Below are positions 1 through 51,155 of a DNA stretch of 51,155 nucleotides, one piece after another. Position 1 is the stretch's first letter; each line of letters opens with the position of its first letter. The stretch spans positions 1 to 51,155 of the forward strand of contig JAHHHO010000041.1 in the NCBI GenBank assembly GCA_019359315.1. The letters run 5' to 3'. The DNA comes from Myxacorys californica WJT36-NPBG1 (GTDB lineage: Bacteria; Cyanobacteriota; Cyanobacteriia; Leptolyngbyales; Leptolyngbyaceae). The position numbers and the translations under genes are program-made. Below the pieces are notes generated by a model that was not told the origin of the DNA, searched no databases, and saw only the letters and a program-made list of their open reading frames with translations.

Positions 1-172
1 TTCTATTTGGTGCATCTGACCCACAACCTGCAATGGCTTCTAAGCGACAGCATAACCAGTCTTTTAATCGTGAATTCACCGTCCTCACTAGCTTTCCAGC
101 TTCTTAGTTTTGTCAGTCAAGCAGGAGTAGTGAGTTAGAAGTAGTGAATTAGAAGTAGTTGAGGGCACGGCG

Positions 173-630
173 ATGGATGATGAATGCTGCGTAATTCCGG
201 TGATCAAATCTCCTCGCGATTATCAAGTTTATCGCATTAGTCCTCACGACACGAATCGATTAGCGATCGTATTTGATCCCGCGATCGCGAACTTCTCCCT
301 CACCGTTTGTGTCGAGATTTTCGACATTGACGGCAAGACGCCGCCCAATCGTCATCAGCGTGCGATCGAAATGTTTTTCGTACTGAAAGGCGAAGGGGTT
401 GCTAACTGCGACGGCAAAGAAGTGCCCATTCGTCCTGGGGATAGTTTGCTCGTTCCGGCAACTGGAATTCACGAAATTCGCAATGTCGGTTCAGAGCGCT
501 CTACACGTTGTGTATCATGATTCCAAACGAAGATTTTGCGGAATTGATTCGCAGTGGCATTCCGGCAGAACTCGACGCCGAAGACTTAGCCGTTTTGCAA
601 CGCGCCCCACTGCCGCAGCTCGTGACGTAA
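173..630 (+). pseudogene. Cupin-domain protein, frameshifted
   Basis: The first frame opens at ATG 173 and encodes a small cupin barrel: a first motif around residues 60-80 (NRHQRAIEMFFVLKGEG) and a second around residues 89-103 (RPGDSLLVPATGIHEI). It then ends early at 520 after SERSTRCVS. Reading on in the -1 frame from about position 505 gives a sensible continuation (YTLCIMIPNEDFAELIRSG, then LDAEDLAVLQRAPLPQLVT) ending at TAA 630. The intact protein would be about 152 residues, so one base appears to be missing near 503-507. Cupins of this kind usually bind a metal and act as small sensors, isomerases or dioxygenases; the substrate cannot be told. The rebuilt reading frame ends 27 bp before the hydrolase gene, so the two may have formed an operon. 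A sequencing error is an alternative to a real mutation. Confidence 0.7.
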
Positions 631-657
631 TTCGCAGTCGAAAAACCGCTTCAACGC

Positions 658-2280
658 ATGATGACAACCCTTTCCATGTTGACCCGCGATCTCGTCCGGC
701 TCGATGCAGATGTGTATTATCCCGACAGGTATCATCCCAACCGTGAGGGTGAGTTTCCGGTGCTGTTGATGCGGCAACCGTATGGACGCGCGATCGCATC
801 GACAGTTGTCTATGCTCATCCAACGTGGTACGCAGCGCAAGGATACATTGTCGTCATTCAAGATGTGCGCGGACGAGGCACATCAGCAGGAGAATTTAAG
901 CTGTTTGAACATGAGATCGAGGACGGTTTCGATGCGGTCAATTGGGCAGCGAATCTGCCGGGAAGCTCTGGCGTTGTGGGAATGTACGGGTTTTCTTATC
1001 AGGGAATGACTCAACTCTATGCGGCTGTCAACCGGCCTCCCGCGCTCAAAGCGCTCTGCCCTGCCATGTTGGCAGGTGATCTGTACCACGATTGGGCGTA
1101 TGAAGGCGGCGCATTCTGTTGGTTTGCCAATTTGGCGTGGGCAATTCAACTTGCGGCTGAAACGGCTCGACTCAAAGGAGATGAGGTCGCCTTTTTAAAA
1201 TTCTCGAATGCGGCTCGCATTCTTCCACTCTACGATCCAATTCCAACTCGTCCGCAACTAATGCAGGAGTTGGCGCACTACGATTCGTTCTATCAGACTT
1301 GGCTCGATCATCCCGACCCTGAAGATGACTATTGGAAGCGATTATCACCGCTGACTTATTTAGAAAACTTTGATTTGCCGATGCTGCATATCGGAGGCTG
1401 GTTTGATACTTATATGCGCGGCACATTGAACTTCTACAAAGCAATGAAGCAACCCGCGCAACACTTGATCGTGGGTGCGTGGGCGCATTTACCGTGGGGT
1501 CGTAAAGTTGGCGCGATCGATTATGGGGCAGAAGCAGTGAGCAAGTGCGATCGCGCTCAAGTCCGATGGTTTGATCAGTTTCTCAAAGGCATAGATACTG
1601 GGCTTCTAGACGAACCTCCGATCAAGCTATTTGAAATGGGCAGCAACCAATGGCGATCCTATTCTGAGTTTCCGTCAGATGCTGCTCAAGCTTTTTACCT
1701 CAGCAGTAGCGGACTTGCTGGGATTGACGAAACGGATGGTTCTCTCGTTTCCACACCCCAGACGCTTTCTCCTGCTGATATCATCGTTCACGATCCGTGG
1801 CGACCTGTCCCCGCTTCAGGCGGTCATGCTACTTACCCGTGTGGTTCCTTCGATCGTTCCTCGCTCGATTGTCGGAGTGATATTCTCACGTACACATCTA
1901 AACCGTTAACGGAAGTGTTGCATTTGGCTGGAGAACTCTTAGTTGAGTTAGAGTGCAGTGCCGATCAGCCAAGTTTTGATATCTGTGCGGTATTGTCGGA
2001 AGTGAAACCGAATGGTGGTGTCTATAACTTCTCTCAGGGATATGTGAGGGTTGGTCCTCGCCCCCAGCCCCACAGAGAGAGGGGCGAGGTGAGAATTGTG
2101 CTTCAGCCGACTTGCATTCAGATTCAGATTGGGAGTGCAATTCGATTGAGTTTGAGCGGGGCATGTTTTCCGGCCTATCCTGTCAATTCGGGAACGGCAG
2201 AAGTGAGCAGAATGGCGGCTCAAATTATTACGATCGCAGTTTATAGCGGACGTATCACTAGCGGACATGTAACTCATTGA
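658..2280 (+). CDS. CocE/NonD family hydrolase (X-Pro dipeptidyl-peptidase S15-like)
   Basis: This is a 540-residue alpha/beta hydrolase of the CocE/NonD (S15) family, which cleaves acyl esters or amides; the natural substrate is unknown. The nucleophile elbow GMYGFSYQGMTQ places Ser113. The acid is probably Asp250 (HIGGWFDTYMRG) and the base His277 (VGAWAHLPWG), matching the family order Ser-Asp-His. The C-terminal half (about 350-530) is the jelly-roll X-Pro dipeptidyl-peptidase C-terminal domain. Start 658 is the first ATG; M2 and M7 are also possible and no Shine-Dalgarno decides it. Residues 467-478 are encoded by an inserted palindrome (separate entry). There is no signal peptide, so it is probably cytoplasmic. 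It follows the broken cupin gene closely. Confidence 0.85.
   Translation: MMTTLSMLTRDLVRLDADVYYPDRYHPNREGEFPVLLMRQPYGRAIASTVVYAHPTWYAAQGYIVVIQDVRGRGTSAGEFKLFEHEIEDGFDAVNWAANLPGSSGVVGMYGFSYQGMTQLYAAVNRPPALKALCPAMLAGDLYHDWAYEGGAFCWFANLAWAIQLAAETARLKGDEVAFLKFSNAARILPLYDPIPTRPQLMQELAHYDSFYQTWLDHPDPEDDYWKRLSPLTYLENFDLPMLHIGGWFDTYMRGTLNFYKAMKQPAQHLIVGAWAHLPWGRKVGAIDYGAEAVSKCDRAQVRWFDQFLKGIDTGLLDEPPIKLFEMGSNQWRSYSEFPSDAAQAFYLSSSGLAGIDETDGSLVSTPQTLSPADIIVHDPWRPVPASGGHATYPCGSFDRSSLDCRSDILTYTSKPLTEVLHLAGELLVELECSADQPSFDICAVLSEVKPNGGVYNFSQGYVRVGPRPQPHRERGEVRIVLQPTCIQIQIGSAIRLSLSGACFPAYPVNSGTAEVSRMAAQIITIAVYSGRITSGHVTH
2056..2089. repeat. Palindromic repeat inserted in frame in the hydrolase gene
   Basis: A perfect 9-bp inverted repeat, CCTCGCCCC at 2056-2064 and GGGGCGAGG at 2081-2089, flanks a 16-nt spacer rich in C then AGAG. 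The whole keeps the hydrolase frame and encodes an odd stretch (PRPQPHRERGE) in the jelly-roll domain between TM-free beta segments. It resembles the short GC-rich palindromes dispersed between genes in cyanobacteria. I see no second copy in this window. Confidence 0.6.
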
Positions 2281-2459
2281 CTGTTCCTGTATCCAACGTT
2301 GCAGCAGAGGGTGAAATAGTCGAAGACGCTTTGTTTGCTCAATTCTGGTTTGTTCAAGTTTTGATGACGCAATGACTCTGAAACTCGTTTTGCGGCTTCG
2401 GCAACCACTAATAAGTGTTTAATCAAATAAGCGTTTAATTAAAAGAATTAAGTGCCTAA

Positions 2460-4769
2460 TCAAGACAAGCTCTCATCCAACAATCGTTGAGGATGCTGAG
2501 TTTCGAGCGGTAGCTGGATAGTAAAGCAGATGGTAGAGTCAGCACTTTTAACCCCAATTGAACCATTTAGGTGTTCAATCAGACGTTTTACCAGTGCTAA
2601 CCCTAGTCCGGTTCCACCATGTTCCCAGCGATCGACACTGGTAACGCGGTAAAACTTCTCAAATAAGTGTGGTAATGCTTCGGGTGGTAATTTCACGCCT
2701 GAGTTGCTGACTTGAATTTGTAGAGTTCTATCGTTTACCTGGGCTGTAACCGTGATCTGCTCATGGGGTGGCGTATATTTGCAGGCATTGTGGAGTAACT
2801 CCATGAGAATGCGTTTAAACCCAGGTAAATCCGTTGTAATGATTGGCAAGTCTGGGGGTAAATGGAGATGCAGACTCTGTTGCTGTTTTTGAGCGCGGGC
2901 TTCAAAGGGTTCTGCGATAAATGGCAGCCAATAATTCAGATCAACGCTTTCTAACTCTAGAGATTGTACCCCCGCTTCCAATCGCTGCAAGTCAAGCAAG
3001 TCATTGATCAAGGTCAGTTCTTGGGTGCATCCCTCTTCGAGGATCTGAAGGTAACGGGTTAAGCGTTCGTCATGAACCTGCTGTTGATTGAGGGTCAACT
3101 GCACCATCCGAATTGCCATTTTGATATTCGCCAGCGGCGATCGCAGTTCATGGGAAACCGTACTGAGAAAGTCATCTTTCAGTTGACTAAGCTCCTCTAA
3201 AGCCCTCACCTGTGTCTGAGCGGCTTGATACAAGTGAGATTGGCGGAGGGCGATCGCCGTTTGGATACTAATTTGTTGTAGCAGGCTGGTTTCCCAGGCC
3301 TGCCACTCGCGAGAGCCACTATTTTGGTAAGTCGCAAGTAATCCCCAGAGCTGACCGTCTAGAAAAATGGGCGCGATCGCATAGGCTCTAACCTGAAACT
3401 GCTCCAATAAATCGATATGACACTGGCTGTACCCAACCGTATAAATATCATTGACGGCAAAGGGTTCATTATTTCGATACCTGCCGCCCTGTCTTTCTTG
3501 CAAATAGGTATCTTCCCATAGAGTCTTAATACCTTCCCCCACCAAAGGTACCCATCCCTCCGCCACTGACTCTGCCACAAAATGACCGCTCCAATCTGGA
3601 GAAAATTGGTAGATAGTAACCCGATCCGCGTGCAGCGTCCGGCGGGTTTCGTTAAGCACTGTTGCCAGAATTTCCTCTAGGTCTAGCGATCGGTGAATAT
3701 TTTGGATAATCACTCGCAGCAGGCGTTCTTGTTCTGCCTGGTGTTGCAGGGCTTGAGTCCGCTCTTGCACCCGTTGTTCGAGTTCCTGGTTGAGTTTTTG
3801 CAGAGCGGCTTCTGCTCGCTGACGTTCTGCTAGCTCCAGTTGGGTCTGTCGATAAAGATCAGCTTGATGGATGGCTAGCGCAACTTGGTCAGCCAGTTGT
3901 TTCAATAACTGGATCTCGTCCTCAGACCACTGTCGGGGCTGATCGCACTGGTGGGCAATCAGCAGTCCCCATAGCCCCGTAGAGTGAAGGATGGGCACGA
4001 CCAAATTTGCTCGCACCTGAAACTGTCTGAGGAAATCGGCATAACAAGGCTCGATGCTGCCATCGTCAATGTCCGAAACCGTCCGGACTTGTCCATGCAC
4101 ATACTGCTCAATGTACGTCGATTGCAAACAGGGATCATAGATGTTTTGTCCTAGAATGGCTTGGCAACTCACATCCACCGACTCTTGCGCAACATAGCCC
4201 CGTTCAGCCGAATTGATCTTAAACAAGAGGACTCGATCGGTCTGCAAGACTTGGCGCACTTCAGTCACGGTCGTGGTCAAAATCTCATTTAGATCGAGCG
4301 ATCGCCGAATGCGTTCCGTCACCATCCTGATCAATTGCTCTCGCGCGGCAGTGCGACGTAATCGAATTTCCGCTTGTGTTCGCTCTGCCCGGATTTGAGC
4401 CTCTCGCACTTCCCGCCGCACAGCCTCTGGCAACCGAGCCAGATTATCTTTCATCAGATAATCATGAGCACCCGCTTTCATCATGGCGACCGCTGCTGCT
4501 TCACCGATCGTGCCCGACACCACAATAAAAGGAAGATCGCGCTGACTTTGCCGGACAACCTCCAGTGCTTCAGGTGCATCGCATCCGGGTAAGCGATAAT
4601 CTGAAATCACCACATCCCAAGGGCGATTAGCCAGGGCAGCACGGAGCGTTTCCGCCGTTTGCACCCGTTCCCAGATTAAGTTAAAATCACCCCGACGCAG
4701 TTCTCGCAGCACGAGCAGAGCGTCATCCTCTGAATCTTCAACTATCAAGACAGTCAAGGGTTCGCGCAT
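2460..4769 (-). CDS. Hybrid sensor kinase: REC - two cyanobacteriochrome-like GAFs - HisKA - HATPase
   Basis: This is a 769-residue soluble sensor. A receiver domain (1-120, phospho-acceptor Asp57 in VVISDYRL) precedes GAF1 (about 150-305), a coiled coil (305-345), GAF2 (345-510), HisKA (His540 in STVSHELRSPL) and an HATPase (N-box Asn661, G-box GTGLGL at 719-724). GAF1 has DPCL at 212-215 and Cys242 exactly 30 residues after Asp212, the spacing of DXCF-type cyanobacteriochromes (DPCF, then the bilin Cys), although Tyr rather than His follows Cys242. GAF2 has Trp418-x-Asp420, Tyr431, and Cys450-His451 at Asp+30, matching red/green types. It is probably a two-colour light sensor, though bilin attachment is inferred. 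The ATG follows the regulator's stop by 3 bp, and its Shine-Dalgarno (GGAGG) lies inside that gene, so translation is coupled. Confidence 0.88.
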   Translation of the reverse strand: MREPLTVLIVEDSEDDALLVLRELRRGDFNLIWERVQTAETLRAALANRPWDVVISDYRLPGCDAPEALEVVRQSQRDLPFIVVSGTIGEAAAVAMMKAGAHDYLMKDNLARLPEAVRREVREAQIRAERTQAEIRLRRTAAREQLIRMVTERIRRSLDLNEILTTTVTEVRQVLQTDRVLLFKINSAERGYVAQESVDVSCQAILGQNIYDPCLQSTYIEQYVHGQVRTVSDIDDGSIEPCYADFLRQFQVRANLVVPILHSTGLWGLLIAHQCDQPRQWSEDEIQLLKQLADQVALAIHQADLYRQTQLELAERQRAEAALQKLNQELEQRVQERTQALQHQAEQERLLRVIIQNIHRSLDLEEILATVLNETRRTLHADRVTIYQFSPDWSGHFVAESVAEGWVPLVGEGIKTLWEDTYLQERQGGRYRNNEPFAVNDIYTVGYSQCHIDLLEQFQVRAYAIAPIFLDGQLWGLLATYQNSGSREWQAWETSLLQQISIQTAIALRQSHLYQAAQTQVRALEELSQLKDDFLSTVSHELRSPLANIKMAIRMVQLTLNQQQVHDERLTRYLQILEEGCTQELTLINDLLDLQRLEAGVQSLELESVDLNYWLPFIAEPFEARAQKQQQSLHLHLPPDLPIITTDLPGFKRILMELLHNACKYTPPHEQITVTAQVNDRTLQIQVSNSGVKLPPEALPHLFEKFYRVTSVDRWEHGGTGLGLALVKRLIEHLNGSIGVKSADSTICFTIQLPLETQHPQRLLDESLS

Positions 4770-4772
4770 GGA

Positions 4773-5195
4773 TCACAACCCTCCAGGTAATGGTTCGTTG
4801 AGGAGTATCCAATACAGCCCCAGTTGGCGCACCGCCTCAGTGAATTGGTCAATCCCAACGGGCTTTCGCACATAGCTATTGGCCCCGAGGCTATAACTCT
4901 CCACGATATCGCAATCTTCACTGGAGGAGGTTAAAACCACTATAGGCAAAAAGCGAGTTTTGTCGCTGGCTCGAATTTGCCGTAAGACTTCTAAGCCATC
5001 AACTTTGGGCAGCTTTAAATCCAGAAGTACTACACTTGGTAGTGCTTCTAGACCAAAAATCAGATTTAAAGCTTCTTCCCCATTTCGAGCCACAAGAATT
5101 TCATTGGCAATGTTGCCACGGCGGAGAGCCCGAATGGTGAGACGTTCATCATCAGGATTATCCTCGACCAGTAAGATGGGACGCGCAGAAGTCAT
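4773..5195 (-). CDS. Rcp1-like single-domain response regulator
   Basis: A 140-residue lone receiver domain with no output domain. It has the acidic pair in [10 protein letters not shown], phospho-acceptor Asp59 ([10 protein letters not shown]), the conserved Thr/Ser (VVLTSSS) and Lys (VRKPV). The DNPDDE start, the LPK after the Asp and the C-terminal helix are typical of the Rcp1 family, which serves cyanobacterial phytochromes as a phosphotransfer partner. The start ATG overlaps the stop of the upstream PAS kinase by 4 bp (ATGA) and the downstream CBCR-like kinase starts 3 bp after its stop, so all three are probably one transcription and translation unit. It is the likely shuttle between the two kinases. 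Confidence 0.92.
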
Positions 5196-8100
5196 AGTTT
5201 AGGTCTTGTCCTGATGGATGGATTGGGTAGTGTGAAGTAAATTGTGGCTCCCTGCTCCACAGCGGCTTCTGCCCAAACACGACCGCCATGCCGATGAATG
5301 CTCCGTTGCACGGTGGCTAAGCCAATGCCCGTACCCGGAAATTCATCTGTGTTGTGCAAGCGTTGAAAGACTCCAAACAGCATGGAGGAATAGGTCATAT
5401 CAAAGCCTGCTCCATCATCGCGGACAAAATAGACAGATTGCCCATCTTGGTTGAGGATGCCAAATTCGATCTGTGCGGAGGAATGATGGCTAGTAAACTT
5501 CCAGGCATTTTGCAATAGATTGCTAATCACAACGCGCATCAAGGTGAGGTCAGCATAAACGATCGCGTCAGGTGCGATCGCGCACTCAACCTGCCGTTCT
5601 GGCTCTGAGGCTTTCAATTCCTGCATCTGCTCTTGAACCAGCGCACTGAGGTTGACAGTCGTATACCGCATTTCAGAGCGCGACACGCGAGAGAGGCGCA
5701 ACAGGTCATCAATTAGCATTCCCATTCGTTGCACGTTACGCCGGATGCGATCGAAGTAGTCTTTGCCCTCGTCATCAATTAGCTCTCCATAGTCTTCTAG
5801 CAATGCTTTGCTGAAGCCGTCGATCGCTCTCAAGGGCGATCGCAAATCGTGAGACACCGAGTAGGCAAAGGCTTCTAACTCGCGGTTAGACGCTTTTAGC
5901 TGCGCCGTGGTTTGCAGGAGTTGTTCTTCGGCTTGTTTGCGATCGGTAATGTCTCGCACCATGCACAGCACCTGCTGCTCTCCGCACATCATCAGCCGGG
6001 CTTCTTCATCTCGGATTTCGCCTTCAATGTCAAGTTGATACTCATACACTTGCAGTTCCTGGGTTTGCAGGGCCTGCTCCACATAATGCATGCGTTCTTT
6101 CGCCCGCTCATAAGGAAGAACATCATAGATATTGATCCCTATCATTTCTGACAACGGTTTGAGCAATTTGATACTTTTGCCGCTGCCGAGGGCATCGAGA
6201 TACGTGCCATCGCGATCAATCCAGATCAGTAAATCAGGAATGGCGCTAATCAAGGCACGATTGGTTGCCTCACTCTGACGTAAAGCGGCTTCAGCTTGTT
6301 TGCGTTCAGTAATATCGAGCACTGTGCCCGTGAGCTGAAGCACTTGCCCTGCGGCATTCAAGCTTGGTTCTCCCTTGGCTTGCACATGTACCAACGTGCC
6401 ATCAGGACGATAAGCGCGGCACTCAAGTTCGTAGGGCTGGGCAGTTGCGATCGCCGTTTCTACCGTTTGTTGGTGCACGTCGCGATCGTCGGGGTGAAAT
6501 AGCTGCTGAATTTCCTCAAAGCTGGGTGGTCCAGCGGATGCATCGCGCCCAAAAATCCGGAACACCTGGTCTGACCAGGTCACCTTTTCGGTGGGCAGAT
6601 CCCATTCCCAACTGCCTAGGTTGCCAATGCGTTGAGCCAGTTTCAAATGGGCATCACTCTTTTGGAGTTGGGCTTCAGCTTGCTTCAGTTTTGTGATGTC
6701 AACATGACAGCCAATCACTCGCAAGGGTTGCCCGGCTGCATCCCAGTCAATCACTTGCCCGACGCAGATGATCCAAATCGTCGATCCATTTTTATGGTGA
6801 TAGCGCACCTCGCTGTAGTAGGGCACTTCCCCACGACTTTGCACATGGCGGTCGAAACACTCCAGCACGGCGGGTAAATCTTCCGCAAAGATCAGGCTTT
6901 GCCAAGTTTCTGGTACATTGGGCAACTCATGATCTTCATAGCCAAACATGCGCTTCAAGCCAGGACTCATATAATTCCAATGGTTAGGAATATTCCAATC
7001 CCAGTATCCTGCCAGGCTGATGTCGAGAAGGGTTTCCAGCAAGGTAAACTCTAGACGCAGTTTCTCGGCCTGTAACCGCGCTGCTTCGGCTTTTTTACGG
7101 TCGGTAATGTCGGTATGGGTGCCCAACATTCGCAGAGGGTTGCCTGCTTCATCCCAGGCAACAATTTTGCCTAGCGAGAGGATCCATTTCCAGTCTCCAT
7201 TACACGTGTGCTGTCGAAATTCCACCGCATAGTCGGAGATTTCACCCTGCACATAGGCGCGATAGATATTGGCAACAGCTTCACTGTCGTCGGGGTGAAG
7301 CCGCTCAATCCATTTGGCATTCGTTTCCTCAAAAGTCGTCGGATCGTAGCCTAGCATAGTGGCATATTCAGGGTTAACGATGGCTTCTCCGGTTTGAATA
7401 TTGAGATCGTAAAGCCCCTGGTTAGCGGCTTTTAAGGCAAGGCGAAGGCGCTCTTCACTGACTCTCAGCGACTCTTGGGTCGCTTTGAGAGCAGTAATTT
7501 CTGTGGCAACACCATCAATGCGGCAGGGTTCCCCGTTTGTGTCATAAATGAGCTGACACTGGTCTTGTAACCAGCGGATTTGACCATCCGCCGCAATAAT
7601 GCGATATTCCAGAGTTGTGCTGCCGGTTTGTTGCCGTTCGTCCATTCCAGCCGTCACTACTGCTTGATCGTAGGGGTGGATCATCTCAAACCAGAGGTTA
7701 GAGTTTGCTAAAAACTCCGATATTGAACGACCATAGATTCCTTCTACTGTCGGACTAAGATAGAGCAGTTCTGAAGTCTTTACATCGCGAGACCAGACAA
7801 TGCCTTTAACAGAATTGAGAATGCTTTCAACCCGCTGTTCCTGCTCCCGTAGGGCAGCTTCGACAGCTTTGCGCTCAGTAATATCTCTAGAGATGCAGAG
7901 GATCGACTCCATCGTCTGCTGATCAGACAACTCAGGAGCGATCGCCATTTCAAACGAACGAATTCCCTTAAGGGTGGGTGCTGTAAACTCAATCACCTGT
8001 TTTTGTCCGGTTTTCAAAAGCGCTGTCGCAGCGGCCTCCCAAGTGGTGACCATGGCCTCATCCATACCTAGGTCGCGACAGGTTTTGCCTAAAAAGACTT

Positions 8101-8689
8101 CTGTGGAAATCCCAGTAATTTCGGTGAGGACTGGACTGACGTAGAGATGGCGCAGTTGCAAATCAAACCGTTCAATGATGTCGGGAGAATTTTCTACGAG
8201 GGCTTGGTATCGCTGTTGTGACTCAACTAGAGCGGCTTCAGTAGCTTTGCGATCAGCTTCATTGCATTTATGCTCACTGATTTCTAATTCCACGTTGGCA
8301 GCTTTTAACTGGCGGCTGCTGGATAGGGTCAATGCTTGGGGAATTGCAGAAATCAACGCTGAAGCTGTCATTAAGGAGATGGCAGCGGTAACAGACTTCA
8401 GTGCCCCGGAAGCCCAATAGAGCGGGTGCCAGAGCGTCCAAATCTCTACGGCGTGCGTCAGCCCCGAGGTAACAATAAAAACCCCGAACAGTTGGAGAGC
8501 GGAGGAGTAGGGTAAGTCTCGACGTTGACGCACAAAATAGATTAGCGCCAAGAAAATAGAAAAGCAGGCTAAAGCTGTCAGTCCATCAGATAACGCATGG
8601 AGCCACACCAGCCCAGGTTCCCAGAGATAGCAATGCTCATGAGGATTAACTGTCAAATTACCAAGATTGCTGTGAAGTACTGTTAACAT
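5192..8689 (-). CDS. Membrane histidine kinase: ethylene-receptor-like domain, six PAS domains, HisKA, HATPase
   Basis: I chose ATG 8689 (GGGGAG six bases upstream) over GTG 8710, giving 1165 residues. Residues about 20-125 form three membrane helices like the ethylene-binding domain of plant ETR1 and cyanobacterial SynEtr1: [35 protein letters not shown]. Asp35 and His79 match ETR1 Asp25 and His69, but the copper ligand Cys65 is replaced by Ser75 (codon TCG). Six PAS domains follow (about 158-275, 280-403, 410-535, 545-668, 675-798, 805-920). They are joined by typical DITxRK-type PAC ends. HisKA has His947 ([17 protein letters not shown], the subtype of phytochrome Cph1) and the HATPase has Asn1061 (NLLQNAWKF). 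It is first in a three-gene operon. The signal is unknown; ethylene binding is doubtful without the Cys. Confidence 0.9.
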
Positions 8690-9155
8690 GCTCTGCTCCC
8701 CAATCACCACTGTCAGATCATTGCTGGCGCTGCAAATGCGTTCTGTTGCTTGCTAATTAACAGATTGCCCAATCGGAAACTCTTCAGATGATATGCAACT
8801 AGTAAGACAGAATGATTTCACAAAATAAAGATTGACCCCATGGAGCAACGTTAAGGTATTGCAAGAAGTTGCTGATATGAAGATGAGTTACGCTCCACAG
8901 CTAATTGAGTATCAAGTCCATATTAAGGGTTTGAAGTTGATACAGTGGTTGTGGATACAATATTTATGGATAGAAGCGATCGCACTCTTAAATCAAGTCA
9001 ATCTGATTCAACCAAATCGCTTGCTAATTGAATCATGGCTCTATGGTTTCTGCGGAGTTGAGCCTCGCGCGAAGCGTTCAAATAGAAGCCTTGGCAGCCT
9101 ATCAAACTCGTTTTGGGCGTAATGGTTGAATACTTAAAATTTAAAATAGATGTAA
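8690..9155. other. Intergenic region upstream of the kinase operon
   Basis: I see no supported gene here. An open frame at 8832-9122 (plus) starts in AT-rich sequence with no ribosome site and has no recognisable domain. The operon promoter should lie in 8690-8850, but I cannot fix a convincing -35/-10 pair. Near 9060-9080 there is a GCGAAGCG-containing fragment of the sort repeated elsewhere between genes in this window. Confidence 0.4.
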
Positions 9156-9186
9156 GGTGCATGAAATTTACTAGATTTCATGCACC
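9156..9186 (-). terminator. Perfect 12-bp hairpin after the small beta-rich gene
   Basis: GGTGCATGAAAT at 9156-9167 and ATTTCATGCACC at 9175-9186 pair perfectly around a 7-nt loop. It lies about 60 bp beyond the stop of the minus-strand gene ending at 9247. On that strand the stem is followed by TTACATCTATTTT, a poor but T-rich tract. It could be a terminator or a transcript-stabilising hairpin. Confidence 0.55.
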
Positions 9187-9246
9187 CGAATCATCCTTAA
9201 TACTGCTGAGCAGAGAAATTGCTGGTTTTAACTTTTCAAACGGAGA

Positions 9247-9552
9247 CTAAAAAGGGATTTCTGGGGTTGTAACAGCAACGCCACCACCGTAGACGTCATA
9301 CGTAACATCTGTGGTTTGAGACACTTTGATTTGCATTCTGGCGCGTGCGATCGAGCCAGTCCCAACTGATAATTTTTTGTAGTTTGAGCCGTTGAGAGTT
9401 TGTTGTTGACGATCGAATCCTAAAAAACCTACGCCATACCGAACTTTGATTGAAGCACCGACAGGAAGTTTGAAAAAGGCAGTTCCATTGGCGTTCCAAA
9501 AGCTTTCAACGGTTCTCCAATCTCCTGCTTCAATCCGCTTGCTGCGAATCAT
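9247..9552 (-). CDS. Small beta-rich protein of unknown function
   Basis: This 101-residue protein has no family I recognise. The start is well supported: AAGGAG lies 9 bases upstream of the ATG. The sequence alternates short hydrophobic strands with Gly/Thr turns (GTAFFKLPVGASIKVRYG, then KVSQTTDVTYDVYGGG), which suggests a compact beta-sandwich. It has no signal peptide, no Cys and no membrane helix. It sits on the same strand as, and 330 bp downstream of, another small beta-rich gene (9883-10212), and the two share a DYVLTYDV / DVTYDVYG-like ending. They may be distant paralogues or act together, but the gap argues against tight co-transcription. Confidence 0.65.
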   Translation of the reverse strand: MIRSKRIEAGDWRTVESFWNANGTAFFKLPVGASIKVRYGVGFLGFDRQQQTLNGSNYKKLSVGTGSIARARMQIKVSQTTDVTYDVYGGGVAVTTPEIPF

Positions 9553-9882
9553 AAATCTATTCTCCTTATTGTTGCGATATTATTGCGATTAAAAGATGGT
9601 TGCGATTAAAAGCGACAAGCAACGTCGAACCCAGCGCTGAGACTTTCTGCTCATCCACCGCATTGCAAGGGCCAGCCCAGATTTCTTACCCGCCTTTCAA
9701 CTCATTCCTCATAATCCATGCGCTGGTTTGCCTTTGCCTCAATTCAATAGGATGTTGAGAAATGCCAGACTGTTGACTTGAGGATTTTACCAGAGGCTAT
9801 ACAGCACAAAGCTTAGAAGCCACTTTTGAAAGTAGTCAATGAAAATAGTAGTAAGAAATCTGGGGTTAACCGCACGTCAATG
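9553..9882. other. Intergenic region between two small beta-rich genes
   Basis: No gene is supported. Next to the 9552 start it holds the ribosome site and a direct repeat of TTGCGATTAAAAG (about 9582 and 9599). The rest (9620-9830) is of ordinary composition, with no hairpin I would defend. An open frame at 9826-10020 (plus) is mostly antisense to the gene at 9883-10212. Confidence 0.4.
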
Positions 9883-10212
9883 TTAGGGTCTCACGTCATA
9901 GGTAAGGACGTAGTCGGCACCATCCAGTGTGAAACTGGCGGTGGAGTTTTCTACCGGAGTATCCCGAATGACAACAGTACCGAGATGATCGTTGTAGTCG
10001 GGCCAGCGTCCCAAGTCTAGATCCCATAATTTAACCTTGGAGCGGACGGTGAACGGGAGTTCCTCGTTGATCTCGAAGACCTCTCCGTTGTTCATGTTCT
10101 GTCGGTAAGTTTTGCGACCGGCGTTGGTAAACACTTCCATCAGACATTCATCTGAGCCGAAGGTGTCTTCGGTCTCATTGCAGGTAAGGGATTTGAGGAA
10201 TAGAAATGCCAT
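9883..10212 (-). CDS. Small C2-like beta-sandwich protein, function unknown
   Basis: I start it at ATG 10212 (AGGAG seven bases upstream), giving 109 residues; the frame stays open upstream to 10332 but that part looks non-coding. The layout LTCNETEDTFGSDE, then a Met-Asn-Asn-Gly turn, then LPFTVRSKVKLWDLD with DYNDHLGTVVI and a final ADYVLTYDV is a pattern I associate with small beta-sandwich domains found singly or attached to secreted bacterial proteins. The acidic loops (ETED, DLDLGRWPDYND) look like C2-type calcium loops. There is no signal peptide. The biological role is unknown. Confidence 0.7.
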   Translation of the reverse strand: MAFLFLKSLTCNETEDTFGSDECLMEVFTNAGRKTYRQNMNNGEVFEINEELPFTVRSKVKLWDLDLGRWPDYNDHLGTVVIRDTPVENSTASFTLDGADYVLTYDVRP

Positions 10213-10580
10213 TGTATTTCTCCTAATTCTGACAGGGGAGTTTTTGTAATATTGAGTGACCCTTACCAATCCAGTCGATATCATGAAAACAATCGAATGC
10301 TGTGAGCCCGTAGTGTGTGGTTCTTCAGACATTCAATGAATGTGATAGCGCTTTGGTTGTGACTTCAGGTAACTTCTTGTCTTTCAACTCTAAAAAATCC
10401 TAGTCAATAAGGCAGTACTCGATCGGGTACTTTTCGCATCGTTAAATAATCTTCCGCTTGCTCCCCTGCAGATCACTTGAAGGCCAACGGCTAAGATAGA
10501 GAGACGGCAGCTAAAGCTTCTTAAACGCCTGCTTCATCGACTTGTTGCTTGCGATCGCTCTTCAAGAAATCTCTCATTAT
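10213..10580. other. Intergenic region without a supported gene
   Basis: It contains the ribosome site for the gene starting at 10212 and otherwise no open frame or strong hairpin that I can support. An AT-rich block near 10375-10450 could hold its promoter, but no clear -35/-10 pair stands out. Confidence 0.35.
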
Positions 10581-11108
10581 TTACCGTTTCTTGTAACGTA
10601 GTTCTACAGCACCCGACGCATAAGATGTTGTCTTGACCAAATTTAGCTTCTGTTCTGGCACGGCTTGATAAAGAGAAATTCCTGCTCCCAAAATAATCGG
10701 AATTAACGTCAGGATATACTCATCAATTAACCCCTGTGCCATAAACAACGATGCAACTTTGCCACCCCCAACAATCCAGATTCTTTTAAAGCCTTTGCGT
10801 TTTACATCTTCTGAAATCGCTTTAACATCACTGACAAACACTACGTCATTACGGTTTGTAGATAAATTGCGATTCGTCAAAACATATGAGAGTTTATCAG
10901 GATATGGCCAATCCCCAAACCCTACAACCTGCTCATAGGTAGCGGATCCCATGACCAAAGCATCGATCGTCTTGTAGAAAGCTATATATCCGTTATCCTC
11001 GCCATTTGTCTCAAACGAGGTCAGCCACTCGATACTGCCATCTGAACTCGCAATGTATCCGTCTAGAGTTGTTGCCAGATACAGAATGAACTTTGCATCG
11101 TTTTCCAT
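10581..11108 (-). CDS. Dihydrofolate reductase family protein (RibD C-terminal-like)
   Basis: A 175-residue protein of the RibD_C/DHFR-like family, including YwjB/YyaP-type proteins; these are NAD(P)H-dependent reductases whose substrate is mostly unknown. Seen are the N-terminal strand FILYLATTLDGYIASSDGSIEW, MGSATYEQVVGFGDWPY, the nucleotide-binding IWIVGGGKVASLFM and the strand IPIILGAGISLY. I prefer ATG 11108, with AGG six bases upstream, over a TTG six bases earlier. It stands alone, about 200 bp from the next gene. It is unlikely to be the folate-pathway enzyme itself. Confidence 0.85.
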   Translation of the reverse strand: MENDAKFILYLATTLDGYIASSDGSIEWLTSFETNGEDNGYIAFYKTIDALVMGSATYEQVVGFGDWPYPDKLSYVLTNRNLSTNRNDVVFVSDVKAISEDVKRKGFKRIWIVGGGKVASLFMAQGLIDEYILTLIPIILGAGISLYQAVPEQKLNLVKTTSYASGAVELRYKKR

Positions 11109-11304
11109 CTTCAACCTCTGTTAAGTCAAGGTTTTGATACTAAAGCTTAACAGGTCAACTCCAAACTACCGTCACAACCTAATTATCGAAACAAGCTAAC
11201 GCCTAAGATGAGCAGCGGTAGGTGACACCGCTGCCGAGTGCAAAATTATTAAACTGCTGATCAATTTGTTAACTGGGAGTATCTGGCTAGCTTGATTTAG
11301 ACGC

Positions 11305-14300
11305 CTAGCTGCCTAGTGGCTGGTGGATCGGTAGCTCAACAACAAATTCAGCACCCATACCTGGTGTCGAGTGGCAGTAGATCTTACCATTGTGCTTTTC
11401 TGTCACGATTTGGTAGCTAATCGAAAGCCCCAGCCCTGTTCCTTTTCCAGTAATTTTTGTGGTAAAGAACGGGTCAAACAACTTAGACAGAACGCTTTCA
11501 TCGATGCCCAATCCATTGTCTGAAACCCGAATCGACACCCAATCTTGATCGATAACGGATGTGGAAATTCGGATTTCGCCAGGAGACGCTGCAAGGGTGC
11601 TCGGTGGTTGCTTTGCATTCCGTTCTTCAACTGCATGGATTGCATTCGACAGCAAGTTCATGAAGACCTGATTCAGTTGGCCTGGGTAACATTCCACTGT
11701 CGGGAGCGCGTCGTAGTCTTTGATCACTTGAATCGTCGGACTATCGGCGGTAGGTTTCAAGCGATGCTGCAAAATCATCAACGTACTATCAATCCCCTCG
11801 TGAATGTCAACCGACTTAAACTCGGCTTCATCCAACCGCGAGAAGTTTCGTAAAGACATGACAATATCGCGAATCCGCTCTGTCCCTACGGTCATCGATT
11901 GAAACAGTTTGGGCAGGTCTTCGATAGTAAAGTCTAAGTCCGCATTCTGCCAATGCTGTTGAATCTGCGGTGCCGGATCAGAGTAATGCTGTCGATATAG
12001 ATTTACACAATGCAGTAACTCGTGGATATACTGCTCAGCATGTTCTAAGTTGCCATAAATAAAATTAACTGGATTGTTAATTTCGTGGGCAATTCCTGCG
12101 ACTAATTGCCCCAAACTTGCCATCTTTTCGGCATGAATGATTTGGAGTTGAGCAGCGCGGAGTTCTCTAAGGGCTTGGGCCAGTTGATCTGCCTCTTCGC
12201 GCGTTTGACCGAGCAAACTCGACTGGTGGAAGAGACTGGCTTGAAGCAGTGCCACGTTGATTTGGGCAGCCACCTGGGTGACAAATTCTAGTTCGGTTTC
12301 TTCCCACTCGCGGGTTTTGCTGCATTGGTGAATGCATAGGAGCCCCCAGAGGGTGTCGCCTTCCATCAGGGGAACGGTGATTTGTGCCTTGACCTGAAAC
12401 CACTCAATCACGTCGAAATACGGAAGCTTGGCTCCAAGCTTAGTCGTATCAGAAATAACTTGTGCTGTCCTTTGAGAAAACTGGCTCATATGCTGCTGAC
12501 CAAAGCGATCGTGCACCTTTGTATTGAGAGCAGAATCCAAGTTAGGCAGCACGTCTTCTGCAATGAATTCCCCACTGCAATATCCAGAATCCGGCTCAAA
12601 GCGAAGAATCCCGACGCGATCGACGTCTAGCACTCGCCGGACTTCTGCGAGCGCTGGCTTGACGATTGGCTCCCAATTAAACGACTCCCGAATCTTGACG
12701 ACTAAATCAAACAAGATCCGGCGTTGTTCAGCAGCTTGGTGCAGTTCATCGGCGCGAATTTGGGTTTGCATTAACAAATCAGAACTTTGCAGGGCAACCC
12801 CGAGTTGACTCGCGACTTGTGCTAAAAATTCCACTTCCACAGCGTCCCAGTGGCGAGTTCCAGAATGCTGATAGGCGGCTAGAAGTCCCCAAAGATTGCG
12901 CCCTACGAAAATGGGCGTGAGGGCATAGGCGCGGATCTTAAATTGCTCTAGAATGTCAAGATGGCAGCGCGAGTGACCAACTTGGTAAATGTTGCTGACG
13001 GCAAAAGATTCATTATTTCGATAGCGTCCCCCTTTTGTTTCCTGTAAATGAGTGTCTTGCCAGACCAAGTTTTCTCCAAACGGATTGATACTGTCCCACT
13101 GGGGTTCGACCATGCCAAAATTGCTGATAAATTCTCCGCTCCAATCGTCATTAAAGCGGTAGACGGCAATCCGCTCAACACGCAACAGGTTGCAAACCTC
13201 TTGGCAAGTCATTTTCAAGATCAAATTAATGTCGAGCGAGGAGCGAATTTTTCCGACGACTTCGGTGAGAGCGCGTTGGCGGGCGATCGCATCTTGCAAC
13301 GCGATTGCCTGTTGTCTTGACTGTTCCAAATTCTCGGCTTGCTGAATCGCAACGCCTAATTGTGCTCCAACTTGTTCTAGAAACTCAACCTCGAACGCTT
13401 GCCACTGACGGGGGCTAGAGTGCTGATAGGCGGCGACGAGTCCCCAAAGTTTGGTTCCGGTAAAAATGGGAGCAAGGACATAGGCACGAATCTTGAATTG
13501 CTCCAGAATGTCAAGATGGCAGCGTGTGTGCCCGGCTTGATAAATGTCTACAACGGCAAAACTTTCGTTGTTGCGGTAGCGCCCTCCCTGAGTTTCTTGT
13601 AAGTGCGTATCTTCCCAGGCCAAGTTTTTACCGAAGGGATTCGTCCGATCCCAAAGGGGTTCTACGATGCCAAACTGGCTGACAAACTCACCGCTCCAGT
13701 CTTCGTTAAAGCGATACACTGCTGCCCGCTCTAGCTTGAGGAGTTTGCAGAGTTCTTGGCAAGCGGTATCGAGGATGATGTGAGTGTCTACGGAGGAGCG
13801 AATATTGCCGACAACTTGAGTCAGGGCACGTTGTCGAGAGATTGCATCTTGCAATTCCACGTTGCGTTGTTCTGCCTGCTTTAAGGTTTCTGCCTGCTGC
13901 ATTGCGACGCCTAAATGGTTGCCAGCCTGGGCAAGAAAAGTCACTTCATGGGGATGCCATTGCCGAGGTGCGGAGTGCTGATAGGCGGCTAACAGCCCCC
14001 ACAGTTTCGTGCCAACAAAAATAGGCGCGATCGCATACGCTTGGATCTGAAATTGCTCTAGTACTTCAACATGACAATGAGCGTGCCCTGCCTCATAAAT
14101 GTCTGCCACTGCGAATGGTTCGTTTTTGCGATAGCGCCCACCTTCGGTTTCTTGGAGATAGGAGTCCTGCCATACCAAATCTTTCCCAAAGGCGCTTAAA
14201 GCGTCCCAAGGTGGTTCGGCAAACCCAAATTGATTGATGAAACTGCCGCTCCAATCTGCGTTGAACTGGTAAATTGCAACTCGCTCAATTTGCAGTTGAC

Positions 14301-14436
14301 GACAAATATCTTGGCAGGATGTTGAACAAAGTGACTCTATCGGTACAGATGCACGAATCCTTGCCAAAATTCTTGCCAGAATTTTCTGATACTGAACAGA
14401 GAGTCGCAGTTGATTTTGGCATTCCTCAATGGTCAT
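11305..14436 (-). CDS. Sensor histidine kinase with three tandem cyanobacteriochrome-like GAF domains
   Basis: I start this at ATG 14436 (MTIEECQN); the open frame reaches 14604 but the first 56 residues look like translated intergenic sequence. The 1043-residue protein has four GAF domains. GAF1-3 each carry Trp-x-Asp, Gly-Gly-Arg-Tyr at Asp+8 to +11, and Cys-His at Asp+30: Asp91/Cys121, Asp276/Cys306 and Asp461/Cys491. This is the pattern of red/green cyanobacteriochromes, which bind phycocyanobilin at that Cys. GAF4 (about 575-735) has Tyr-Phe at the Cys position and cannot bind a bilin that way. A coiled coil leads to HisKA (His784 in AGIAHEINNPVNFIYGN) and an HATPase (Asn931; GTGLGLS). 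No membrane segment is present. GAF2 and GAF3 are nearly copies of each other. Bilin binding is inferred. Confidence 0.88.
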   Translation of the reverse strand: MTIEECQNQLRLSVQYQKILARILARIRASVPIESLCSTSCQDICRQLQIERVAIYQFNADWSGSFINQFGFAEPPWDALSAFGKDLVWQDSYLQETEGGRYRKNEPFAVADIYEAGHAHCHVEVLEQFQIQAYAIAPIFVGTKLWGLLAAYQHSAPRQWHPHEVTFLAQAGNHLGVAMQQAETLKQAEQRNVELQDAISRQRALTQVVGNIRSSVDTHIILDTACQELCKLLKLERAAVYRFNEDWSGEFVSQFGIVEPLWDRTNPFGKNLAWEDTHLQETQGGRYRNNESFAVVDIYQAGHTRCHLDILEQFKIRAYVLAPIFTGTKLWGLVAAYQHSSPRQWQAFEVEFLEQVGAQLGVAIQQAENLEQSRQQAIALQDAIARQRALTEVVGKIRSSLDINLILKMTCQEVCNLLRVERIAVYRFNDDWSGEFISNFGMVEPQWDSINPFGENLVWQDTHLQETKGGRYRNNESFAVSNIYQVGHSRCHLDILEQFKIRAYALTPIFVGRNLWGLLAAYQHSGTRHWDAVEVEFLAQVASQLGVALQSSDLLMQTQIRADELHQAAEQRRILFDLVVKIRESFNWEPIVKPALAEVRRVLDVDRVGILRFEPDSGYCSGEFIAEDVLPNLDSALNTKVHDRFGQQHMSQFSQRTAQVISDTTKLGAKLPYFDVIEWFQVKAQITVPLMEGDTLWGLLCIHQCSKTREWEETELEFVTQVAAQINVALLQASLFHQSSLLGQTREEADQLAQALRELRAAQLQIIHAEKMASLGQLVAGIAHEINNPVNFIYGNLEHAEQYIHELLHCVNLYRQHYSDPAPQIQQHWQNADLDFTIEDLPKLFQSMTVGTERIRDIVMSLRNFSRLDEAEFKSVDIHEGIDSTLMILQHRLKPTADSPTIQVIKDYDALPTVECYPGQLNQVFMNLLSNAIHAVEERNAKQPPSTLAASPGEIRISTSVIDQDWVSIRVSDNGLGIDESVLSKLFDPFFTTKITGKGTGLGLSISYQIVTEKHNGKIYCHSTPGMGAEFVVELPIHQPLGS

Positions 14437-15238
14437 AGGAGTTATGGAGGCACGATAAGACTCCCCATAAAATTCCCTTTTATATCTCCAATGCCTCAAA
14501 CAGAAATCAGCTACCGCTCCTCTTCGCTCGCCGCAGAAACTTCTCTTAACAAAGAACCTTGATAAGGTCGGTGCAAGCGGGCTGTTAGCTTGCACTCTAC
14601 CCAACCAACTTACTACTTCTTACTAAAAGCTCCCATTGAGCAGTTGCAGTCGCATTACTGACAAAAGAGAACAACGCTCCTTCGGAGCTTGCGAAGCGAT
14701 CGTTCTATCCCCATGTCGCCACAATACAGATCCGGTTCCATCACTCCACGCAACAACAGTTTTTGTTCTTGAACAAAGAACTTTAATAACCTATGTTTAT
14801 TCAGTAAGAACAAAAGTTTCGATTTATGTTATCAATGGGCTAATTTTTGTTCTTACTGTTCGAGCTTTTGTTCTTACTGCCCGAGCTTTTGTTCTTACTG
14901 TTTGAGCTTTTGTTCTTACTGCTCGAACTTTTGTAATTTTTCCAGCACAATTACCGAGTAAACTGACATGTCTTCATTCAAGTAATGCAGAAAGATGCGG
15001 TTTCTACGATCCCTTAGGTGAGTGTTTAAAGCTTGTGACCGCTAGAGCCAAAGGCAAAGTTTTCTTAAGAAGGTAAGTTCTATCTTTAGTCGCAATCCTG
15101 CGGAGCTTGCGAAGCAATTGCTCTCCTCAATTCCTGCCATTAGAGCGATGGAAGGAGCAACATCACTTGGCATTATGGCGCTATTCATCACTATGTTTCC
15201 TGAATAACTGGTTGATAGCGATCGCTTCACCTCTTCAT
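14437..15238. other. Long intergenic region with repeats
   Basis: Between the divergent kinase and ATP-grasp genes I find no supported gene. It holds the 21-bp tandem array (14845-14928), an inverted copy of its core (CAGTAAGAACAAAAG near 14799-14814), and two copies of a GGAGCTTGCGAAGC sequence (about 14685 and 15100) that recurs between genes in this window. Open frames here consist of translated repeat. Confidence 0.5.
14845..14928 (+). repeat. 21-bp tandem repeat, four units
   Basis: Four units of 21 bp start at 14845, 14866, 14887 and 14908, each TTTTGTTCTTACTG followed by a variable 7-bp end (TTCGAGC, CCCGAGC, TTTGAGC, CTCGAAC). A partial fifth follows, and an inverted core lies about 40 bp upstream. 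The plus frame is closed by TGA in unit three, so this is not coding on that strand. Confidence 0.85.
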
Positions 15239-16537
15239 ATGAACTCGATATCTAATTTTCCATATTTTCAAGGAACCTCGTTTTCGGATCTGTTTGCTCA
15301 AGACATAACAGATGCTCACTATGCATTTCTCCTAAACTATCCAGCAACCGCAAGTTGGGCAGCCTACCCTAACACAAACCACTACTTCATCCAGGATGGC
15401 AGTAGTGAAGCAACCAAAACATCGTTTGACAAGATTTGTCAAAAAGAACCCTGGAAAAATTTAGCCGTGTTGGGCAATGGTTTACCAGGCATCGTGATTT
15501 CCCCAGTGCAAGCTGTGTTACGTGACTATTGGCGAGAGCATTTTGGCTTCCGTGATGACAATCTAAAACTGTTTCACTGCTCAAAGTATCTCGATGAACT
15601 CAGCCAAAGCAATCCTCTCGGCAGTTCAGACAGCAGTGGGTTTGATCAGATCATTACCCTATTTCCGTTTGATCATCTCAAGCCTGAGAAACACGCTGTT
15701 GATCCAGACGTTCACTATCATCTGCTGAGCAAAGTCACGCTATCCGAACTAGGAGTACAGTGCCCGGCCTATAAAAGCTACGATTTGCGCCAAACGCACA
15801 TTACAGACATTCCCCTACCCCAAGAGTTTCCTTATTTAATCAAAACATCGCATGGGCTCTCAGGAGAGGGCACTTACATCATCAGAAACGCCAGCGACCT
15901 CAACTACTGTCTAGAAGAACTGAGAAAATATCTTGAGATTGAATCGGTAAGGATGATTGTGGTTTCAGAATTCATCAAGAATGCCGTGCAAAACCACTGC
16001 GTTCAGTTCTACGTCAACAAAGCAGGAGAAGTTACGCTGATCGGTACAACAGGTCAACTTGTAAATGCAGAAGGCAACTATTTAGGTGGGCTAATTCATT
16101 ACGATGACACAGATATGAGCAAGTTTTTTGAGATGATCGCCGCGATCGCTCACTATGCTCATCAGCAGGGCTACTTCGGCGTCATTGGGTTTGACGTGCT
16201 AGAAGACCGAGACGGAGGGCTTTATGCGATCGATGCTAATTTCCGGGTCAATGGTTCAACGCCGCTTTGCTTGCAGCGTCATACCTTGTTGGGGTTAAAC
16301 AAAGCAGTGGCGAAGTATTCCACCGACTACCGAATGGATGGAGCGTTAGACTCTGTGTTGGTCAGGCTCAAACCCTATCTCGATCGCAAAGACTTTCTCA
16401 TTTTGTCTGCCTTGGAAAGGGTCAAATACGGCAAAATCTACACTGAAATTTACGGCATTGTGGCGGGTGAAACGCTTGAAGACATGCAGCAAATTGAGCG
16501 CGACTTACAGCATAAGGGCTTGCAGATACTAAGTTAG
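15239..16537 (+). CDS. ATP-grasp domain protein
   Basis: Start ATG 15239 (MNSISNFPYF) gives 432 residues; the longer frame from 15107 runs over intergenic repeats. The ATP-grasp signature is clear in the middle and C-terminal parts: the ATP-clamp strand PYLIKTSHGLSGEGTYII (about 200-217), a VVSEFIKN strand, and the metal-binding segment GFDVLEDRDGGLYAIDANFRVNG (about 321-343). Such enzymes join a carboxylate to an amine or thiol using ATP, often making a peptide or amide bond. The last 80 residues recall the C-terminal part of ATP-grasp peptide ligases of the PGM1 type, but I cannot assign a substrate. It converges with the transglutaminase/ABC exporter run at 16694-21495, which may be a functional link. 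Confidence 0.8.
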   Translation: MNSISNFPYFQGTSFSDLFAQDITDAHYAFLLNYPATASWAAYPNTNHYFIQDGSSEATKTSFDKICQKEPWKNLAVLGNGLPGIVISPVQAVLRDYWREHFGFRDDNLKLFHCSKYLDELSQSNPLGSSDSSGFDQIITLFPFDHLKPEKHAVDPDVHYHLLSKVTLSELGVQCPAYKSYDLRQTHITDIPLPQEFPYLIKTSHGLSGEGTYIIRNASDLNYCLEELRKYLEIESVRMIVVSEFIKNAVQNHCVQFYVNKAGEVTLIGTTGQLVNAEGNYLGGLIHYDDTDMSKFFEMIAAIAHYAHQQGYFGVIGFDVLEDRDGGLYAIDANFRVNGSTPLCLQRHTLLGLNKAVAKYSTDYRMDGALDSVLVRLKPYLDRKDFLILSALERVKYGKIYTEIYGIVAGETLEDMQQIERDLQHKGLQILS

Positions 16538-16693
16538 TCAATGCTCAAGCAATCGTCTGACTTGAGTCAAGAGCAAAAAAGACAAGGCTGCTTTTGAACG
16601 GTTTCAAGCGATGACTAAGATGAGGCACATTAGCATTTTCCACACGATCGAATCATCTTTATGGGTCAACGCACGGATCTCGTAATTCATCGC

Positions 16694-17296
16694 TTATGAC
16701 ACCAAACCATACTGCTTCCATGACTTCAAAGTAACATCTGGAAGATGACGAAGCAGCTCATCCCATGTATTGTGAGCTTGCAAAGTTTCCACAACAATTT
16801 GAAGCGGTTCTGAGAAAATGGCTTGGAAGTCTGCCTCTTCAGGAAGCTGAATCTTGAACGCCAATCTTTCTTGGGGTGGTGTGAACTGAGCATCAACACC
16901 TCCGCGATTTCCTCTCGCATCAACTCGATGCCAACCAACTTCCGGTAAATAGACTGCGTTGAACCCATGCAAGCTGTAAGGCGTGCCTTTGTCATCAATG
17001 CTCAATCGCTGATAGCAAAATCCTGTTGGAATGCCATTTGCTCGTAACAATGCGGCTAATAAATGGCTTTTGGCGTAGCAATAACCCGTCTTGTGTTGAA
17101 GTACGTCTGAAGCTCGACAGGTCACAGGGTTCATCTGGTAGTCATAACTGTGATGAATTTCATCTCGAACCCACTCAAAGCAAGCTTTCGCGGTAGCTTC
17201 AGAGGTTCGATGGCTTGATGCAATGGTTTGAGCAAGTTTCAAGACTTCTGGATGCTTCCAGTCGATCACTTCATTGGTTTGCAAATATTCTTCCAT
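16694..17296 (-). CDS. Transglutaminase-like protein
   Basis: A 200-residue protein with the transglutaminase-core Cys-His-Asp triad: Cys73 (KTGYCYAKSHLLAALLRANG), His110 (LHGFNAVYL) and Asp126 (WHRVDARGN). Bacterial members of this kind are papain-fold proteases, amidases or transferases; sequence alone does not say which. There is no signal peptide or membrane helix, so it is probably cytoplasmic. It lies 51 bp downstream of the OGFr-domain gene and in the same direction as the ABC exporter pair, so it is probably the last gene of that unit. Confidence 0.82.
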   Translation of the reverse strand: MEEYLQTNEVIDWKHPEVLKLAQTIASSHRTSEATAKACFEWVRDEIHHSYDYQMNPVTCRASDVLQHKTGYCYAKSHLLAALLRANGIPTGFCYQRLSIDDKGTPYSLHGFNAVYLPEVGWHRVDARGNRGGVDAQFTPPQERLAFKIQLPEEADFQAIFSEPLQIVVETLQAHNTWDELLRHLPDVTLKSWKQYGLVS

Positions 17297-17347
17297 AGTG
17301 GTTGCTAGGCAGACTCGGCCCCAATTCTCTCACAACCGCTCTAGCCT

Positions 17348-17887
17348 TTATGTTTTAATGGCATTTGTCCAATGCTGAAACGTTTCACCTCCAATCTGAT
17401 CCCGATTCTCTTTGTAGATCTGCTGCAAGCATTCATACACCGCTTGGGCTTCAGCCTCTAATCCAAACGTCATGAGGCACTTTAGTATCCGAGTAATGCG
17501 AAGATAGTTGTGGTCAAACAGACAAATCCATTCGCGTTTACGAATTGGATAGTCTTCCGATCTGCTGATCATTACTTCTCCGCGATCGCGCTCTTGGCGT
17601 TGCAATCCATAAAACCGAAGCATAACCGTGAGCGATCGTAGCAAGTTTTGACGGAGGCGTGGATCCTGTTGAAATGCCTGAATCACGGCTTCATCAACAA
17701 TCGGTGCATTAGCGTTGAAGGCACTCTTCTCAGATAATGGAAATAACCACTGAATGTAATCGTGAGCGCATTCCAACGCTTCAAAATCCCATGCCCAGAT
17801 CTCTTGGATCGTTCGACCTTCTAAGTCTCGTTGCTCTCCTAAGTAGAATGGCACAAGCCTTGCATTGAGGTGTTTTTCAGAATTCAT
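17348..17887 (-). CDS. Opioid growth factor receptor (OGFr)-domain protein
   Basis: The 179-residue protein carries the conserved region named after the animal opioid growth factor receptor: FYLGEQRDLEGRTIQEIW, then LECAHDYIQWLFPL and SAFNANAPIVDEAVIQAF (about residues 14-70), followed by helices ending near YLRITRILKCLMTFGL. Bacterial proteins with only this domain are known but their function is not. The all-helical prediction and lack of signal peptide suggest a soluble intracellular protein. It lies 36 bp after the ABC exporter subunit and 51 bp before the transglutaminase-like gene, so it is probably co-transcribed. Confidence 0.85.
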   Translation of the reverse strand: MNSEKHLNARLVPFYLGEQRDLEGRTIQEIWAWDFEALECAHDYIQWLFPLSEKSAFNANAPIVDEAVIQAFQQDPRLRQNLLRSLTVMLRFYGLQRQERDRGEVMISRSEDYPIRKREWICLFDHNYLRITRILKCLMTFGLEAEAQAVYECLQQIYKENRDQIGGETFQHWTNAIKT

Positions 17888-17923
17888 AGCAACCTATTGT
17901 TGTAAAAGTCTGTTCTAAAGTGA

Positions 17924-19699
17924 TTAAGCCGCAGTTGCACTTCCCAACTGCAGAGCATAGAGATTAGCATAAATACCTTGTTGTGCCATTAGTTCAGCAT
18001 GAGTTCCCCGCTCTACAATTTGTCCTTGCTGAATCACAAAGACTTGATCAGCTTGGCTCACCGTACTAAGGCGATGAGCAATCACAAAACTAGTCCGCCC
18101 TTGTAGCAGACGTGCGATCGCAGATTGCACCAGCGCTTCTGTTCGCGTATCAATACTACTCGTTGCTTCATCGAGAATCAAAATACGTGGATCAACTAAG
18201 ACGGCACGAGCAATACTCAGCAGTTGTCGCTGTCCCTGACTCAACATTGCGCCTCGCTCACCCAACTCAGTCGCATAGCCTTGCGGCAAAGAGGTAATAA
18301 AGTCATGCACATTGGCAACTTGAGCCGCCGCTTCGATCTCTGCGTGCGTCGCTTGCGGACGCCCAAACGCAATGTTTTCTGCAACCGTACCTCGAAAGAG
18401 AACCGTATCTTGCAGAACAATACCAATTTGCCGTCGTAAACTTGCTTGAGTCACCTGACGAATATCAACATCGTCAATCTTGACCGCACCACCCGTCACA
18501 TCATAAAAGCGCAAGATCAAATTGATAATCGTCGTTTTACCTGCGCCTGTCGGCCCAACGAGCGCGATCGTTTGTCCTGAAGCCGCCTGAAAGTTGACGC
18601 CATTGAGAACTCGCTGAGTCGACGTATAGCCAAATTGGACATTCTCGAAGGTTACATCTCCATGAATAGGAGGCATCTCGTAGGCATCGGGTGCATCTTT
18701 GAGCTGAGCCGGTTCATCTAATAGCGCAAAAATGCGTTCTAGACCTGCGATCGCAGATTGGGCTTGAGTATAAAACTGACTCAAAATCTGAATCGGTCGA
18801 AAGAACTGCTGCACATAGAGTAAAAATGCAGTAACAACCCCAACGGTCGCTTGTCCGGTGACTGCCAAGTAGCCCCCATAAGCTAACACTGCTGCGGTCG
18901 CTAGAGTATTCAAAACATCGATCGACGGTAGAAACGCCGCCGTGATTGCAACGGCTTGAATATTAGCATCGCGATTCGCCGCATTCAGTTGTTGAAATTC
19001 TTCAATATTGAGGCGGACTCGATTAAACGCTTGCGCTTCTTTAACGCTACCAATATCTTCTTCAAGCTTCGTAGACAGATCGCCAATCGTCCGACGGGTG
19101 ACTCGAAACCGTTCTCTCGCCCATCGAGAAAACAAGCTAGTCGTCAAAATCATCAGGGGAACAACCAGATTGCTCAACAGTCCGAGTTGTAGATTGATCG
19201 CAAGCATGGCAATGATAATGCCAAGCAAACTAAATAAGTTTCCCAACATCTGTGCGATTGTTTGTCCAAATGCCTGATTGACGGTATTCACATCGTTTAG
19301 CAAACGACTCATCAAATCTCCAGCTTCACTGCGATCGAAGAAGCTAAGCGGCAAACTCTGCACTTTGAGGAAAATGTCTTGTCTCAATTGCGCCAAAATT
19401 CGCTGCACAATCCAACCCACGCGCAAGATTTGTCCCCGAATCGCTTGCACCCCAAAAACATAGTTAACCGTCAATAGGGTCAGCATGAACGCGAGTCCGC
19501 GCACGTTGCCTGGAATAATTAAGTTATCAATTGACCAGCCGATCAGAAACGGGCCTAACGCTTGAGTCGCGGCTCCGAGTGCCACGAGCCCCAGCGCGAC
19601 CGGAACCTCTTTGCGATACGGACGGACATACTGTAGAAACCGTTGTAGCGTCGATCTGGGTCGCGCATTTGCTTTAGGGGCAACAGAATCTGGTTTCAT
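17924..19699 (-). CDS. ABC exporter half-transporter (heterodimer subunit with consensus catalytic Glu)
   Basis: A 591-residue type I (B-family) exporter with a six-helix membrane domain (about 25-320) and an ATPase domain (345-585). Walker A is GPTGAGKT (382-389), the signature is LSQGQ (486-490) instead of LSGGQ, and Walker B ends with the catalytic Glu511 (ILILDEAT). Its ATG overlaps the stop of the upstream subunit by 4 bp (ATGA), so the two are translationally coupled and probably form one heterodimer. The substrate cannot be told; families like this export lipids, peptides or drugs. The non-consensus signature fits the degenerate site of an asymmetric exporter. Confidence 0.92.
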   Translation of the reverse strand: MKPDSVAPKANARPRSTLQRFLQYVRPYRKEVPVALGLVALGAATQALGPFLIGWSIDNLIIPGNVRGLAFMLTLLTVNYVFGVQAIRGQILRVGWIVQRILAQLRQDIFLKVQSLPLSFFDRSEAGDLMSRLLNDVNTVNQAFGQTIAQMLGNLFSLLGIIIAMLAINLQLGLLSNLVVPLMILTTSLFSRWARERFRVTRRTIGDLSTKLEEDIGSVKEAQAFNRVRLNIEEFQQLNAANRDANIQAVAITAAFLPSIDVLNTLATAAVLAYGGYLAVTGQATVGVVTAFLLYVQQFFRPIQILSQFYTQAQSAIAGLERIFALLDEPAQLKDAPDAYEMPPIHGDVTFENVQFGYTSTQRVLNGVNFQAASGQTIALVGPTGAGKTTIINLILRFYDVTGGAVKIDDVDIRQVTQASLRRQIGIVLQDTVLFRGTVAENIAFGRPQATHAEIEAAAQVANVHDFITSLPQGYATELGERGAMLSQGQRQLLSIARAVLVDPRILILDEATSSIDTRTEALVQSAIARLLQGRTSFVIAHRLSTVSQADQVFVIQQGQIVERGTHAELMAQQGIYANLYALQLGSATAA

Positions 19700-21495
19700 C
19701 GCTGTACTCCTGGCTGCGTTTGCTTGACCTGAGATTCTAAAATCGCGCTATACAGTGGACTCGTTGCCAGCAACTCCTCATGGCTACCTTGGGCTACTAA
19801 CTGTCCTTGATCCATCAGCAAGATGCGATCGGCATTTTTGACCGTGCTGATGCGTTGAGCAATCACAAACGAAGTACAGGTTTTGCGCTGCATCAAATCA
19901 TCTAAAGAATCTTGAATTTGGGCGGCAGTTTTGGCATCTACAGCAGAGGTGCTGTCATCGAGAATGAGAATGCGATAGTCGGTGAGAAGGGTTCGCGCGA
20001 TCGCAATCCGCTGTTTTTGTCCGCCTGACAATCCGACTCCTCGTTCACCGATGATCGTATCGTAGCCGTCAGGCAAATCTGAAATGAAGTCATGAATGTG
20101 AGCCGTTTTCGCCGCGTCGATAATCTCATCTATTGTGGCGTCTTGTTTGGCGTAGGCGATGTTATCACCGATCGTTCCCGAAAACAGCGTTGTGTCCTGA
20201 AAGACGATTCCGATGCGCGATCGCAAGCTCGCCAACGAGATATCCCGTACGTCTCGTCCATCAATTCTCACCGCGCCAGATGTGACATCATAAAATCGCG
20301 GAATCAGGTTAATGATCGTGCTTTTGCCCGAACCCGTCATGCCTAAAATAGCAATCAGTTCTTTCGGTTTTGTCTCAAACGAAATTCCTTTCAACGCTTC
20401 GGTCGTTGAGCCAGGATAGCGGAATCGCACATTTTCAAAGGTAATTCTGCCACCACAACGATCGAAGGTGGCGGCTCCGGGACGATCACGAATTTCAATC
20501 TCGGCATCGACGACTTCGTAAATGCGCTCAGCCGATGCTTCCGCTTGTGCGATCGCAGGAGCCGCAAATCCAATCAGCAAGATCGGCTGAAGAATAAAGA
20601 GCAAATAGGAATTAAACGCAACCAGTTCGCCAATAGAGAAGCTGCCGTTAATGACCTGTACGCCTCCAAACCCAATCACAATGACGGTGATCAAATTACT
20701 CAATAAAAAGATGATGGGAAATGTTCCCCGAATGGCACGAATTGTTTTCATATTCGTGTTGATTAATTCTTCGTTTAGGTTGGTATAGCGCGATCGCTCG
20801 GCTCTTTCGCGAACAAACGCTTTAACCACCCGGATTCCCAATAAGTTCTCTTGTAAAACCGCGTTGAGATCGCCTAACTGCTCTTGCACTTGCCGAAACA
20901 AATCTCCGTTTCCCTGCAAAAATCGAATCAGTATCCAACTTGCTAAGGGCACGATCGCTAAGGTAATTAGCGCTAACTGCCAATTCATAATTAGCAAAAT
21001 AATGGCAATGCTCACCAAGGTGACAACTGCCCCGATTACCTGAATTAAACTCGTTCCCACAAAGGTGCGAATTTGCTCAATGTCGCTGGTCACGCGGGTC
21101 AGCAGTTGCGAGGTTTGCGATCGATCGTGATAGCTAAAGCTGAGATTTTCAATTTTGCTGAAAATTTGATTTCGCAGATCGTAAGCCACTCCTTGAGAGG
21201 CGCTTTCTGCCCAGAAGGTTTGACCAAAATTGAAAATTCCGCGCGCGATCGCAGCGACGACCATCCACGCACCACTAATCAAGACAACGCGAAGATTTTG
21301 CTGAGCAATGCCTTGATCAATTCCCCAGCGAAAGAGTTGGGGCGTAATCGCATTGGCACCGGTCAGCAAAAGTAGACTTGCGATCGCGCCAAGAGCAATC
21401 AGCCGATAGCTGCCTAGTTGATGCAGCACTCGCTTGAGAGGCTGCCTTGAAGCATTTTTAGAATTTTTTAGTTTAGTCTTTTTTAGTTTAGTCAA
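19696..21495 (-). CDS. ABC exporter half-transporter (heterodimer subunit with degenerate Walker B)
   Basis: A 599-residue B-family exporter subunit with a basic N-terminus (KKTKLKNSK), six membrane helices (about 30-320) and an ATPase domain. Walker A is GMTGSGKS (385-392), the signature is consensus LSGGQ (489-493), but the residue after Walker B is Asp514 (ILILDDST) instead of the catalytic Glu. Together with the LSQGQ of its partner this predicts one weak and one active ATP site, as in known heterodimeric exporters. It is the first gene of a four-gene minus-strand run that continues with the partner subunit, the OGFr-domain protein and the transglutaminase-like protein. Confidence 0.92.
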   Translation of the reverse strand: MTKLKKTKLKNSKNASRQPLKRVLHQLGSYRLIALGAIASLLLLTGANAITPQLFRWGIDQGIAQQNLRVVLISGAWMVVAAIARGIFNFGQTFWAESASQGVAYDLRNQIFSKIENLSFSYHDRSQTSQLLTRVTSDIEQIRTFVGTSLIQVIGAVVTLVSIAIILLIMNWQLALITLAIVPLASWILIRFLQGNGDLFRQVQEQLGDLNAVLQENLLGIRVVKAFVRERAERSRYTNLNEELINTNMKTIRAIRGTFPIIFLLSNLITVIVIGFGGVQVINGSFSIGELVAFNSYLLFILQPILLIGFAAPAIAQAEASAERIYEVVDAEIEIRDRPGAATFDRCGGRITFENVRFRYPGSTTEALKGISFETKPKELIAILGMTGSGKSTIINLIPRFYDVTSGAVRIDGRDVRDISLASLRSRIGIVFQDTTLFSGTIGDNIAYAKQDATIDEIIDAAKTAHIHDFISDLPDGYDTIIGERGVGLSGGQKQRIAIARTLLTDYRILILDDSTSAVDAKTAAQIQDSLDDLMQRKTCTSFVIAQRISTVKNADRILLMDQGQLVAQGSHEELLATSPLYSAILESQVKQTQPGVQR

Positions 21496-21681
21496 AGAGA
21501 TTCAACCTAGCAGATGACATCAGAAAAACAGCGAACGGACATTCAATAACGCCGCTCGCCTAATTCTCCCTGCAAGGCTTTTGTAGATCAAGTACTAGGT
21601 AAAACTTCTATCGATAGAGTGAATTTTACAAGGTGCTTTACTGAAAAAAACGATCGAAGCTGTTATGGAGCGTCTAAAGAA

Positions 21682-22386
21682 TTACTGGCCGCCAGCAGAA
21701 AAGATGTAGGGGGAGACGATCTTGGGAGCTTTACCAGAAGCGACGAGGGCTTGATAAATTGAGGCAGCGACCTCAGCACGGGTTGACGCTCGATTTGGGT
21801 TAAGGAACTTGACATTGGGATAGTTCACAGCGATCAGCCGAAAGACCGCAGCCGCCACGCCATCCTCGGCATAGTAAGGAATTGACTCGTAGTCACTGAA
21901 ACCACCGATTACTGTAATGTTGGTTCCTTGAGGCTCAAGTTGCAGCCCACTCGCAAGGGCAACTAAGACTTGAGCGCGAGGCATCGCTTGAGCAGGATTG
22001 AAAACACTGCCGGGATAGCCACTCAAAAAGCCTTCTGTGTAAGCGGCTTGGATAGCTCTAGATGCCCAGTAGCGGCTTGGCACATCTTTAAAGCGAATGG
22101 CACTGCGGACAGCAGATCGATCGAATGCTTGATCTACCATGACCGCAAACTCGGCACGGGTAACAGGAGCGTTTGGGCGAAAGCTACCATCCGGGAAGCC
22201 ACGGATTATACCCCGATCTGCTAATGGTTGAATAAAGCCTGCTGCCCAATTGCTCGACTGCACATCTGAAAAGGTGGTTTGCGCCTGAACCGGAACCCGC
22301 ACCATGAGCACTGCGAGCGTGCCGACGGTCAAGCTCAGTGCTCTGACGAGGACAGTACTACTAGAGAATTTAAATCGAATGGACAT
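21682..22386 (-). CDS. Secreted SLH-domain protein
   Basis: A 234-residue exported protein. Residues 1-36 form a signal peptide (basic start, hydrophobic core around 15-30, cleavage probably after VQA). Three S-layer homology domains follow (about 38-80, 97-140, 160-215), with the hallmark patterns NWAAGFIQPLADRGII and GSFRPNAPVTRAEFAVMV. SLH domains hold proteins to cell-wall polymers, and in cyanobacteria they link outer-membrane proteins to peptidoglycan. Nothing else is attached here, so this is probably a periplasmic or wall-bound structural protein. It precedes no other gene closely except the glycoside hydrolase 90 bp upstream on the same strand. Confidence 0.9.
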   Translation of the reverse strand: MSIRFKFSSSTVLVRALSLTVGTLAVLMVRVPVQAQTTFSDVQSSNWAAGFIQPLADRGIIRGFPDGSFRPNAPVTRAEFAVMVDQAFDRSAVRSAIRFKDVPSRYWASRAIQAAYTEGFLSGYPGSVFNPAQAMPRAQVLVALASGLQLEPQGTNITVIGGFSDYESIPYYAEDGVAAAVFRLIAVNYPNVKFLNPNRASTRAEVAASIYQALVASGKAPKIVSPYIFSAGGQ

Positions 22387-22476
22387 TAGTTATCGTTAGT
22401 TATTGTTTAGTGATGAGGCAGAGCTTAGTTGAGATGAGTGATACCAACTTTGATTTGTGAACGTGACAGATCTGCT

Positions 22477-23766
22477 TTACGGTGAGCTAGGTAACGAGAA
22501 CTTGCTATCCTGTAGCACTGGAGTTGAGCCAGGCTTCGGCAACTCAAACGGCTGCACGGTTGTAATCGATCGCAGGGCTGGAGCCGGAAACAGTGCTTGA
22601 AATCCTGCTTGTCGGTAGTTCGTTTCTTCTGGAGCCGCTTCCCAGAGACTTTCATAGTAAAAGAAAGAGACGCCTAAGCCTCGGTCTTGCGCGGCTCGCA
22701 CTTGCTCCTGAATTTGGGCAATTCCGACTGGGCTAGTTCTCAAGCCCGTTAAAATACCAACGCCTGTCGGAATCTTCCGTTGCGTTTCCTGCAGTTCTGG
22801 ACGGGAAAGCTGGCTAATAAAGCTTTGCAGGTTTGGGCGATAGACTTGCACAATCAATTCGTCGGCAATACCTTGTCGCACCCACGCAAGCCAATCTTGC
22901 AGATGAAACTTGTAGGCAAGATCATAGTAGTTGGGAGAAATCGAGAAGATGGCGTAGGGCTTCCGCTCTCTCACCGCTTTTTTTAGTTGCGCCATAAACG
23001 CCGTAATCTTATCGGCACGCCAACGCATCCAGGCCGGATCAGTTGGACTTAATGGCGTTTTCTTGGTCTCTTTTTTGTAGAGCGCAGTCGTATAGTCGTC
23101 AAATCCAAATTCTCTCGGCAGACTCATGTTGTCATCAAATTGAATGCCGTCAACATCATATTGAGTCACAACTTCTACCACGAGATCAGTAATGAATTTT
23201 TGAACATCGGGGCGGAATGGATTGAGCCACACCACCTCACCTGCACCACTAATGGACGTCTGACTGCCATCGCGCCGTTGGGTAATCCATTCGGGATGAT
23301 TCAGCACCAGTTCTGAAGTTTCGGGAGCCATCAGCCCAAACTCAAACCAGGGCATCACAAGTAGGCTACGCTGATGCGCTTTGTCAATCAGATCGGCAAG
23401 AATGTCATGTCCATCTGACCCCTTGTAAACAAAGGGCTGAATGCCCTGTTGTTGAGCGATCGCGCTAGGATACATAACATAGCCAGAGTTCCACACAACG
23501 GGATAGATTGAATTAAAATTTAGCCTTCCAAGCTGATCTACGGCATCTTGCACTTTGGCGCGATCTTTCAGGACATCTAAATCGTTAATCGTCATCCAAA
23601 CGCCGCGAATTTCTTGGCGAGACTGAGCGACTCCAGGAGTGACGCTGCCGAGAAGCACCACGGTGACGAAGGTGACGACAAACAGAAGTGGGAAAAGATT
23701 TTGGACGATTCGCCGCCAACGTCGAAAAATAAACCGAGATTGCATAGGTATCAATAGTGAACTCAT
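22477..23766 (-). CDS. GHL10-type glycoside hydrolase-like protein, exported
   Basis: The protein belongs to the glycosyl-hydrolase-like family GHL10 (old DUF187), TIM-barrel enzymes thought to cleave surface or wall glycans. Typical segments are EIRGVWMTINDLDVL near the start, NFNSIYPVVWNSGYVMYPS, YDVDGIQFDDNMSLP (with acidic residues at the active face) and ISPNYYDLAYKFHLQDW. The N-terminus has arginines (FRRWRRI) then a long hydrophobic segment ending GVAQS, a signal peptide or anchor. I chose M at 23766 (430 residues) because the frame up to 23865 runs into repeats; M at 23745 is equally possible and no ribosome site settles it. The next gene downstream encodes an SLH protein. Confidence 0.85.
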   Translation of the reverse strand: MSSLLIPMQSRFIFRRWRRIVQNLFPLLFVVTFVTVVLLGSVTPGVAQSRQEIRGVWMTINDLDVLKDRAKVQDAVDQLGRLNFNSIYPVVWNSGYVMYPSAIAQQQGIQPFVYKGSDGHDILADLIDKAHQRSLLVMPWFEFGLMAPETSELVLNHPEWITQRRDGSQTSISGAGEVVWLNPFRPDVQKFITDLVVEVVTQYDVDGIQFDDNMSLPREFGFDDYTTALYKKETKKTPLSPTDPAWMRWRADKITAFMAQLKKAVRERKPYAIFSISPNYYDLAYKFHLQDWLAWVRQGIADELIVQVYRPNLQSFISQLSRPELQETQRKIPTGVGILTGLRTSPVGIAQIQEQVRAAQDRGLGVSFFYYESLWEAAPEETNYRQAGFQALFPAPALRSITTVQPFELPKPGSTPVLQDSKFSLPSSP

Positions 23767-23834
23767 GAATTCAGACGTGTGCTTCTTTAACAACTGCTCC
23801 TGTCGGTGCTTGTGCTGAAATTTAGTGTTCGATC

Positions 23835-23929
23835 GTTTACAAACATTTAGTTTACAAACATTCAATACACACTGATTTAATACACACTGTGTTTACGAAC
23901 CTTTAATACACACTTAACACACACTGTAG
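23835..23929. repeat. 15-bp-period direct repeats upstream of the glycoside hydrolase gene
   Basis: GTTTACAAACATTTA (23835-23849) and GTTTACAAACATTCA (23850-23864) are followed by ATACACACTGATTTA (23865-23879) and ATACACACTGTGTTT (23880-23894), then degraded copies to about 23929. They lie 70-165 bp upstream of the chosen start, where a promoter or operator would be. Apart from these and the hairpin at 24131-24176, nothing was seen in 23767-24206. Confidence 0.7.
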
Positions 23930-24130
23930 ACCGAAGGAATAAGCGGTTCAACAAATTAGGGACGCTTAGATTTGTGCAGTAATAATTGTTTGGACAGATG
24001 ATTTGACGTTGCGAGGCGATAAATAGTGCCCACCAGAATTTAGTGTTCGTAGGAATATAGAGAACCCTTCTAAATAGAGATGTGTTATTTGAGATTTTCT
24101 GAAACTCTTTAACGTTGCCCTAAAAACATT

Positions 24131-24176
24131 ATGGGATGGGCATCTTGCCTAACCCTAGACAAGACACCCATCCCAT
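24131..24176 (-). terminator. Strong hairpin terminator after the HTH-like gene
   Basis: ATGGGATGGGCATCTTG (24131-24147) pairs with CAAGACACCCATCCCAT (24160-24176), 15 of 17 positions, around a 12-nt loop. On the minus strand the stem is followed by AATGTTTTT. It lies 30 bp past the stop of the gene at 24207-24575. Confidence 0.75.
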
Positions 24177-24206
24177 AGAAAGAAAATTTTAGTTGGTATT
24201 GAAAGA

Positions 24207-24575
24207 TTATCCAGCGATCGCTTCAAGCTCCGACTCTGCATCTTCAGCAAAGTCGCCAGAGATATCCTCAGCGTGAGCCTTGCGTGATCGTCGGGTTCGA
24301 CGCGGTTGAGCGGGGTCTTTTTGGCTCATGGCAAGATAGCGCTTGAGAGTGGAAGGGCTAATGTCGATCTCTTGCTCAGCGAGGACGCGAGCAAGTTCGT
24401 CATAGTCATATCCCTTGTCAAGCGACTCTCTAAGATCTTGCTGTAGCATCTCGATCGCTTGTCGCAACGAGATGGTTGAGTCTGGTTTTTCAGGCAGGTC
24501 TCCTAATAATGATGCAGCTTGGTCAAGCATGGTTGTTTGCACCTTGACAGCAGCATTCGATTTTCTATTCACCAT
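24207..24575 (-). CDS. Small HTH-like putative DNA-binding protein
   Basis: A 122-residue protein; AGGA seven bases before the ATG supports the start. The centre (about 37-83) is a helical SLRQAIEMLQQDLRESLDKG followed by YDYDELARVLAEQEIDISPSTLKRYL, which reads as a helix-turn-helix of the kind found in small plasmid or mobilisation-linked regulators. The next 15 residues are strongly basic (RRTRRSRK) and the tail is acidic. I do not recognise a named family. It stands alone with its own terminator, so it is monocistronic. Likely role: DNA binding; the target is unknown. Confidence 0.7.
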   Translation of the reverse strand: MVNRKSNAAVKVQTTMLDQAASLLGDLPEKPDSTISLRQAIEMLQQDLRESLDKGYDYDELARVLAEQEIDISPSTLKRYLAMSQKDPAQPRRTRRSRKAHAEDISGDFAEDAESELEAIAG

Positions 24576-24757
24576 AAAAATTCCTGAAGTGTTAATGAAT
24601 GTAATTCCACTTATTCTAATTGCTGCTTCCCTTCGATATCACTAGTCTATGCTCTTATCTTAGATAGATATTGATTCATCTTTTAGGTAGAAATTTTATA
24701 TACATAGCTGCAATTAGCCCCAAGCGCAACCAAAAAGTAGCATTGTAGGAAATCATC

Positions 24758-24799
24758 AACGCTTGGCCTGCTAGTTTAAACGCTTGGCTTGCCAATTTA
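24758..24799 (+). repeat. 21-bp direct duplication upstream of thiG
   Basis: AACGCTTGGCCTGCTAGTTTA (24758-24778) and AACGCTTGGCTTGCCAATTTA (24779-24799) are adjacent 21-bp copies differing at 3 positions; a degenerate third unit with CGCCAAG follows. The region 24576-24921 has no gene. I found no thi-box elements (CUGAGA, ACCUGA) of a TPP riboswitch. Confidence 0.75.
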
Positions 24800-24921
24800 A
24801 TTGCTCGCCAAGTTGAGATTCATGCTTCTCAAGGTTAAGACGTATCGCTCTCCGTCATAATGGATGTGCAACCCGCGATTAGCGTGACGCGCAACTCCAA
24901 CGGAAACGAGGCAAGATTGAG

Positions 24922-25749
24922 ATGCAGACCTTAGACAAGCCCCTAGACACAACTTTGGATGATTCACTCATCATTGCAGGGCGATCCTTTAAATCACGCT
25001 TGATGACCGGAACAGGCAAGTATCGAACGTTTGAAGAGATGCGACAGAGCATCGCGGCGAGCGAGTGTGAAATTGTCACTGTCGCGGTTCGCCGGGTTCA
25101 AACCCAAGCCCCCGGCCATGAAGGACTTGCAGAAGCATTAGATTGGAGCAAAATTTGGATGCTGCCCAATACGGCAGGATGTCAAACGGCGGAAGATGCA
25201 GTTCGAGTCGCTCGACTAGGGCGAGAACTGGCAAAGCTACTCGGTCAAGAAGACAATAATTTCGTCAAACTAGAAGTGATTCCCGATGCAAAATACTTGC
25301 TGCCCGACCCGATTGGCACACTAGAGGCAGCGGAACAACTGGTAAAAGAAGGGTTTGCCGTGTTGCCCTACATCAACGCTGATCCGCTCTTAGCTAAGCG
25401 GTTAGAAGAGGTGGGCTGCGCGACCGTAATGCCGCTTGGTTCTCCGATTGGATCAGGTCAAGGGATTAAAAATACGGCCAATATTCAAATCATCATTGAG
25501 AATGCAACTGTCCCGGTTGTCGTAGATGCAGGCATTGGCACTCCTAGCGAAGCCGCACAGGCGATGGAAATGGGAGCCGATGCTCTGTTAATTAATACCG
25601 CGATCGCACAAGCCGTAAACCCTCCTGCAATGGCACGCGCTATGAAGCTCGCCTACCAAGCTGGACGCCTTGCTTATCAAGCTGGACGCATTCCCGTAAA
25701 AGCTTATGCCAGCGCCAGTTCTCCTCTGACTGGAACGATCAGCAGCTAA
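24922..25749 (+). CDS. thiG: Thiazole synthase ThiG
   Basis: A 275-residue TIM-barrel enzyme that makes the thiazole phosphate half of thiamine from deoxyxylulose phosphate, dehydroglycine and the ThiS thiocarboxylate, in the cytoplasm. Lys116 ([17 protein letters not shown]) is the expected Schiff-base lysine. Other family marks are [34 protein letters not shown] and the phosphate-binding [25 protein letters not shown]. The length is normal. No thiS, thiO or thiC lies beside it. No TPP riboswitch is visible upstream, only a 21-bp duplication. Confidence 0.96.
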
Positions 25750-25850
25750 TCTACACCTTCTTCACCCTGATTATTGCGATTTCCTCCTTACGTTAGAGAG
25801 TGGTTCGTCAAACTTTGTTACAATTGCTAAAACTATTGAGGAAAAACGCT

Positions 25851-26021
25851 ATGCGATATACAGAAGAAGAGGGCGGTCGTTTAAACAATTACGCGATCGA
25901 GCCGAAAATGTATCAAGCAGAGCCTCCTACCGCAACGCAGAAGCGGAATTTTGTGATTTTGGGTGTGGTTGGTACAGTATTAGTGAGCGGATTAATGTTT
26001 GTTGCATTTGCTGTGTCGTAG
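25851..26021 (+). CDS. Ssl1498-type light-harvesting-like small membrane protein
   Basis: I start it at ATG 25851, with GAGG nine bases upstream. The 56-residue protein matches the Ssl1498 family of cyanobacteria: MRYTEEEGGRLNNYAIEPKMYQAEPPT, then one membrane helix (about 31-54, FVILGVVGTVLVSGLMFVAFAV). It is related in layout to high-light-inducible proteins, but lacks their chlorophyll-binding ExxNxR motif in the helix, so pigment binding is not shown. It probably sits in the thylakoid membrane. A terminator follows at 26084-26120, so it is monocistronic. Confidence 0.88.
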   Translation: MRYTEEEGGRLNNYAIEPKMYQAEPPTATQKRNFVILGVVGTVLVSGLMFVAFAVS

Positions 26022-26083
26022 GTCAGCAAAGCCAAGAATTGTCGAGCGTGTTGAAAACTAAGCGCTACTGTAGCGTTCATTTC

Positions 26084-26120
26084 ACCAGGTCACTTACTGT
26101 GTTGAGTCACCTGGTTTTTT
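26084..26120 (+). terminator. Intrinsic terminator after the Ssl1498-type gene
   Basis: ACCAGGT (26084-26090) pairs with ACCTGGT (26109-26115) over an 18-nt loop and is followed by TTTTTT. It is 62 bp past the stop. The rest of 26022-26336 holds only a small hairpin near 26310-26329 just before the next gene. Confidence 0.75.
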
Positions 26121-26336
26121 AGTAGAATTTTTCGTCTACTGTTGCGTCTAGAGGGTTTGTGTGTAAACTCTATATCTAACGAGAGGACATGTCTAACGGG
26201 AAAATTGAGCTATCAAAACCTAATTTACGCCTTCAAGCTCCAAGGATCACTTGTTCTGTCCTGACATCAGCCAAATTGCGCGAAGAGATCAGTAATTCAT
26301 AATTTTATAGAGGCGGCTTGACAAGCCTCCGTCCCT

Positions 26337-28532
26337 ATGCTGATGTCTCCTGTTGATCAATCTGTTTTTCGCTCACCTGTGACTAAGCTTGCTTCCCATT
26401 CTTCAAGCTTGAATCATCACATCTACCTGAGATTAAGGTTAGCACTGAGCCTCAACCTCCGGCGGCAGATTTTCATTGCAGTATGTGATGACGTCGGGCT
26501 GCGAAACCAATTTGCGGCTCATCTCCAGTCCGATTTAAGCAGTCCTGCTCTGAGCGCGGATATCAGCTTTACGGTTGCGCCAAACCGGCACGGTGCGATT
26601 AGCGCGAAGCACACTACAGAGCACAACACTAAGCACAACACAAATGGAGCCGCGACGCAGGACTCGGCAAGTAGCGATGCTAACAGACCAGATGCTAATA
26701 GACCAGCAGATACAACACCGCGACTGATTCCGCTTGCGCTTGAGCTAGAAAATCCAGATGTGTTGGGACAAATGGGACTTTGGCTCTCACAAAACAGCAT
26801 TCCAGACGTGGACAGAAGCCGGATTTTAGGCTTTCAAATTACAGGGGTAGAACATCTGACCCGCCAGCCTGCTCACATTCAGCGTGCGTTTCTCGACTCG
26901 CTTCAGGGAATTGCCACTCAGCGATTCCAGGGGGAGCTTGCGTTGCAATCGTCGCTGAACTTTAATCTAGTACTGTGGGTGACTAGGCCGTGGTGCCGCT
27001 CTATTCAACAGTCTGCACCCGACTTTTGGCACTGGCATACGGCACTCTTTGAGTTTGAAGGTGATCCGACCCCAGAACGTGAATTTGACGGCGTGTGCGC
27101 GATCGTGCCCGACCGAGACCTATCTGCTACCTTGCCGCGTCAGTCTCTGATTGATTCTGAGTTTCGGGCATTGGTTCTCGCCACCCTCAAGCAAGATGGA
27201 GAGCTTCAGTCTGGGTTGGCTTCTGCCAACGAACACAGCGCGATTGATCTACTCAACGATCCAAGTCTGCAACCCGTTCGTCTATTGCAGCAAATTGAGA
27301 AACTGCATCGCGATCGCGCGTCGTCTGACCTTGTTGGAACGGCATACCGGGAACTAGGAGACTGGTATCGAGATTGCGCTCAACAACCCCAAGCGGCTCC
27401 GTCTACTTACAGCGTTGCGATTCGAGCTTACGAGCAGTCCCTGCGATTCATTCCCTCCAAGTCCGCTCAAGTGTCCGACATCTTGAACGACATTGGCAAC
27501 CTCTACTGGATGATGGCGCGGGCGTCAGCTCAACCGATGGTCAATCTTGAGAAAGCGCTGAAAGCTTATCAGTTTGCGCTAGAACGAACTGACGCTGAGA
27601 CGCAGCCTGAGATCTGTGCGATGTTGTTGAATAATTTAGGCTCGGTCTATAGCGACCTGTCCTATCGGGATGCACCTGTCGAGAACTTGCAGCAGGCGAT
27701 CGCGGCGTACCAGTCGTGTTTGCAGTACCGAGTGGCAGAAGAAGATCCCTCGCGCTATGCCGCGACGCAAAATAACTTAGGAACGGCTTTCTGGAATCTG
27801 GCTCAACATCAGCAGACGGCGGTCAATTTGCAGCAGGCGATCGCAGCCTACAACGAAGCGTTACGCTACTACGACCCCGAACGAGAGCCGCTCCACTATG
27901 CGATGCTGCAAAATAATTTAGGAACGGCCTATTGGACGCTCTCGCAGTGCGATGAGGCGATGGAGGCACTTGGCACACTAGCAGAAGATTTCCTGCTGCT
28001 GGCGATTGGCGCGTACCGAGTCGCGCTGGTCTATCGCACCCTAGAAGCGGCTCCGGTGGCGTTTGCCGCGACGCAAAACAATTTAGGAACGGCATACTGG
28101 CATCTGGCGAATCAGCCCACGACTCATTATGAGGATCGGCAGAATTATTTGCACTGCGCGATCGCAGCTTATCAAGATTCGCTGTCGGCGGTTCAGTATC
28201 TCTCAAACGCTGGTACATCTCCCGCTCCTGCTCTCAGCTTTGATGCCTCCGCAACCCATTACAACCTGGGAGCCGCGTGTTATCAAACCGCAATCGACGA
28301 TCGAGCACCGCTCAGTTCGAGCGATCGCTCTAGCTATCTTGAAACCGCTCTTCAGCATCACGTTCAAGCGCTACACGGCTGGCAAAACAACCCGGACTTC
28401 TATTCAAATGCCCTCAGCGCGATCGTTCAGACCGTACGAACTTTCCACGATCGTTTTGGCATTCAAGGGCAAACCCTGGCACTCTCGCGCGTGCCAGCAA
28501 ATTTGTTGCCAAGCATCATGAAAGAACTTTAA
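26337..28532 (+). CDS. Large TPR protein
   Basis: A 731-residue soluble protein; the first ATG is at 26337, M3 at 26343. The first 330 residues are unassigned and include a low-complexity insert (about 84-120, rich in His, Asn, Thr and Asp). From about 335 to 640 there are repeats containing NNLGTAYWNLAQ-type units, each with AATQNNLG and AIAAYxxxL helices, which are tetratricopeptide repeats forming a protein-binding solenoid. The partner is unknown; such proteins are common in cyanobacteria. The inverted repeat near 26310-26329 covers the position where a ribosome site would lie (GAGG), so it may control translation. Confidence 0.8.
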   Translation: MLMSPVDQSVFRSPVTKLASHSSSLNHHIYLRLRLALSLNLRRQIFIAVCDDVGLRNQFAAHLQSDLSSPALSADISFTVAPNRHGAISAKHTTEHNTKHNTNGAATQDSASSDANRPDANRPADTTPRLIPLALELENPDVLGQMGLWLSQNSIPDVDRSRILGFQITGVEHLTRQPAHIQRAFLDSLQGIATQRFQGELALQSSLNFNLVLWVTRPWCRSIQQSAPDFWHWHTALFEFEGDPTPEREFDGVCAIVPDRDLSATLPRQSLIDSEFRALVLATLKQDGELQSGLASANEHSAIDLLNDPSLQPVRLLQQIEKLHRDRASSDLVGTAYRELGDWYRDCAQQPQAAPSTYSVAIRAYEQSLRFIPSKSAQVSDILNDIGNLYWMMARASAQPMVNLEKALKAYQFALERTDAETQPEICAMLLNNLGSVYSDLSYRDAPVENLQQAIAAYQSCLQYRVAEEDPSRYAATQNNLGTAFWNLAQHQQTAVNLQQAIAAYNEALRYYDPEREPLHYAMLQNNLGTAYWTLSQCDEAMEALGTLAEDFLLLAIGAYRVALVYRTLEAAPVAFAATQNNLGTAYWHLANQPTTHYEDRQNYLHCAIAAYQDSLSAVQYLSNAGTSPAPALSFDASATHYNLGAACYQTAIDDRAPLSSSDRSSYLETALQHHVQALHGWQNNPDFYSNALSAIVQTVRTFHDRFGIQGQTLALSRVPANLLPSIMKEL

Positions 28533-28631
28533 TATGAGCGAACTTTAACAAACGAGGCTCAAGCAGGCATAGAGTGTGATGAAGATGCTAATTGGTAGTT
28601 AATCATCCTTTATCCTGGCGCTAAATTTTCT

Positions 28632-29522
28632 ATGCTTAAAGAAAGCGAGTATCTCGAATCTGCTGAAATGCGAGTCCGCATCCTGAGTGAGGCTCTGCCC
28701 TATATTCAACGATTTGTCGGACGCACGATCGTCGTGAAATACGGCGGGGCAGCGATGAAAGACAGTAGCCTCAAAGCAAAAGTCATTCGCGATGTCGTGT
28801 TTATGGCGTGTGTGGGGTTGCGTCCTATCTTGGTGCATGGCGGTGGGCCTGAAATTAATTCTTGGCTCGATAAACTGGGCATCGAAGCGCAGTTTAAGAA
28901 CGGGCTGCGCGTCACGGATGCCGCCACAATGGATGTAGTGGAAATGGTGCTAGTGGGCCGTGTCAATAAAGAAATTGTGTCGCTGATCAACCAAGCAGGC
29001 GGCTCGGCGATCGGGCTGTGTGGCAAAGATGCCAGCCTAATTGGAGCGCGTCCTTCTGATGAAGAAGGCGTTGGATTTGTGGGCGAAGTCAACAGAGTTA
29101 ATCCTCAAATTCTCGAATCGCTAGTTGAAGCGGGCTACATCCCCGTTGTGTCAAGTGTGGCAGCGGACGAAACGGGACAGGCGTACAACATCAATGCGGA
29201 TACCGTTGCGGGAGAAATTGCGGCGGCGCTCGGAGCGGAAAAGCTGATCCTACTCACAGACACGGCGGGCATTCTGAAAGACTACAAAGATGCTTCGACG
29301 CTGATTCCTCGCCTGGATATCCAAGAAGCTCGTCAGTTAATGGATCAGGGCATCGTGTCGGGGGGCATGATTCCCAAAGTCAGTTGTTGCGTCCGTTCGC
29401 TCGCTCAGGGGGTCAAAGCGGCGCACATTATTGACGGACGGCAGCCGCACTCGCTACTTTTAGAAGTCTTTACGGATGGTGGCATCGGCTCGATGATCGT
29501 GGCGTCAGACTTTACCTTCTAA
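28632..29522 (+). CDS. argB: Acetylglutamate kinase ArgB
   Basis: A 296-residue enzyme that phosphorylates N-acetylglutamate, the second and controlling step of arginine synthesis, in the cytoplasm. Marks: the extended N-terminal helix (to about residue 25) and the [17 protein letters not shown] stretch, which in cyanobacteria allow arginine feedback and PII (GlnB) binding; the phosphate-binding [28 protein letters not shown]; and GGMIPKV. Length and motifs are normal. The stop region is duplicated: AAAGACTTTACCTTCTAA follows the terminal codons GACTTTACCTTCTAA, so the tail sequence occurs twice in tandem. Confidence 0.96.
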
Positions 29523-29540
29523 AGACTTTACCTTCTAAGC

Positions 29541-29664
29541 GATAATTCGTAATTCGTTGGTGAGTGGATTCGCCAATGGTGGAAGTGAATTAGGATCAAA
29601 AGTCAAAGGGTTACGTCTTCTGATCACTAGATTCATCGAGCTAAATCACGAATTACGAATTATC
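29541..29664. repeat. 124-bp element with perfect 17-bp terminal inverted repeats (MITE-like)
   Basis: GATAATTCGTAATTCGT (29541-29557) is the exact reverse complement of ACGAATTACGAATTATC (29648-29664). The 90 bp between them encode nothing clear. It sits between argB and the alpha/beta hydrolase. The size and inverted ends suit a non-autonomous mobile repeat; no clear target duplication is visible. Confidence 0.65.
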
Positions 29665-29679
29665 TCAACGTTATTTGAT

Positions 29680-30705
29680 ATGGGTTCTACTCAAACTGAA
29701 TATGCGATCGCGGCGACATCGATTCCGCAACAGATCCGAGCGGAAGAAGATCGGCTCCCAGTGAGAAATGATCAGTGTCGATCGCAGTTTTTCCTTCACC
29801 CGACGCCGACTCCAAGCGTTTGCGTTTTTTTTCATGGCTTTACCGCCGCAACCTACCAATTCGTGCCGATGGCACAGGTGTTTTACGAAGCAGGCTACAA
29901 CGTCATTATTCCCAGGTTGCCTGGGCATGGAATAGCCGGAGACTGGAATCGAGACAATCCACCGCCCCTGCCTACCGATGCCGATGAGTACAAAATCTTT
30001 GCTTTGCGTTGGCTGAGGCAGGCACAAGCATTTGGTGACAGGGTGGTTATCGGTGGGTTGTCGGGTGGAGGAACAATGGCGGCTTGGCTGGCGCTAGAGC
30101 ATCCCCAGGAGATTGAGCGCGCGCTGCTGTTTGCGACGTATCTCAGCGGCAGCAATCGAGTCGTCGATTTGTTCGTTAATGTGTTTAATCGATATTTTGA
30201 GTGGATGACGGATGAATCGGTAGAAGAAACCATCGGCTACAAAGGCTTTGAGCTAGAGACGCTGCGCGTTTTCTTAAGAATGGGCAGCGAAGTGCTAAAC
30301 CGGGCTAAAACCGATCCGGCTGCCCCGATGTTCATCGTGTCCACAGAAGCCGATCTCGCGGTGAACAATGCCGACCACCAAGAACTGTTTGAGCGATTGC
30401 TCGAACGTCAGCCAAAGACGTGGTACTACTCATTCGATCGTAGTCTCAACATTCCGCACACGATGATGACCAAAGCTGAGGGCAACCCGTGGCAAGATCT
30501 GCTCAATGTGATGGCGAAAGCGTTTGTTGAAAGTGATCTAACCTGGGCAAACATTCGAGCGATTGCCGAGCGACTGAGAGCAGGCGAAACGTTCGATCAG
30601 GCGATTGCAGCCTTGCAGTTAACTGGCAAAGCGTCGTCGGGTATGCCTGCTGTGATGACGCTGCTCGATGAACACGAGATGGTGCTTAAAGATGAGCCAA
30701 GTTAG
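29680..30705 (+). CDS. Alpha/beta hydrolase
   Basis: I start this at ATG 29680 (MGSTQTEYAIA); the longer frame from 29557 overlaps the inverted-repeat element. The 341-residue protein has the oxyanion segment FFHGFTAATYQFVP, Ser128 in the elbow GGLSGGGTMAAWLA, Asp225 (VSTEADLAVNN) and His260 (NIPHTMM), in the usual order. It is probably a serine esterase or lipase; the substrate is unknown. A helical C-terminal extension (about 275-341) follows the fold. No Shine-Dalgarno is visible. It has no signal peptide. Confidence 0.82.
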   Translation: MGSTQTEYAIAATSIPQQIRAEEDRLPVRNDQCRSQFFLHPTPTPSVCVFFHGFTAATYQFVPMAQVFYEAGYNVIIPRLPGHGIAGDWNRDNPPPLPTDADEYKIFALRWLRQAQAFGDRVVIGGLSGGGTMAAWLALEHPQEIERALLFATYLSGSNRVVDLFVNVFNRYFEWMTDESVEETIGYKGFELETLRVFLRMGSEVLNRAKTDPAAPMFIVSTEADLAVNNADHQELFERLLERQPKTWYYSFDRSLNIPHTMMTKAEGNPWQDLLNVMAKAFVESDLTWANIRAIAERLRAGETFDQAIAALQLTGKASSGMPAVMTLLDEHEMVLKDEPS

Positions 30706-30736
30706 TCGTAGTCCCATTCATTAGGAGGTCAATCTT

Positions 30737-31273
30737 ATGGTCACGACACCCTCTCCTTTAGAAATGACGTTAGAAGCGTTTTTGGAAAATCCTCGCGATC
30801 GTACCGAGTGGGTCAATGGCGAATTAATCGAGAAAGGAGATATGAACGCAAAAACCGGACGGATTCAAGCACGGCTGGCTCGCTACTGGGGCAATTACCA
30901 AGAGTCGAGCGGGCAAGGTGGAGAGGTTTATACTGAAACGCCTTGTCGTACTGTAGGACGAGTGCGCTGTCCTGATGTCGCTTATCTCGTGCCAGAATTG
31001 GTCGTCCAGCATGGGGATTTCAAAATTCTGCCTCATAGTTTTTCATTAATCGCTGAAATCATTTCTCCCAGCGATGAAGCTGAAGAGGTTTTCACAAAAG
31101 TACGGGAATATCTCACGTCTGACTGTCAGGAAGTTTGGCTCGTGTTTCCAGAAAGTCAATGGGTGCTGGTGATTACGTCGCAACAGCAGGAACTCAAGAC
31201 GCTAGGAGAGACGGTTAGCACCAAAAGTGTTCTATCAGGATTTAGTGTTCCTGTGAGTGAACTGATTGCCTAG
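30737..31273 (+). CDS. Uma2-family endonuclease-like protein
   Basis: A 178-residue member of the Uma2 (DUF820) family of PD-(D/E)XK-fold proteins, very numerous in cyanobacteria. Seen are RTEWVNGELIEKG at the start, PDVAYL with Asp79, IAEIISPSD with Glu97, then KVREYLTSDCQEVWLVFP carrying the expected Lys. A perfect AGGAGG eight bases before the ATG fixes the start. The fold suggests nuclease activity; biological roles in these families are unproven. It follows the hydrolase by 31 bp and may be co-transcribed. Confidence 0.9.
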   Translation: MVTTPSPLEMTLEAFLENPRDRTEWVNGELIEKGDMNAKTGRIQARLARYWGNYQESSGQGGEVYTETPCRTVGRVRCPDVAYLVPELVVQHGDFKILPHSFSLIAEIISPSDEAEEVFTKVREYLTSDCQEVWLVFPESQWVLVITSQQQELKTLGETVSTKSVLSGFSVPVSELIA

Positions 31274-31456
31274 TAGTCCGTTAAATGTAGCTCAATGGGT
31301 TTACAAAAACTGCGTATGCAGTAGGCTGCTAACTTTTTGAAGAAATCAGAGATCTTTGCCCAATGGGGAAGGCAATTATCTCTGTCACCCACCTAGCTGT
31401 CACTGCGAACTTAACCATTATTAGTTTTGGGAACCCAATTGTTGGCTCTGCGATCG

Positions 31457-31666
31457 CCATTGCTGCTTTTGAGTACTTCATAGGCGTGTTTCAGTACTCC
31501 AGTGCTGCTTCTGGGTACTCCATTGCTGCTTCTGAGTACTCCATTGTTGCTTCTGGGTACTCCATTGCTGCTTCTGAGTACTCCATTGTTGCTTCTGGGT
31601 ACTCCATTGCTACTTCCGAGTACTCCGTTGCTGCTTCTGGGTACTCCATTGCTACTTCCGAGTACT
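31457..31666 (+). repeat. 21-bp tandem array, ten units
   Basis: Ten units of 21 bp (31457, 31478, 31499 and so on) have the form CCATTGCTGCTTCTGAGTACT, with alternate units reading TCTGGGTACT and TCTGAGTACT, a 42-bp higher-order pattern. The unit includes the palindrome GAGTACTC. A plus-strand frame is open across it from ATG 31363 to 31734 (123 residues with heptads like ASGYSIA and ASEYSIV), but has no ribosome site, and any 21-bp unit without a stop stays open. I treat it as a DNA repeat. The remaining 31274-31889 holds nothing else I can support. Confidence 0.85.
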
Positions 31667-31889
31667 CTATTCTAGAAGCAACGATTAGCGTCAGAGATGC
31701 AGACTACGAAGGAGTGCCTCTGATGCTGGGCTGACTTAAATTTTAGACAATTGCTGCTCAAGACAGGTTCTGAGCTAACGTCAGCCTTCAGACATGAAGC
31801 TTTGGTTCGTTTCTGTAGAGAGCTTCTGGTAGATGTTTCGCTTACGATCGCATAGTACGATCAAAGCGTCGCTAATTGAATTTTTCATC

Positions 31890-32423
31890 GTGAGTTCTGA
31901 ACGTTTAGATCTTGCCAACCGAGAATATGAGGCAGGAAAAACCGCCTTTGAGCGGGGAAACTACCGCGACTCCGTTCAGTATCTAGAACGGGCGAATGCA
32001 CTAGTCGAAAGTGGAACGCGACTCGGCGGAGAAATGCAGATCTGGTTAGTCACCGCCTACGAAGCGGCGGGGCAGCGATCGCAGGCCATCCAACTCTGTC
32101 AAAAAGTGAGCCGCCACCCCGACTTAAAAACGCGCAAGCAAGGAAAACGCTTGCTCTACATTCTCGAAGCGCCGAAACTTAAAACTCGTCCCGAATGGCT
32201 AACCCAGATTCCTGACCTATCCAACATTTCGGACAATGAAGGCTCGGCATTAGGAACATCAAAGTTTGCGCCTGTGACGCCTCCCAAACGTCCTGAAAAG
32301 CCGAAATCTATTGTTCCAGAGCCAGTCGATCTCAGCCAGGTCAATACCCAAGACAATCTATTCATTTGGGTAGCGTTGGGCGGTGCGATCGCAATTATTG
32401 CTGGATTGATCTGGTTCAGTTAG
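31890..32423 (+). CDS. TPR-like protein with a C-terminal membrane anchor
   Basis: Start GTG 31890 (SSERLDLANREYEAGKTAF) is preferred over ATG 31833, because the first 19 residues of the longer frame are unlike the rest; this gives 177 residues. Residues 5-80 form two helical TPR-like pairs (AFERGNYRDSVQYLERA, then WLVTAYEAAGQRSQAIQLCQKV). A Pro-rich linker (about 110-145) precedes one membrane helix at the very C-terminus (FIWVALGGAIAIIAGLIWFS), a tail anchor. It lies 55 bp before the DUF3153 lipoprotein gene and the pair may be an operon of envelope proteins. The function is unknown. Confidence 0.75.
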   Translation: MSSERLDLANREYEAGKTAFERGNYRDSVQYLERANALVESGTRLGGEMQIWLVTAYEAAGQRSQAIQLCQKVSRHPDLKTRKQGKRLLYILEAPKLKTRPEWLTQIPDLSNISDNEGSALGTSKFAPVTPPKRPEKPKSIVPEPVDLSQVNTQDNLFIWVALGGAIAIIAGLIWFS

Positions 32424-32478
32424 CGAACCTTCTAGAGTAGTGTTAGATGATAAAGAACACTCCATTCTCTGGTTTGCC

Positions 32479-33294
32479 ATGCTTCAACGAATTGCTCGAT
32501 TCGCGTCGCACTGTACCCACGCACTCTTCCAATCGATTTGGTCGGGGCGAGTCGTCTGGATTGCGCTGATCGCCTTTGCGCTCTCTGGCTGTGTCAAGTA
32601 CGACGTTGGTATCACGTTCGACAGCCCGACCCAAGGCACGATCGCGCAACACGTTCAATTAGATGAGCGCTTCACTCGGGTCAATAGTGGCGCTGCTCAA
32701 GCCTGGCTTGCCAATATCGAGCAACGCGCCCGTCAGGTACGGGGCAAGGCCCGTCGCGTATCGAGCAAAGAAGTGTTAGTCACGATTCCGTTTAGCACTG
32801 GACAGGAATTAGAGAAGCGATTTAACACCTTTTTTGATGCCAAAGCAAAAGTAAAAACCAGCCGCAAGGTGGAACTGCCGCCAATCGAATCTCATCTCAC
32901 CGTCCAGCAAGGTAACTTTTTACTCCTAGAACGGCGTAAATTGATCTACGACGTAGACCTGCGATCGCTGGGCGTGGCCTCTCCCCAAGGAGAAGTCTTG
33001 GTCGATTCTAGTCCCCTGCTCGATCTCCAATTTGAACTCACAACCCCGTGGGGCGCGAAAAATGTTGTTCGTCCTGGTTCGGTTGCCTCTCGTCGCGTCG
33101 GTAAGCAACTCGTCTGGATGCTGCAACCCGGACAGAAGAATCACCTAGAAGCCGCTTTTTGGATGCCAAGTCCGCTTGGGATTGGTACAGTGATTATTAT
33201 CGCGATCGTTGCCATCGGAACTTATATCAAGAATCAGCAGCCTCCTAGCGCAGGTGAACCTTCAGTTGAACCTTCAACCGCAAACAGCCTTTAG
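32479..33294 (+). CDS. DUF3153 lipoprotein
   Basis: A 271-residue protein starting at ATG 32479; a GTG at 32440 is less likely. A signal peptide of lipoprotein type ends in FALSGCVKYD, where Cys should be lipidated. The body (about 45-230) matches the cyanobacterial DUF3153 family, and a second membrane helix lies at the C-terminus (TVIIIAIVAIGTYI, about 237-252), so the domain sits outside the plasma membrane, in the periplasm or thylakoid lumen. Function unknown. It is in tandem with the TPR gene upstream. Confidence 0.82.
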   Translation: MLQRIARFASHCTHALFQSIWSGRVVWIALIAFALSGCVKYDVGITFDSPTQGTIAQHVQLDERFTRVNSGAAQAWLANIEQRARQVRGKARRVSSKEVLVTIPFSTGQELEKRFNTFFDAKAKVKTSRKVELPPIESHLTVQQGNFLLLERRKLIYDVDLRSLGVASPQGEVLVDSSPLLDLQFELTTPWGAKNVVRPGSVASRRVGKQLVWMLQPGQKNHLEAAFWMPSPLGIGTVIIIAIVAIGTYIKNQQPPSAGEPSVEPSTANSL

Positions 33295-33370
33295 CCTCGC
33301 CACTTCTTCATAAAGTTCTCGTTCCTGCGTCCACCGTGTTACCGAGGGCGTCCCTCATCTCTGCTCCTCT

Positions 33371-34465
33371 ATGCGTCGCCGTCGATCTTTCAATGCACAA
33401 CGGCTGCTGATTTTGGGTTTGATAGGCCCGATCGCAGCATTAAACATCTGGCTTCTAAGTCAAGTGCTGTACTACTTTGAGCATTTGGTCACGGTTCTAG
33501 CGGTTTCAGCGATTCTGGCATTTCTAATGAACTATCCGGTGCGGTGGTTTGAACGAATTCGGATCAAGCGCACCGGAGCCGTTGTGATTGTGCTGCTCTC
33601 GACCGTCACGGTGTTGTCCGTTTTAGCCCTGACGCTCGTTCCGATCTTGCTGGATCAAACCAATCAGCTTTTAGTCAAGATTCCAGGGTGGCTAGAAGCG
33701 AGTCGGCAAAATTTGGATTTTTGGGATGAATGGGCAAAGCAACGAAATTTGCCAATCGACCTAAGAGGATTTGGGGGTAAGCTCAGCCTTCAAATTGAAA
33801 GTCAGATTCAAGCCTATGCGTCTCAAGCGTTAGGGCTAGCCATCGGCACGGTTTCGGGCTTAATCGACACTATCTTAATCATTGTGCTGGCGTTTTACAT
33901 GTTGCTCTACGGCGATCGCGTGTGGCAAGGCTTGATTCACCAGTTTCCACCCAAGATTGGCATTCCTCTCAGCGAATCGCTGCAGCAAAATTTTCACAAC
34001 TTCTTTCTGAGTCAAATCCTGCTGGCGCTATTTATGGCAGGCGGTTTAATTCCTGTATTTTGGGCGCTGAAAGTGCCGTTTACGCTGCTATTTGCGCTAA
34101 TTATTGGGCTGGCAGAATTAATTCCGTTTATTGGAGCCGGGTTAGGAATTGGACTCGTCACCATTCTCGTAATGTTTCAGAGTGTGTGGCTAGCGTTTCA
34201 AGTCGCGCTGGCAGCAGTAATTTTGCAACAGATTCGAGATAATCTGCTCGCGCCTAAAATTATGGGCGACTTCACCGGATTAAACCCAATTTGGATTTTC
34301 ATTGCCTTGCTCGTGGGGTTACAAATTGCGGGCTTGCTAGGCGTCGTGATTGCCGTGCCGATCGCAGGCACGATTAAAGGCACGATCGATGCGATTCGCC
34401 TGTCAAACCAGAAGTCGCCCGTCATTGTCACAGAAACCGTAATCACGCCTCCGCCTGTCGAGTAA
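33371..34465 (+). CDS. AI-2E family transporter (PerM/TqsA-like)
   Basis: A 364-residue membrane protein with about eight helices. It follows the AI-2E (UPF0118) layout: two N-terminal helix pairs, a long amphipathic middle (about 100-165, DQTNQLLVKIPGWLE) and a C-terminal set with FYMLLYGDRVW, IPFIGAGLGIGLVTI and LVGLQIAGLLGVVIAVPIAG. Members move small solutes or autoinducer-2, or work as antiporters; the substrate here is open. It follows the DUF3153 gene and precedes the LapA-domain gene in the same direction. Confidence 0.9.
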   Translation: MRRRRSFNAQRLLILGLIGPIAALNIWLLSQVLYYFEHLVTVLAVSAILAFLMNYPVRWFERIRIKRTGAVVIVLLSTVTVLSVLALTLVPILLDQTNQLLVKIPGWLEASRQNLDFWDEWAKQRNLPIDLRGFGGKLSLQIESQIQAYASQALGLAIGTVSGLIDTILIIVLAFYMLLYGDRVWQGLIHQFPPKIGIPLSESLQQNFHNFFLSQILLALFMAGGLIPVFWALKVPFTLLFALIIGLAELIPFIGAGLGIGLVTILVMFQSVWLAFQVALAAVILQQIRDNLLAPKIMGDFTGLNPIWIFIALLVGLQIAGLLGVVIAVPIAGTIKGTIDAIRLSNQKSPVIVTETVITPPPVE

Positions 34466-34546
34466 ATCTCTTCTTGCCAATCTTATTTTTTCTTTTTCTC
34501 CCTTTTTCCCAATCCCTGCTAGACTAGCGGCGTGATTGGAGAAAAC

Positions 34547-34900
34547 ATGATGAGACAAGTTAATTTTTTAATCATCTTTGTCATTTGTTTGGCTCTCGTT
34601 TTGTTTGGCATCGAGAATACTGAACCGTCAATTATCCACATCGTTCGAGGAGTACAGCTTCAAGCCCCGTTAGCGGTTGAACTGATTGTAGCGATGGGAA
34701 TTGGGGCGGTGTTAGCGTGGGTATTCAGCGTTTGGTCTCACCTCCAGCGAACGCTCGAACTTGGAAAAGAAGTCAAAATTCGCGAAACTCGGATTCAGGA
34801 GCTAGAGCAGGACGTAGAGCGCTATCAAGCAGAACTCCAAGAGCAACGTCTGTTGCCTGCGGCGCAAGAAAAAATGGAAGATGTCGAGGTATTGGCGTAA
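34547..34900 (+). CDS. LapA-domain (DUF1049) membrane protein
   Basis: Start ATG 34547 has GGAG six bases upstream (a GTG at 34532 is rejected), giving 117 residues. Two membrane helices (about 6-22 and 42-62) enclose the short loop GIENTEPSIIHIV typical of LapA/DUF1049. A coiled coil follows (about 75-105, RIQELEQDVERYQAELQEQ). Relatives help lipopolysaccharide assembly or form small inner-membrane scaffolds. The cell location is the plasma membrane. Confidence 0.85.
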   Translation: MMRQVNFLIIFVICLALVLFGIENTEPSIIHIVRGVQLQAPLAVELIVAMGIGAVLAWVFSVWSHLQRTLELGKEVKIRETRIQELEQDVERYQAELQEQRLLPAAQEKMEDVEVLA

Positions 34901-34968
34901 GGATGAGGAATGCCTGCGGCAACGCTTCGCAAAGAGGGACGCTTACAGCAACGCTAACGCAAGGAGGG

Positions 34969-35091
34969 ATGGGAGAAATTGCAGGAGATTTGACGAACCC
35001 TGGAAGTCTTTGGAGCCTTTGGGTTCCGTTCACCCTATACTTGTTCATTCTGCTTGCGGCAATCTACTTTGCGCGGATTAAAATCAAGTGA
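34969..35091 (+). CDS. Possible 40-residue single-helix membrane protein
   Basis: An ATG at 34969 opens a 40-residue protein with a soluble start (MGEIAGDLTNPGSLWSL), one membrane helix (VPFTLYLFILLAAIYFA) and a basic end (RIKIK). The layout resembles small photosynthetic or membrane-complex subunits, but I do not recognise it. AAGGAGG is only one base before the ATG, too close, so the start is uncertain. The 5' side (34905-34968) is a dispersed repeat with GCAACGCTTCGC. It could be an artefact. Confidence 0.4.
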   Translation: MGEIAGDLTNPGSLWSLWVPFTLYLFILLAAIYFARIKIK

Positions 35092-35180
35092 ACGGCTCTG
35101 CTCAAGGCGTCTTTGAGTAGCTCACCTCTACAACCTGATCGCCGTCTTCCTTCTCATCCCTCATCCCTCGTCTCTCATCT

Positions 35181-36038
35181 ATGCCTCCTCCCTCTCTCGC
35201 TCAAGACGCGATCGCGCTCCTCATCGACATGGCAGAACGCGGAGAACTTGATCCGTGGAATGTCAATGTCATTGACGTTATTGATCGGTTTTTGAGTGAT
35301 TTGGCTCCGGCGACGGGGCGCGAACTGTATGAAGCGAACTTGTCTCAATCGGGGCAAGCGTTTTTGTATGCGTCAATGCTGCTGTTACTTAAAGCTCAAA
35401 CCTTAACACAAGCGGCAGTTGTAGAACCGTTAGAAGAGTTTCTAGAAGACGATCTAGGGGGGGTTGAGTTGGGATCGGCACTGCCGCTGAATTTAGAGCG
35501 ACAGTTGCGGCGTCGAGCCGTGGCGCATCCTCCTCAGCGTCGGCGCGTGACGCTGAGTGAACTGATCGAACAAATTCAAATTATTGCCACGGCGTTAGAT
35601 GACCGAGTGCCGAGACGACGACCCACTCGTGAAAAGATGCCTCGCGCTGAGGCAGTGCGTGCGATCGCACAACTCGCTCACCAAGAAAACCTCTCAGAAA
35701 TGGCGGTTGCGATCGAGGAATTCTTTGTCAATCACTGGTCACACGTCTCGAAAGGACAAGAGTGGATTGACTTTGAACTGGTGCTGGAATTTTGGGTCGA
35801 GCTAAAAGAACAGGGTAAAACTACGGCAGAAGATGATCCACACGCCCATGCTGAAAACCACGAGAGAGTCGGTGTGTTTTGGGCGCTACTGCTGCTCTCA
35901 GCCCAATCGAAAGTAGAACTCGCTCAGGAAGAGTTTTATCAAGACCTTAAAGTGCGATTTTCTCCGACAAGCTCCGAAGGAGCGCTGCTACAAGCTAGCG
36001 CTATTGAAGTTCTAACCGAAAGCGCGGTGCTGGACTGA
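35181..36038 (+). CDS. scpA: Segregation and condensation protein ScpA
   Basis: A 285-residue kleisin of the bacterial SMC-ScpAB complex, which compacts and separates chromosomes. It has the N-terminal DAIALLIDMAERGELDPWNVNVIDVIDRFL (SMC-neck-binding helices), ASMLLLLKAQTL, and the C-terminal winged helix around FWALLLLSAQSKVELAQEEFYQDLKV. Length is normal. It is the only chromosome-segregation gene here; scpB and smc are not in the window. Confidence 0.93.
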   Translation: MPPPSLAQDAIALLIDMAERGELDPWNVNVIDVIDRFLSDLAPATGRELYEANLSQSGQAFLYASMLLLLKAQTLTQAAVVEPLEEFLEDDLGGVELGSALPLNLERQLRRRAVAHPPQRRRVTLSELIEQIQIIATALDDRVPRRRPTREKMPRAEAVRAIAQLAHQENLSEMAVAIEEFFVNHWSHVSKGQEWIDFELVLEFWVELKEQGKTTAEDDPHAHAENHERVGVFWALLLLSAQSKVELAQEEFYQDLKVRFSPTSSEGALLQASAIEVLTESAVLD

Positions 36039-36424
36039 ATTGAATTGCGATCCGGAACTTGCGGAGCATTCTCCTTGAAGCTGGGCGGTGCGCTCATCGC
36101 TGTTTCTTTAAAGAGAGCTTTAAAAACTGCTATTTATATAAACTAATTGTGAATTTGGGTACGCTAAGGGTATCTGTACTGCAAACGTACAAAGCATATT
36201 ACCCAAGGGGCTGCTTTTCGGATTCTAAAAGCATTACGACCTTTGCTTCTTAGGCTGCTAAGGGAAACAGCTGGCAATTTAGGCTTGAGCTTATCGTTTA
36301 CCGTCCGGTAGTGAATAGTCTAAAGTCCTGTCCTCCTCTATAGTGAGAAAGACGCATTCCGGAATTGTCCGGTCTGCTTAACAATTGACCTGAAAATAAT
36401 GGCGTAGGATTAGAGAGAACGCTT
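36039..36424. other. Intergenic region upstream of the nucleotidyl-sugar gene
   Basis: No gene is supported in this 386-bp region; the open frames on either strand are short and lack start signals. It holds one GGAACTTGCGGAGC fragment near 36054, related to the repeat upstream of the ATP-grasp gene, and TTGACC at 36386 about 38 bp before the ATG, a possible -35 box without a convincing -10. Confidence 0.4.
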
Positions 36425-37597
36425 ATGAAAGCCATGATTCTGGCAGCCGGGAAGGGGACACGGGTTCGCCCAATCACATACACCATTCCCAAGCCTATGA
36501 TTCCAATCCTGCAAAAACCCGTGATGGAGTTTTTGCTGGAGTTGCTTCGTCAGCACGGCTTCGACCAAATCATGGTCAATGTGAGCCACTTGGCACACGA
36601 AATTGAAAGCTACTTCCGCGACGGACAGCGCTTTGGCGTAGAAATTGGCTATTCGTTTGAAGGCCGCATTGTCGATGGCGAACTGGTCGGAGAAGCGATC
36701 GGCTCGGCGGGCGGCATGAAGCGAATTCAAGATTTCTCCCCGTTTTTCGATGATACCTTTGTGGTTCTCTGCGGCGATGCGCTGATCGATTTGGACTTAA
36801 CGGCGGCGGTGAAGTGGCACCGAGAGAAAGGCTCGATCGCTACGGTGATCATGAAACCCGTTCCGCGTGAGGAGGTTTCAAGCTACGGTGTGGTGGTCAC
36901 GGATGAGACGGGCAAAATTAAGGCATTTCAAGAGAAGCCTTCGATTGAAGAAGCACTCAGTACCAACATCAACACCGGAATTTATATTTTTGAACCCGAA
37001 ATTCTCAACTACATTCCGTCAGGTCAAGAATATGACATCGGCGGCGAACTGTTTCCCAAACTCGTCGAGATGGGTGCGCCGTTCTACGGGTTGCCGATGG
37101 AGTTTGAGTGGGTGGATATTGGTAAAGTGCCGGACTACTGGCAAGCGATTCGCAGCGTTCTAGAAGGCGAGGTGAAGAACGTTCCAATTCCGGGGCACGA
37201 AGTTGCTCCGGGGATTTATACCGGGCTGAATGTGGCGGTGAATTGGGACAAAGTTGATATTCAAGGTCCGGTCTACATCGGCAGTATGACTTGCATCGAG
37301 GACGGCGCGAAGATTGTCGGGCCGGCGATGATTGGCCCAAACTGCTGGGTATGCAGTGGTGCAACGGTGGACAACAGCGTGATTTTCGAGTATTCGCGGT
37401 TGGGTCCGGGGGTGAGACTGGTCGATAAGCTCGTGTTTGGCCGCTATTGCGTTGATAAGACGGGCGCGACGATCGACGTGCAAGCCGCATCGCTCGACTG
37501 GCTAATTACGGACGCTCGGCAGCAGTTGCCGACCCATCCAGCCGCAGAACATCAAGCGATCGCAGAGCTGCTGGGAGTCGATAAGGTCGCTCCGTAA
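36425..37597 (+). CDS. Nucleotidyl-sugar pyrophosphorylase (mannose-1-phosphate guanylyltransferase-like)
   Basis: A 390-residue enzyme of the GMPP/RfbA superfamily. It joins a sugar-1-phosphate to a nucleotide, with loss of pyrophosphate, for cell-surface polysaccharides. Seen are the nucleotide-binding start MILAAGKGTRVRPITYTIPKPMIPI, catalytic GDALIDLDL, FQEKPS and EFEWVDIGKVPDYW. The C-terminus (about 255-350) forms a left-handed beta-helix of hexapeptide repeats (IEDGAKIVGPAMIGPNCWVCSGA). Mannose-1-phosphate/GTP is the best guess, but glucose or other sugars cannot be excluded. A terminator follows at 37618-37658. Confidence 0.9.
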   Translation: MKAMILAAGKGTRVRPITYTIPKPMIPILQKPVMEFLLELLRQHGFDQIMVNVSHLAHEIESYFRDGQRFGVEIGYSFEGRIVDGELVGEAIGSAGGMKRIQDFSPFFDDTFVVLCGDALIDLDLTAAVKWHREKGSIATVIMKPVPREEVSSYGVVVTDETGKIKAFQEKPSIEEALSTNINTGIYIFEPEILNYIPSGQEYDIGGELFPKLVEMGAPFYGLPMEFEWVDIGKVPDYWQAIRSVLEGEVKNVPIPGHEVAPGIYTGLNVAVNWDKVDIQGPVYIGSMTCIEDGAKIVGPAMIGPNCWVCSGATVDNSVIFEYSRLGPGVRLVDKLVFGRYCVDKTGATIDVQAASLDWLITDARQQLPTHPAAEHQAIAELLGVDKVAP

Positions 37598-37617
37598 AGC
37601 TTCATAGTTAGATCAAG

Positions 37618-37658
37618 TGCCGAACTTTGAGTCACAATAGCTCAGGGTTCGGCATTTT
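37618..37658 (+). terminator. Hairpin ending just before the channel start
   Basis: TGCCGAAC (37618-37625) pairs with GTTCGGCA (37647-37654) and TTTT follows. It is 20 bp past the pyrophosphorylase stop and ends 5 bp before the ATG of the channel gene at 37664. The close spacing leaves little room for a ribosome site there. It may be a terminator, a translational lock, or both. Confidence 0.6.
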
Positions 37659-37663
37659 AGTTT

Positions 37664-38452
37664 ATGGAATTGCAAGAAAAAATTGCCTTTTATCTAGAAG
37701 ATATTGATACGCCGATTGGTCGAGGCATTAATTTGTTTATCACCGGATTGGTGCTGGCTTCCTCTGCGATTTTCGTTGCTGAAACGTATCAACTTCCTGC
37801 TGCTCTTAAGACGCAGCTTGACATTTTCGAGAACGCAATCCTTTTTATTTTTGTGATTGAATACCTGCTGAGATTCTGGTGTGCAAAACACAAAGTTCAG
37901 CATGTTTTTAGTCTGTTTTCAATCATCGATTTGATTTCAATTCTTCCGTTTTTATTAAGCGGATCTAGTGCCGGATTTCTCAGAATCTTCCGGTGGTTTC
38001 GGATCTTACGTTTGATCCGGTTTATTGGTAGAAACACAGCTTTTGGCTATGTTAGTAGTGAAGATAGCGCCATTTACACCAAAATTTTATTTACGCTGTT
38101 CTCAATTATCTTTGTCTATTCTGGCTTGATTTACCAAGTAGAACATGCCTCTAATTCAAACTATGGCACGTTCTTGGATGCTGTTTATTTTTCAGTTTCT
38201 ACTATCAGCACAGCAGGCTTTGGCGATATTGTCCCTTTATCTCAACTCGGACGATTTCTAACCGTTTTAATGATTTTGACAGGCATTATTTTTATTCCTT
38301 GGCAGTTGGGAGATCTAATCAAACGACTTGTGAAAACAACCGAACAAGTTCAAACAAGCTGTTTAAGCTGTGGTCTCATGCCTCATGACTTAGATGCTCA
38401 ATTTTGTAAACGCTGCGGTGCGTCACTAGAACACCGTCAAAAGGCAAAGTAA
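37664..38452 (+). CDS. Voltage-gated potassium-channel-like protein with C-terminal zinc ribbon
   Basis: A 262-residue six-helix ion channel. The voltage sensor S4 (about 106-123, FLRIFRWFRILRLIRFIGR) has spaced arginines. The pore loop has TISTAGFGDIV at 180-190, where potassium channels normally read TVGYGD; here the Val is Ala and the Tyr is Phe. The C-terminus (about 230-256) adds a zinc ribbon, C-x2-C and C-x2-C (Cys233, 236, 248, 251). Channels of this type control potassium flux and membrane potential; the ribbon may bind zinc or another protein. No ribosome site is visible before the ATG. The end overlaps cobS by 27 bp, convergently. Confidence 0.88.
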   Translation: MELQEKIAFYLEDIDTPIGRGINLFITGLVLASSAIFVAETYQLPAALKTQLDIFENAILFIFVIEYLLRFWCAKHKVQHVFSLFSIIDLISILPFLLSGSSAGFLRIFRWFRILRLIRFIGRNTAFGYVSSEDSAIYTKILFTLFSIIFVYSGLIYQVEHASNSNYGTFLDAVYFSVSTISTAGFGDIVPLSQLGRFLTVLMILTGIIFIPWQLGDLIKRLVKTTEQVQTSCLSCGLMPHDLDAQFCKRCGASLEHRQKAK

Positions 38453-39178
38453 AAGTGCTTCTGTCCACTCGACGATCGCACCATACGTATCTCCGGTTTG
38501 TCCACCCAGCTTGCGATCGAGCCATGCCCCAACCAGCAACCCGATCGCGCCTCCTCCCACCAATAGCGCTATCGCGCGAATCGGCTGCTCATACAACGTC
38601 CCACTTAGCCCAAACAACAGCAAAAAGCTCGGCAACACCTCCCAGAGCGATCGGATCGACTCTTTGTGAAACGCGCCTTTGCCGGTCGGTTTGAGATAGG
38701 GATAGAGCACGATCGCTACTAGTTGTCCCCAACGTCCCCAGCCTGCTACTGCCATTAAGACCCAGATGCGATCGCGATCAATTTCACTCAAGGCCACGGT
38801 TTTGAGTAAGAGAATCACAATCGCCGCGATCGCGCCAAATGCACCCGTCACGCTGTCAGACATCGCTTGCAATCGTCGCTGAGGATCAGTCACGGCTAAT
38901 CCATCTGCTGTATCCATTGCGCCGTCTAAATGCAGCCCTCCAGTAAGCGCGATCCAGACCGCAACCGCGATCGCGCTGCGAGTCAGCAAAGGCATCCCCA
39001 CATAAGCCAATCCCCAATCCAGCAATCCCACCAGTCCGCCAATCACTACTCCAATCAGTGGTGCAACCCGAGCTATGCCTCGAAATTCCAGTGTCCAGCC
39101 TGAAGGAATCGGCAAACAGGTGTAGAACATCATTGCAGCTAGAATTTGAGCGATCCATACCCGAAGTTGTCTGACCAT
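38426..39178 (-). CDS. cobS: Adenosylcobinamide-GDP ribazoletransferase CobS
   Basis: Start ATG 39178 (MVRQLRVWIAQILAAMMF) gives the normal CobS length of 250 residues; the longer frame to 39271 is not supported. This multi-helix membrane enzyme joins alpha-ribazole to adenosylcobinamide-GDP, a late step of vitamin B12 (here probably pseudocobalamin) synthesis. The Asp-rich catalytic segment GGLHLDGAMDTADGLAV (about 83-99) and the GWGRWGQLV helix are typical. No B12 riboswitch was recognised upstream. The 3' end overlaps the channel gene by 27 bp. Confidence 0.92.
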   Translation of the reverse strand: MVRQLRVWIAQILAAMMFYTCLPIPSGWTLEFRGIARVAPLIGVVIGGLVGLLDWGLAYVGMPLLTRSAIAVAVWIALTGGLHLDGAMDTADGLAVTDPQRRLQAMSDSVTGAFGAIAAIVILLLKTVALSEIDRDRIWVLMAVAGWGRWGQLVAIVLYPYLKPTGKGAFHKESIRSLWEVLPSFLLLFGLSGTLYEQPIRAIALLVGGGAIGLLVGAWLDRKLGGQTGDTYGAIVEWTEALLLCLLTVF

Positions 39179-39438
39179 TCCTTGCACCCCAACTTTACAG
39201 AAGTTAAATTCCTCTTCTCGACTAGGAGATCCAAATTTGCATTTCCCAGCCATAATTGCTTTAGGAAGCACTGACCTAGAGGGAGAATTCTCATAGAGCG
39301 CACCTCTCTAGGTATCGTGAAACTGTCCACTCAACCGTCTATTTTTGCAAGTTCTCAAAAACTCTATGCGATTCTAGACGGTGGGCAAGTCTTCTGCTTC
39401 TGGCCCTGTTCGACTCGTAGTTCGACCCCTGTTTTGTC
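39179..39438. other. Intergenic region between divergent genes, with an inverted repeat
   Basis: This 260-bp region separates cobS (minus) and a plus-strand gene. An inverted repeat, ACCTAGAG near 39274 and CTCTAGGT at 39306-39313, may be an operator or hairpin. No cobalamin riboswitch box (GCCACTG-type) was seen. No gene is supported. Confidence 0.4.
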
Positions 39439-39894
39439 ATGAGTCACGACTTTTCCTCTCGGAATTCTTGGTTTCCTGCGCCTTGCATCATTGACGCTGG
39501 CATTATTATCGACAAGCAAGATATGCAGCGAGTGTTGACCGACCTGACGCGAGTGCGCTATATCCACACTCAAGATGGCAGGCTTACAAGCGAAGGCGAA
39601 GGATGCGTTTTAGAAGTGTTTGCCGATCCACATCGAGCAACGCTTGTGGCAAATCATGCCATCTACCTCAACGTTTACAGCTTTGACTACATAGAACTAA
39701 GCCAATCGGCAGAAGGCTCTGTGTTCGATCTGATTCAAGAGGATCGTCGATTGCGGTTAGTTCCATTGACGAATCCGCTTTTGGATCAGGTGAATCGAGC
39801 CATTAACGCGGCAGAACTTGAAGCGATGGTAACGGAAGTCATTTCAGCCCGGTTAGACGTTCAGATCGATGATGAAGAACATTTTCCGTTCTAA
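39439..39894 (+). CDS. Conserved-looking protein of unknown function
   Basis: A 151-residue protein I do not recognise. It appears globular: a beta strand start (CIIDAGIIIDK), a helix (QDMQRVLTDL), and a central beta region (GCVLEVFADPHRATLVANHAIYLNVYSFDYIEL), then an acidic helical end (NAAELEAMVTEVISARLDVQIDDEEH). It has no signal peptide or membrane segment. The coherent structure makes a real gene likely. A tandem repeat begins right at its stop codon. Confidence 0.6.
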   Translation: MSHDFSSRNSWFPAPCIIDAGIIIDKQDMQRVLTDLTRVRYIHTQDGRLTSEGEGCVLEVFADPHRATLVANHAIYLNVYSFDYIELSQSAEGSVFDLIQEDRRLRLVPLTNPLLDQVNRAINAAELEAMVTEVISARLDVQIDDEEHFPF

Positions 39895-39965
39895 CCCAAT
39901 GCGTTCTAACCCGAAGCGTTCTCTAGCCCAATAGTTCTCTAGCCCAATAGTTCTCCAACCCGGTG
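39887..39965 (+). repeat. Degenerate 15-17-bp tandem repeats
   Basis: Five units of the type CGTTCTAACCCAATG, CGTTCTCTAGCCCAATA and GTTCTCTAGCCCAATA run from 39887, starting over the last codons of the preceding gene, to about 39965. Their period (15-17 bp) differs from the 21-bp arrays. Confidence 0.65.
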
Positions 39966-40068
39966 ATTGTAGGACGGCTGGTTTGGAAGGGCTAGGGATG
40001 TGAGTGAAGGGTTTCACTAAAAGCACGAATCGCCTGCGCTATTGCTTCAGGTAAGGTTATTTCTGTTT

Positions 40069-40449
40069 ATGGCTCTTCTTCAGACTCTGCGCGACGATTA
40101 TGCTCGATTTCCAGCGAATCAGACGTATAGCATTTATGCCCAAGACGTGTTTTTCAAAGACCCACTCAATCAGTTTCGAGGAGTCGATCGCTATAAGAAA
40201 ATGATTGGATTCATTGAGCGTTGGTTTATCGACACTAGGTTTGAATTGCACAGCATTGAAGAGAGTGGGGACGAAATCAGAACTCGCTGGACGTTGAGTT
40301 GGAATGTTGCCTTACCGTGGAACCCTCGCATTTCGATCAATGGATCGAGTGAGTTGCGAACGAATGAAGATCAATTAATTGTTTCTCACATCGATTATTG
40401 GGATTGCTCTAGGTTCGATGTCTTAAAACAGGTGTTTCTCGCTCACTAA
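40069..40449 (+). CDS. DUF2358 protein
   Basis: Start ATG 40069 (MALLQTLRDDYARFP) gives 126 residues. It fits DUF2358, cyanobacterial/plastid proteins of the SnoaL/NTF2-like cone fold: a helical start, then SIYAQDVFFKDPLNQFRGVDRYKKMIGFI, FELHSIEESGDEIRTRW and DQLIVSHIDYWD strands. The biological role is unknown; the fold usually makes a ligand pocket. A 21-bp tandem array follows. Confidence 0.82.
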   Translation: MALLQTLRDDYARFPANQTYSIYAQDVFFKDPLNQFRGVDRYKKMIGFIERWFIDTRFELHSIEESGDEIRTRWTLSWNVALPWNPRISINGSSELRTNEDQLIVSHIDYWDCSRFDVLKQVFLAH

Positions 40450-40496
40450 CAGGACTTACAAAAAGCGTTGCAGTGCATCCGTAGGTTTTTACAAAC

Positions 40497-40791
40497 AGAG
40501 TTCCTGTGGTAACGAATGTTGCTTCTGTCGTAACGAACCTTGCTATCGTGGTGAGGAATGTTGCTTCTGTCGCAACGAACCTTGCTTCTGTCGCAACGAA
40601 CCTTGCTTCCGTCGTAACGAACCTTGCTATCGTCGTGAGGAATATTGCTTCTGTGGTAACAAACCTTGCTTCCGTCGTGAGAAATGTTGCTTCTGGCGTG
40701 AGGTAAGGTTGCTTCCGTCGCAAGAAAGGTTGCTTCTGCCGTAACGAATGTTGCTTCTGTGGTGAGGAATGTTGTTCCTGTAGTTAAGTCT
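40497..40791. repeat. 21-bp tandem array, about 14 units
   Basis: About 14 units start at 40497, 40518, 40539 and so on, of the type GTTGCTTCTGTCGTAACGAAC, with one single-base insertion near 40706. Units carry CTTGC or GTTGC starts and AACGAAC, AACGAAT or GAGGAAT ends. Both strands stay open through it (plus heptads VTNLASV, minus heptads TEARFVT), which is expected of a 21-bp unit lacking stops. I find no ribosome site. The rest of 40450-40966 holds GGACTTACAAAAAG near 40451 and no gene. Confidence 0.85.
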
Positions 40792-40966
40792 GGGTTCAGT
40801 GTCGTTTAAGGTCAGTGTCGTGATGTCACTCAGTGCATAAGTCTTGACTAATTCAGAATCGTTCAACAATATGAGAACGGTTCAGAAACTTATTACTTTT
40901 TTTCAAACAATTTTCCGTATTCTTAGTTAAAGCTAGCGTAAAGAGTTCTAAACGAAGGACATCGGA

Positions 40967-42976
40967 ATGGAACTTCTGCAAAACCGCTACCAGGTTGAAG
41001 GTCAGCTTGGCAAAAAAGCTGGGCGGCAAACTGTGCTTGCACGAGATTTAGAAACGCAAGAACGGGTTGTGATCAAGCTGCTCACATTTGGCGTCGATTT
41101 TGAATGGGATGATCTCAAATTGTTTGAGCGTGAAGCAGAAACACTGCGATCGCTAGATCATCCCGCCATTCCTAAATACCTCGACTACTTTGAGATTGAA
41201 ACCGCAACCACGAGGGGCTTTGCCATCGTTCAAAGTTACATTGATGCCAAATCTCTAGAGCAACACCTCAAAGCGGGGCGATCGTTTACCGAAGCTGACG
41301 TGAAGCAGTTAGCAGAATCGCTGCTCGACATTCTGGGGTATTTGCACACTCAACACCCCTCGGTGATTCATCGCGACATTAAGCCGAGTAACATTTTGCT
41401 TAGCGATTACCCTACAGAGGAACTGCGAAGCAACCGCACAGGTCATCACGTCGGACAAGTCTATCTCGTCGATTTTGGCTCGGTTCAAACCTTGGTTGCC
41501 CAAGAAGGTGGAACAATTACCGTTGTTGGAACTTACGGCTACATGCCTCCCGAACAATATGGCGGACGCGCAACCCCTGCATCCGATCTCTACAGTTTGG
41601 GCGCAACATTGATTTATTTGACGACGGGCAAGCATCCCGCAGACTTACCGCAACGCAATTTACAACTGCAATTTAGATCTTTTGCAACCCTAAGCGAACC
41701 ATTTTTAGATTGGTTGGAATGGTTAATAGAGCCGAGTTTAGAGAACCGTTTAGGATCGGCTCAAGTGGCGTTAGAGGCATTACGAGACGGAGAAATCAGA
41801 TCTGAGAAATTGAGCGCGATCGCACCCACCGACCCTGCAATCACACCCCAAATAACAACCGATCGCCTCTTTTGGAATGCAATTTGGCGTAGCAGTACGT
41901 TTGGCGGGATCGCAGGGATTGTTTCTGCCGCATTGCTCAGCTTCTCAACGACTTACGAGCTTAGCGGCGGTATTTATACGCTAATCAACTGGCTTGCTGC
42001 AGCAAGTTTAATTGGAGGACTAGGTTTAGGGCTAGGATTTGCGAATGGCTTATTGATCGCCTTTCTCACAAAACGCTTCTTTTCATCCCCCCACTCGTCT
42101 AACCTTTATCGATTGACCCTAGGATTTGCCGTTACCGTCTTTAGCGCCGCCCTTATTGTCCTGATCCTGAATCTTTTTTCTTCTTCTTGGGTACTCGTTC
42201 CAGGTTTACTGCCAGCCGTGCTTGTTTTAGATGTAGCCATGAGCGCAGCGAGTCAAGCGATCGCAACCTGGTATCTCCGAGAAAGCCGGAGAATCGCATC
42301 GAAAAATGATTTGAAAATACCTCAGCAATCACTGAAGCAATCACTAGAAAAAATTCAAGAGGGGAACTCAGCAGAACCCGTTCCACCTCTTGCGCTAACG
42401 AATCGGCGGTCTGCCAAACTTCAGAGAATCGATCGCAAACCAGCTCCCGCACTCACGAAAGAACGGGTTCTTTGGAATGCTATTTGGCGCTTTAGTACCG
42501 TTGGCGCTTCCGTCAGCGCTGTCTTGTTTTCAACCTATGCAAAATTCTCATCTTCTTACTCTAGTGATCTGAGAGTTGTTGCCCTCAATATGGTTCTTGC
42601 AGCCATTATGGGAGGATCTCTTGGCTTAGGTCTAGGCTTTCTCAATGGACTTTTATCAGGACTTCTAACACTCCGCTCAACTCGTAAAGACAACCGCCTT
42701 CGGTGGGGAGTTGGGATATTGGTATCCCTTTTCAGTGCAGGTCTGGTCTATAGCGTTCTCCTGCTCTCATCAACAAGCTGGATACCTCTCCCTCTATTTA
42801 TCTTGGTTCTTTCGTTGTCAATGGGGCTAACCAGTCAAAGTTTTATTCGTTGGTATCTACGGGAAACTCGTTCTAAACCACCAGCGAAGACCAAACCGAA
42901 GGTGAGACTGCTTCGTGCTAGGTCGCGATCGCTCCCCGTTAATCCCCTCAATTCTTTTGACCAACGACCAAAATAA
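40967..42976 (+). CDS. Ser/Thr protein kinase with a duplicated membrane module
   Basis: A 669-residue kinase. The catalytic domain (1-285) has Lys37 (VVIKLL), HRD at 135-137 (HRDIKPSN), DFG at 169-171 and the activation end GTYGYMPPEQY. The C-terminal half (about 299-645) holds two similar membrane modules. Each begins with (R)LFWNAIWR or VLWNAIWR, has a GLGLGLGF-N-GLL core, and ends WYLRES or WYLRET; they are joined by a charged linker (445-500). Four helices per module are likely. Such kinases are common in cyanobacteria; the substrate is unknown. The duplicated module may sense the membrane or bind a partner. GAAGGA lies upstream of the ATG. Confidence 0.9.
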   Translation: MELLQNRYQVEGQLGKKAGRQTVLARDLETQERVVIKLLTFGVDFEWDDLKLFEREAETLRSLDHPAIPKYLDYFEIETATTRGFAIVQSYIDAKSLEQHLKAGRSFTEADVKQLAESLLDILGYLHTQHPSVIHRDIKPSNILLSDYPTEELRSNRTGHHVGQVYLVDFGSVQTLVAQEGGTITVVGTYGYMPPEQYGGRATPASDLYSLGATLIYLTTGKHPADLPQRNLQLQFRSFATLSEPFLDWLEWLIEPSLENRLGSAQVALEALRDGEIRSEKLSAIAPTDPAITPQITTDRLFWNAIWRSSTFGGIAGIVSAALLSFSTTYELSGGIYTLINWLAAASLIGGLGLGLGFANGLLIAFLTKRFFSSPHSSNLYRLTLGFAVTVFSAALIVLILNLFSSSWVLVPGLLPAVLVLDVAMSAASQAIATWYLRESRRIASKNDLKIPQQSLKQSLEKIQEGNSAEPVPPLALTNRRSAKLQRIDRKPAPALTKERVLWNAIWRFSTVGASVSAVLFSTYAKFSSSYSSDLRVVALNMVLAAIMGGSLGLGLGFLNGLLSGLLTLRSTRKDNRLRWGVGILVSLFSAGLVYSVLLLSSTSWIPLPLFILVLSLSMGLTSQSFIRWYLRETRSKPPAKTKPKVRLLRARSRSLPVNPLNSFDQRPK

Positions 42977-43081
42977 GTTTATGAAAACTTGTTGAGCCGT
43001 AAATCTTTCCCGTTCTACAAAACTTTGTAACTCAGCCTAAAATAGGAAGTCGAGTCTTAATCCTGTCACTTGCTGCAAACC

Positions 43082-44437
43082 ATGACTGCTTCTCCCCGTC
43101 GCTACCACATCACCACCTTCGGCTGTCAAATGAACAAAGCCGACTCCGAACGCATGGCGGGCATTCTCGAAACCATGGGCTTCCAATCAGTAGAAGAACC
43201 CAACGATGCAGATCTCATTCTCTACAACACCTGTACGATTCGAGACAATGCAGAGCAGAAAGTGTATTCCTACTTAGGTAGACAAGCACGGCGAAAGCAG
43301 GAAAACCCAGACTTAACGCTGGTCGTTGCTGGATGTGTGGCACAGCAGGAAGGCGAATCGCTCTTACGTCGCGTCCCAGAACTCGATTTGGTAATGGGTC
43401 CACAACACGCGAATCAACTCCAAGATTTATTAGAGCAAGTGTTTAGCGGCAATCAAGTCGTTGCCACTGACCCGATTCACATTGTTGAAGACATCACCAA
43501 ACCCAGACGCGACAGCAAAGTGACCGCTTGGGTGAATGTAATTTATGGCTGTAATGAACGCTGTACCTATTGCGTTGTTCCTAGCGTTCGCGGAGTTGAG
43601 CAGTCTCGCACACCTGAAATGATTCGGGCTGAAGTTGAGGAGCTTGGACGGCAAGGCTATAAAGAAATCACCTTACTGGGTCAGAATATTGATGCGTATG
43701 GTCGAGATCTTCCGGGTGTAACGCCCGAAGGTCGTCGCTTAAACACGTTTACAGATTTGCTTTACTTCGTGCATGATGTTCCGGGTATCGATCGCATCCG
43801 TTTCGCCACCAGTCATCCCCGCTACTTTACCGAACGACTGATCCGCGCCTGTGCCGAACTGCCAAAAGTGTGTGAACACTTCCACATTCCGTTTCAGTCG
43901 GGAGACAACGACGTTCTCAAAGCAATGGCGCGGGGCTACACCCACGATCGCTATCGGCGGATCATTGAAACAATTCGGGAGTACATGCCTGATGCGTCAA
44001 TCAGTGCGGATGCGATCGTCGGATTCCCGGGTGAAACAGAAGCCCAATTCGAGAACACCCTCAAACTGGTTGAAGATATCGGCTTCGATTTAGTCAACAC
44101 TGCCGCCTACTCTCCTCGTCCGGGAACGCCTGCGGCAATTTGGCAGAGCCAACTTTCTGAAGAGGTGAAAGCGGATCGATTGCAACGACTGAACCATTTG
44201 GTATCGGTGCAGGCATCCGAGCGATCGCAGCGCTACGCTGGACGCATTGAAGAAATTTTGGTTGAAGATCAAAACTCCAAAGACCCCACACAAGTAATGG
44301 GACGCACTCGCGGCAATCGCCTCACCTTTTTTGAGGGGAATATCAATGACTTGAAAGGCAAACTAGTGGAGGTCAAAATTACTGAAGTCCGCCCGTTCAG
44401 CCTGACAGGTCAGCCATTAATTGAAGCCCGGCTGTAG
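43082..44437 (+). CDS. miaB: tRNA methylthiotransferase MiaB
   Basis: Start ATG 43082 ([13 protein letters not shown]) gives 451 residues; a TTG four codons earlier is less likely. MiaB adds a methylthio group to N6-isopentenyladenosine-37 of tRNAs reading U-starting codons. Cys in [15 protein letters not shown] and AGCVAQQ bind one iron-sulphur cluster. The radical SAM CxxxCxxC is in [13 protein letters not shown]. The C-terminal TRAM domain (about 385-450) binds RNA ([21 protein letters not shown]). Length and motifs are normal. Confidence 0.96.
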
Positions 44438-44957
44438 CGTTTTCAAGCCCAGCCCTTCAATCAAGGATGAAGTTGATACGGTTCTGGCGGATCGAGTAGC
44501 CCAAGGCCAGAGTAAATTGGCAGAACGAGTTGACGCAGGGCAGGAAATTGGTGACCGAAAACGAGTACTCCTGCATACACCTCCCTCCACCGAGCAAAAG
44601 CGTGTTGGGCGCATCGATGCGGCGTGTCAAGCTGCCTGCCAGCAATTTTCAAACGCCACCATATAAAGTATTTTTGCTTAAGTAGTAAAGATATAATCTT
44701 GCCCGAATGGCGATCTTTATCTTTAATAGTGCGTTTTTCAGACTCGTATAGTGCCATCTCACTCACGCCTGGATCAATTGCCTTACTACCTGCGGCTTTG
44801 ACGTATCTTTCTCACAGCTGAGTTCTATCAGGACATCTAAGGAATCTTTTCATTCAATCGGGTGATTCCAGAATTTTCTATTAGCACGAAAATAAACTGA
44901 TTAAGTCAATATCAACGAACGTTCTACCCACGTTTTGCCCTTTAGCAACAAAGCGCA
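44438..44957. other. Intergenic region, possibly with a decayed reading frame
   Basis: No intact gene is supported in these 520 bp. Overlapping frames on both strands at 44457-44766 give protein-like but unrecognised text without start signals; decay of an older gene or insertion element is possible. The last 100 bp should hold the promoter of the kinase operon. Confidence 0.35.
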
Positions 44958-46247
44958 ATGCCATTGAATTACGGCGAGTTGGCGACTCACGTTCAAGCTC
45001 TTCAAGTCCAACTCAGATCTTTTGAGCAAACTCTTAGTCTTCCTTTAGAGGTTCACAATTCGCAGCTTGCACAACAGCTAGAGCGACTGGATCAAACAGT
45101 TGTGAGCCTATCAGAGCAAGTTAGCGTCATCAATCAATCCGTCGCTGGCGATTCTAGCCAAGCTGAGGTGCTGACCCCTCCCATTCATGAAGAATATTGG
45201 CGAGCGCTCAGCGTTTGCCTGCCTGTTGGACTTTTTACCTGCGATCGTCAAGGGCAATGTATTTACCTTAATCGGCGTGGACAAGACATCACAGGCTGCA
45301 CTGCTGAAGAGAGCTTGGGAGACGGATGGACTCGATTTGTCTACGCTCAAGATCGCGATCGCGTGATAGCCGACTGGTTCTCCGATGCTCTAGCAGGACA
45401 CCCACACAGCAGCGAATTTCGGGTTCAGCCCCCCCAAGGAGAACTGCGGTGGATTCATATTCGCACTGCACCCATCTTGACCGACCAAGGCGAATTTGTT
45501 GGGCACACCGGCACGATCGAAGACATTACCAAACAAAAACTGGCCGAAGCGCAGATTAGAGCCTCTCTCAGCGAGAAAGAAGCGCTGCTCAAAGAAATTC
45601 ATCACCGAGTCAAAAATAATCTACAAATCATCTCAAGTCTGATCTACTTGCAAGCCCAGCGAATTGCTGATCCAGAAGCGCGTCAAATCTTTGAAGAGAG
45701 CCAAAGTCGAATTAGCTCTATGGCACTCGTACACGACAGTTTATATCGCTCCCAAAACTTCGCTCGAATTAATTTGTCAGAGTATATTCAAACCCTTACC
45801 GCCAGCCTTTTTAATACCTATCGAATACAGCCAGAACTTGTCAAACTTGACGTCAGCGTCGAAAAAGGCATCGTAGTCAGTTTAGATCGTGCTGTTCCTT
45901 GCGGCTTAATTCTCAACGAACTGATGACCAACGCTTTAAAGCACGGCTTCACCGACGAGCAACAAGGGGAAGTGCGAGTGACATTAACCTTAAGCCGGCC
46001 AGCGTGTGGTCTTGCCGCAGCGATTGACGCCAATTCCGGCACCAATTCTTTAGAGCCTGACCAGGACAGTCGCATTTGTCTAATCGTTGAAAATGACGGC
46101 AACCACTTACCCGACACCTTTGAGCTACAGACAATTCAGTCAATGGGATTGCGCCTTGTCAATGCGTTAGTCAACCAGATTCAAGGCGAAGTTGAAGTCG
46201 AGAAAACCGCTAAAACTCGGTTTAAAGTTACATTCAACGGTGCGTGA
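44958..46247 (+). CDS. Soluble PAS histidine kinase (HisKA_2 type)
   Basis: A 429-residue kinase without membrane segments. It has an N-terminal coiled coil (about 5-65), one PAS domain (about 80-195, [19 protein letters not shown]) and a HisKA_2 dimerisation domain with phospho-acceptor His216 ([19 protein letters not shown]), then an HATPase ([27 protein letters not shown]). The domain order matches two-component light- or redox-responsive kinases. The next gene starts 55 bp downstream in the same direction and encodes a receiver fused to a kinase-like module, the likely partner. Confidence 0.9.
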
Positions 46248-46302
46248 ATGCGACCGACTCGCCCTACAATGCTGGAAGATTTGTATCGGGATTAGTTAAG
46301 CA

Positions 46303-48483
46303 TTGAGAGCGGCAAAAATTCTGATTGTAGAAGACGAACGGGTCGTCGCTTGGCATGTGCAAGAAGCTCTGTACAAGCTCGGACATCACGTGGTCGGCAT
46401 TGCAACGACAGCAAAAGAGGCATTTCAGTATGCGTTAGACCAGCCGCCTGATCTGGTCTTGATGGATATCTGTCTTCAAGGAAGCAGCCTGGACGGCGTA
46501 TCTGCCGCCGAATATCTTTATCTGCAACTTGATGTCCCGGTCGTTTACTTAACCGCCCATGCTGACCAACACACTCTCCGCCGCGCAACTGAAACTTCAC
46601 CCTTTGGCTATCTGGTCAAACCCTTTCAGGAAGTCGATCTGCATTCTACAATTCAAATCGCGCTGCGGCGACATCAGCTAGAGCAAGCCCTTAAAGCGGT
46701 ACAGCAATGGTATGCAACGACCTTAATTAGTATTGGAGATGCCACGATCGCAACCGATGTCGATGGCTTTGTTGCCTTTCTAAATCCCACTGCCGAAATT
46801 CTGACGGGATGGACGCAGGAGCAGGCGTTAGGAGCCTTTGCATCTCAGGTGCTAGACCTCGTGGATGAAGACACGGGAGCGGCGATCGACAATCCAATTT
46901 TGGCAGCATTGTGTCAAGGCGATACAATTACGTTGCCTAGCCGAGCCCTGCTGCGATCGCGGGATGGGTCTGTTCATCCCGTTGGCGATAGTGCCTCTCC
47001 GATTCGCAACCGTAAAGGTGAGATTATTGGGGGAGTAATGGTGTTTCAAGATATCAGCGATCGCCGATGTCAAGAGCAGACCCTGCAAAAGCAGAATCAG
47101 GTTCTAGAACAGTCTCAAGACCAGCTAACCGCTCAACTCTGGGAGCAAACTGTGCAACTTCAGCAAGCCATTGCCTGTACTCAACTACTGAAGCGAGTGT
47201 TAGAGCGGTTTGCATCTCAGAGCGCTGAAGAGTGCGCTGAAGAGCCATCCTTTAACTCCGTGTCAACATGGGTGAGCCGTAATTCGGTGCTGCACCTGCT
47301 GCTGCAAGAGGTGGGGCAGGTGTTGGACGTGGAGTATTGCTGGGTAGCATTGCAGGATGCTGATCAGCGCTTTGTCACTATTGCTTACGAGCATCGTCCT
47401 ACTGATAGAGGATGTAAGCGCTCTGCGATCGGAGAACAGATCTATTTAGAAGACTTTTCACGCTTCTATCTCCGGCTAATGCAGCATCAATTTTGGATCA
47501 ATCCATCGCCTGAGGTTTTACCATCACTGTACCAATCGTTTCTCGACGCCAAGTCTCAACTGATCGTGTGTCCGATTCAAGATGACCAGCGCGTGATTGG
47601 TGAAATTGGCATCGTGATGCGCCATTTGTCGACTCAGTCCCCGCTGCAAGGAGAGTTGATTGCTCAAACGGTCAACCAAGCCGCGATCGCGCTCTACCAG
47701 ACCCAACGACACCAAGCGGCGCAAGCTCAGGTGAGAGAACTGCAACGCCTCAACGTTCTGAAAGATGAGTTTCTCCAAGCCCTATCGCGAGAGTTGAGGA
47801 CGCCCCTCACGAATATGCGGATGGCCGTAGAAATGGTGCAGCGCATTGCTCAAATGTTGAAAACAAGCAGTCTTCAGTCCATGCATCCAGACGCAACAGA
47901 GGCGTTGTGGGGTAAGTTCGACCGCTATTTGCAGATTTTGCAGCAAGAGTGGCAGGACGAATGTGAACTCGTCAATAATTTGCTTGATTTTCAAAGCACT
48001 GCCGCGTTAGCGCAAGCGCTGCCCAGCCACTCGCTCTACCTACAACTCTGGCTACCGGAAGTCGTGAATCGCTTTCAGGAGGAGGCGAAACGCAAGCAAC
48101 AGTTTCTAAACTCCCGGATTGCCGATGACTTGCCTGCGATCGCGGTGCACTCGCCAACGCTCGATCGCCTTTTGACGGAGTTGCTCAAGAACGCATGTCA
48201 ATTCACGCCACCAGAGCATGTGATTCAGGTAGCAGCGCAGGCTCACGGCGGGCAGCTAGAACTATCGGTGAGCAACACCGGAACCGAACTGTCGAGCGCT
48301 GAGCAGATGCAGATTTTCGAGCCGTTCTACCGCAGCGCCAACGAAGGATGGAGCGGCTTCGGATTAGGCTTAGCCTTAGTCAAGCGGCTCGCGATCGCGC
48401 TTAAGGGTCAAATCCGAGTAGAGAGCGAATCAAATCAGACTCGATTTGTCCTGACGCTGCCGATCACCCAGGATCTTGCATAA
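46303..48483 (+). CDS. REC-PAS-GAF-like kinase homologue lacking the phospho-acceptor His
   Basis: A 726-residue protein with a receiver (Asp55 in LVLMDICLQG), PAS (about 135-255), coiled coil, GAF-like region (about 325-465), HisKA-like dimerisation domain and HATPase (Asn630, GLGLALVKRL). In the dimerisation motif the invariant His is Arg496 (FLQALSRELRTPLTNM; codon CGA), although flanking residues are intact and the ATPase motifs look functional. It therefore cannot autophosphorylate at the normal place; it may phosphorylate another kinase in trans, act as a phosphatase or be a regulator. Start TTG 46303: no ATG fits, since a stop is in frame just upstream. It closely follows the HisKA_2 kinase gene, whose product may phosphorylate Asp55. 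Confidence 0.88.
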   Translation: MRAAKILIVEDERVVAWHVQEALYKLGHHVVGIATTAKEAFQYALDQPPDLVLMDICLQGSSLDGVSAAEYLYLQLDVPVVYLTAHADQHTLRRATETSPFGYLVKPFQEVDLHSTIQIALRRHQLEQALKAVQQWYATTLISIGDATIATDVDGFVAFLNPTAEILTGWTQEQALGAFASQVLDLVDEDTGAAIDNPILAALCQGDTITLPSRALLRSRDGSVHPVGDSASPIRNRKGEIIGGVMVFQDISDRRCQEQTLQKQNQVLEQSQDQLTAQLWEQTVQLQQAIACTQLLKRVLERFASQSAEECAEEPSFNSVSTWVSRNSVLHLLLQEVGQVLDVEYCWVALQDADQRFVTIAYEHRPTDRGCKRSAIGEQIYLEDFSRFYLRLMQHQFWINPSPEVLPSLYQSFLDAKSQLIVCPIQDDQRVIGEIGIVMRHLSTQSPLQGELIAQTVNQAAIALYQTQRHQAAQAQVRELQRLNVLKDEFLQALSRELRTPLTNMRMAVEMVQRIAQMLKTSSLQSMHPDATEALWGKFDRYLQILQQEWQDECELVNNLLDFQSTAALAQALPSHSLYLQLWLPEVVNRFQEEAKRKQQFLNSRIADDLPAIAVHSPTLDRLLTELLKNACQFTPPEHVIQVAAQAHGGQLELSVSNTGTELSSAEQMQIFEPFYRSANEGWSGFGLGLALVKRLAIALKGQIRVESESNQTRFVLTLPITQDLA

Positions 48484-48539
48484 CTCAGTCATCCTCTTTG
48501 CGTTAGCATCCCTCTTTGCAAAACATGGCGCAGGCGCCC

Positions 48540-50654
48540 CTACGAATTGCGCATTGCCAAAGGTTCTTCAATTCGCTGGATGCGCTGAATCAAATTAGGC
48601 TTTGGCATGGCCTGCGGTTTGCCCATTCCGTAAGTGAGGGCATAGCTTTGTGCTAACAACCAAAGCCATAACCTCGGAAATCTTGGCTCCAGCCACGGTT
48701 GCACTTGAGAGAGCAATCCGGGCAACCAACCGCTTAGTAGCCAACTCAGAAAAGCATTCATGCCAAAATCAAGATAGTTCCCAAACCAGCGCAGTAAATC
48801 TTTTGCGCCGGCCATTTGCCAAATCCACAGCATTAAGGCAGGATTTTTGCGAGCGGCGATCAGGGCCATCCGGTTAAACCGCAGCCACGTGACTCGATCT
48901 TTAATAAAGGCATCTGCGATCGCAGGCGGTTGAGTTGCCAACACACCGAAGAACGTGTTGAGCATCGAATTAATTCGCGCTGGAGGCAAGATCTGACCCG
49001 TCGGAACCATCATTCCTTTCGAGAACATCCACGTCACAGAGACGTTGCTTTGATAGGCGCGAATTTGGTTCAGGTGCTTTGCCTTTAGTAAGTCGTGCTT
49101 CAGGGCCGTATCGAGCAAGTGAGTCAACCGAGACAAGTTGCGAACCAGCGACCCAAACCCCGTAAACACCAGGGGAGATTGCAGCGAAGCGGCATCCCCG
49201 ATCGCAATCAAGCGATCAAACGCAATCGTGCGATCGCGGCTACCCACACTAAAATGACCCGGAATGTAGCCAAACGTCGCTTTCTTCCACGTCAGCTTTT
49301 CCATATCACAGCGTCGATACTCCGGCAGAATCGAGAAGAAATCCTCGTACATCTCCAGCAACGATCCCGGATTCTCTGGATGGGCTTGATGATAGTGAAA
49401 CAGATAAAACGTCAGTTCTTTTTCATAGGCTGGGAACAGTTCCCAAATCAGTTGCCGTCCACGAGAAATATCGCCGTGGCTATTTAGAACATCTCCAAAC
49501 TGCGCATCCCAGACCCCCGCCTCAAACCCATCTTCGATGACAGCGCCCACGGTTGGGCAAACGCTATCAAAGGCTCGTCCACCGTTCAATTGCCAGGCAA
49601 TGGGGGACGCGGTTCCCATCGCATCAATGAGTAATCGTCCCGTAACCTGGCGGTCTGTGCCGCTCGGTAAGTGAGTTGCCCCAATCCTGACCTGATCTTC
49701 GCCAATGTCTGCCCGTTGAAATTCAGTTTCGTCCCAAATTTCGCCGCCGCACTCGCGCAGTTTCTCGCCGCAGAGCTTGAGAAGTTTTTCAGCATCGATC
49801 GCAATATTGAGAACCGTTGGGGTATGGAGAATGGGCGCTTTGGCTTGCGGCGGATTATTGGCATCAAAGAATTTATGAAAGCCATCTACATACTCGCGAG
49901 CAATTACGCGATCGAACTCCGCAGGCGTAAATAATCCTAGATCAATTAAACTTTGGAACTCGCTACGAGAAATGTTCCACTCTCGATTCATCCGTCCAAA
50001 GGGCAAGCGCTCTAGCAGCAGCACGCGATAGCCTAGCTTTGCCATCACAGCCGCATGAATGATGCCAAGTGCGCCCCCAATATAAATGAGGTCGAAGGAG
50101 GGCGGGAGCTGTATTGGATCAGCAGAGGGATTTCCTTCTGCAAAGATAACTTGTTTTGGTTGCTGCGGATGTTGCACGCCTTCACGCCAGCGCTGTTCCC
50201 ACCAATACACGCGAGTTAAATCATATTCTCCGTTAGGAATCTTTTTGAAGAAATGGACGGTTTGAGGATAGTCCTGTTCCAGTGCTTCAAAAATTGTTTG
50301 TTGAGAAAGATCAATTTTTGGTGGTTCTGGGTAGATTTGCGGAAAGTATGCTCTAATATCAGAAATCAAATTCTTGAGAATCCGATCTTCACCGGCGATC
50401 GCTCGGTCTGCCCATCGAAACACTTTGAGATACGTCGTGCGCTGAACCGACCACACAAAGATTGAAAGTTCGGGGATTGAAAGTTCGGGAATGGACGGTG
50501 GAATCTGCGACGCTGTCCCCTCTGAGAACTGAACTCGACAGCCTGCTGCCGTAGCTATCTTCTCACCGCGCTCCGGTTGATACTCAGTTTGTAACCAAGC
50601 CGTCACCGATCCTGAGTCGGGAGTGGGAACTTCGATGTAAAGAATTTCTTTCAT
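48540..50654 (-). CDS. cruA: CruA-type lycopene cyclase
   Basis: A 704-residue FAD-dependent protein. The Rossmann motif at about 188-217 (DLIYIGGALGIIHAAVMAKLG) is followed by ERLPFGRMNREWNISRSEF, a segment typical of the CruA lineage of lycopene cyclases, which close the beta-rings of lycopene on the way to carotenoids. Further marks are LLIDAMGTASPIAWQLNGG and IAIGDAASLQSPLVFTGFGSLVRNL. The length fits CruA, although a CruP-like role cannot be excluded by eye. The 15-bp segment near residues 53-62 (IPELSIPELS) is a tandem duplication. It is membrane-associated, with several hydrophobic stretches near the C-terminus. Confidence 0.85.
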   Translation of the reverse strand: MKEILYIEVPTPDSGSVTAWLQTEYQPERGEKIATAAGCRVQFSEGTASQIPPSIPELSIPELSIFVWSVQRTTYLKVFRWADRAIAGEDRILKNLISDIRAYFPQIYPEPPKIDLSQQTIFEALEQDYPQTVHFFKKIPNGEYDLTRVYWWEQRWREGVQHPQQPKQVIFAEGNPSADPIQLPPSFDLIYIGGALGIIHAAVMAKLGYRVLLLERLPFGRMNREWNISRSEFQSLIDLGLFTPAEFDRVIAREYVDGFHKFFDANNPPQAKAPILHTPTVLNIAIDAEKLLKLCGEKLRECGGEIWDETEFQRADIGEDQVRIGATHLPSGTDRQVTGRLLIDAMGTASPIAWQLNGGRAFDSVCPTVGAVIEDGFEAGVWDAQFGDVLNSHGDISRGRQLIWELFPAYEKELTFYLFHYHQAHPENPGSLLEMYEDFFSILPEYRRCDMEKLTWKKATFGYIPGHFSVGSRDRTIAFDRLIAIGDAASLQSPLVFTGFGSLVRNLSRLTHLLDTALKHDLLKAKHLNQIRAYQSNVSVTWMFSKGMMVPTGQILPPARINSMLNTFFGVLATQPPAIADAFIKDRVTWLRFNRMALIAARKNPALMLWIWQMAGAKDLLRWFGNYLDFGMNAFLSWLLSGWLPGLLSQVQPWLEPRFPRLWLWLLAQSYALTYGMGKPQAMPKPNLIQRIQRIEEPLAMRNS

Positions 50655-50802
50655 CTGAGGGGGCTAAACTCCGAAACGATTACTGAAATAGAGAGGTTGA
50701 CAGAATTTTAAAATCCGAGATACTCCTAATACGATCTCAAGTTAAAGAACGTTACAACGTTACTCATAATGCTCCAACGCTTTAATACTGCTCAATCCTG
50801 CC

Positions 50803-51036
50803 ATGAATTATCCCATCCCAGCGACCCCCGAAGAACTAGTTAATTTCCGTCAAGAACCCGTAACGGAAGAGTTGGTAGCCGCTGCGATCGTAGCTGTGGT
50901 TCGGCAAGCGCGGGCAAACGGGCAGTCTCTAGAAGAATTGATGGTCGAAGTCTTAACGGACGATAGCCTCCTCGAAGGTCAACAGCGGCGGTGGCTCAGT
51001 CAATTGGTCGAGCAGACGTGGCAGACTCTCTCCTGA
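50803..51036 (+). CDS. Small protein of unknown function
   Basis: A 77-residue protein I do not recognise. It is predicted to be helical: VTEELVAAAIVAVVRQARANG, SLEELMVEVLTDDSLL and QRRWLSQLVEQTWQTL. No signal peptide, Cys or membrane segment. It is divergent from cruA. The coherent amphipathic helices and clean ATG make it probably real. Confidence 0.6.
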   Translation: MNYPIPATPEELVNFRQEPVTEELVAAAIVAVVRQARANGQSLEELMVEVLTDDSLLEGQQRRWLSQLVEQTWQTLS

Positions 51037-51056
51037 GCCTGGTTGACTGACAAAAC

Positions 51057-51155
51057 TCAAACCGCAAAAGCATAAGATGTGAAAGTGAATTCTCGCTCTA
51101 ACTGCTTTTGAGTTTGTTGTTTCGAGGCAAAAGCAGGTTCAGGATCGGACTTTCC
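51057..51155 (-). CDS. Possible C-terminal end of a minus-strand gene
   Basis: Read on the minus strand, one frame is open from the window edge to a TGA at 51057-51059. It ends FASKQQTQKQLEREFTFTSY plus AFAV (32 residues in all). The composition is protein-like but I do not recognise it, and the start is outside the window. The convergent gene ends 20 bp away. Confidence 0.4.
   Translation of the reverse strand, partial: GKSDPEPAFASKQQTQKQLEREFTFTSYAFAV

Follow-up and report, generated by a model that had tools for sequence, protein, structure and literature searches.

DXCF-type GAFs, red/green (XRG) GAFs, a kinase that joins a receiver (REC) to a cyanobacteriochrome GAF (PPHK), Rcp1-type response regulators, and ETR1-like kinases are all known individually. 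Among these, PPHK, the phosphorylation-responsive photosensitive histidine kinase, already unites receiver and light sensor in a single protein, and its kinase activity is said, from the 2019 work of Shin et al., to be set by phosphorylation and light with the logic OR. The protein was crystallized in a BeF3-bound state (title of entry 6oaq), and its solved part holds one GAF lacking a second Cys (VEDQYF). According to the accessible part of PMC11480761, this multidomain kinase comes from Leptolyngbya JSC-1, and its Pg state lies at 562 nm; the DXCF and WXDXXL motifs were interpreted with the accessible part of PMC11284453. In the blue/green DXCF GAF of TePixJ (PDB 3VV4), the second Cys lies in the DPC motif and the bilin Cys lies downstream. 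A further described system is SynEtr1 of Synechocystis, also named UirS and Slr1212. It joins an ethylene-binding domain to a photoreceptor and acts as an ethylene and UV-A receptor, and ethylene binding in ETR1 requires seven residues, as stated in the part of PMC6682694 that was available.

The locus described here combines these elements in a new way, with a receiver, a DXCF-type sensor, and an XRG-type sensor in one conserved kinase that belongs to a gene cluster, and among the matches listed from open-licence papers, none on such a kinase or its cluster was found. The window, which is the whole stretch of 51,155 nucleotides of Myxacorys californica that was analyzed, encodes on its minus strand the 769-residue kinase P0001 (positions 2460..4769), whose REC-GAF1-GAF2-HisKA-HATPase architecture was assigned from the open reading frame, motifs, Pfam, a tree, and an alignment. 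Pfam placed the receiver at residues 7-117 (4419..4751, minus strand), two GAF stretches (the best at residues 159-300), HisKA at 531-600, and HATPase_c at 647-756. The receiver has Asp57 as the expected phospho-acceptor, judged by the invariant residues. GAF1 (residues 159-300; 3870..4295, minus strand) was assigned from Pfam, motifs, and the tree, GAF2 (3246..3683, minus strand) from motifs, PDB matches, and the tree, and the histidine kinase core with His540 (2502..3179, minus strand) from Pfam and the alignment. The initial annotation had named D212-P-C214-L215 and C242-Y243 in GAF1 and W418-E-D420, G428-G-R-Y431, and C450-H451 in GAF2, with an Asp-to-Cys spacing of 30 in each domain and a receiver N-terminal to both; all of these residues were recovered in the translation, the spacing is 30 in both cases (242-212 and 450-420), and the receiver precedes the two GAFs in Pfam.

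The residues E11, D12, D57, S85, T87, and K107, which we take to be those with the usual roles in receivers, as well as H540 and N661 of the kinase core, are the same in the window as in five orthologues. The PPHK chain (Leptolyngbya sp. JSC-1; PDB 6OAP, 6OAQ, and 6OB8), which is likewise a histidine kinase with an N-terminal receiver and a cyanobacteriochrome GAF, aligned in 6OAP to residues 6-309 of P0001 with REC and GAF1 as one stretch (200.7 bits). A predicted structure of residues 1-310 reached a mean pLDDT of 82.1 (65-70 for the other four models) and a pTM of 0.54, and its top three structural matches were PPHK 6oaq, 6oap, and 6ob8 (Z 21.8-21.5, rmsd 6.6, 293-298 aligned), with 36% identity between PPHK and REC-GAF1 of P0001 in the structural alignment. 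The PPHK entries were tied in Z with phytochrome GAFs, which cover the model from about residue 140 on, and they alone span both REC and GAF1 among the best 50 structural matches listed. The large rmsd fits a domain orientation that may be free or badly predicted. P0001 has the PPHK-type layout, a REC joined to a cyanobacteriochrome GAF in a colinear unit and followed by a histidine kinase, and it differs from PPHK in that GAF1 has a Cys at the DXCF position and is followed by an XRG-type GAF. The earlier proposal that light and phosphate signals could meet in one kinase gains support at the sequence level, as the catalytic residues of receiver and kinase are intact and REC plus GAF1 aligns with PPHK as one piece. 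The genome of PPHK itself was not found, 0 of the 388 genomes of the class matching at E <= 1e-75, and this zero is not informative on absence.

The lineage of the two GAFs was examined in a tree. We collected 80 distinct GAF rows, near full length by a profile of eight cyanobacteriochrome GAFs, and added 6 solved references; 13 of the resulting 86 rows were dropped by eye after alignment and before tree building, 11 of them without the bilin Cys and two with a Cys there (L034 at 713, L047 at 33). In the tree of the remaining 73 rows, which include the six solved cyanobacteriochromes and are mostly cyanobacteriochrome-like, neither GAF fell among ordinary GAFs: GAF2 belongs to the XRG clade (100/99) and GAF1 to the half with the DXCF and NpR3784 representatives (98/94). 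Other proteins of the sample also mix color classes, since L030 and L046 each combine a DXC-type GAF with one of the XRG type, and L037 has two DHCF-type GAFs and one GAF in the XRG clade.

GAF2 carries the WXDXXL motif as W418-E-D420-T-Y-L together with C450-H451, and it has no second Cys. Its closest solved structures are AnPixJg2 (5zoh/3w2z) and NpR6012g4 (6bhn), with E values of 3.7e-60 to 8.2e-60. The XRG clade of 24 rows consists of GAF2 and its orthologues with AnPixJg2 (3W2Z), NpR6012g4 (6BHN), Slr1393g3 (5DFX), and others, and these three references share WEDTYL, GGRY, and CH with GAF2; within the clade, GAF2 and its relatives form a subclade of their own (98/97 with L020), apart from the three references.

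GAF1 carries the DXCF motif as D212-P-C214-L215 together with C242, with Leu replacing Phe. It grouped with its seven orthologues and the related L018 at 100/100, outside XRG and inside the clade that contains TePixJ, PPHK, and the NpR3784 derivative. When GAF1 was forced together with TePixJ or with PPHK and the NpR3784 derivative, the AU test gave p values of 0.258 and 0.091, respectively, so that neither placement was rejected, and the TePixJ branch is long. The best PDB match of GAF1 was PPHK 6oap (E 3.5e-42), followed by the NpR3784-derived miRFP670nano, with TePixJ 3vv4 lower (E 2e-26); by sequence score, GAF1 is therefore nearer to PPHK, whose GAF lacks the second Cys. GAF1 resembles TePixJ in the position of both Cys residues and in its half of the tree, and it differs in having Leu for Phe and Tyr for His; the output differs as well, since the solved TePixJ chains are named methyl-accepting chemotaxis protein. 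Motifs and tree positions make it very probable that P0001 has, behind its phosphate-receiving domain, one light sensor of the blue type and one of the red/green type.

The orthologues of P0001 were used to weigh these motifs. At least eight proteins have the REC-GAF1-GAF2-HK architecture (the window, G013, G017, G022, G057, G026, L049, and L050); this is a lower bound, as the scan that gave L049 and L050 covered the best 80 matches, and L048 and L051 were left out of the count because they are apparently the G017 and G026 loci again, with the same identities. G013, G017, G022, and G057 are 73-77% identical to P0001 over nearly the full length, and G026, in which a PAS is inserted after the REC, is 71% identical over residues 131-756. 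The two named orthologues are L049 of Cyanobacteria bacterium J069, which begins at the contig edge, and L050 of Leptolyngbya sp. FACHB-8. Residues were counted in eight proteins (the window, L010, L011, L012, L013, L014, L049, and L050). In GAF1, C214 and the bilin Cys were kept in all eight orthologues counted, window included, as were the Trp and Cys-His in GAF2 (8/8), which argues that the motifs of P0001 are not chance. Position 212 is Glu in one of the eight (L014), where the Arg of GGRY is Gln. Among the five close orthologues, GAF1 is less conserved than GAF2 (65-76% versus 72-82%).

The two substitutions in GAF1 had been singled out in the initial annotation as departures from the canon, and Leu215 and Tyr243 are indeed present; that they are unusual did not hold, since residue 215 is Leu in 4/8 and Phe in 4/8 of the orthologues counted, and residue 243 is Tyr in 3/8 and His in 5/8. 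Both substitutions recur in other GAFs: Leu stands at the DXCF Phe position in 8 of the 36 DXC-type tree rows (4 of these being the window and three orthologues), and Tyr follows the bilin Cys in 9 of the 36 (3 being the window and two orthologues). An identical IYDPCL/CY is found in another protein of the window's own genome (L002/L169), and insert-Cys GAFs also have Leu at the DXCF Phe position, according to the part of PMC5240096 that was available. The two substitutions are thus drift within a single orthologous family. As far as the accessible part of PMC6336887 goes, the Tyr after the bilin Cys in miRFP670nano is an engineered, selected substitution (H87Y) that stacks on biliverdin. Since Tyr243 is the same substitution, GAF1 may carry a different bilin or be a poor photoswitch.

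Beyond the orthologues, three longer homologues (L044, L046, and L047) contain a related GAF1-GAF2-HK unit with no matching REC, and the GAF2 Trp and Cys-His were kept in 3/3. The second Cys of GAF1 was lost in L044 and L047 and not in L046, and the bilin Cys was also lost in L044; these losses mean that the chemistry of GAF1 is not essential everywhere. A fourth longer homologue (L018/L045) retains GAF1 and shows no aligned XRG motif at GAF2. Within the order, 4 of 42 genomes had a REC plus GAF1 match at E <= 1e-75, or 5 of 42 with G026, in which the insert splits the match; a further match at this threshold (G028) spans residues 128-310 only, and the other genome of the window's genus had no REC plus GAF1 match at E <= 1e-75. 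The distribution of the P0001-type kinase within the order is patchy.

P0001 is the last gene of a unit in which an ETR1-like PAS kinase and an Rcp1-like regulator precede it. The regulator P0002 (140 residues; 4773..5195, minus strand), assigned from Pfam and PDB matches, lies 3 bases upstream of P0001 and matches the Rcp-type phytochrome response regulators RcpB 1k66, RcpA 1k68, and Rcp1 1i3c, although it scores higher with the other bacterial regulators 5brj and 5ic5. P0003 (1172 residues; 5192..8710, minus strand), which by Pfam contains an ETR1-like domain, PAS repeats, and a histidine kinase, overlaps P0002 by 4 bases. The same three genes were found in the same order and strand in 5/5 other kinase-bearing genomes whose flanks were examined (L039-L043). 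The gap between the first and second genes is -4 to +3 bases in the window, L039, L041, and L042 and 350 and 594 bases in L040 and L043, and that between the second and third genes is -4 to +6 bases in all seven units (window, L039-L043, and L050). Leptolyngbya sp. FACHB-8 (L050) has the regulator and a PAS kinase beside the orthologous kinase, and a domain search of this locus found no ETR1_N in the unit; the contig of J069 (L049) starts inside the third gene. In four genomes, the flanks of the receiver-less homologues L044-L047 gave no match like P0002 or like the P0001 receiver, which suggests that the regulator goes with the receiver and not with the GAFs.

In the surroundings, the neighbor P0004 has one GAF without a bilin Cys adjoining three intact GAFs, and a scan for promoters and terminators remained at chance level (7 promoter-like versus 7.1 expected; 7 terminator-like versus 7.5 expected). 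The genome of the window contains a bilin reductase gene (Fe_bilin_red, 252.7 bits). No description of the three-gene unit was found by title or abstract opening among the matches listed from open-licence papers; the accessible part of PMC9953108 gives numbers of two-component gene triads for thermophilic relatives, and the unit may be among these.

The ETR1_N domain of P0003 (8324..8611, minus strand; Pfam and alignment) scored 117.9 bits against a Pfam cut-off of 27. The seven ethylene-binding sites, which we take to be Asp25, Tyr32, Ile35, Pro36, Ile62, Cys65, and His69, with Cys65 as the copper ligand, read D-C-I-F-I-S-H in the window, where 4/7 are kept and three are replaced (Tyr32>Cys, Pro36>Phe, and Cys65>Ser). 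Because 3/7 residues are lost, Cys65 among them, ethylene sensing is unlikely in the window, and a working ethylene sensor was rejected. The sites read D-C-M-L-I-Y-H in L043, D-Y-I-V-I-C-H in L039, and N-Y-I-P-V-C-H in L042, and they are unchanged in L040 and L041 (2/6 units). Cys65 was lost in 2/6 units (the window and L043), and in both genomes the light kinase was kept. ETR1_N occurs in 36 of the 42 genomes of the order, and all seven residues were kept in 30/30 of the best-per-genome matches listed, a comparison that is biased as these were picked by score. The window's genome has three copies, the third of which (L164) is also changed at the seven sites. Other ETR1_N domains are intact in L084, L165, L166, and L167 and changed in L047 and L168. 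Intact ETR1_N is fused to cyanobacteriochrome-like GAFs in the same order of bacteria (two GAFs in L165, one each in L166 and L167), an arrangement that favors a functional connection of the ethylene and light senses but is no proof of it. Compared with SynEtr1, the window has its ethylene-like and light domains on separate proteins of one cluster, and its ETR1-like domain has lost key residues.

Both receiver and regulator were also found in other settings. Among the matches listed, several phyla have regulators >60% identical to P0002 that are followed by a protein with a similar receiver at its start. A like receiver (71.8-80% identical) is found on PAS-GGDEF-EAL proteins in L052, L053, L054, L057, and L064 and is joined to PAS-HK-REC in L069 and L104. 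Only L053 of the five PAS-GGDEF-EAL loci has a P0002-like regulator just upstream (the upstream sequence searched was about 0.6 kb in L064, about 1.3 kb in L052, about 3.8 kb in L054, and 10 kb in L057), indicating that receiver and regulator are not always together. In 7/7 of the loci L069, L087, L096, L104, L106, L109, and L117, the receiver-first protein is preceded by a regulator 57-62% identical to P0002 and, before that, by a short protein whose GAF is of the DHCF type; in L104, this short protein is GAF-HisKA-HATPase by Pfam. Coleofasciculus sp. S288 (L084) has three genes in a row: one for an ETR1_N protein that keeps all seven residues, one for a regulator (51%), and one for a receiver-first protein that is cut by the contig end. 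In view of these varied settings, the unit is an exchangeable chassis, of which the P0001 cluster is one cyanobacterial filling.

We propose, with a probability of roughly 0.7, that P0001 is a dual-color cyanobacteriochrome kinase of the PPHK design, with a blue/green GAF1, a red/green GAF2, a receiver as input, and a regulator as output. GAF1 would bind a phycocyanobilin-derived bilin through Cys242, and Cys214 would add reversibly to C10 of the bilin, so that the dark state would be of the blue type and the photoproduct of the green type. GAF2 would bind phycocyanobilin through Cys450 and switch between red and green. The N-terminal receiver would be phosphorylated on Asp57. Its phosphorylation state and the light states of both GAFs would jointly determine how active the common kinase core (His540) is, and this core would pass phosphate to the adjacent Rcp1-like regulator P0002. 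The upstream ETR1-like/PAS kinase P0003 would be the likely phosphate source for the receiver, the regulator, or both.

Alternatively, GAF1 could bind a bilin without a blue/green cycle, Leu215 and Tyr243 making it a weak or differently tuned sensor (for example, one that holds biliverdin or one with a red-type state and no C10 adduct), so that only GAF2 would report light. The nearest solved GAF, that of PPHK, without a second Cys, and the biliverdin-stacking H87Y of miRFP670nano (PMC6336887, accessible part) would fit such a sensor; we nevertheless regard it as unlikely, since every orthologue counted keeps C214, even where the motifs are plain DPCF and CH, and since natural CY occurs in a quarter of the DXC-type rows, three of these nine rows being the window and two orthologues. 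That both GAFs are non-photochemical, with motifs as relics in a plain REC-GAF-GAF kinase, appears highly improbable: the neighbor P0004 does have a GAF without a bilin Cys beside three intact ones, but the tree placement, the bilin Cys of both GAFs kept in 8/8 orthologues counted, and the similarity of GAF2 to bilin proteins of solved structure (E 3.7e-60 to 8.2e-60) all argue for photosensors.

The dual-color reading also takes the receiver as an input, whereas it might be a phosphate sink or a dimer module, with the upstream ETR1-like kinase as an unrelated neighbor. The wide gaps between the first and second genes in L040 and L043, the FACHB-8 unit in which ETR1_N gave no match, and the single regulator just upstream among the five PAS-GGDEF-EAL proteins with a like receiver are consistent with such a role, which we consider somewhat unlikely, because the second and third genes abut in 7/7 units, because the receiver recurs on different outputs, as expected of a conserved docking partner, and because PPHK was crystallized with BeF3 bound. 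On a more tentative note, it is possible, though less likely than not, that the conserved unit links an ETR1-like membrane kinase, an Rcp1-type regulator, and a two-color kinase in a single phosphorelay, as a split SynEtr1 whose gas input has been retired or re-tasked here and in one other genome.

If the dual-color reading is true, a single molecule would compute on three inputs, from its receiver and from two photosensors that belong to different color classes. PPHK provides a solved template, and the three-input rule would be accessible via single mutants (D57, C242, and C450). The cluster further represents a natural series, in which the ethylene-receptor-like input is intact, partly changed, without the copper ligand, or absent, and the light kinase is conserved.

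Comparison of the residues at the seven ETR1 positions for ethylene binding revealed that the ETR1_N domain of P0003 (window 8324-8611), the first gene of the three-gene unit, has lost three of the seven, among them the copper-ligand Cys65, which is replaced by Ser; at L043, one of the loci with the orthologous unit, this position is occupied by Tyr. L165 and L084 are among the loci whose ETR1_N domains kept all seven residues. The domain at L165 (609-4082) is fused in a single protein to two cyanobacteriochrome-like GAFs. The one in Coleofasciculus sp. S288 (L084, 2267-7004) belongs to a protein standing in a row with a regulator and a receiver-first protein.

On the far side of P0003, at a distance of 2.6 kb, lies P0004 (window 11305-14604), a second putative photoreceptor kinase with four GAFs. 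As the GAF row alignment showed, three of these are of the XRG type, with WQD/WED and CH motifs, and the fourth is devoid of the bilin Cys. Elsewhere in the genome, a CBS-GAF-PAS-PAS-HK-REC protein on contig C95 (L169, 4383-7574; aligned as L002) carries GAF motifs, IYDPCL and CY, identical to those of GAF1 in the kinase P0001. A further receiver-first kinase was assigned by eye at window 46303-48483; its GAF match is weak (24.3 bits), and its C-terminal half was judged by eye to be similar to that of P0001.

Receivers 72-80% identical to that of P0001 are borne by PAS-GGDEF-EAL proteins of other cyanobacteria (L052, L053, L054, L057, and L064), whose domains predict a P0001-like input with a cyclic-di-GMP output. 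At L104 (8024-12271), an Rcp-type regulator stands between a short DHCF-type GAF protein and a receiver-first protein, all three in a row, and L069, L087, L096, L106, L109, and L117 resemble it. This arrangement looks like a photoreceptor placed upstream of a PPHK-like relay.
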